Shown here: positions 1-30,349 of the stretch, in pieces | Numbering within the stretch: the first letter of the stretch is position 1 | How the letters are laid out: each line of letters begins with the position of its first letter | The notes under the pieces: generated by a model | What the model was told of the DNA's origin: nothing | The model's input: the letters and a program-made list of their open reading frames with translations, nothing else | The model's database searches: none | Position numbers and translations under genes: made by a program | IMG/VR virus record: IMGVR_UViG_3300025138_000007 | Span: 1 to 30,349 of that record | Direction: 5' to 3' (one strand) | From: a virus | Length of the DNA stretch: 30,349 nt

Positions 1-81
1 AGATGTATATAGTTAGACTCCCAAAAGATAGTGGAGATTTTGAAGCTAGACATGTCTTATATAAAAAGGAACACTTAAAAG
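1..81. repeat. Terminal direct repeat, copy 1 (genome closure)
   Basis: Bases 1-81 are identical to 30269-30349. The repeat lies inside a single open reading frame (the RecB-like nuclease) and joining the two ends keeps that frame open. This shows a circular or circularly permuted molecule assembled as a line. A length of 81 is typical of a k-mer overlap left by an assembler, so it should not be read as a biological terminal repeat. Confidence 0.95.
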
Positions 82-179
82 CATTTCTTGGATTATTAAG
101 TTGTCATAAGTCCGAGTTGTTGTTTAATGAGTCTGTAAGAAAATACAATCAACTAAAAAAAGGAAAAAAAAATGTATAA
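1..179 (+). CDS. RecB/Cas4-like PD-(D/E)XK nuclease, C-terminal part
   Basis: This is the 3' end of the gene that begins at 29680. When the ends are joined at the 81-base overlap, the frame runs without interruption to a TAA at 177-179, giving a 255-residue protein. The part here is a Lys-rich tail of no catalytic motif, ending in KKGKKNV. Its last 8 bases overlap the start of the SSB-like gene at 172, so the two are translationally coupled. See the entry at 29680 for the catalytic motifs. Confidence 0.9.
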   Translation, partial: MYIVRLPKDSGDFEARHVLYKKEHLKAFLGLLSCHKSELLFNESVRKYNQLKKGKKNV

Positions 180-633
180 ACAAAATAAATCTAATAGTGA
201 TTTTTGTGCTTTAACTTTGTATTTAAATCCAACAGGTAATCAAGCACCTAAATATCAATATAAAGCAAATTCTGAAAGTCTATGGACTTGTAGTTTAACA
301 AAGAAAAAATATAAGCTATCACAACTAGATGAATGGTATAACACAGAGGGAGTAAAAAAATTTGTTGAAAAAGGTTATCGTGGAAAGTATTTTGCTAAAA
401 CACAACAAATTGAAACTCCAAAACCATACGATAAAGGAGATTTCCAAATGGTGTTAAGTTATATTATGATTAAACCTTACAAACCTAGTGCTAATGTAGA
501 TGGGATGAAAACAGTAGGTCAATCTATTCCCCAATATACACAACAACCAATGACACAGGCTCAACCATCTGCACCAGATTATGCTGTTCCAGTTGAAAAA
601 ATGAACGATATGGATGATGAGATACCATTTTAA
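172..633 (+). CDS. Putative ssDNA-binding protein with SSB-type C-terminal tail
   Basis: A 153-residue protein. The last residues are MDDEIPF, the acidic tip with terminal Pro-Phe that bacterial single-stranded DNA-binding proteins use to recruit partner proteins. It is preceded by a Gln/Pro-rich flexible stretch (about residues 120-143, with PQYTQQPMTQAQP), again as in SSB. The N-terminal 110 residues are rich in Lys and aromatic residues, as expected for an OB fold, but I cannot prove that fold by eye. The start overlaps the end of a RecB-like nuclease gene by 8 bases, pairing an end-processing nuclease with an ssDNA binder. Known: the SSB tip binds exonucleases, RecO, PriA and others. Inferred: it coats phage ssDNA and recruits host or phage repair enzymes. 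Confidence 0.75.
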   Translation: MYKQNKSNSDFCALTLYLNPTGNQAPKYQYKANSESLWTCSLTKKKYKLSQLDEWYNTEGVKKFVEKGYRGKYFAKTQQIETPKPYDKGDFQMVLSYIMIKPYKPSANVDGMKTVGQSIPQYTQQPMTQAQPSAPDYAVPVEKMNDMDDEIPF

Positions 634-736
634 TTATGATAAATTAAAAGAAAAATTTGATGTATGGTCTTTGTATCATAGAGAATATATAGTTGGTTTT
701 ATAATAGGATTAATATTAGGTATAGTATTATTTTAA
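614..736 (+). CDS. Small membrane protein (40 aa)
   Basis: An open frame from ATG 614 (a second ATG follows at 617) to TAA 734-736. The N-terminal half is charged (YDKLKEKFDVW) and the C-terminal half is a single hydrophobic segment (VGFIIGLILGIVLF) that ends at the stop codon, so it looks like a one-pass membrane protein. The start overlaps the SSB-like gene by 20 bases in another frame and the stop lies 2 bases before the next ATG at 739, which fits the tight packing of this operon. No clear ribosome binding site is visible. Function unknown. Confidence 0.5.
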   Translation: MMRYHFNYDKLKEKFDVWSLYHREYIVGFIIGLILGIVLF

Positions 737-738
737 TT

Positions 739-1101
739 ATGTTAGATTTTGATAAAACTTTTGAAAATGAAATTAAATTCTCTAAAGATGATAGAGGTAA
801 TCAAGATTTAACATTAAAAATAGAACAATTAGAAAAAGAAAATTATCAGTTAAAAAAAGATATATCTTTTAAAATTGAAGAAGTGCAAGCATTATATTTA
901 GAAGTTAAATTAGTTAGGAAATTAGACGAACAACATCAAATGTTAAATGGTAAATTAAGATGTGAAATAGAAAATGCTAAAAAGGAAGGTGATAAATTAA
1001 TGATTAAGAAAATAACTAAATATGAAACTGAAAATCACAGATTAAGAAAACAAAATAAACTTTTAGAAGAAGAATTAGAAATGATGTTATTACACCCATG
1101 A
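739..1101 (+). CDS. Coiled-coil protein, unknown function
   Basis: A 120-residue, strongly charged protein. From about residue 24 to the end it is almost entirely heptad-like (LTLKIEQLEKENYQLKK early, LRKQNKLLEEELEMM late), so a long parallel or antiparallel coiled coil is expected. There is no signal peptide and no membrane segment. Its stop codon overlaps the next start as ATGA (1098-1101). It lies in the early rightward operon behind the nuclease and SSB-like genes. I do not recognise a family; a scaffold or partner protein in DNA processing is possible but unsupported. Confidence 0.7.
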   Translation: MLDFDKTFENEIKFSKDDRGNQDLTLKIEQLEKENYQLKKDISFKIEEVQALYLEVKLVRKLDEQHQMLNGKLRCEIENAKKEGDKLMIKKITKYETENHRLRKQNKLLEEELEMMLLHP

Positions 1102-1139
1102 TTTTATTTGGCAAAGTATTACACAGAAAATATAGTACA

Positions 1140-1283
1140 ATGATATTAAAAATAATTGTTACAATATTTGTTATAACAATATTTTTAAATTTAGTATCTT
1201 GTAATAAACTAGAATTTAATCCAGTAACAACTACACTTAAATATATAATAAAAGAAAGTAAAAATGAGCAACCTATTAAGTAA
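1140..1283 (+). CDS. Small putative lipoprotein (47 aa)
   Basis: The open frame begins at 1098 (ATGA overlap with the gene before), but the protein makes most sense from the second Met at 1140: MILK, then a hydrophobic core, then the lipobox LVSC with Cys at residue 21. The mature part would be only 26 residues, partly basic. Starting at 1098 adds 14 residues that would place charged residues ahead of the signal sequence, which is still possible. The end overlaps the start of the 1264 gene by 20 bases. Phage lipoproteins of this size include superinfection-exclusion proteins and outer-membrane spanins; neither can be chosen from sequence alone. Confidence 0.6.
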   Translation: MILKIIVTIFVITIFLNLVSCNKLEFNPVTTTLKYIIKESKNEQPIK

Positions 1284-1596
1284 TAAATCTTATGAAGAAT
1301 TAGAAAAAGCATCGACTCAATGGAGTGAAGCACATAAAAAAACAATTATTTTAGAAGATGGTAAAAAAGCTATGTTTAGTAAATTGTTTCTTAAATACAA
1401 ACTAGATACCAAAACTGTTATTGAAGCTGAACATAAAGCTAGAACAGATAAAGAATATAGAAATATTGTAGAACAATATGCAATAGCTGAAGAACAGTTA
1501 ATAAAATGTCGCTATCATTACAACAATCTTGATAAGTATGTTAGCTTAAAACAATCAGAGTTAAAAAGAGATTTAGCTTTGAGTAGTAAAGTTTGA
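1264..1596 (+). CDS. Helical protein, unknown function
   Basis: A 110-residue hydrophilic protein, predicted by eye to be mostly alpha-helical, with many Lys, Glu and Ala residues and no signal or membrane segment. It is the last gene of the rightward block; about 90 bases after its stop there is a hairpin terminator. I do not recognise the family. Confidence 0.7.
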   Translation: MSNLLSNKSYEELEKASTQWSEAHKKTIILEDGKKAMFSKLFLKYKLDTKTVIEAEHKARTDKEYRNIVEQYAIAEEQLIKCRYHYNNLDKYVSLKQSELKRDLALSSKV

Positions 1597-1601
1597 TGAA
1601 T

Positions 1602-1653
1602 TTCACTAATGAGAATCGTGGTTTTTTAGCCCCTTTGTTTATCAATTAGTGAA
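1602..1653. repeat. 9-bp inverted repeat in the convergent intergenic region
   Basis: TTCACTAAT at 1602-1610 is the exact reverse complement of ATTAGTGAA at 1645-1653, with a 34-base loop. It lies between the last rightward gene and the terminator. It could be part of a 3'-UTR RNA fold; the loop is long and the evidence for function is weak. Confidence 0.3.
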
Positions 1654-1683
1654 TAAAGTTATTAGCGAGAGTTAATAATTTGG

Positions 1684-1716
1684 ATGGGTGGTTTGCTCTC
1701 TCTACCACCCATTTTT
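1684..1716 (+). terminator. Rho-independent terminator of the rightward operon
   Basis: A perfect 9-bp stem, ATGGGTGGT at 1684-1692 with ACCACCCAT at 1704-1712, an 11-base loop, and a T run at 1713-1716. It sits between convergent blocks and overlaps the stop codon of the last leftward gene (1715-1717). The T tract favours termination of rightward transcripts; the opposite side has only a mixed A/T stretch, so leftward termination would be weaker. Confidence 0.8.
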
Positions 1717-1951
1717 AATGTCTAATAATTTCTAAAAATTTTAAATTTGTTTTTTCAGTTATTGGGGTTTCAATATATGTGTAATCAATTAATGATACAT
1801 CTTCATTTTTTCTAATATCGTGAATAGTTTTTAATAATTTAGGTTTATTAGGAATGGTATCTATAAATTTTAAATTAATAAAATGTCCAAAATCATTATA
1901 TACTGATTCAAGTTGAAATTCTGCTTCTATAATTACTGCGTCTATGTCCAT
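1715..1951 (-). CDS. Hypothetical protein (78 aa)
   Basis: The last gene of the leftward block. The protein is acidic at the N-terminus (MDIDAVIIEAEFQLESVY) and mixed thereafter, with no signal peptide, membrane segment or motif I recognise. It lies 9 bases downstream of the holin-like gene and probably shares its transcript. Its stop codon is inside the shared terminator hairpin. Confidence 0.6.
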   Translation of the reverse strand: MDIDAVIIEAEFQLESVYNDFGHFINLKFIDTIPNKPKLLKTIHDIRKNEDVSLIDYTYIETPITEKTNLKFLEIIRH

Positions 1952-1960
1952 CAGGACATA

Positions 1961-2326
1961 TTACTTCTTTTTGTTCCTGTTTAAAACCTTATCTGTCATT
2001 TTAGTAGAAAATGTTGCAGTAAATACAATAATAACTAAATACCAAACACTATCAGGTAAATCGTTTATAATTCTAACCCATTCTTCAAATCTATCTCTTG
2101 TACTTTCAAACCAACCTGTACTTAACATAGAAATTAGCCAAATCATTAATATTTCATCTTTCCAACTTTTATCTTGGCTCTTAATTCTAGTTATATCTAC
2201 ATCTTTAGCCGCTTCTATTTCTGCGGCTCTTATAGTTTTAACCTTTTCCGCTTTATGTTTAAAATGATCGCTAACTTTACTTACCGCTAATTTTGTTAAT
2301 GGATTATTTAATAAACTAAAAATCAT
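1961..2326 (-). CDS. Putative holin, 3TM/GTA-holin-like
   Basis: A 121-residue protein with a basic amphipathic N-terminal region (about 1-55), the motif KSWKDE, then a hydrophobic segment (ILMIWLISMLSTGWF, about 59-73), a short acidic loop with DLPDS, and a second hydrophobic segment (VWYLVIIVFTATF, about 93-106), ending in a basic tail (NRNKKK). The order SWKDE - membrane helix - DLPD - membrane helix - basic tail is what I associate with phage holins of the GTA-holin 3TM type. It sits in the region holding the M15 peptidase and probably controls endolysin release. A candidate extended -10 promoter lies just upstream at 2364-2372. Holin assignment is by family likeness and context. Confidence 0.6.
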   Translation of the reverse strand: MIFSLLNNPLTKLAVSKVSDHFKHKAEKVKTIRAAEIEAAKDVDITRIKSQDKSWKDEILMIWLISMLSTGWFESTRDRFEEWVRIINDLPDSVWYLVIIVFTATFSTKMTDKVLNRNKKK

Positions 2327-2363
2327 AATTATATATTAAATGTAAAAAATATTAATGTTGCCC

Positions 2364-2372
2364 AGTATAGCA
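2364..2372 (-). promoter_or_regulatory. Candidate extended -10 promoter for the holin gene
   Basis: On the minus strand the sequence reads TGC TATACT (2372 down to 2364), an extended -10 element with five of six matches to TATAAT. No good -35 is visible, which extended -10 promoters tolerate. The predicted start is near 2357, about 30 bases before the holin ATG at 2326. It lies in one of the few real gaps of the leftward block (2327-2402), which also holds a weak 7-bp inverted repeat (AGCACAA / TTGTGCT). Confidence 0.4.
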
Positions 2373-2402
2373 CAAGAATTAAATCTATTAAATAATGAAA
2401 TT

Positions 2403-2699
2403 TCATTTGTGCTTAATATTCCCTTTTTTTTTGTTTTGCAATAATTCTTTACCTAATTCTGCATAATGGATAATTTTATTATATTTTTGATCTAAAGACT
2501 CTCCTTCTTTGTCTCTTAAACAATACTTTAGAATATTAGCATCTATCCAATTCAGATTATTTCCTAGAATTATCTCTATGGGTTGATATTTTAGAGTTTT
2601 ATAGTGTGATCCACCAGATTGCTTATTAATCGCTTTCTGTGTGCTTCTGTGTTGCTTTAAACGTGATTTAAACCATTCTTTTGCTTCTCTACTAGACAA
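2403..2699 (-). CDS. DUF3310 family protein
   Basis: A 98-residue protein. The segment GGSHYKTLKYQPIEII, followed by WIDANILKYCLRD and a downstream D..K..HYAELG pattern, matches the DUF3310 family common in phages (HYK...QPIE.I...GN.IKY..R....D..K...Y). The usual role is unknown; some members are annotated as nucleotide-kinase-like. The first 28 residues are basic. It overlaps the end of the metallophosphoesterase gene by 8 bases and is likely co-translated with it. Confidence 0.8.
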   Translation of the reverse strand: MSSREAKEWFKSRLKQHRSTQKAINKQSGGSHYKTLKYQPIEIILGNNLNWIDANILKYCLRDKEGESLDQKYNKIIHYAELGKELLQNKKKGNIKHK

Positions 2700-3393
2700 T
2701 TTTACCTATCCAATCGCCTTTTTTGTTAATTACCATAGGAAGTAGTCTTGGAATACCATTTAATATAATTCCACAACCTAGAATAAACCTTGTCTTGAAA
2801 TTTTTAGCATAACTAAAAGCCATACTTTTTTGATTGATTAAACAACCTACATTCATGCCAAAAAATAAATTATCTGGATTTGCCCAATAGCTTATAACAA
2901 ATTTTGTATGATAATGTCCTTGAACTGCACTCATACCCATAGCTTGACTGACTTTTAATATGTCTGCACTTCTTCCATGTGTAAAGAAACATCTTTGACC
3001 ATTAGACATTGTAACAGTTAAATCATCTACCCATTTCCATTTTCTAGTTCCTAAAAAATCTCCATAAGGTTTTAAGAATTGTTTAGACATTCCATATTTT
3101 AATGCTCGTCTATAAACAAGACTAGAATGGTTTGAATCTACTTCTGTTACTTCTGGATATATATCTTCTAATTGTTGTATGTATTCTTTAGCTTTATCTA
3201 ATTCATGTCCAGCAGAATATAAATCTGGATTATGTTCGTGCATTGAGATAGCATGAAAATCTAATAGATCACCAATATTTATTATTCTATCTGGCTTAAA
3301 TTCTTTTTTAATTTCTTTTAAAAATGTTATTGAGTCCTTATGTTGATAAGGAAGGTGCATATCAGAAATGACAAGTATTCTTTGATTCTTCAT
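2692..3393 (-). CDS. Calcineurin-like metallophosphoesterase
   Basis: A 233-residue protein with the complete set of metallophosphoesterase motifs: D11-x-H13 (SDMH), GDLLD at 41-45, NH at 88-89, H139 (FFTHG) and GHYH at 159-162. These bind two metal ions and the phosphate group. I placed the start at ATG 3393 because the family begins with the beta-strand carrying DxH; the frame is open upstream to 3495, but that extension overlaps the XhlA-like gene and has no family likeness. Substrate unknown; phage relatives are often annotated as Ser/Thr phosphatase or DNA-repair phosphatase. Its place inside the lysis region is unusual. Confidence 0.88.
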   Translation of the reverse strand: MKNQRILVISDMHLPYQHKDSITFLKEIKKEFKPDRIINIGDLLDFHAISMHEHNPDLYSAGHELDKAKEYIQQLEDIYPEVTEVDSNHSSLVYRRALKYGMSKQFLKPYGDFLGTRKWKWVDDLTVTMSNGQRCFFTHGRSADILKVSQAMGMSAVQGHYHTKFVISYWANPDNLFFGMNVGCLINQKSMAFSYAKNFKTRFILGCGIILNGIPRLLPMVINKKGDWIGKIV

Positions 3394-3434
3394 ACAATTA
3401 TTACTTGTACTTGTTTTTGTTGGTTTTGTAAAGA

Positions 3435-3626
3435 CTACAAGCCTAGAATGGTAATTATCACATATGCCATAGCTGTAATTAATGAGCCTGTGCAAATTAA
3501 TAAAATTTTTTCTAATCGTATTACTTTATTTTCTATTTCATGAATTTTATCATGCGTTAGTTTCTGCATGATACGACATAGTTTTTCGTGAGATTCTAAT
3601 TTCTGTAATGCGTTTTGTTTAGGCAT
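3435..3626 (-). CDS. XhlA-like small membrane protein
   Basis: A 63-residue protein with a charged helical N-terminal part including IHEIENKVIRLEK (a short coiled coil) followed by one hydrophobic segment (about 43-62, ILLICTGSLITAMAYVIITIL) that ends at the C-terminus. This coiled-coil plus C-terminal membrane helix layout resembles XhlA-type haemolysin/holin-accessory proteins. The start overlaps the preceding small gene as TAATG (3624-3628). The lysis context supports a role with the holin, but the assignment rests on architecture. Confidence 0.55.
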   Translation of the reverse strand: MPKQNALQKLESHEKLCRIMQKLTHDKIHEIENKVIRLEKILLICTGSLITAMAYVIITILGL

Positions 3627-3739
3627 TAGTATTTTTTTTTATTTTTAAGATATGCTGCATGACTAGAGCCTTTCATTAACTTGCCATTAGGCATTCTATG
3701 ATAACCTTTTGGAATTTTTTTAATTTTCTTTTTAGCCAT
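3626..3739 (-). CDS. Small basic protein (37 aa)
   Basis: An open frame from ATG 3739 to TAA 3626, starting MAKKKIKKIPKGYHRMPNG and ending in NKKKY. It is highly basic, with the pattern G-Y-H-x-M-P-x-G-x-L-M-K-G. Its stop overlaps the next start as TAATG, which supports it being translated. Short proteins of this kind, with H-x-M-P-(N/D)-G-x-x-M-K, are common in marine phage genomes. Function unknown; binding to nucleic acid is a guess from charge. Confidence 0.65.
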   Translation of the reverse strand: MAKKKIKKIPKGYHRMPNGKLMKGSSHAAYLKNKKKY

Positions 3740-3751
3740 AATATTTTCCTA

Positions 3752-4240
3752 TTAGTTAGTTAGTTTTCCACCTGACCATTTTGCATCAGGTAATCCGTTT
3801 GTAAATTTAAAACCATCAAAAGTCAAAACTTGTTTTCTATTTGAGCCATCTTTATATGAAACATGAACCCAACCTGATGATGGTTCTCCAGTATAATACT
3901 CTAAAATACATTGATCAAAGTTTGTGTGGTTAGTGAGCCAGAGAGCAATAGCCAAATTAGATACACCAGCTATTTCAAAATCAGCTGCTGCCGAACCATT
4001 AGCACAAGTATGTTGTGAATTTTCTGAACTACCAATGGCTAGACAAAGTTCTTTGCTACGATAGCCACTTGTTATTGTAACTGGTTTATCAAACTTTATT
4101 CTTACTGGCTCTAATACTTCATAACAAAGATCGCCTAGACTTTTAATCTCTCCACTACCAGCTTTATTAGTTATACCTTTTCTTGTAGCAGTTTGGCTTT
4201 TCTCAAATTCTTCTAAAGTAAAATGTTTTGAAAGTTGCAT
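3752..4240 (-). CDS. Endolysin, M15-type zinc peptidase
   Basis: A 162-residue protein of the peptidase M15A (D-Ala-D-Ala carboxypeptidase/L,D-endopeptidase) fold. The start LSKHFTLEEFEKS is typical of the family, SGYRS (58-62) is the conserved loop, and the zinc ligands are H77 and D87 in SQH...GSAAADF, and H126 in GWVHVSY. It would cut peptide cross-links in peptidoglycan at lysis. There is no signal peptide, so it needs the holin for export. It has no separate cell-wall-binding domain. Confidence 0.9.
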   Translation of the reverse strand: MQLSKHFTLEEFEKSQTATRKGITNKAGSGEIKSLGDLCYEVLEPVRIKFDKPVTITSGYRSKELCLAIGSSENSQHTCANGSAAADFEIAGVSNLAIALWLTNHTNFDQCILEYYTGEPSSGWVHVSYKDGSNRKQVLTFDGFKFTNGLPDAKWSGGKLTN

Positions 4241-4251
4241 TATAAAAGATT

Positions 4252-4273
4252 ATAGTAATTTTTAAATTACTAT
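4252..4273 (-). terminator. Weak AT hairpin between tail and lysis genes
   Basis: An inverted repeat ATAGTAATTT / AAATTACTAT (4252-4261 and 4264-4273), effectively an 8-bp A/T stem with a 6-base loop, followed on the minus strand by AATCTTTTAT. It overlaps the stop codon of the 4273 gene. It may be a partial terminator or mRNA processing site between tail and lysis genes; stability would be low. Confidence 0.3.
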
Positions 4274-4536
4274 TAATCCCCTCTTTGAACTCTATTTTGA
4301 TAATCAGCTCTTGCAAGAACTAAAGCAATAAAATCAGCTTTATTACTTGGTATTGCGTCAGTAAAACTATCATCATTCATTAATTTAGCTGTCCATTCAT
4401 TTTGAAATCTTTTCCAAGAATTATTTATTTTTCCTGAAACTGCTTCTTGAACCCAAGTATTAATGTCCATCAAATCATGATTTAAAACATTTTGATCTGT
4501 GTCATTGATATTTACTGTTATTGTAAGTGTTGCCAT
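4273..4536 (-). CDS. Hypothetical protein, tail-fibre region (87 aa)
   Basis: A soluble 87-residue protein starting with a Thr-rich beta-strand-like stretch (MATLTITVNINDTDQ), followed by a helical part with PSNKADFIALVLARADYQNR. It follows the C1q-like fibre gene and precedes the endolysin, so it may be a small virion or fibre-associated protein. I recognise it as a type seen in marine phages but know no function. Confidence 0.65.
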   Translation of the reverse strand: MATLTITVNINDTDQNVLNHDLMDINTWVQEAVSGKINNSWKRFQNEWTAKLMNDDSFTDAIPSNKADFIALVLARADYQNRVQRGD

Positions 4537-4546
4537 TTTTTCTCCT

Positions 4547-5110
4547 TTAATTTATTTTTGTTATTGTTAATCTTCCATCTGCACCCAAGTCACAAGTTTT
4601 AGCACTACCATAAACTTGAACTTTAATTCTTATTGTATCGCTGGCAGAACAATCACAAGCAACAGAAAACTGGTCTGATCTACCACCACTATCATTAATA
4701 TCAGTTGTTCCAGTTTGGTGGAAGTAACTTCTATTTGAAGATACAACACTCATATTAGCGTAAGTGTGACTTGCAGAAAATCCACTATCATAAAGAACCA
4801 TAGCATTAACTTGATAAACTCCATCTTGTGGAGCAGTAAAAATTCCAGTACCCTCATTCATGTCAGAAGTTACATCTAGAATAGCTGCATATAAAATTGT
4901 GTATTCTGTATTATCTCCTGTTATATTATCTTGGTTAGTTTGGCTACTAACTACATGAGGTTGTAATGGAAAAGTTACAGAATTATCAGAGTTAATTGTT
5001 TGTGCTGTTCCTGATGTAGAATTAGTTGCTATTCCAGCTACTCCACCACCACCAGCAGCTTTTACAAGACCTGATGATCTTCCAACATTATCGCTTAAAA
5101 TTCCACTCAT
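4547..5110 (-). CDS. C1q/TNF-like tail fibre or receptor-binding protein
   Basis: A 187-residue protein. The N-terminal 25 residues (SDNVGRSSGLVKA, then a Gly run) resemble short phage fibre tags. From about residue 50 there is a beta-sandwich pattern with GTGIFTAPQDGVYQVNA, matching the G-x-F-T-A-P-x-x-G-x-Y core of C1q-like domains, and it ends with beta-strands (GRLTITKIN). Known: C1q/TNF-like trimeric heads occur at the tips of phage fibres and bind cell-surface ligands. Its position after the tail tip genes supports receptor binding. The exact domain should be confirmed by profile search. Confidence 0.7.
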   Translation of the reverse strand: MSGILSDNVGRSSGLVKAAGGGGVAGIATNSTSGTAQTINSDNSVTFPLQPHVVSSQTNQDNITGDNTEYTILYAAILDVTSDMNEGTGIFTAPQDGVYQVNAMVLYDSGFSASHTYANMSVVSSNRSYFHQTGTTDINDSGGRSDQFSVACDCSASDTIRIKVQVYGSAKTCDLGADGRLTITKIN

Positions 5111-5126
5111 AATTTTTAATCTCCTA

Positions 5127-5453
5127 TTATAATGTTTGATCTAAATAGCTAACCACTACATCTACTGCTGCAGAACTTGCTGTTGCAAGACATAAATGAT
5201 CGGTAGCTTCAATAACAAATTTGTCATTGAATACAAAAGTTTCATTAGCACCAATAGCTTGATCTGATAAAATTTCAAAATCAGTACCGCCACCATCATT
5301 GTCTATATACATATCTATCGTTTCTGCTGCTCCAGCAGTTTCGCACATTATTACAGATAATATAGTATATGTATGTCCACTAGCTCCATTTATTAAAACA
5401 TTTTCAGAATTTGACACAACTGCGTGTGCTACTTTTAATAATTCGCTTGCCAT
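5127..5453 (-). CDS. Putative virion/tail protein (108 aa)
   Basis: A 108-residue beta-rich protein with no signal peptide. It carries the pattern TIDMYIDNDGGGTDF...NETFVFNDKFVIEATDHL...SYLDQTL, which I associate with small structural proteins next to marine phage fibre genes. It lies between two fibre-type genes in one transcript. Role inferred from position; no enzymatic motif is present. Confidence 0.65.
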   Translation of the reverse strand: MASELLKVAHAVVSNSENVLINGASGHTYTILSVIMCETAGAAETIDMYIDNDGGGTDFEILSDQAIGANETFVFNDKFVIEATDHLCLATASSAAVDVVVSYLDQTL

Positions 5454-5475
5454 ATTTATTTACTCCTATTTATTG

Positions 5476-5874
5476 TTAAAATCCAAATACTAAACTTTTT
5501 CCTGTACCTGAAAGTGTAGAATTCATAATTGTATTTGATGATGTAATACCTCTTGCTAAAATATCTAAATCTCCACCAAGTTGTGGAGATGTATCAGTTG
5601 ACAAGTCTGCTGTAACAACTGAATCTGTCCAATCAACTGTGTTTGCAGTTGTGTTTATTGTTCCTAAATTAATATGCTGCGCACCATCATAAAATTTTAG
5701 AATATAAGCAGTTACACCACCAGAAGTATCTACCCAAATAGTACCAGCAGCAACTGAAGCTGGTGCTGAACTTCCTAAATGAGAAGTATTTACTGCTGCC
5801 AATATATTATTTAATTCAGTACGAAATGCACTGAAACCTTGATTTGCTAAATTTACGTCTGATACCTGAGCCAT
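5476..5874 (-). CDS. Tail fibre N-terminal-like protein (132 aa)
   Basis: A 132-residue protein whose start (AQVSDVNLANQGFSAFRTEL) followed by NNILAAVNTSHLGS, GTIWVDTSGG and LKFYDGAQHINLGTI is a pattern I recognise from the virion-attaching end of marine phage fibres. The segment SPQLGGDLDI near residue 97 is also typical, and in other phages it leads into a long fibre shaft. Here the protein stops soon after, so the shaft and head are either absent or supplied by the separate genes downstream (5127, 4547). Confidence 0.7.
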   Translation of the reverse strand: MAQVSDVNLANQGFSAFRTELNNILAAVNTSHLGSSAPASVAAGTIWVDTSGGVTAYILKFYDGAQHINLGTINTTANTVDWTDSVVTADLSTDTSPQLGGDLDILARGITSSNTIMNSTLSGTGKSLVFGF

Positions 5875-5897
5875 GTTATCCTTTTATCAATTTTATG

Positions 5898-6695
5898 TTA
5901 AGATTTCAAGCCATATCCATTTGCTTGAAAATCAAATGTTTTACTAATCCCACTATCACTACTATTAAAGAACTGAATTGTAAAGCCTGTTTTTGATTTA
6001 CTTGTAATAGAATAATAATCTCCAGTTGATAAACCTTGTGCAGATATACCAATAGAGGGTGTTGCAAAAAAAGAATTGGTGAATGTATTAACTTTAGCAC
6101 CAGTTCCAGAAACTATATCTTCTCCACTTTCAAACCTTTTTTCAAAATTAACAGAAAATGATAAAGTATGAATTTTTGATTTTGTTTTATTATCATCATT
6201 AGTTAATTTACATCTAAATTTAAAATATCTACCTTTTACTGTTGCTTGCTGTGCAATTTTATTAAAAGATGTAATATCTTCCAATCCTGTTGTTGATGAT
6301 CCTATTTGAATTTCAGCACCACATTTAACCTCTGCTGAACCATCAAAAGGTGCTTTAGCTGATTCAAATAAACTTGTTCCTCTACCAGAATCAAATAAAT
6401 CATATTCATCTTCGGTAGACATTCCAATATCAACCATAAAAGTAGTATCGTAAATTGCATCTAAAGTTAATGTATTTGCAAAAGTATAAAATCCTGAAGA
6501 TTGAATATTTGCAGTAGAATTAGTAGGATTAGATGTTGAATCTGTACCACCTAGATCAAAATTTCCAGATGGACTATCTATATTTCCTACTGTGTCATCA
6601 AAATTAGTTATAGTATCTAATATTATAACTTTTCTATCTTGGTTATCTATATTTAATGAAAGATTGCTGTCTAATGTACCTGTAAAATTTGCCAT
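5898..6695 (-). CDS. Tail tip/fibre protein, beta-rich (265 aa)
   Basis: A 265-residue beta-rich protein directly after tail tip J. The middle part has GRYFKFRCKL, and the C-terminal third (SFFATPSIGIS...GDYYSITSKSKTGFTIQFFNSS...FDFQANGYG) resembles the H-type-lectin-like end seen on J-like proteins of marine phages. This looks like a part that is fused to J in some phages but is a separate gene here. It probably forms part of the distal tail tip and may contact the host. No enzymatic motif is visible. Confidence 0.65.
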   Translation of the reverse strand: MANFTGTLDSNLSLNIDNQDRKVIILDTITNFDDTVGNIDSPSGNFDLGGTDSTSNPTNSTANIQSSGFYTFANTLTLDAIYDTTFMVDIGMSTEDEYDLFDSGRGTSLFESAKAPFDGSAEVKCGAEIQIGSSTTGLEDITSFNKIAQQATVKGRYFKFRCKLTNDDNKTKSKIHTLSFSVNFEKRFESGEDIVSGTGAKVNTFTNSFFATPSIGISAQGLSTGDYYSITSKSKTGFTIQFFNSSDSGISKTFDFQANGYGLKS

Positions 6696-6701
6696 AATTA
6701 A

Positions 6702-8828
6702 TTACTCACTAAAAGTTTGTGTGTTTTTATAAGTTTGTAAGCCTGAAATATTTGTAAAAACAATCGATTCATTAGCACTTGAATTTCCTAATTTATCAAC
6801 TGCTTTAATTAAAAAAGCACCTGTTTTAGCATTAGTTGTTAAAGTATTAGATTTTCTTCTTACTACTTTAGCTAAAGGAGTGCTTTCATTCCATGTAGAA
6901 CCACTTGTAACATTTTGGTATCTTATCTCATACCATGAAATATCTAAATCTGTTACTGGTGTCCATGATAACTCCATTTGATTAGAACCTACCATACTTA
7001 TTGATAAATCAGTTACATCATTAGGAGTTTCAGTTGCACCAATAACTGTATGATTAGCAGAAACATAGGTACTACTAACACCTAAAGCATTAATAGCTTT
7101 TACTCTTACATTATAAACTTTATCATCTATCGCATTTAATAATTCAAAATTTAATTGTGAACCAATAGCAATAATTTTAAAATCTGATTCTGTACTTAAT
7201 TTTGCTTCAACTTGATAATTAGAAACAAATTGATCTGTACTTGCACCAACAGTTATATTTAATCTAGTTAAAACAACACCATCTGAATACTCAATCATTT
7301 CATCTGATAATGTAATTGAAGCTGGTGCATTTATATTAAAAGGATTAGGTAGTGTTGTACTCGGTGTTGAAGCCACTTGTGTTTTAGTAGCCCATGTATA
7401 ATGTGCGTCTTGATGTTCAATTAAATCTAAACCTAATGTAAAATCAGGATTAAAATTAATAGCTAATATTCTAAATTGTTTATTAGAAAATCCTAATGAA
7501 GAATGAGTTACTCCTACAATATCTCCTATTGCTAAATCATAAGCACTAAAACTTACATTAATTGATAATCCTAATGCTTCTCTTGATCTTCTTAAAATTA
7601 CTTCTGCTAATTCAATAGCTTGATATGGGCTTGTAATAGTTTTAGAAACGTCAAATCTTCCTTCTAATAAAAAACCACCATCAGCAGTTTTCATAGTTGC
7701 GTGTCTATCTGCTGAAGAATAACCACTATCATCTATCTCTGGGTATTGAACTTCATCTACTTGATAATTTCTTTCTGGATTAACAAATGAAACTATAACT
7801 CTATTGTACTTTGAATTTTTAGTAGGACTAGATAAAGTATAACCACCAACTATATCATCTTCTGTAACAGTAATAGATGAAGAACCTGTGGTTTCTAAAA
7901 TTAATTTATATTTTCCACTTACATAAGGAAGATAACCTCTACAACCTTTTAAAAATTCTCTAACATTATCAATAACTGAACTTGATGTATCTACGACAGA
8001 ATTACAATCCATAACATCTATTGTAGTTGAACCATAAGCTGTAACGTCTGCATCACAAATTGTTGAAGCTGTGTAAAAACTTGGTATGTCAATATTGGCT
8101 ATTGCTAATCCTTTACCATATCTTTCATTTGTTAAATAATCTAATAAACACCAAGCTGGATTATCAGAATGTGCTGCTGATTGTGCAACTGATTCTGAAT
8201 TATAAGCTACAACTTTTTTCCCTTGTACTACTGCTTTAACATTTGGAATTCCTTGAAAAGCATCTTGATTCCATTTAAATCTTAAAGCTAAATAAGCTAA
8301 ACCAGATAATTTATGTGTTGAACCCCAAGAACTTAATGTTGACAATAATGATGAAGCACTTTGTCCATCAGTTCCATAATGTGGCTCTACTGTAATTAAA
8401 CTTTCAGAATCTTTATAAAAATTTCCATCTCCACTTCCTACTGTTCTTTGTGTGTTATCTGCTAAATCTCCTGACCAAGTAATAGCTTTATCATCTATTC
8501 TAATTTCTGTTATATCGTTTATTTCTCCTTCAGATAAAACCAAAGCCATATATAAATATGTGTTATCTGTTCCTGAAGTTTCTATAAATACTCTAGTTCC
8601 ACCAACTAATCTTGTTCCATAAATTACAGGAATACTAGCATCATTAGATTGTTTATTTATTAAAATTCCTTTTTCATAATCATCAGCTTGATTTGTTCCA
8701 AAATCAGCAATTTCAGGAGTTTTTGGTCGCATAAGCCAAGAAACAGCGACTGTTGTAATTAAAGCTACAACTGGATTTTTAAAAAAAGAAGTTATTTTTG
8801 CTACACTAAAGAAACTACCAAAACCCAT
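6702..8828 (-). CDS. Tail tip / host specificity protein J-like
   Basis: A 708-residue protein, shorter than lambda J. After a hydrophobic N-terminal segment (about 15-33) comes a conserved tip region with SIPVIYGTRLVGGTRVF and LYMALVLSEGEI, which is typical of J/TipJ proteins. A middle part (about 310-470) resembles the Phage-tail_3 region, and about residues 595-700 look like a fibronectin type III domain (MELSWTPVTDLDISWYEIRY). It forms the central tip of a siphovirus tail and helps recognise the host. Start and stop touch the neighbouring genes (its ATG overlaps the stop of the 8828-9403 gene). Confidence 0.88.
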   Translation of the reverse strand: MGFGSFFSVAKITSFFKNPVVALITTVAVSWLMRPKTPEIADFGTNQADDYEKGILINKQSNDASIPVIYGTRLVGGTRVFIETSGTDNTYLYMALVLSEGEINDITEIRIDDKAITWSGDLADNTQRTVGSGDGNFYKDSESLITVEPHYGTDGQSASSLLSTLSSWGSTHKLSGLAYLALRFKWNQDAFQGIPNVKAVVQGKKVVAYNSESVAQSAAHSDNPAWCLLDYLTNERYGKGLAIANIDIPSFYTASTICDADVTAYGSTTIDVMDCNSVVDTSSSVIDNVREFLKGCRGYLPYVSGKYKLILETTGSSSITVTEDDIVGGYTLSSPTKNSKYNRVIVSFVNPERNYQVDEVQYPEIDDSGYSSADRHATMKTADGGFLLEGRFDVSKTITSPYQAIELAEVILRRSREALGLSINVSFSAYDLAIGDIVGVTHSSLGFSNKQFRILAINFNPDFTLGLDLIEHQDAHYTWATKTQVASTPSTTLPNPFNINAPASITLSDEMIEYSDGVVLTRLNITVGASTDQFVSNYQVEAKLSTESDFKIIAIGSQLNFELLNAIDDKVYNVRVKAINALGVSSTYVSANHTVIGATETPNDVTDLSISMVGSNQMELSWTPVTDLDISWYEIRYQNVTSGSTWNESTPLAKVVRRKSNTLTTNAKTGAFLIKAVDKLGNSSANESIVFTNISGLQTYKNTQTFSE

Positions 8829-9403
8829 TATTTTCTACCCCATTTAATATCTTGTACTGTTTGAGAACTAAAATTCATTCCTACATCTGCACTAAAAAAT
8901 CTTTGCTGTGATGTATTATTTGTTTTACGACCATTTTTTTTATCAAAGTCTGCCCAATGACTTACTACTGTTAAATTAATTACACTATCAGTTTCAGTTT
9001 CATTAACACTAAAACTTTCAATGTTTCCAGAATATAAAAGAAAAGGATCAGCTATTAATTCACTAGAATCATTTAATAGACCACGATAAATAGTTACAGC
9101 ATCATTAACTACATTTTCATTTAAACAAGTTGATATAAATGTTAAATCTGCACCAGATAAAGATATTGTTAAACTTGATTTTGTAATATCAGCTTGTTCT
9201 GCAAAACTAGAAAATCCTAAAATAAAATCACTTGCTGCATATGTAACTGAACTTCCTGATATTGATGATGTTAAAGAAAATGAACAATCTGTAATATTAA
9301 CAGCAGAAGAAAAACCAATAGTTACAAGATGTACTGGTCTAATATCATTTGTTGCTAATTCGTTCTTTAATGCTGTCGTTAAACTTCTCGTCATGTTCCT
9401 CAA
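8828..9403 (-). CDS. Tail tip assembly protein, DUF2163-like
   Basis: A 191-residue protein with the pattern VHLVTIGF, then a long beta-strand region (SLTISLSGADLTFI, ...YRGLLND, YSGNIESFSVNE) and NLTVVSHWADFDKKNGRKTN near the end, resembling the DUF2163-type tail proteins encoded next to J. ATG 9403 and ATG 9394 (MTRSLTTAL) are both possible starts; the second fits the family better. It overlaps the upstream small gene by 50-59 bases, a longer overlap than usual here. Confidence 0.65.
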   Translation of the reverse strand: MRNMTRSLTTALKNELATNDIRPVHLVTIGFSSAVNITDCSFSLTSSISGSSVTYAASDFILGFSSFAEQADITKSSLTISLSGADLTFISTCLNENVVNDAVTIYRGLLNDSSELIADPFLLYSGNIESFSVNETETDSVINLTVVSHWADFDKKNGRKTNNTSQQRFFSADVGMNFSSQTVQDIKWGRK

Positions 9404-9569
9404 AGGTTCTTCGGTTAATTTTCATAGTATCTATTACAGTATAAGTAGCATTTTTAGATGGTTCTTTATACTGTCCTAAATCATTAGTTTTAATATTAAT
9501 ATGTTTCTCGTCTATTATTTCTTCTGCTAACATATCAACATTAATCCAATACTTTACTTTGTAGTTCAT
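9345..9569 (-). CDS. Hypothetical protein in tail module (74 aa)
   Basis: A soluble, charged 74-residue protein. Its ATG (9567-9569) directly follows the stop codon of the distal tail gene, which supports translation by coupling. It has no motif I know. Its last 20 codons overlap the next gene in another frame. It may be a small tail assembly factor; position is the only support. Confidence 0.55.
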   Translation of the reverse strand: MNYKVKYWINVDMLAEEIIDEKHINIKTNDLGQYKEPSKNATYTVIDTMKINRRTFEEHDEKFNDSIKERISNK

Positions 9570-10190
9570 CTATAATGCTTCTTCAACATCAAATTGATAT
9601 TCGTAATATAAATTACCATCTTTATCTGCACCAGATACTCCAAAATCTTGAATATCAGAAGTTAAAGAAACTGTAAAAGGCACATTATCATAAGTGACTA
9701 CTGAATCATTTGCTACTACTTCAAGTAAAGGTGGTTCTATTGTAACAGTTGCTGCATTACTAGAACTTGTTACATCTGCAACAACCATATAAATTTTATT
9801 ATGACTAGCAAACTTTAAAAAATCTCCAGCTTTAAATCTACCAGCTCCATCTCCAGCAAAAGCATCCATAGCTATTGTTGTATCTCCAACTGCGTGACTA
9901 CCATTAACTAATACACTTCCTGATTCATTTCCAACAGCATCTTCTATTTCTGGTGGTATGATTGTAAAAGTTTCTTTTTGACTTCTTTGTTTTACAATAA
10001 ATGCTATTAACGCACCATATACATCTGATCTTTTTGCAGTAATAATTTGAACTGTAAAAGCCCATCTTTGGTTATCTATTTGTCTAACTAATCTTTTACC
10101 TGATACTGATTTAGATATAATTGTATTTTGAATTGACTTTATTCCTAAAGTTCCAAATTTAGCAGTTGATATAGGGAAAGCACCTGACAT
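9570..10190 (-). CDS. Distal tail-like structural protein
   Basis: A 206-residue beta-rich protein right after the tape measure gene, the usual place of the distal tail protein in siphoviruses. The N-terminal part has RQIDNQRWAFTVQI and about residues 95-135 hold a short beta-barrel-like insert (GDTTIAMDAFAGDGAGRFKAGDFLKF), then the C-terminal strands. The start overlaps the tape measure stop as TAATG. Distal tail assignment rests mainly on gene order. Confidence 0.65.
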   Translation of the reverse strand: MSGAFPISTAKFGTLGIKSIQNTIISKSVSGKRLVRQIDNQRWAFTVQIITAKRSDVYGALIAFIVKQRSQKETFTIIPPEIEDAVGNESGSVLVNGSHAVGDTTIAMDAFAGDGAGRFKAGDFLKFASHNKIYMVVADVTSSSNAATVTIEPPLLEVVANDSVVTYDNVPFTVSLTSDIQDFGVSGADKDGNLYYEYQFDVEEAL

Positions 10191-11989
10191 TATACTATAC
10201 TTTTTTCACCCCTTTCATTTACAGCTTGATTAATTAATTGTGAAATTGTTCCTCTACTTTCAGTTAATAGTTGATCAAATCCTCTTGCATCTACTGTATT
10301 AATATTAAAATTGACTGTTGTACTACCACCAGTTCCAGTTCCTCTTGCGTTTTGTGTGATTTGTCCTGTTTGGTTTGGTACAAATAACTCTGGTCCTCTT
10401 TCACCTACTACTACTGGCTTACCACTTGCTACTGCACCACCACTAGCCATTCCACCAAATCCAAGCAAAGCCATTGGGTTACCTGACATAGCCATCATAG
10501 CCATTTGTATTTTAAGCTGTTTTTTCTTTTCTTTTGTTATTTCATTTTCTGCTGTTACTTCTTGTTTTTTAAGTGCATTTCTAATTGTTTCTTGAATAAC
10601 TATTTGAATTGTGAAAGTTAACATATCTACTAATAGTTTTTGTGCTATTTCTTTAAATGTCATATTAAGTTTTTTACCAAGAACTAAAGACTCTGCAAGT
10701 CCTTTTGAAAATGCTTTTATTCCATTAGTAGCCATTTTTCCTATTGTACTGTTAATAGATTCAAAGTCTTTTTTAAATCCAGCTAAAATATTTTCTTTTA
10801 TTTTTTGTAAACTAATTCCAACTTTTTCTGTTTCTTCTGTAAAATTAGTTGCTGCTTTCATAAGTTCTTCCATAGATTTTTTAGATGCAATTATATTTTC
10901 ATCTATAAGTTCTATAAACTTATTAGCTTTTTCAAACATACCACCCATGCTTTTTTTATCATTTGCACCAAAGATTTTATTAGTAAGTTCTTCTAAATCT
11001 ACTCCCATTTTTTTAAGTAATGCTAGAACACCAACTACTGCTATTTTTCCACCTCTACCTAACATTAAGAATCCAAGAATACCTAACTCTCTAATAGCTG
11101 GTGGTAGTGCTTTAACTATTTCTATTAATCCAGCTAGACCATTATTAATTACTCTAAATAAAGGTGCTACTAAATCCATTAAACCAGCCATACCTAAAAT
11201 AAATTGTTTTATAAAATTGACCATACCTTGACCAACAGCAGTTGAAAAACCACTTAATGCTTTTGCGTTTTCTTCAATTAATCTATTAGTAACTACAAGT
11301 GCATTTTTAATAAAATCAAAAAAACCAGCTTCGTTAGTTTCTAATTTAAACTTGAAAAGTTTATCTCCAAGCATTGATAATGTTCCTGTGAATGTTGTTG
11401 CTAATACTTCTGTTGCTTTTGAGAATCTTCCATCTTCTCCAAATAATTCTTCAAATCTTTTTATTGTTTCTTCTGTGGTAACAGTCATTCCAGCTTTAAA
11501 TCCTAATAATGCTCTAACACCTCTTTCTCTAAATAAATCTGCTGCACCAATACCTGATGAGAATGATCTCTGTATTTGTTCTGCTGTTGTTCTAAAATCT
11601 AATCCTGTAACTGCTGCAACATTACCAGTAATCTTTAATATTTTTTGTAGTTCATCTGCATCTTTTGCAACAACTGCTAAACTTCCTGATGCTGATGATA
11701 TTTCGTCTAGTGAAAAAGGTACTTTACCAGCAAAGTCTATTAAACCTTTAAATGCTTTTTGACCTTCTTTAACATTACCAAATAAAAAATTAAATCTAAT
11801 ACCAAGATTTTCTACTTCACTACCTACTTTTAAAATTGATCTAACTACGAGTCCACCACCTATTCCTACTAAAGCTGATTGAACTGAAAACAAAGATGCT
11901 TTTAAATTAGTAAGTCCAGCACGAACACTATTAAATGCTTGTTTTGTTTTATCTCTTGCTAATACATTTAAAACTAAATTTTGTGCCAT
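10190..11989 (-). CDS. Tail tape measure protein
   Basis: A 599-residue protein with the usual layout: an N-terminal coiled-coil/helical region, a conserved segment with FNFLFGNVKEGQKAFKGL and SSGIGAADLFRERGV typical of tape measure proteins, hydrophobic helical stretches in the middle (about 250-330 and 440-510), and a C-terminal part with SGGAVASGKPVVVGERGPEL, the short motif common at tape measure C-termini. Using the usual 0.15 nm per residue, the tail would be roughly 90 nm. It follows the G/GT chaperone frame with a TAATG overlap. Confidence 0.9.
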   Translation of the reverse strand: MAQNLVLNVLARDKTKQAFNSVRAGLTNLKASLFSVQSALVGIGGGLVVRSILKVGSEVENLGIRFNFLFGNVKEGQKAFKGLIDFAGKVPFSLDEISSASGSLAVVAKDADELQKILKITGNVAAVTGLDFRTTAEQIQRSFSSGIGAADLFRERGVRALLGFKAGMTVTTEETIKRFEELFGEDGRFSKATEVLATTFTGTLSMLGDKLFKFKLETNEAGFFDFIKNALVVTNRLIEENAKALSGFSTAVGQGMVNFIKQFILGMAGLMDLVAPLFRVINNGLAGLIEIVKALPPAIRELGILGFLMLGRGGKIAVVGVLALLKKMGVDLEELTNKIFGANDKKSMGGMFEKANKFIELIDENIIASKKSMEELMKAATNFTEETEKVGISLQKIKENILAGFKKDFESINSTIGKMATNGIKAFSKGLAESLVLGKKLNMTFKEIAQKLLVDMLTFTIQIVIQETIRNALKKQEVTAENEITKEKKKQLKIQMAMMAMSGNPMALLGFGGMASGGAVASGKPVVVGERGPELFVPNQTGQITQNARGTGTGGSTTVNFNINTVDARGFDQLLTESRGTISQLINQAVNERGEKSIV

Positions 11990-12159
11990 TATCTGTGCCT
12001 TGCTTTATTCATGCTTCTTTCGTGTTCTTCTTGTTCTAATAGAAGATAACCAAGCCAATGATTATACTCCCATTCTTGCATTTTTAAAACTTCTTGTAAG
12101 GATATTTTTAACCTATCGGCTAGAATAAAACAATTCTTTAATTGAGGATCAGATTTTAG
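11989..12159 (-). CDS. Tail assembly chaperone T extension (reached by -1 frameshift)
   Basis: This frame has no start of its own and is read after a -1 slip at the end of the G gene. It encodes 56 residues beginning LKSDPQLKNCFILADRL and containing MQEWEYNHWLGYLLLEQEE before the stop, which overlaps the tape measure ATG as TAATG (11987-11991). The slippery site on the minus strand is A AAA AAC within a run of nine A, directly before the TAA of G, at about 12159-12168. The GT fusion is 169 residues. In lambda and most siphoviruses, the T part binds tape measure and major tail protein and the same slip yields GT. Confidence 0.88.
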   Translation of the reverse strand, partial: LKSDPQLKNCFILADRLKISLQEVLKMQEWEYNHWLGYLLLEQEEHERSMNKARHR

Positions 12160-12497
12160 TTTTTTTTTACTTCTTCAGGATTGATAGCTTTAACCATTTC
12201 AGAAGCTATCCTAGAAAGGACATCAGAATCTACTTTGTGCATTAAAGCAATTTTATCTTCTAATGTAAAAAGTTTATTACCATCTTTATCTAGTGCTTTC
12301 ATAACTAGAATATCAGCAAGAATACTTACATCATTGAGGTTATCTGATTTTTTAAAAAGTTTATTTTTTTCAGAAAGAGTTATTGGATTCCAATATACTA
12401 AACTTGGGTTACCAGCTTCATCTTTCCATTCTTCTACTTCAAGATGTTGAACACCTAAAGATTCAAAATGTGATCTTGCAGAATCTATTAACTTCAT
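12156..12497 (-). CDS. Tail assembly chaperone G
   Basis: A 113-residue helical protein between the major tail protein and the tape measure, the standard place for G. Its last codons are GTA AAA AAA AAC and the stop TAA follows at once, so ribosomes that slip back one base at A AAA AAC read through into the T frame (11989-12159). The central part has ITLSEKNKLFKKSDNLND and ADILVMKALDKDGNKLF, which resembles other phage G-type chaperones that recognise the tail tube protein. It works in tail assembly and is not part of the virion. Confidence 0.85.
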   Translation of the reverse strand: MKLIDSARSHFESLGVQHLEVEEWKDEAGNPSLVYWNPITLSEKNKLFKKSDNLNDVSILADILVMKALDKDGNKLFTLEDKIALMHKVDSDVLSRIASEMVKAINPEEVKKN

Positions 12498-12506
12498 AAA
12501 GTCTTA

Positions 12507-12893
12507 TTAGACAGTACCTCTAGTTAATGCCCCTGTTCCTTGAAAAGTAACTGATCTAGTAGTTATTCCATCTAAAGTAACATTGATGCTCATTCCTGTA
12601 ACAAGTCCTGTGCCTGTAAAAATTTCATCTCCTGAACTATTACCCTCTGGACCTAATATAAAACTTATTGAAGTTCCAGCAGTTAATGTTTGTTGTGGAG
12701 TATCAGTTTCATCATAACTCATGTCTAAAGTTCCTGAAAATGATGTTCTGCCACTTACAAATGATTTAGTTGCATCTGATAATTGAGTATCTTCTACAAC
12801 ATCAGCAGTAGTTTCAAGTGTGTAACCAGTTAGTTCGCCTATACCAGTTCCACCAGCAGTTACGACTCCTTCTTTTCCAAAGTGTGTTGCCAT
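12507..12893 (-). CDS. Major tail tube protein
   Basis: A 128-residue protein with a Gly/Thr/Ser-rich beta pattern (TGYTLETTADVVEDTQLSD, FSGTLDMSYDETD) typical of siphovirus tail tube proteins of the TP901-1/HK97 fold class. At 128 residues it is on the short side, with no C-terminal Ig-like domain. It lies between a tail terminator-like gene group and the G/GT chaperone, as expected. Many copies should stack into the tail tube. Confidence 0.85.
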   Translation of the reverse strand: MATHFGKEGVVTAGGTGIGELTGYTLETTADVVEDTQLSDATKSFVSGRTSFSGTLDMSYDETDTPQQTLTAGTSISFILGPEGNSSGDEIFTGTGLVTGMSINVTLDGITTRSVTFQGTGALTRGTV

Positions 12894-13027
12894 TTTTTAT
12901 TTTCCTTTTTGCTTGTTGATATATTTTGTTTTTCTTGCTTCCAACCTAAATCTAAAAAATTATCAAGTTGAGTTTCGTTAATAACAACTTCATTCTTATC
13001 TTTATATAATTTAATATCTTTAGCCAT
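12860..13027 (-). CDS. Small protein in tail module (55 aa)
   Basis: An open frame from ATG 13027 to TAA 12860, starting MAKDIKLYKDKNEVVINE and containing LDNFLDLGWKQEK. Short proteins with a (D/E)-x-(Y/F)-L-x-L-G-W core occur beside head-tail genes in marine phages. Its last 34 bases overlap the start of the major tail protein in another frame, so it may couple translation to it. It fills what would otherwise be a gap of 145 bases. Function unknown. Confidence 0.65.
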   Translation of the reverse strand: MAKDIKLYKDKNEVVINETQLDNFLDLGWKQEKQNISTSKKENKKWQHTLEKKES

Positions 13028-13038
13028 AAGTCCTTTTA

Positions 13039-13269
13039 TTAGTTTTTTTCTTCTTCGTCAATATCTTCTTCATCTTCTTCAAGTTCAATATCTTCATCTA
13101 ATTCATCACTATCTTCTTCTTGCCAATCTTGATCTTCTTCTAAAGAATTTTCTCTAATTTCTTCAACTAAATCTTTAACTTCTTCACAAAGCATAGATTC
13201 TTTGTCGTGCATTTTTTCTATTTGATTAATTTTTTTTGATATTTTATCTAATATTTTTTCTGTTTTCAT
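13039..13269 (-). CDS. Very acidic protein (76 aa)
   Basis: The first half is a charged helix (KISKKINQIEKMHDKES) and the second half is almost all Glu and Asp (DSDELDEDIELEEDEED). It sits between the tail terminator-like gene and the small gene ahead of the major tail protein. The strong negative charge could mimic DNA or act as an assembly chaperone, but this is inference. No known family recognised. Confidence 0.65.
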   Translation of the reverse strand: MKTEKILDKISKKINQIEKMHDKESMLCEEVKDLVEEIRENSLEEDQDWQEEDSDELDEDIELEEDEEDIDEEEKN

Positions 13270-13277
13270 ATTATCTC

Positions 13278-13715
13278 CTATGGTGTTCCAGCTTGATACT
13301 CATACATACATCTAATAGTCATTCTTATTCCACCAACAGGAAATAAGCTACCTTCATCAGTTTCTACTTGTATAACTTCTGTATCAAGTGCATTACTACT
13401 TCTAGTAATATCAGATTCTAAAGCAGTTTCAATAGCTGTTATTAATGTGTTTCTTGCAGTATCTATATTAGATTCAGCACCTTTTACAAAACCTAATACT
13501 ACAAAATCAATAGTACCATGTCTTGTTCTAGCACCAGTTCCTAATTCCGAATCATCTCTATTTTCTTCTGATGTTTGTACTATTACTGCTGGATATTGTT
13601 GTTCAGATAATTCATCTAGTTGAAATGGTTGTCTAGTTGCTTTTTTTATGTCTGGGCTAGATATACCAGATATTACTGATAATAAATTAGATGCTATATT
13701 TTCTCTTACACTCAT
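13278..13715 (-). CDS. Tail terminator-like protein
   Basis: A 145-residue alpha/beta protein with an N-terminal helix (VRENIASNLLSVISGIS), a central YPAVIVQTSEE strand, and GTIDFVVLGFVKG...NTLITAIETAL, as seen in minor tail/tail terminator proteins of siphoviruses. The start overlaps the preceding gene as ATGA. It should cap the tail tube at the head-proximal end. Assigned from order (between head-tail joining and major tail protein) and general pattern. Confidence 0.65.
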   Translation of the reverse strand: MSVRENIASNLLSVISGISSPDIKKATRQPFQLDELSEQQYPAVIVQTSEENRDDSELGTGARTRHGTIDFVVLGFVKGAESNIDTARNTLITAIETALESDITRSSNALDTEVIQVETDEGSLFPVGGIRMTIRCMYEYQAGTP

Positions 13716-14191
13716 ATTCTAAACTTTCTTAATTCTTTTTCTACAAATCTGTTAAACTGCTTACTTATAATCTTTTCTGTTCTATTGTTAAAGCCAAAAA
13801 ATTCTCTTTTTGGCTCATTTAATACTTGATTAAACAATGCTCTCTTACGCATCTGTGAATTACTAAATCCTAATGTTACTTTATGTTTTCCTGTTTTTTT
13901 TACTGTGCTATTAGGTGTTAAACTTCCTAACATACGACCAGTATTAAATAAATCTACATTAGTTGATTTACCCTCTCTATTTAATTGTTTTAAATAACTC
14001 TGTGAGTATTGTGCAAATGGTCTATCGTTAAAATCTTTGCCTTTTTGAGTTTTAGTTCTAACTATATCTAATAATTGAAACCCAGCTTGTTTAACACCTT
14101 TATCAATAACTCTTGATAATACTGATTGAAACTTTTTATAATTTTTAGATACTTTTTTTTGATTAGATGTAATCTTTAAAGTGACAGCCAT
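13712..14191 (-). CDS. Head-tail joining protein, HK97 gp10/Mu gpG-like
   Basis: A 159-residue basic protein. The central KGKDFNDRPFAQYSQSYLK and FNTGRMLGSLTPNS segments match the pattern G..F..YS..Y...........TG.M..S of phage virion morphogenesis proteins. Located between the connector gene and the tail terminator-like gene, with ATGA overlap downstream. It probably helps complete the neck. Confidence 0.75.
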   Translation of the reverse strand: MAVTLKITSNQKKVSKNYKKFQSVLSRVIDKGVKQAGFQLLDIVRTKTQKGKDFNDRPFAQYSQSYLKQLNREGKSTNVDLFNTGRMLGSLTPNSTVKKTGKHKVTLGFSNSQMRKRALFNQVLNEPKREFFGFNNRTEKIISKQFNRFVEKELRKFRI

Positions 14192-14676
14192 TATCTAATC
14201 AATCGTCTAAATCCATGTAAAGGTTCTCTTTCATTAGATACAATACTTCCATCTGCATCTGTGTCATATTCAACACCATCTTCTAATATCATTCTCCATT
14301 CAATATTATATTGACTCATATAATATTCTGCCATTCTTTCAAATCTATCTTTTTCTGTTTCTGGTCTGAATTTAGTTAATGCTGGTAAAAAGAATCTTCC
14401 CAAAAATAAATAAACACCAGCTCTTTCAAACTGATCTAAATTAACTTTTGTATTAACCATTTCAGCAGTATTTAAAACTGTAATATCAGTAAATATATTT
14501 GTTTTATATACAGGCCACCACTCTACTCTTAATCCTCTTAAAATATCATTTGTGGTTTGTGCAAAGAAATTAGTTGCTTCTGTTGCTCCACTTGCAATAC
14601 CAAAATCAAAAGCATCAGGTTGATACTTTGTTACATCTCCAGCAACTATTACATTTGCACCAGTATAATTTGCCAC
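14191..14676 (-). CDS. Head-tail connector-like protein
   Basis: A 161-residue protein that starts with GTG (14674-14676); no ATG lies nearby, and the family-like N-terminus ANYTGANVIVAGD begins there. It contains LRGLRVEWWPVYKTNIFTD and a C-terminal EPLHGFRRLIR. I do not recognise a named family, but it occupies the place of a head completion or adaptor protein between capsid and neck genes. The GTG start two bases after a stop suggests coupling to the small membrane gene before it. Confidence 0.65.
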   Translation of the reverse strand: MANYTGANVIVAGDVTKYQPDAFDFGIASGATEATNFFAQTTNDILRGLRVEWWPVYKTNIFTDITVLNTAEMVNTKVNLDQFERAGVYLFLGRFFLPALTKFRPETEKDRFERMAEYYMSQYNIEWRMILEDGVEYDTDADGSIVSNEREPLHGFRRLIR

Positions 14677-14677
14677 G

Positions 14678-14779
14678 TTACAACACCCAAAATAATATTA
14701 TTATAACTGCAATAGCAACACCAACACTAACTTTAGGATTTTGTTTTGCTAATTTTATATATTTATTTAAATCTTTCAT
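14678..14779 (-). CDS. Tiny membrane protein in head module (33 aa)
   Basis: An open frame from ATG 14779 to TAA 14678: a basic N-terminus (MKDLNKYIKLAKQNPK) followed by one hydrophobic helix (VSVGVAIAVIIILFWVL) up to the stop. It overlaps the preceding gene's stop as ATGA and ends one base before the GTG of the next gene, so its position is fully consistent with translation. A single-pass inner membrane protein of unknown function within a structural operon. Confidence 0.6.
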   Translation of the reverse strand: MKDLNKYIKLAKQNPKVSVGVAIAVIIILFWVL

Positions 14780-14985
14780 TTCTTTTTCCTTGTTTTTTTT
14801 TTCTTTGGTTTAAGTTGAACGACTTTATCAGAAATGTCTTTTACTGTCGCTTTTTTAATTTCTTTTTTTACTTTATCAAGTGGAACAAAACCTCTCATTT
14901 TAAAATGTTCTATATTAGCTTCGTATTGTATTTTTGATCTAGAAATGTTTTTTTTTCCATTTGTTAATTCTATCATTTCTTCCAT
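14776..14985 (-). CDS. Small basic protein downstream of capsid gene (69 aa)
   Basis: A 69-residue protein with an N-terminal part containing LTNGKKNISRSKIQYEANI and MRGFVPLD, and a very basic tail (LKPKKKKTRKKK). It is encoded right after the major capsid protein and its hairpin. The Lys-rich tail suggests contact with nucleic acid or capsid. I do not know a named family. Its stop overlaps the next start as ATGA. Confidence 0.65.
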   Translation of the reverse strand: MEEMIELTNGKKNISRSKIQYEANIEHFKMRGFVPLDKVKKEIKKATVKDISDKVVQLKPKKKKTRKKK

Positions 14986-15002
14986 AATTTTCTCCTAGTT
15001 GA

Positions 15003-15026
15003 ATAAGGGCGATTTCTCGCCCTTAT
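15003..15026 (-). terminator. Hairpin after the major capsid gene
   Basis: A perfect 10-bp inverted repeat, ATAAGGGCGA (15003-15012) and TCGCCCTTAT (15017-15026). On the leftward transcript the loop is GAAA, a GNRA tetraloop that makes the hairpin very stable. It is followed by only TTCAACTA, so it lacks a U tract. It may be a partial terminator or may protect the 3' end of capsid mRNA and so raise capsid protein yield over downstream genes. Confidence 0.7.
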
Positions 15027-15036
15027 AAAATTATTA

Positions 15037-15900
15037 CTATGCGTCTTGTATTGATGAGTCTGCTTCAACTTCACAACCATAAGAGTCTTGTAATTCTCCG
15101 ACTCCATAGACTGATGTTGCAACAATTTCATCTGCTCTTAAACTCGCATCTCTTTGAGTTTCGATTTTCAAGTCTTGCATCATCGCTAGACCTAAAGCAT
15201 CTGAATGGAATACTGCACCTTTATAATCTCCAGTAGTACCAGGATTATTACCAGATGAGTCTGCCATGTTTGATGTTTCGTAAATACTAACACCAGCAAT
15301 TTGACCAGCAAAACCAGTTCTCAATGCATCATTACCAACACCATTTGCAGGGTTAGCGAATGTGTTTGATAAACCAGATTTTAAATCAAAAGCGATATTT
15401 GGATGTAATATACAAGCAAGATTATCACTTGGCACACCAGTTGCTCTTAATTTAGCCACTGCATTGAAAATCAATGCTGCTGACATAACAGTTGTAGCTG
15501 AACCAACAGTGTTTGAAAAACCACCGAATAGTGCAGTTAAGTCTGTGTCTATTTTTTTTGCAATCGCTTCTCCAAACAATTTACCAATATCTGCTGCAAC
15601 ATTTCTTGGTGCTGCATTTCTTCCTAAATCAGTTAGAGTAGTCATTATTCCATTTTCTGATGCTGTAATAGTTACAGAAGTTGGATTGATTGCTGTGTTA
15701 GATAAATCTGTTGCGTCTGCTACTGCTGCTGCACTTACTGCTGCATAAATAGGAACTTCAACTGATTTTCCACCACCTGTTATTGCATAATTTTTTACAA
15801 GTGGTCTCATAATTGATCTTTCACTTGCTACGAATAATGCTTCTGCCACTATCTCTGTATATAGTTCCGATAGCGTGGAACTTGTTGTTTCTGCTGCCAT
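15037..15900 (-). CDS. Major capsid protein, HK97-fold type
   Basis: A 287-residue protein, Ala/Ser/Thr rich, with GGGKSVEVPIYAAVSAAAVAD near the N-terminus, a spine-helix-like stretch (AIAKKIDTDLTALFGGF), and the C-terminal AVFHSDALGLAMMQDLKIE...VATSVYGVGEL typical of phage capsid proteins. It follows the scaffold gene and precedes connectors. There is no long N-terminal delta domain, consistent with a separate scaffold. The codon choice is visibly less A/T-biased than in neighbouring genes, as expected for a highly expressed product. Confidence 0.88.
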   Translation of the reverse strand: MAAETTSSTLSELYTEIVAEALFVASERSIMRPLVKNYAITGGGKSVEVPIYAAVSAAAVADATDLSNTAINPTSVTITASENGIMTTLTDLGRNAAPRNVAADIGKLFGEAIAKKIDTDLTALFGGFSNTVGSATTVMSAALIFNAVAKLRATGVPSDNLACILHPNIAFDLKSGLSNTFANPANGVGNDALRTGFAGQIAGVSIYETSNMADSSGNNPGTTGDYKGAVFHSDALGLAMMQDLKIETQRDASLRADEIVATSVYGVGELQDSYGCEVEADSSIQDA

Positions 15901-15915
15901 TTTATTTTACCTTTA

Positions 15916-16614
15916 TTATTTATTTGTTAAGTTAATTTGAGTAGGTTTTGAATCTCGTTCTTTGCGATATTCTGCATATTTTTTACGATCATCAGCATTA
16001 CTCATGTTTAAATCCTGAATATTAAAAGGTTTTACAGTTTTACCTTCAACGCTACTCTGGCTTCCTGAACCAGACAAAGACCCTTGACGGAAATGTGGGT
16101 TAGCATCTAAAAATTCTTTAACTCTATCTTCAATAGTTAATAATTCTCCTTTAGTGTTATATCTTACATTAGAATTATTATCAACTATTTCTATTCTACC
16201 ATCATCAGTATATTTAACTTCTTCTTTTAATAAAGATACGACTTGCTGTGCGTTAATAGATTTTTCTTTATTAGCAACAGATAAAATTGAGTTATCAACT
16301 TTTTCTTTTTTAATCTGTGTTTTATATCTGTTAAGTTCAGAGTCTTTTTCAGATAATCTATCTTGCATAATCTTTTCTATATCAGCTTTAGATTTAGCTT
16401 CTTTTAATTGCTGTTCTTTTAACAATTCAGCTTTCTTACTTTCTTCTGCTTCAAGTATTTTTGCTGTTTTTCTTTGTTCAGCTTCTAGTCTTGTTTTGAT
16501 TATGTTATCTAATTGTTCTTGTGTAAAAGTTTGTTGTTTTGGTGTTTCTACTTTTACTTCTTCTTTTGGTGTTCCTACTGTTTCAGTAGGTATTGTGTTT
16601 TTTTCTTCAGACAT
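15916..16614 (-). CDS. Capsid scaffolding protein
   Basis: A 232-residue, highly charged protein with Gln/Glu/Lys-rich helices from about 26 to 110 (FTQEQLDNIIKTRLEAEQRK, KADIEKIMQDRLSEKDSEL), then a mixed region and a basic C-terminus that could dock to the capsid shell. The sequence F(T/S)QEQ(L/V)D.II..RL...R is the classic start of phage scaffold (DUF4355-like) proteins. Directly upstream of the capsid gene. No prohead protease is seen, so scaffold is probably released intact. Confidence 0.85.
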   Translation of the reverse strand: MSEEKNTIPTETVGTPKEEVKVETPKQQTFTQEQLDNIIKTRLEAEQRKTAKILEAEESKKAELLKEQQLKEAKSKADIEKIMQDRLSEKDSELNRYKTQIKKEKVDNSILSVANKEKSINAQQVVSLLKEEVKYTDDGRIEIVDNNSNVRYNTKGELLTIEDRVKEFLDANPHFRQGSLSGSGSQSSVEGKTVKPFNIQDLNMSNADDRKKYAEYRKERDSKPTQINLTNK

Positions 16615-16625
16615 TGTTTCTCCTA

Positions 16626-17615
16626 TTATATTATTAGTTCGCCTTTGCTGTCATACCAATCAGGATTGACATAAGACCATTGATGACGACAATTATAACC
16701 ACCTCTGACAACTAAAGGATTTCCAGATTTTTTACCTGACCAACTTCTACTTGTCCAAAGTTTTCTGACTTCATCAATTGTGAAAAGTCCACTTTTCCTC
16801 TTGTTATATACACCAGATATTAAATTTCTGCAAATATCTCTAGTTGTTGGAATTACATCTCCATAGTATTTGACAAAAGTTAGTCCAGCATCATTTGACT
16901 TATTAAAATTTAAGGTTGCATCAAAATCTCTTAATGAGTCGTTTAATATCTGTCCAGCATACCTTTTCATATTTTCTCCAACCCTATCTCTTGCAAATTT
17001 AGATTGTAGTGTCTGAACTGCTTTATCAACTTGTGATTGTTTTGCTTTATTAAATTTATTTTTATTTACATAATCAACTAATTTTTGTGATTCTAAATCA
17101 TCTGAACTAGCATAAATTCCATTAATTGTTTGTCTTAATTCTTTTTGTAATACTGTAAAATCTGAACCAACTAATGTATTTTGATAAACTTTTTCTGATA
17201 ATTTTCTTGTAAATGTATTAGATACATCTTTAAACTGTGTAAAGTATTGTTGTTTTAAATTTTGTATTAATGCTTTATCTCCTTTAGTTAATTCTTGAAA
17301 AGCTAGTGGTATATTACCAATTCGTTTAAATGTTTTTTCTATTCGTTTAGCTTGTTTATTAAAACCTTGTCTAACAACTGTATCTGACCATGCCAAATAT
17401 TCTTTTTCAAGAATAGCTTTGATCTGTGGTCTAATAGCAATAGCAGCTTGTAGTTCTATTAACTTTCCATCTGTTAAAGGTAATTTTCCAGCAAGTGATA
17501 CTACTTCTTGCTCTATGTTGTCTAATGTTTTGATTAATGTTTTATAATATTCAGCTTCAGCAAGTTCTATTTGTTTAATTCTGTAAAGTGTTGAATCTTT
17601 TATTATATCTGACAT
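16626..17615 (-). CDS. Minor head/head morphogenesis protein, Mu gpF-like
   Basis: A 329-residue protein. The first 200 residues are helical; the C-terminal part has PTTRDICRNLISGVY and ends with GGYNCRHQWSYVNPDW, matching the C-terminal T..D.C......GG...CRH.W pattern of the phage Mu F-like head morphogenesis family. It lies between portal and scaffold, the usual place. It probably sits inside the procapsid at the portal vertex and may be ejected with DNA. Confidence 0.85.
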   Translation of the reverse strand: MSDIIKDSTLYRIKQIELAEAEYYKTLIKTLDNIEQEVVSLAGKLPLTDGKLIELQAAIAIRPQIKAILEKEYLAWSDTVVRQGFNKQAKRIEKTFKRIGNIPLAFQELTKGDKALIQNLKQQYFTQFKDVSNTFTRKLSEKVYQNTLVGSDFTVLQKELRQTINGIYASSDDLESQKLVDYVNKNKFNKAKQSQVDKAVQTLQSKFARDRVGENMKRYAGQILNDSLRDFDATLNFNKSNDAGLTFVKYYGDVIPTTRDICRNLISGVYNKRKSGLFTIDEVRKLWTSRSWSGKKSGNPLVVRGGYNCRHQWSYVNPDWYDSKGELII

Positions 17616-17618
17616 TCA

Positions 17619-19031
17619 TTAAATTTCCTCTTGCTCTACTTCTTGATCTTTTTGTACTACTTCGTCTTGTGTAAATTCTCCAACCTCTGATTTAATATCT
17701 ATTTCTTCAAATATCTCATTTAGTTTTTCATCATCATCAACTACTGCTCTTGCAATTTCTTTATCTACTTCTTTGTTAAAAGTAGGAGAGCCAATGTTTA
17801 ATGCTTTAGCTTGTTGGTAATACATAAGATCAGAAGCATAATCTCTAATGTTAAATGAATCAGGATAGTTTATTTCTCCATCAAATGTAACATTTTGAAA
17901 TAGTGCGTATAGTTTAAATAATTGTTCTTCTGCTATTTGTAAGTTGTCAGCTTTTTCAGATAGTCTAGCATTAAGTAATTCAAATTCTGTTTGTAAAGCT
18001 ACACCAGATGATACTTGTGTTTTTGTACTTCTAATAGCTCCTGTATGTGCAATTCTATTTATAGCATCTACTTTGTGTTTTATTGATTCCATAATAGCTT
18101 GTAAATTCTGACCAGATGGTTGAAGTAAATATGGTTTTAAATTTGGTTCTAATTCATCAGGCATTTCTATAACAGCACCAGCACCAGCACTCGCATTAAC
18201 ACTTGGAGTCTTAACTAATGATGGGTGGTTTGTTAATCTAATTAATTGTTCCATTTCAGAGTATTCATTATAAATAGATTTTTGTAAATCAGCTATATCA
18301 GTTAAGTCAGATTGACCAATTCCCCTCTTGTGTGATTTAGAATTGTATAAAATAACTGCTGGTATTTTGCCAATCTGGTTAGTGGCAGTATCTATTAATC
18401 TTGGTTCTGAATCTTTTGGTAAATAAACTGTGTCTATTTGTTCTTTATTCCAAATTTTAAAATATTGACCACCATCTCGATCTACTTCTTCTCTTACTTT
18501 TAAATAATTAAGTTCATACTTACCATTTGTTTTTCTTTCATAATTCCAATCAAATACGTTTTCAGGAGTTACGATTGATAAGTATGGTCTAATATCTCGT
18601 TCTAATTCTTCTGCTTTTGTCTTTGTTTGAATATTAGGTTTATCTAAAATCATAAAAACATGACCATAGATAGACGCATAATTTTGTGCTTGTCTTATTA
18701 CAGAGTTTAAATTGTTACCCTCTAGGTCTGCATCTTTTAAAAATGTTTCTAAACTAGCTTCATCTACCATTTCTCCAAAATCTCTACTAGGTCTAACTCT
18801 AAATAAAAATGATGAATAAATTTGTATAATATTTTTACAATGATTATCACATGGAGTATTTGCAAGTCTTTGATTAAACTCGTTATCTAATTCTAAATTA
18901 TATCTGTTAAGATATTGACCTATCATATAATCATATCCACCATTATACGATCTAATATAATACTGCCAATTTGTTACTGTTTCTTGATAATCTTTGTGAA
19001 ATTGTGTTATTGAATCTTTAGTGTATTGCAT
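17619..19031 (-). CDS. Portal protein
   Basis: A 470-residue protein directly after the terminase large subunit. Recognisable parts include an N-terminal helical region, FLFRVRPSRDFG, a central wing region (YLSIVTPENVFDW), KIPAVILYNSK, and a stem-type stretch with YSEMEQLIRLTNHP and SSGVALQTEFELLNARLSEKAD near the clip. The C-terminus is acidic. Size and order fit SPP1/HK97-type portals. It forms the dodecameric DNA channel. Confidence 0.88.
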   Translation of the reverse strand: MQYTKDSITQFHKDYQETVTNWQYYIRSYNGGYDYMIGQYLNRYNLELDNEFNQRLANTPCDNHCKNIIQIYSSFLFRVRPSRDFGEMVDEASLETFLKDADLEGNNLNSVIRQAQNYASIYGHVFMILDKPNIQTKTKAEELERDIRPYLSIVTPENVFDWNYERKTNGKYELNYLKVREEVDRDGGQYFKIWNKEQIDTVYLPKDSEPRLIDTATNQIGKIPAVILYNSKSHKRGIGQSDLTDIADLQKSIYNEYSEMEQLIRLTNHPSLVKTPSVNASAGAGAVIEMPDELEPNLKPYLLQPSGQNLQAIMESIKHKVDAINRIAHTGAIRSTKTQVSSGVALQTEFELLNARLSEKADNLQIAEEQLFKLYALFQNVTFDGEINYPDSFNIRDYASDLMYYQQAKALNIGSPTFNKEVDKEIARAVVDDDEKLNEIFEEIDIKSEVGEFTQDEVVQKDQEVEQEEI

Positions 19032-19033
19032 AA

Positions 19034-20269
19034 TTATTTAATTGCCCATCTTGTCGGTTTAGAATAAATATTCTGCGTAGTTAATGGTTTTAAATAATCA
19101 ATCATATATCCTAAAGCATCGTTCATGTGATCAAATCCATCTTCCTTGTCTGGAATATTTGTATTCTCTTTATATATTTGTCTTTGTAACCCTTTTATAA
19201 GAGTTTTGCAAGAATGTGAAACAAAAATATGCCTAACTCCATTAGAATCTTTGAGTTTTGAATTTACTGCATTGACTCTATCTCGTATCGCTGGGTGCTT
19301 ATGTTTGACCTTAACTTTAAATCCACCATTTTGTAAAATAGATAAATCAGTTCTACCACCAGCAGATGTCTTTCTTTGTCTTGAAGCTGGATCAGGATAT
19401 ATAAATATAGGAATCTTTGTTCCATATCTATCTCGTATTTCTTGCACCATTTCGTCTGTATTGCTTGAATAAATAACTATTTCATCTAAAAAATAAATTT
19501 TATCTTTTTCTATTTGTGCAACACAAGCACTCATTGGATCAACGTTAAAGTCCATTCCTATATGTAAAGGTTTAGTCCAATCTATTTGTTTTTTAATAAC
19601 ATTATCAACAGGGTGGAAATTATAATAAACACTTCCAGCATAGTTTTCAAATGTTCCCTCAAACTCTTGTCTAAAAGTTCTTATATCTATATCTTGTTTA
19701 GCTTGTTCTATTTCTTCTTTAGTAACCATTCCACCTTGAACAGTTGTGTATTGAAAACTGTTCCATTCATCATCTTGCTTTCCTTTTAAATACATTTCAT
19801 AACTCCAATTTCCATATCCTTTAGGCGTTCCACACATTAAAACTTTTCCAAGTGTGTCAGAAACACTTGCACGCAAGACTTCAAACCAAGCCCTTTTATC
19901 TATATCTGCAAATTCATCTAATATTAAAAAGTTTAATCCACTACCTCTTAATGAGTCATAGTTATCTGCGCCTTTTAATGAAATTGTACTATTAGATTTT
20001 CTTATCGTAATAGTCATAGTGGTTTCGTTAATATCTTCTATCCAATTAAATTGATTAAGCATTTCTTTAAGACTAGCCCAAGCGATCTCTTTAGCCATTT
20101 TAAATGTTGGTGCTACATACCATATTTTTTGTTTTGGTTGAGATGCGTATTTCATCATTTCAGTTATACAAAGATATGTTTTACCAAATCTTCTTCCAGA
20201 TATAAGAACTCTAAATCTTGCTTTTGAACTGCTAACCTTTAATTGAGGTTGCGTTAATGTTATCTTCAT
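19034..20269 (-). CDS. terL: Terminase large subunit (packaging ATPase-nuclease)
   Basis: A 411-residue terminase. ATPase part: Walker A SGRRFGKT (24-31), Walker B LNFLILDE (112-119), coupling motif CGTPKG (146-151). RNase H-like nuclease part: HIGMDFNVDP with D240, YPDPA with D293, and DHMNDALGY with D380 and D384. It cuts and pumps DNA into the capsid. It is separated from the terminase small subunit (24759) by about 4.5 kb of exported-protein genes, which is unusual since the two are commonly adjacent. Confidence 0.95.
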   Translation of the reverse strand: MKITLTQPQLKVSSSKARFRVLISGRRFGKTYLCITEMMKYASQPKQKIWYVAPTFKMAKEIAWASLKEMLNQFNWIEDINETTMTITIRKSNSTISLKGADNYDSLRGSGLNFLILDEFADIDKRAWFEVLRASVSDTLGKVLMCGTPKGYGNWSYEMYLKGKQDDEWNSFQYTTVQGGMVTKEEIEQAKQDIDIRTFRQEFEGTFENYAGSVYYNFHPVDNVIKKQIDWTKPLHIGMDFNVDPMSACVAQIEKDKIYFLDEIVIYSSNTDEMVQEIRDRYGTKIPIFIYPDPASRQRKTSAGGRTDLSILQNGGFKVKVKHKHPAIRDRVNAVNSKLKDSNGVRHIFVSHSCKTLIKGLQRQIYKENTNIPDKEDGFDHMNDALGYMIDYLKPLTTQNIYSKPTRWAIK

Positions 20270-20274
20270 AAAGG

Positions 20275-20580
20275 CTATTGTAATGGATTTTTATTAGCTT
20301 CCTTTATTTCTGATATTTCTAATTTTAAAACTTCTATTTCTTTTTGTAATATTGCTATTTCTTTTTCTGAATTAGATTTTATTTGTTGGATAATTGATAA
20401 ATTATCATTAATTAAAATACTATTATTATCTATTTCAGATAAATCTGGTGCTGTTTTATTTGATAATTGTTCTATTGAAGATTCCATTTTTGCAAATTTA
20501 CTAAATCCAGCACCAATAGTTGAAACCAATCCTATTACAATTACAATATTTGTGAGGTTTTTTTTAATATCTTTAACCAT
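20275..20580 (-). CDS. Membrane-anchored coiled-coil protein (101 aa)
   Basis: One N-terminal hydrophobic segment (about 10-27, LTNIVIVIGLVSTIGAGF) followed by a long charged helix ending in KEIAILQKEIEVLKLEISEIKE, a clear coiled coil. No cleavage site is evident, so it should remain anchored by its N-terminus. It overlaps the end of the large exported protein gene by 8 bases. The layout resembles the 121-residue protein at 22347. Function unknown. Confidence 0.65.
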   Translation of the reverse strand: MVKDIKKNLTNIVIVIGLVSTIGAGFSKFAKMESSIEQLSNKTAPDLSEIDNNSILINDNLSIIQQIKSNSEKEIAILQKEIEVLKLEISEIKEANKNPLQ

Positions 20581-22141
20581 TTTTTAACTCCTGTATTTCT
20601 AAAATTAACAATCTTTTTTTAGACTTAATATTATCTAGTTTTTTAATCTTGATTGCCATTATATCATTATCAATATATTTACCTAAATTGATATTGTTAT
20701 ATATTAATCTATTATCAAATATTTCAATTTGATTCAAATAAATATCTTTAGGTTTATAGAATTGTATATTGTTATAAGCAACAAGTGATATATCGCCATC
20801 AATCATTCTATCCATTTTAATAAGGTTTTTAAGTTCTAAATTCTTTACAGGATTTTTAACTTTAGCATCTACTTTAGCCATTATAACTTTTAATTCTGGT
20901 TTTACATTCTCTTTAGTTTCTACTTTCTTTTCTTTAGTAGTTTTTGTTTTATTTGAAACACTTGTAGCTGCTGTTTTAGTTTCTGTTTTAGTTTCTTGTT
21001 TAACTTCTTTTTTTGTTTCTTCTTTAGGTTTAGTAGCTACAATAGTCGTTTCTTCTTTAACAGTTTCTTTAGGTTCTTCTTTTTTAGATTCTTTAATAAC
21101 TTCTTGTATGACTTCTTTTTTCATTTTTTCAACTGTTTTAGTTTTAGTCATAGTCTGAACCACCTCTTGAACTTTAACTACTTCTTTAACAGTTGCAGTT
21201 TTAGCAGTATAGACAGTAACTTCCATTGTTTCTTCATTTAACTCTACACTAACTACTGATCCACCAGTTTCTAAATTAAGTTTTTCACTAATACTTTCTT
21301 CAAGTCCTGATACAACATTCCATATTTCAGATTCATTAAGATTAGTAGTACCTAAAGATTCATTAATACTTTTAATTTCTTCTTTACTTAAAGGTTCATA
21401 ATCTTCTACTGGAAAATCTAAAGCCATTTCAGCACCCAATAAATTAGTACCTCTTAATGCTGATGTGGTACTTTCTGAACCATCAACTCCTGTCCAACTC
21501 CACTCATAATTATTTGCATGAACTCCGTTATAGTGTAAGCTGTCATGCCAAACTCTCTCATTAGCATTATATCCAGAATCAGTTGTTCTAATTTGTGTAG
21601 ATTCAGCTAATACATTACCATCTGTATCTTTTACTTTCATTTTTAAAGTATAACTATCAACTGCACCAGCAGAAGAACCACATTTATAAGCTGATTGATT
21701 CCACTCGCAGTTTTGTACTGCAATAGAACTTGTTAAATTTATTCCACCATTAAGTTTTAATTGTGTTGATGTATGGCTAACTCCATCTGGATTACTATTT
21801 CCTGTTATACCTACTAATGAACCAGTAGCTGTAACTGTCATATCATGACTAGCTTCTAATTCACCAACAGATGTATTAGCACGACCACAATTATTATTTA
21901 CTTGAGTTTCACAAGTGATTGTAAAACCATTATGCGTAGAATTATTAGCTAAATTTTCTGTTGAACTTGCTACTCCATCTAAATTTGAATTACTATAATT
22001 TGATGTAGTTGTTCCAGAATTAGGTAATATGTTTGATGAAAAAGCTGTGTCATTATCTTCTGCTAATCCTACTGTATTAGCAAAACAACTTAACATTAAC
22101 CACACTAAAGAACCTAAAATTATATAAGTGTACCATCTCAT
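20573..22141 (-). CDS. Large exported protein with charged Lys/Glu linker (522 aa)
   Basis: A 522-residue protein starting at ATG 22141, chosen because it overlaps the preceding stop as ATGA and begins a signal sequence (MRWYTYIILGSLVWLMLSC). The open frame continues upstream to 22210 but adds a basic stretch unlike a signal. After the signal comes a Ser/Asn/Thr-rich beta region (about 25-240) with paired cysteines (TCETQVNNNC; NCEWNQSAYKC), suggesting periplasmic disulfides. Residues about 300-430 are a Lys/Glu/Val/Thr repeat-like linker (VKEVVKVQEVVQ, KETKKEVKQETKTETK), like the extended periplasmic linkers of TonB/TolA. The C-terminal 90 residues have GDISLVAYNNIQFYKPKDIY and DNRLIYNNINL, a separate conserved-looking domain. 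I recognise related proteins from marine phages; function unknown. Confidence 0.75.
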   Translation of the reverse strand: MRWYTYIILGSLVWLMLSCFANTVGLAEDNDTAFSSNILPNSGTTTSNYSNSNLDGVASSTENLANNSTHNGFTITCETQVNNNCGRANTSVGELEASHDMTVTATGSLVGITGNSNPDGVSHTSTQLKLNGGINLTSSIAVQNCEWNQSAYKCGSSAGAVDSYTLKMKVKDTDGNVLAESTQIRTTDSGYNANERVWHDSLHYNGVHANNYEWSWTGVDGSESTTSALRGTNLLGAEMALDFPVEDYEPLSKEEIKSINESLGTTNLNESEIWNVVSGLEESISEKLNLETGGSVVSVELNEETMEVTVYTAKTATVKEVVKVQEVVQTMTKTKTVEKMKKEVIQEVIKESKKEEPKETVKEETTIVATKPKEETKKEVKQETKTETKTAATSVSNKTKTTKEKKVETKENVKPELKVIMAKVDAKVKNPVKNLELKNLIKMDRMIDGDISLVAYNNIQFYKPKDIYLNQIEIFDNRLIYNNINLGKYIDNDIMAIKIKKLDNIKSKKRLLILEIQELKNG

Positions 22142-22347
22142 TTTAATATAAGTTTTAGAATTGATTTCTCTCCTAAATAAATTTCTGTTTCTGCTTTTGA
22201 TTTTATACATTGATATTCTATGTGAGATTTTGTTTCTCTCATAGCAACTCTTTTACCTTTTAAACATTCAGACATAGATTTTTGTATTCGGTGTTCTTTA
22301 ATTTCTCCGTTCACAATCATTAACAGTGCAACTACTACTTCAATCAT
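22138..22347 (-). CDS. Small exported/membrane protein (69 aa)
   Basis: A 69-residue protein with a short N-terminal hydrophobic stretch (MIEVVVALLMIVNGEI), then a basic region with two conserved-looking cysteines (MSECLKGKR and IEYQCIKSKAE). Both its ends overlap neighbours (TAATG upstream, ATGA downstream). The pattern hydrophobic start - C-L-K-x-K-R - Y-x-C is one I recognise from many marine phage genomes, with no known function. The two Cys could form a periplasmic disulfide. Confidence 0.7.
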   Translation of the reverse strand: MIEVVVALLMIVNGEIKEHRIQKSMSECLKGKRVAMRETKSHIEYQCIKSKAETEIYLGEKSILKLILK

Positions 22348-22712
22348 TAGTGATCTCCATTACCATTTTCTCTTACTTTGTCTTTAAGCTTTTCAATATC
22401 TTCTAAAGCTTTTTCTAATTGTTGTTTTGTAAATTCAATATTTACTTTATTAGTCATATTCTGTTCCTGAGTCTTTTGTAGTTGCTCAACGTCAGAAAAA
22501 AGTGTCTCCAATAAAAGAAATTGCTCCTGATCTGTAGTGGTCTGTTCACTTTTTTTAAGTAAGTCTGCGTTCATTAATTCTCTTGATGTTTCTAAAGAAG
22601 TAAGTCTTGTTGTTATTTCTGTGTAAGCAAATATACCCATTCCCACAGCACCTAATAAAGCTATTAGATTACGAGCTGGGAGAGAAATATTTGTATTATC
22701 ATTTATTTTCAT
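22347..22712 (-). CDS. Membrane-anchored coiled-coil protein (121 aa)
   Basis: Starts with a short polar stretch, then NISLPARNLIALLGAVGMGIFAY, a single membrane helix (about 15-30), then RLTSLETSRELM and a long coiled coil to the end (FTKQQLEKALEDIEKLKDKV). The helix plus downstream coiled coil, with N-I-S-L-P-A-R-N-L, is a pattern I recognise from marine phages. Topology predicts an inner membrane anchor with the coil on one side. It overlaps both neighbours (ATGA, TAATG). Function unknown. Confidence 0.7.
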   Translation of the reverse strand: MKINDNTNISLPARNLIALLGAVGMGIFAYTEITTRLTSLETSRELMNADLLKKSEQTTTDQEQFLLLETLFSDVEQLQKTQEQNMTNKVNIEFTKQQLEKALEDIEKLKDKVRENGNGDH

Positions 22713-23308
22713 TTTGTATGAATTTTTAATTTTTGTACGTTTTGTTTATTAACCTTTTTATCAATTACTTTTCTTTTTTTCATTCTTTTTACATAAGTTT
22801 TATAATCTGGTCTTTCAAAATCATATTTTTGCCATATTTTTAATGCTTCTTTTCCTATCTTCCCATCAACAGGACAAGGAGTTCCAGCATTAATCATAGC
22901 TTCAAAGACTCGTTCATCTTGACATAATAAAGCCACACTTCCTACTTTCATACCAAAATCATATAATACTTTAGCCAACTTAATTCTTTCACAGTTCATA
23001 TCTCTAAATTGTTTTCCACCACTAATACCAAGTCCAAATGTCTGTACTCCAGCACTTGCACCAGTAGCGCAAACATCTTGTGATTGAGCAGAAAAAGATG
23101 GTGCGTTAGCTGTGGGTGGAGATGATCTTATATGTGATGTAGAATTATTTGTACTTGTAGTTGTAGATGTACTTCCAGATTCATATGTAGTTGAACCCCC
23201 AGTATAGCCACCCTCGATTGCTGTGTTACTACCACTTGTGTTCGATTGTGTTGAACCTGCAAAAGCATAAGTTGTAAATAGTAAAAAAAATATTACTAAA
23301 TATTTCAT
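22709..23308 (-). CDS. Exported Cys-containing protein (199 aa)
   Basis: A cleavable signal peptide (MKYLVIFFLLFTTYAFAGS, likely cut after AFA), a Ser/Thr/Gly-rich low-complexity part (about 20-60), then a conserved-looking domain: PPTANAPSF, DVCATGASAGVQTFGLGISGG, NCERIKLAKVLYDFGMKVGS, LLCQDERVFEAMINAGTPCP. It has four cysteines in the mature domain. The tail is very basic (KRMKKRKVIDKKVNKQ). I associate this family with pelagiphages and other marine phages. It would be periplasmic or surface-exposed; function unknown. Confidence 0.75.
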   Translation of the reverse strand: MKYLVIFFLLFTTYAFAGSTQSNTSGSNTAIEGGYTGGSTTYESGSTSTTTSTNNSTSHIRSSPPTANAPSFSAQSQDVCATGASAGVQTFGLGISGGKQFRDMNCERIKLAKVLYDFGMKVGSVALLCQDERVFEAMINAGTPCPVDGKIGKEALKIWQKYDFERPDYKTYVKRMKKRKVIDKKVNKQNVQKLKIHTK

Positions 23309-23520
23309 GTTGCAGTTCCTGCCTTACACATAAATTGAACATAAACACTATATTGATTAACAAATTCTCTACTAAATTCTGAAATTAATTCATGAGAATA
23401 ATTATATCCATAAACAGCACAATCATAATGGTCTTTAAACTCTGAAATATCTGTTGGAATAAGTTTGCAAGCATTTCCAGATTGTAACGAGCAAATAAAC
23501 ATTATTAATATATATTTCAT
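23305..23520 (-). CDS. Small exported protein (71 aa)
   Basis: The start is set at ATG 23520 because it begins a signal peptide (MKYILIMFICSLQSGNAC) and overlaps the preceding tiny gene as ATGA. The frame is open further up to 23571 but those residues read through the tiny gene. The mature part has Cys at DCAVYGY and MCKAG near the end. The stop overlaps the next gene as ATGA. Unknown function; it belongs with the group of exported proteins in this island. Confidence 0.65.
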   Translation of the reverse strand: MKYILIMFICSLQSGNACKLIPTDISEFKDHYDCAVYGYNYSHELISEFSREFVNQYSVYVQFMCKAGTAT

Positions 23521-23603
23521 CAATAAGGTCTTACGTATAAAGCTAATAAAACAAGTCCAATAATTAACCAACCAGTAAAGTAATAATTCATATTTAATTC
23601 CAT
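23520..23603 (-). CDS. Tiny membrane protein (27 aa)
   Basis: A short frame from ATG 23603 (second ATG at 23591) to TGA 23520, with MELNMNYYFTGWLIIGLVL and ending ALYVRPY: almost entirely one membrane helix. Its stop overlaps the next start as ATGA, the packing used by other genes here, which is the main support. At this length chance cannot be excluded. Confidence 0.45.
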   Translation of the reverse strand: MELNMNYYFTGWLIIGLVLLALYVRPY

Positions 23604-23606
23604 AAA

Positions 23607-23879
23607 TTAGATTTTAAATCCTTTTTTCCAACTTTGTATAGCCCAATAAGCAGGTGACAAATTCTTTTGACCTTTAACTTTAGCAAGTATTGGTCTGAAT
23701 CTTGAAAAAAATGCTTTTTGTCTAGCTGGAATATTTTTTTTAATTGACATTTCTTTAGAGCCAAAATTAACCTTTTTAACTCTACCTGATGATTTATCTC
23801 TTACAAATACTTTGAACTTCTTAACATCTCCACGAGATGGTTTATTTAATTTAACAGTTCTATTTTGATATTTTGCCAT
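23607..23879 (-). CDS. Basic protein, DUF5872-like
   Basis: Start set at ATG 23879 (MAKYQNRTVKLNKP); the frame extends upstream but overlaps another small gene. The 90 residues contain KKFKVFVRDKSSGRVKKVNFG, MSIKKNIPARQKAFFSRF and YWAIQSWKKG, the pattern K.F.V.V....G...KVNFG.....IK...P.R...F..R......YW....W known from DUF5872-type proteins in cyanophages and other marine phages. The protein is very basic. The usual His/Cys positions are partly replaced here. Its function is unknown; virion association has been suggested for relatives by context. Confidence 0.7.
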   Translation of the reverse strand: MAKYQNRTVKLNKPSRGDVKKFKVFVRDKSSGRVKKVNFGSKEMSIKKNIPARQKAFFSRFRPILAKVKGQKNLSPAYWAIQSWKKGFKI

Positions 23880-23988
23880 GATTCTTTTTGTTTTTAATTT
23901 TACATTTACATCTAGGAGCAAATATATTGTCCATAAATTCTATGTATTTATCTAATAGATTGCAAAATTTTAATATATATTTTTCCAT
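23860..23988 (-). CDS. Small protein with CxC motif (42 aa)
   Basis: A frame from ATG 23988 to TAG 23860: MEKYILKFCNLLDKYIEF, then PRCKCKIKNKKNHGK. It has an amphipathic helix followed by a Cys-x-Cys and a basic tail. It ends 20 bases inside the next gene in another frame. It fills the gap between the genes at 24015 and 23879. Support is position and open frame only. Confidence 0.45.
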   Translation of the reverse strand: MEKYILKFCNLLDKYIEFMDNIFAPRCKCKIKNKKNHGKISK

Positions 23989-24014
23989 AATATATCATTT
24001 ATCACACTATTAAT

Positions 24015-24242
24015 TTAATTTGAACAAATAAAACCTTGATATGTGCCTGTGTCGTTATTTAGATACCAACCATGTTTAGTATAATCTCCGTTTTTATGCC
24101 AATAATGTTTGGAAATTATTTCTCTATGAGCTTTTGCATAATATGAGGAATCATTAACTGATACTGAATTTTTTAATTCTATTGTTTGTGTTGTTAAAGT
24201 TCCATCAAATAATAATATTAATATTATTAATGTTTTACACAT
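24015..24242 (-). CDS. Small exported protein (75 aa)
   Basis: A short signal-like start (MCKTLIILILLFDGTLTTQT), then a polar mature part with DYTKHGWYLNNDTGTYQGFIC. The pattern hydrophobic start - F-x-G-x-L-T-T - ... - G-W-Y-L-N - G-x-x-x-G-F-I-C is one I recognise from several marine phages. The start overlaps the preceding gene as TAATG. Another member of the exported-protein island; function unknown. Confidence 0.68.
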   Translation of the reverse strand: MCKTLIILILLFDGTLTTQTIELKNSVSVNDSSYYAKAHREIISKHYWHKNGDYTKHGWYLNNDTGTYQGFICSN

Positions 24243-24451
24243 TATCTTTTAAAGTGTCTTGGTCGCCATTTATTACAAACATAAGTATCTTTAACACCTC
24301 TAGTTTTATAAACTCCACAGTACATATGCCTTTGGCTAAATAAACCACAATTCCCACAGCTACCTCTACCTGTTGATGGTCTAAAATCTTGTGGCATCTG
24401 ATATGGAATAAACTCTCCATTTGAATAAAAGCTACTTCGTTTCTTTTCCAT
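24242..24451 (-). CDS. Cys4 zinc-ribbon-like protein (69 aa)
   Basis: A basic 69-residue protein with four cysteines in GSCGNCGLF, MYCGVY and YVCNKWRP: a CxxC...C...C set spaced like a small metal-binding site, with a conserved-looking W-x-P-R. No signal peptide. It lies between the coiled-coil gene and the exported 75-residue protein, overlapping both. Small Cys4 proteins of this form are common in marine phages. It may bind nucleic acid or protein through a zinc site; function unknown. Confidence 0.7.
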   Translation of the reverse strand: MEKKRSSFYSNGEFIPYQMPQDFRPSTGRGSCGNCGLFSQRHMYCGVYKTRGVKDTYVCNKWRPRHFKR

Positions 24452-24617
24452 TTTCTATTAGCTTTCTTAAATCTTGTGCTATTGTTAATGCTTTAGTTAA
24501 TTTTCTTAAAGCTATATTTTTTTGAATTTTTACTTGATCTAATTCTTCTTTTATCTTTTCTTTTTCTAATCTTAATTTTAAATTTATATTACTACCTATT
24601 CTTTGTTCTATTTCCAT
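24432..24617 (-). CDS. Coiled-coil protein (61 aa)
   Basis: A short charged helical protein (LRLEKEKIKEELDQVKIQKN, then LRKLTKALTIAQDLRKL) with a clear heptad pattern. Its end overlaps the Cys4 gene start by 20 bases. No other motif. Function unknown. Confidence 0.6.
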   Translation of the reverse strand: MEIEQRIGSNINLKLRLEKEKIKEELDQVKIQKNIALRKLTKALTIAQDLRKLIENGKETK

Positions 24618-24619
24618 AT

Positions 24620-24772
24620 CTACACCCTTCCTTGTTTTGAATATTTTTTATAACTTCTTTTTCTTGACTTATTCATACTTGATAATTTAGGTCTCCTACC
24701 AATAGATGTACCATTCATTGTTTTTTCATAAACAATTACTGCACCATATACATTACCTTTAGTTTTTGCCAT
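24620..24772 (-). CDS. Small basic protein (50 aa)
   Basis: A frame from ATG 24772 to TAG 24620, with GNVYGAVIVYEKTMNGTSIG followed by RRPKLSSMNKSRKRSYKKY. The N-terminal half is beta-like and the C-terminal half is Arg/Lys/Ser-rich. It starts 14 bases inside the terminase small subunit gene and ends 3 bases before the next ATG. Small proteins with T-S-I-G-R-R-P and M-N-K-S-x-R-R-S-x-K-K-Y are familiar to me from marine phages. Possible nucleic acid binding, by charge. Confidence 0.62.
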   Translation of the reverse strand: MAKTKGNVYGAVIVYEKTMNGTSIGRRPKLSSMNKSRKRSYKKYSKQGRV

Positions 24773-25142
24773 CTTCTACATCTTCTACTTTAGCATCTAT
24801 TATTAATGGTAAAGGTTCAACAATAGATTCTTGTACTGTACGATCTTTCATTCCTAAATGATTCTTTGAAAGCCAGATCATCATATTAGGATTGCCTTTT
24901 AAAGCACTAGCCCACATTCTCTTTCTTAAACTAGCTTTACCAATGTTTTTATTTTCCTCTACTAAATCGGAGAATCTTCTTTGTAATGTTCTAGCAGATA
25001 TTCCTACAACAGAACCTATTTCTTCTTGTGTACATCCAATTTGGCTTAAATTTGCTATTACTTTCTCATCTACCTTTTTATTAGGTCGTCCTATAGATTT
25101 TGTCTTAATTGTGTCATTTGCCTTTATTTTGTCGTTTTTCAT
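24759..25142 (-). CDS. terS: Terminase small subunit
   Basis: A 127-residue protein with a helix-turn-helix in the first half (CTQEEIGSVVGISARTLQRRF, about 53-73) followed by KASLRKRMWASALKGNPNMMIWL and SKNHLGMKDR, the pattern of many phage terminase small subunits (L...QW..A..GN..M.IWL.K..LG..D). It would recognise the packaging site and regulate TerL. The packaging site may lie in or near this gene. The pairing with TerL is split by the exported-protein island. Confidence 0.8.
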   Translation of the reverse strand: MKNDKIKANDTIKTKSIGRPNKKVDEKVIANLSQIGCTQEEIGSVVGISARTLQRRFSDLVEENKNIGKASLRKRMWASALKGNPNMMIWLSKNHLGMKDRTVQESIVEPLPLIIDAKVEDVEDGKN

Positions 25143-25151
25143 AATCCTAAT

Positions 25152-25706
25152 TTATACCTCATTTCCCCATGAATCCCAACCATCTGTTTTCTGTCTAGCA
25201 AATAGTTCGATTCTAGGTTTATCTCCACATAATTGTATTATTCTGTTTCTAATTTCGTTTGGCTTTTTACTATGATTTGTTCTTTCAGCAAATACTAAAC
25301 CTTTAACATTATTTGATTTTTTAAGATTTTTTAATTTACCTTTTAATCCAATTAAACAAATTTCAGTTGATTTTAAAGTATATGCACCAAAATTATAACA
25401 ATATGAGCCAGAATTATATTTTTTAACCCAAGTAAAGCCTATTGTTTTATAACAAAAATTCCAACTTTTCATAACTTCGATTGATTCTAATAAATGACTA
25501 TCAGTTGTCCATAAAAATAAAATACAATCTTTATCAGCAATATCTTTAACAGGTAAATTGCAAATTTCTTTACAAGTCATAGTAGGATAAAAATTTTCTA
25601 CTCTGTTTCCAAATCCTCTATTTCCATCTTGATATTTTGCACTCGAAAACTTTCAAGGTGGGTCAGCATATATGATATTATATTTTTTATTTGGAAATGG
25701 TATCAT
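25152..25706 (-). pseudogene. MT-A70 adenine methyltransferase with in-frame UGA at DPPW
   Basis: The gene opens at ATG 25706, overlapping the previous stop as ATGA, and reads MIPFPNKKYNIIYADPP followed by TGA (25653-25655) and then KFSSAKYQDGNRGFGN and on without another stop to TGA 25152. The TGA is codon 18, exactly where the catalytic DPPW motif needs Trp (TGG), so one G-to-A change separates it from an intact 184-residue enzyme. The rest matches MT-A70/N6-adenine methylases (LFLWTTDSHLLES, IGFTWVKK). An internal ATG at 25580 would give a 142-residue product lacking the catalytic motif. Options are a dead gene, a sequence error, or UGA readthrough. TGA is a normal stop elsewhere in this genome. 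Confidence 0.85.
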
Positions 25707-26005
25707 TTTAATAGTTTAGTTAATAATTTCCATAGTTTAGGGTTTTGTTTAAATACTTTCTCATAGCCATCTCCAACAGCTTGTGCAATAGGTTCTTCTC
25801 CTCGTTTATTTACATCTATATTGGCATGATTAATAATTATATGAAATAACTCGTGCATTATCGTATTGAATAGCTTTAATCCTTTTACCCTTTTATCTAT
25901 CACAAGCAAATGTTTATTTGGCTCATAGAATCCATATAAGTCTTGTAATATTTTGAATTGTACTGTGATCTTATTTCTGCCATATTTAATGCTTGGTATA
26001 TTCAT
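25703..26005 (-). CDS. ImmA/IrrE-like metalloprotease (100 aa)
   Basis: A 100-residue protein with HELFH at 51-55 in MHELFHIIINH, a gluzincin HExxH zinc site, and an upstream strand (LLVIDKRVKG). The short single-domain layout fits ImmA/IrrE-type or other small phage HExxH proteins. ImmA proteases cut Cro/CI-type repressors; a XRE-type regulator is encoded far away at 29141. The C-terminal part is helical (EPIAQAVGDGYEKVF). It overlaps the genes on both sides. Family assignment moderate; substrate unknown. Confidence 0.72.
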   Translation of the reverse strand: MNIPSIKYGRNKITVQFKILQDLYGFYEPNKHLLVIDKRVKGLKLFNTIMHELFHIIINHANIDVNKRGEEPIAQAVGDGYEKVFKQNPKLWKLLTKLLK

Positions 26006-26120
26006 CCTTGTTTAATGTGGCTCGTAAATATTCATTTTGTAATTTGAGTTGTCGGTTTTCTATACTTAATGCAATTATTCTCTTTCTACAATATTTAAAA
26101 ATTCGCAGTATTGCTTTCAT
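25986..26120 (-). CDS. Small basic coiled-coil protein (44 aa)
   Basis: A frame from ATG 26120, directly after the stop of the replication-like gene, to TAA 25986, 20 bases inside the next gene. It begins MKAILRIFKYCRKRIIALSI and continues as a short heptad stretch (ENRQLKLQNEYLRATL). Adjacent stop/start and the coiled-coil pattern support it. Function unknown. Confidence 0.55.
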   Translation of the reverse strand: MKAILRIFKYCRKRIIALSIENRQLKLQNEYLRATLNKDEYTKH

Positions 26121-26687
26121 TTAGTAATCCTTTAAAGGCTCATCTTTGAATTTATGTTTCAAATATTTTTTATTATTTTTTCGGAGTATCACATAATGAC
26201 CTTCTTCTCCTACTTTTTCATAATCTCCCTTGATAGACTTTTTTGATATAGTATTTAGTATATGTGTATTAGTATTGTTATTTAGTACTTGTTGCGATAG
26301 GTGGTCGTGAGGTGGTTGCTCGTCATTTACAAACTGATATTTGTCATAATTAACAAGGCTTATTAGAGTCACTTTTCGGTTAGGGTGGTTAGAGGTGGGC
26401 TGGAGCTGGTGTGTCCTATGGGTAATCATCTTCCTACGCACAAGACGTAGTATAAAAGTTCTCATTTCGCTATAAGTCATGCCAAATCTTTTAGCTGTTA
26501 CCCTTAAAGGCATAATCATTTCTCCTCTACGAACAAATATATCATTATCTAAAAATCTTAATTTCTTATCTTGGTGGGAAGCTGAACTAATCATATATAT
26601 CCAACAACTACATTGTAATAGATTCTTAAACACAGGAGATCGCCATATATCTCTATAAACTAAAAAATAACCAGATCGTTTGCCCAT
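26121..26687 (-). CDS. Replication initiation-like winged-helix protein
   Basis: A 188-residue protein. The N-terminal 85 residues (YFLVYRDIWRSPVFKNLLQ, WIYMISSAS, RGEMIMPLRVTAKRFGMTY, ILRLVRRKMI) match the W......F........L...A.....RG........A...G.....R..L..L...G.I pattern of phage replication initiator / replisome organiser winged helices. It continues with KVTLISLVNYDKYQF, the beta-wing seen in that family, then a low-complexity Asn/Thr linker and a basic C-terminus. It probably binds the phage origin and recruits host helicase. No helicase or polymerase gene is seen in this genome. Confidence 0.68.
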   Translation of the reverse strand: MGKRSGYFLVYRDIWRSPVFKNLLQCSCWIYMISSASHQDKKLRFLDNDIFVRRGEMIMPLRVTAKRFGMTYSEMRTFILRLVRRKMITHRTHQLQPTSNHPNRKVTLISLVNYDKYQFVNDEQPPHDHLSQQVLNNNTNTHILNTISKKSIKGDYEKVGEEGHYVILRKNNKKYLKHKFKDEPLKDY

Positions 26688-27010
26688 TATTTCTCTCCTT
26701 TATAATTAAAAAAATTATTTGCTTTTTCTAAATTTTCAACTTCTTTTAGAGTTCTATGTAGCATTTGTTTTTCAGTTCCATACATAGCCTCAAACTCTTT
26801 TTTAGAATTATGAATACTGAATTTTCCTGTGTGATGTTCTCTGCATAATGGAACAACATGATAATTAGATGACCTCAAACCTACCCCTACAAGCCCCACA
26901 GGTCTAATGTGGTGCAGTTGACAAGGCATTTGACACACCAGACACCCTAAAGAAGCAACCTTGCTTAAATGCTCTCTCTCGGCTTTTGTAGCTACCTTTT
27001 TACGTGCCAT
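26687..27010 (-). CDS. Ref-like HNH nuclease (107 aa)
   Basis: The start is set at ATG 27010 (MARKKVATKAEREHLSKV); the frame opens further up at a TTG but that overlaps the methylase gene. Motifs: GCLVC (22-26), HHIRP (33-37), VPLCREHH (53-60), SIHNSKKEFEAMYG. Together Cys-x2-Cys, HHIRP and C-x2-HH form the HNH/zinc fold of the Ref (RecA-dependent nuclease) family known from phage P1. It may cut DNA at RecA filaments or act as a general HNH nuclease. Confidence 0.82.
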   Translation of the reverse strand: MARKKVATKAEREHLSKVASLGCLVCQMPCQLHHIRPVGLVGVGLRSSNYHVVPLCREHHTGKFSIHNSKKEFEAMYGTEKQMLHRTLKEVENLEKANNFFNYKGEK

Positions 27011-27548
27011 TGTTAAATAAACCTTTTTCAATTATTTTTTGATCTATTGTTACTAAAGTATCATTATGACAACCACCATGAGGAATAATTAATATTTCTT
27101 TTTTAACTTTATTAAAACCAGTTTTATTTTTTATTCCATCAATTTTCATTTCATAAGGCATACCATTACTATTCCAACCAAAACTAATACAATATCCTTT
27201 AGGTTTTATTATCCTCTTTATTTCAATAGCATATCTTGAAAATTGTTTAATTTTACCAAAACCATCATAAACTTCATTTATTTGATGAATTGAATATGGT
27301 GGATCAAACAATATTCCATCAATAGAATTATCATTAAATTGTTTTAAAAATTCTAAAGCATCTAAATTATAATCAGTTTTAAATTCTTGGTTTAAATCAT
27401 TAGTAATTAATAATTCTTTAAAAATACTATCGTTTGCAAATGGATCAATCCATTTACCCTTTAAATACCTTTGTATTAAATCTTTAATAGGTTTTATTGA
27501 AAATGTATTTTTATTAGGCATAGCCCATTCTCTTTTTATAATTGTCAT
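27000..27548 (-). CDS. DNA adenine methyltransferase-like protein (DPPY)
   Basis: A 182-residue protein with a catalytic DPPY at 82-85 (GILFDPPYSIHQ), a preceding WIDPFAND, and a later KPKGYCISFGWNSNGMP, in the order of N6-adenine methyltransferases. A separate target recognition domain is not obvious, as in compact phage methylases. It could protect phage DNA from host restriction. Its end overlaps the next gene by 11 bases. Recognition sequence unknown. Confidence 0.82.
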   Translation of the reverse strand: MTIIKREWAMPNKNTFSIKPIKDLIQRYLKGKWIDPFANDSIFKELLITNDLNQEFKTDYNLDALEFLKQFNDNSIDGILFDPPYSIHQINEVYDGFGKIKQFSRYAIEIKRIIKPKGYCISFGWNSNGMPYEMKIDGIKNKTGFNKVKKEILIIPHGGCHNDTLVTIDQKIIEKGLFNNGT

Positions 27549-27838
27549 TTAACTCTCCAAACAATAGCAGTTTTTCCATAAGGGGTTTCTCGTCTTTTGC
27601 CAGAATCCTCAACCAAGTTTAATATTTGAAGTTCTCGGCAACGACCACAAATTGTACTCAATGGCATTTCCAATTCATCTGCTATTTCATAGTTAGTAGA
27701 TTCTTGGGTTTTTAAGAACTCTAATACTCGTTCTCTTTTAGTCTTAATTTTTGGCTTTATTGTGGCTAATGCGTCTTGGCTTGTTTTTGTATAATTTGCT
27801 GACTCGTAATCAGTTTCAAATATATCTAATTGTTTCAT
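27545..27838 (-). CDS. Winged-helix DNA-binding protein (97 aa)
   Basis: First gene of the leftward block. The C-terminal 60 residues (KRERVLEFLKTQESTNYEIA, ELEMPLSTICGRCRELQIL, LVEDSGKRRET...AIVWRV) form a typical winged helix: three helices and a wing. It may regulate the long leftward transcript or act in replication. A leader hairpin and a candidate promoter lie just upstream. Start ATG 27838 has AAGG 8 bases ahead. Confidence 0.75.
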   Translation of the reverse strand: MKQLDIFETDYESANYTKTSQDALATIKPKIKTKRERVLEFLKTQESTNYEIADELEMPLSTICGRCRELQILNLVEDSGKRRETPYGKTAIVWRVK

Positions 27839-27856
27839 ATCGACCTTTATGTTTAA

Positions 27857-27890
27857 GTGCTGGATTTAGAAAAAAATCTAAACCCAACAC
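27857..27890 (-). promoter_or_regulatory. 5'-leader hairpin of the leftward operon
   Basis: A 14-bp stem: 27857-27870 pairs with 27877-27890 around a 6-base loop. On the leftward RNA the arms are GUGUUGGGUUUAGA and UCUAAAUCCAGCAC, fully paired with two G-U wobbles; on the other strand these two positions are A-C mismatches. So the structure is meant for the leftward transcript. It lies at the expected 5' end of that transcript and about 20 bases before the ATG at 27838. It could protect mRNA from decay or bind a regulator. Confidence 0.65.
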
Positions 27891-27893
27891 AAT

Positions 27894-27899
27894 ATTATA
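27894..27899 (-). promoter_or_regulatory. Candidate -10 of the leftward promoter
   Basis: A perfect TATAAT on the minus strand at 27899-27894. The predicted start, about 7 bases on, falls at the top of the 14-bp leader hairpin. The -35 region is poor (GTATTT at 17 bp spacing), so an activator or a phage factor may be needed, or start selection may rest on the A/T-rich context. Confidence 0.5.
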
Positions 27900-28046
27900 T
27901 ATGATATGAAAATATAAATACTTCTCTTTCGAGATAATATTTTGTAACATTTTTTTATTTATATTCATATCTTTAATTGATTCGTTTTATATACTTGATT
28001 CGGAAATAAAACAAGAAATTAAACTTGTGGGGGTTAAATAAGTTAA

Positions 28047-28079
28047 AAAGTGGCTATTTTACTAGTTTTTTAGCACTTT
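28047..28079. promoter_or_regulatory. Imperfect inverted repeat, possible operator
   Basis: AAAGTGGCT (28047-28055) and AGCACTTT (28072-28079) are inverted copies with one bulged base, separated by 16 bases. They lie just ahead of the candidate rightward promoter and could bind the XRE-type or winged-helix regulators encoded in the adjoining operons. Support is symmetry and position only. Confidence 0.35.
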
Positions 28080-28105
28080 ACAATACAACTTTAAACTTAT
28101 ACATT
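28077..28105 (+). promoter_or_regulatory. Candidate rightward promoter
   Basis: TTTACA (28077-28082, five of six matches to the -35 consensus), a 17-base spacer, then TACATT (28100-28105, four of six to -10). An overlapping TATACA at 28098 gives a 15-base spacer. The predicted start near 28112 is about 35 bases before the ATG at 28148. Confidence 0.4.
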
Positions 28106-28147
28106 TATCGTATGTTAAATAAAACTAACACTAAACAAGGAGAGAGC

Positions 28148-28477
28148 ATGATAACTTTAACTGATAAAGAAAATCTATTAACACAAGAGTTAATAGAAAC
28201 TACTGATGGAAGTGATGCACATATATGTCATCAAGACTTTATAGATATTGAAACAATAGGTTTTAATGTTTCTACTTTAAAAGGTGTATTTGGAAGTCTA
28301 GTACAAAAAGGACTTTTGTTTTATAACCATACTAATGATAATGGAGAAATTTATAGATGGTCTGTTCCTGTTGATGAAGAACAACAAAATCATAAATTTA
28401 ATAAAAAAATGTATGATATAAAAAATGTATCTGATTTATTATTTCAAATAGATAAACAAAAAGAGAGGAGAGCATAA
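28148..28477 (+). CDS. Winged-helix-like protein, first gene of the rightward block (109 aa)
   Basis: Start set at ATG 28148 because a strong ribosome binding site (AAGGAGAG) sits just ahead; the frame is open upstream to 28025 but through the promoter region. The N-terminal 80 residues (MITLTDKENLLTQELIETT, FNVSTLKGVFGSLVQKGLL, GEIYRWSV) read as helix-helix-helix-wing, like MarR/winged-helix proteins. The C-terminal tail is charged. Its stop overlaps the next ATG as TAATG. May act as an early regulator. Confidence 0.7.
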   Translation: MITLTDKENLLTQELIETTDGSDAHICHQDFIDIETIGFNVSTLKGVFGSLVQKGLLFYNHTNDNGEIYRWSVPVDEEQQNHKFNKKMYDIKNVSDLLFQIDKQKERRA

Positions 28478-28788
28478 TGAGAATACCTAGTAACTCAACA
28501 GTCACTAAAGAACTATCTAAAAGGTTTAATAGAATATTTAAACCTACTACTACTTTAAGTGAAATAAAAAATTTACAGGAAAAATTAAATAATCCTGTGA
28601 ATACTTATTTGTTAAAAGATAAAAATAAACAAGTAAGTAAATTTAGGAGACAATATGGATATAAAAAAACTCCCAAAGTTGCAGAAACAATACGACAGGA
28701 ACATTATAAAAGAGAAAGAATTGTTCCAGAGATTGATTGCAATAAAAGAGAAAAAAAAGAAATTGGCTTGGTTATTACACGAGATTAA
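28477..28788 (+). CDS. Basic hypothetical protein (103 aa)
   Basis: A basic 103-residue protein starting right at the stop of the preceding gene (TAATG), with SSN-like polar start and KFRRQYGYKKTPK in the middle. No known motif. The last 134 bases (28655-28788) are also read in another frame by a 51-residue gene with a strong ribosome binding site. Either both are translated or the C-terminal third of this frame is the passive one. Confidence 0.55.
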   Translation: MRIPSNSTVTKELSKRFNRIFKPTTTLSEIKNLQEKLNNPVNTYLLKDKNKQVSKFRRQYGYKKTPKVAETIRQEHYKRERIVPEIDCNKREKKEIGLVITRD

Positions 28789-28810
28789 ATACCATCAACC
28801 AAATTCTTAA
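28655..28810 (+). CDS. Overprinted coiled-coil protein (51 aa)
   Basis: ATG 28655 follows a perfect AGGAG (28645-28649) with a 5-base spacer, better than most starts here. The frame is +1 to the 103-residue gene and runs to TAA 28808-28810. It begins MDIKKLPKLQKQYDRNIIKE and ends LAWLLHEIKYHQPNS: a charged helix with regular hydrophobic positions. Protein-like composition and strong initiation signal favour a real gene overlapping the previous one by 134 bases. Confidence 0.6.
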   Translation: MDIKKLPKLQKQYDRNIIKEKELFQRLIAIKEKKKKLAWLLHEIKYHQPNS

Positions 28811-28827
28811 TTAAAAAGGAAATAGAT

Positions 28828-29106
28828 ATGAAAAAAACAATAATACTATGTGGGATACTTGTCACTCTATTATCTGGGTGTTCAGGAAAACTTATAATTG
28901 ATTCTGCTGGTCAATCTGGAACTTTTACTTCAACTCAAGCTGTGCAAATTACAAATGATAAGCAGCATTGTAAAATATTAGCTAAAGAACATACTAATTT
29001 TTTTAGCAACATTGGGTTTTGGTTATTTTCTCCAAATATGGATACTAAAAAAAAATCATTAACTAGAAAATGCTTAAATAATCGTGGCCATTCTGTTTTA
29101 AATTAA
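28828..29106 (+). CDS. Lipoprotein (92 aa)
   Basis: A lipoprotein signal (MKKTIILCGILVTLLSGC) with lipobox LLSGC and Cys at residue 18, preceded by an AAGGAAATAG ribosome binding site. The mature 75-residue part has two more Cys (QHCKIL and RKCLN) and ends NNRGHSVLN. The second residue after the lipid Cys is Gly, not Asp, so outer membrane sorting is expected. Early-expressed phage lipoproteins often block re-infection (Cor/Llp-type); this role is an inference from position. Confidence 0.8.
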   Translation: MKKTIILCGILVTLLSGCSGKLIIDSAGQSGTFTSTQAVQITNDKQHCKILAKEHTNFFSNIGFWLFSPNMDTKKKSLTRKCLNNRGHSVLN

Positions 29107-29140
29107 TGCGTATAAACTTTAACAATAATGAAAGGAAAAA

Positions 29141-29512
29141 ATGATTAAACACACCAACACTACCCCAGAACAAATCAATCAATCACAAATACATTTAATT
29201 AATCAATGGAATGTTTCACAAGACCTTAATGAAATAATTTTTACTAAAATTTCTGGATTGCAATTAAGAAAAATAAGATTAATTAAAAAATTAACACAAA
29301 CAAAAGTAGCTAAAGCACTTAATGTTTCATTTCAACAAATTCAAAAGTATGAAAGAGGACAGAATGAAATAAGCACAATAAAAATAAAAAAATTATGTGA
29401 AATATTTAATGTAGATTCAGACTATTTTATTAGACCTTTGTTAAATGAAGATTTAAATTTTAAGACTAAATATATTACATACGAAAAAAAAAAAACATGG
29501 ACTTATATTTAA
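29141..29512 (+). CDS. XRE/Cro-CI-type transcriptional regulator (123 aa)
   Basis: An XRE helix-turn-helix at about 41-97: LQLRKIRLIKKLTQTKVAKA, then LNVSFQQIQKYERGQNEIST and LCEIFNVDSDYF. This is the full five-helix pattern, with the recognition helix at QQIQKYERG. The 40-residue N-terminal extension is polar and the C-terminus short, with no protease or dimerisation domain. AAAGGA lies just ahead of the ATG. It may control the divergent promoters at 27839-28147. No integrase is seen, so its presence alone does not make this a temperate phage. Confidence 0.85.
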   Translation: MIKHTNTTPEQINQSQIHLINQWNVSQDLNEIIFTKISGLQLRKIRLIKKLTQTKVAKALNVSFQQIQKYERGQNEISTIKIKKLCEIFNVDSDYFIRPLLNEDLNFKTKYITYEKKKTWTYI

Positions 29513-29513
29513 C

Positions 29514-29693
29514 ATGAATAAATCTTGGATAGCAAATAAATCATGGAAGGATAAACGAATTCTTGCTATGAACAGGGTAATAAAAAGAAAAGGATTAAGT
29601 ACAGAAATATATTTAGATGAATATGCAAAAGTAAATAATTCTAAAGCTAAAAACAAAAAACAATATAAAGAGGAGAATAATGTCAATACATAA
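29514..29693 (+). CDS. Small basic protein (59 aa)
   Basis: A frame from ATG 29514, one base after the regulator's stop, to TAA 29691-29693, 14 bases inside the nuclease gene. It starts MNKSWIANKSWKDKRILAM and ends YKEENNVNT; Lys/Asn-rich. The AGGAG for the nuclease lies within its 3' end, so translation may be coupled. Function unknown. Confidence 0.6.
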   Translation: MNKSWIANKSWKDKRILAMNRVIKRKGLSTEIYLDEYAKVNNSKAKNKKQYKEENNVNT

Positions 29694-30349
29694 ATTAGAA
29701 CATGGTCATACGATTGAGTTTAATGAAGAAAAGCACGTCTATATACATAACAATGATTATGTAGTTGGAATGAGTACACTACTTGGAAAGTTAGCAAGTC
29801 CAGCATTAGAGAATTGGAAGATTAGCCAACAAGTTAATGCTATTAAAACTGAAATGGAAAGATCAGGTATTTCAATAGATCAAATACAAAAGATAGTTAC
29901 TAATGCTAAAGCTAATGCAAGAAAGACAGGAGACAATATTTTAAATATTGGCTCTATGGTGCATAAGTTTTGTGAGATGTGGCTTAAAGGAGAAAAATTT
30001 ACTGACCCAAGCGATGCTGTAATATTAAGTTGCTTTGAGAAGTTTAAAAGGTTTTGGACAAAACATAAACTAAAAGTTATTGAGTCTGAAAAAATTTTAT
30101 ATTCTGAACGAGGTTTTTGTGGAACTTTAGATTTAATTGCTAAAGACTCAAAGAATAACCTTTGGCTTATAGATATAAAAACTTCAAAAGGTTTGTTTCT
30201 AAACATGGTTCATCAACTACATGGATATAAATTAGCCTATGAAGAACAAACAGGAAAGAAGATCAATAAGATGTATATAGTTAGACTCCCAAAAGATAGT
30301 GGAGATTTTGAAGCTAGACATGTCTTATATAAAAAGGAACACTTAAAAG
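29680..30349 (+). CDS. RecB/Cas4-like PD-(D/E)XK nuclease, N-terminal and catalytic part
   Basis: Starts at ATG 29680 behind AGGAG and runs off the window end, continuing in 1-179 for a total of 255 residues. Motifs of the RecB-type PD-(D/E)XK nucleases in order: H95 in GSMVHKF, D151 in GFCGTLDLIA, D165-x-K167 in LWLIDIKTSKG, and Q179-xxx-Y183 in QLHGYKLAY. These bind the metal and cut DNA. Phage enzymes of this type work as exonucleases that make single-stranded ends. The following overlapping gene has an SSB-type tail, suggesting a joint role in recombination or end processing. Confidence 0.92.
   Translation, partial: MSIHKLEHGHTIEFNEEKHVYIHNNDYVVGMSTLLGKLASPALENWKISQQVNAIKTEMERSGISIDQIQKIVTNAKANARKTGDNILNIGSMVHKFCEMWLKGEKFTDPSDAVILSCFEKFKRFWTKHKLKVIESEKILYSERGFCGTLDLIAKDSKNNLWLIDIKTSKGLFLNMVHQLHGYKLAYEEQTGKKINKMYIVRLPKDSGDFEARHVLYKKEHLK
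30269..30349. repeat. Terminal direct repeat, copy 2 (genome closure)
   Basis: Identical to bases 1-81. Collapsing this overlap closes the molecule at about 30,268 bp and restores the nuclease reading frame. Confidence 0.95.

Follow-up and report, generated by a model that had tools for sequence, protein, structure and literature searches.

An in-frame UGA at the catalytic tryptophan codon of a pelagiphage MT-A70 methylase, with recurrence at the same codon in mobile-element homologs

The methylase locus and its viral relatives

The DNA analysed here (the window) comprises a virus record of 30.3 kb whose nearest relatives are the Pelagibacter phages HTVC111P and HTVC112P; it is a pelagiphage close to HTVC111P that uses the standard code. 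The minus strand at 25152–25706 carries an MT-A70 adenine methylase frame of 184 codons plus TAA, with a single in-frame UGA. Translated from 25706 to 25149, the frame reads MIPFPNKKYNIIYADPP, one internal stop, and then KFSS...WGNEV before the terminal stop. Translation and alignment with homologs place the TGA (25653–25655, minus strand) at codon 18, the catalytic Trp of DPPW in the motif IYADPPW. Immediately 5' of it lie GAC CCA CCT, encoding Asp-Pro-Pro (25656–25664, minus strand), and the +4 base is A (25652, minus strand), giving UGA-A.

When the UGA was read as Trp, the Pfam MT-A70 profile PF05063 was matched over its whole length (residues 9–183, E=1.6e-31). The protein also matched phrog_359, a DNA methyltransferase (E=1.1e-71), and its DPPW aligned with the DPPW of the solved MT-A70 protein 7f4l. 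The DPPW/DPPY motif is complete in the encoded protein only with Trp at the UGA. The ORF list also holds a fallback frame of 142 aa from an internal ATG (25152–25580, minus strand); since it lacks DPPW, this product alone is predicted not to be a functional methylase. Upstream is a HELFHI metalloprotease-like gene of 100 aa (25703–26005, minus strand; ORF list and profile match), and downstream a terminase-small-subunit/HTH-like gene (24759–25142, minus strand; profile match, phrog_309).

A sequence-only reading of this DNA had placed the stop exactly at the W of DPPW, in a frame intact on either side that starts with an ATGA overlap with the upstream gene. Each of these points held: TGA at 25655–25653 is the sole internal stop, the PF05063 match runs from end to end across it, and the overlap lies at 25706–25703. 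The same reading had dismissed a general change of code, and rightly so. TGA terminates about 11 of the 52 ORFs in the window (table 11), and coverage was no higher under code 4. Searches of the window for tRNAs and against Rfam gave no match. One other frame break was seen among the window genes compared with HTVC111P. At 5898–8828, a tail protein that is a single 968-aa gene in HTVC111P is divided by TAA, then a nearby ATG, into 708 and 265 aa; it looks like an ordinary gene split.

Relatives were compared at the UGA codon, a check that had been proposed earlier. In the best 80 viral homologs (51–74% identity) the codon is TGG or, giving DPPY, TAT/TAC, and none contains an internal stop; one of the 80 starts 3' of the motif and is therefore uninformative at the codon. 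The nearest homologs of the window methylase, at 68–74% identity, likewise have TGG or TAT/TAC. No relative above 74% identity was found, and the window's own UGA allele occurs in none of its relatives examined. The suggestion that the codon lies one transition from TGG is thus plausible but unproven, as the nearest homologs have either DPPW or DPPY and the tree does not assign the window clearly to either form. DPPY encoded by TAT/TAC was seen in six phage MT-A70 relatives (L006, L007, L008, L011, L020 and L021), of which L007 is a syntenic pelagiphage relative.

Between the same flanking genes in close relatives (window 24759–26005; L083–L094 and L147–L151), we found either the methylase, exactly 10 bp, or other inserts of about 541 or 1106–1196 bp. 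The methylase is a dispensable cassette, present or absent, and many near relatives are without the gene.

Recurrence of UGA at DPPW and its codon context

When viral contigs were scanned for IYADPP with TGA directly after it, two matched (L224 and L225), both MT-A70 genes with intact frames. The same TGA pattern gave 45 matches in genome contigs; in 14 of these an MT-A70 frame has a single UGA, at the DPPW codon, and TGG at its other Trps. Thirteen of these are from Clostridia and one, partial, is from Bifidobacteriaceae. Several of the clostridial genes sit in gene clusters of conjugative elements that also encode VirD4 (CD1115 family) and a VirB4 of the CD1110 family (L461–L471), and one clostridial copy (L353) is frameshifted further on. 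Genome G002 has four UGA methylase copies, one of them decayed.

Protein-family surveys of clostridial genomes covered 133 MT-A70 genes not found via a stop (a manual count of the tabulated matches). Four contain internal stops, and two of the four are UGA at DPPW: L590, an intact gene within a 3.5-Mb single contig, and L447, which shows further decay. The survey TAG cases, L538 and L595, each have a single TAG elsewhere (one at a Trp in GMGYW, one at a position after SP) in a frame that is otherwise open. Relatives with frames broken elsewhere in the gene had been named earlier as a finding that would refute the reading. Internal stops of that kind proved rare, with none in the aligned viral loci and 2/133 in the clostridial survey genes.

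The tree of 267 homologs requires ten switches from or to TGA at this site, so UGA at the DPPW codon appears to have arisen about ten separate times. The searched sets are known in size only approximately, and the recurrence rates are accordingly approximate. Most origins are single sequences, and the allele persists only in one clade and one pair (L362/L377).

Control scans of viral contigs returned no comparable set. IYADPP followed by TAA or TAG gave two matches, neither of them a methylase. UGA at another conserved Trp (GFxW), a control with a smaller target set than the TAA/TAG one, gave 46 pattern matches and no methylase, and UGA in methylases of the ILADPPW type gave none. For PF01555 (N6_N4_Mtase) in the 392 clostridial genomes of one of the MT-A70 surveys, we found one internal stop (TAG) and no TGA among the approximately 150 matches listed. 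Three candidates for isolate examples of the UGA allele (H83, H75 and H50) were rejected, as they have ordinary TGG. The MT-A70 gene of phage nd4 (L568, OR777945) is frameshifted and annotated as separate short proteins.

The affected Trp codon stands out by its surroundings. MT-A70 genes have a median of seven Trp codons, and Pro precedes only 25/1457 Trps other than that of DPPW. The +4 base is A in nine of the ten tree origins and G in the tenth; A follows TGG in 29% of homologs. Counting 12 cases, treated as independent and including L447 and L380, the +4 base is a purine in 12/12, compared with 42% of homologs with TGG (Fisher p=5e-5). Mutation biased towards GG-purine could play a part, and would need to be strong. 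Among the chain endings before a stop, DP and PP stall termination most strongly (Hayes 2002, as cited in PMC7246954). Termination errors become more frequent with Pro at −1/−2, and Trp is the main residue inserted when UGA is misread (PMC11126739). Misreading by tRNA-Trp is described as especially likely at UGA-A (Engelberg-Kulka 1981, as cited in PMC5289835). The window's own context, DPP-UGA-A, is thus of the read-through-prone kind, in line with the bias of the group.

Selection past the UGA and the decoding machinery

Six copies from one clostridial family in three genomes (L357, L373, L374, L366, L356 and L363) have the UGA in common. Downstream of it, dN/dS is mostly 0.07–0.21, with dS up to 0.66; values are higher only between near-identical copies. 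Up to 87 substitutions have accumulated there with no second stop and no indel, and for L357 vs L356 4.3 stops would be expected under neutrality, with 0 observed. As the downstream frame is under purifying selection while the UGA is shared, we infer that the UGA is translated through in this clade, in cells with the standard code. The pair L362/L377, from two different assemblies and both with UGA, differs by four synonymous and no nonsynonymous changes.

The branch leading to the window has dN/dS of about 0.15 and no second stop, vs 3.9 expected if neutral. The window gene shows no other sign of a pseudogene: no other stop, no frameshift and no relaxed selection on the branch. If the gene is dead, its loss is recent. 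With the nearest homologs at 68–74% identity, an allele that arose within about the last 15% of the window branch could simply be dead.

We looked for decoding machinery in the ten clostridial genomes carrying UGA methylases. RF2 was above the cut-off in nine, with a partial match in the tenth, and in several hosts a UGA lies inside the prfB match, as expected for the autoregulatory frameshift of this gene. No tRNA-Sec was over the cut-off in any of the ten, and selenocysteine was rejected on this ground. Code 4 was rejected for these genomes because UGA is a stop in nearly all contigs and RF2 is present. All six tRNA-Trp genes found have the anticodon CCA. An anticodon stem of 4 bp can enable variants of tRNA-Trp to read UGA (PMC13092985); only one of the six (in G008) has such a stem, and this was set aside as a general explanation. 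No tRNA lies near the clostridial UGA methylases, and L225 has one tRNA-Ser; a suppressor tRNA on the same contigs was thus rejected. A downstream stem-loop was also rejected, since no fold after the UGA is consistent across cases. After the UGA, synonymous change is reduced in the first codon window alone and rises again beyond it. Internal initiation was rejected because the clostridial copies do not conserve a start codon 3' of the UGA and a protein begun there would be without DPPW.

Read-through, loss and other explanations

We regard a leaky UGA, read as Trp to give a low-dose methylase, as the best explanation for the window, with a probability of about 0.5. The odds are thus about even for the window, and considerably better for the clostridial clade; at least some UGA methylase genes are probably read through at a low level and are not dead. 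Translation would start at 25706, and most ribosomes would stop at codon 18, releasing a peptide of 17 residues. With Asp-Pro-Pro at the end of the nascent chain and an A after the UGA, release is predicted to be inefficient. Now and then the ordinary tRNA-Trp(CCA) of the host would misread the UGA, placing Trp at the DPPW position. The result would be a small amount of full-length, wild-type methylase, with the UGA serving as a dose limiter, or at least being tolerated, for an accessory enzyme. The window allele would then behave like the clostridial ones.

The strongest competitor, which we hold to be a serious possibility at somewhat less than even odds, is that a dispensable methylase gene has recently been hit by a nonsense mutation and has not yet acquired other lesions, so that no methylase is made. 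The window allele is single and shared with no relative, the gene comes and goes between the same neighbours in close relatives, and methylases of this family also break in other ways, as in phage nd4 and the TAG cases L538 and L595. Random nonsense, however, has a median of approximately 20–24 transition-accessible targets per gene, yet on about ten occasions the stop has fallen on this single codon, as UGA with a purine after it. The absence of relaxation on the window branch also argues against loss. Further points counting against read-through are that most origins are single sequences, that L447 and L353 have decayed, and that the cases have no common stem-loop. An error of sequencing or assembly, with a sense codon as the true state, would require a change of only one base in one contig. 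We consider it improbable, as the same change recurs in independent assemblies in a non-random context and the only other frame break against HTVC111P is a clean gene split at TAA. Least probable is dedicated recoding of the UGA through code 4, a suppressor tRNA or selenocysteine. UGA can indeed be redefined, and G008 has the 4-bp-stem tRNA-Trp, but the stop function of UGA in nearly all contigs, the TGG at other Trps of the UGA methylases, the RF2 and tRNA-Sec counts, and the lack of a tRNA in the window or near the clostridial genes (with only the tRNA-Ser on L225) all stand against it.

The sequence-only reading had listed low-dose read-through, a fresh dead gene and a sequence error. It was right about the site, the frame, the code and these alternatives, and from the letters alone it had no view of the roughly ten independent recurrences, the purifying selection in one clade and the termination-poor context (Asp-Pro-Pro before, A after). 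Taken together, these three shift the weight to read-through for the group, while for the window alone the odds stay about even. A broader proposal is that phages and conjugative elements repeatedly turn the catalytic Trp codon into UGA as a selected, self-contained dose limiter, with the active-site Asp-Pro-Pro disabling termination and so acting as the recoding signal. We put this forward tentatively and consider it less likely than not to be correct in full.

Read-through of UGA by tRNA-Trp is already known, and the coat/A1 protein of phage Qbeta is an example. The methylase resembles such cases in its UGA, standard-code host and +4 A, and in the predicted Trp insertion with a minority full-length product. 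It differs in that the UGA stands in for a catalytic residue early in the protein, so that read-through would give the enzyme itself and not an extension; its UGA is also preceded by D-P-P and arises repeatedly in mobile-element DNA methylases. The literature searched contained no case of repeated, convergent UGA read-through at an enzyme's catalytic Trp in which the catalytic prolines just before it are the likely leak signal. The programmed frameshift of prfB is similar in that competition with RF2 at a UGA sets protein dose, but there the frame changes, whereas the methylase would keep its frame and decode the UGA. Selenoproteins likewise have an in-frame UGA in otherwise conserved frames; the methylase differs from them in its hosts, with no tRNA-Sec over the cut-off in the ten genomes, and in its homologs, which have Trp or Tyr and not Cys.

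If read-through is correct, gene callers split or discard a set of active mobile-element methylases. It would also connect proline in the nascent chain, RF2 and gene dose in a clean, testable manner, and would let a mobile element hold a DNA modifier that may be harmful at trace level by simple means. Compared with the MT-A70 and phage adenine methylases at large (PF05063, phrog_359), the window gene has the same full-length match, DPPW site and phage context, and differs in having UGA as its catalytic W codon.
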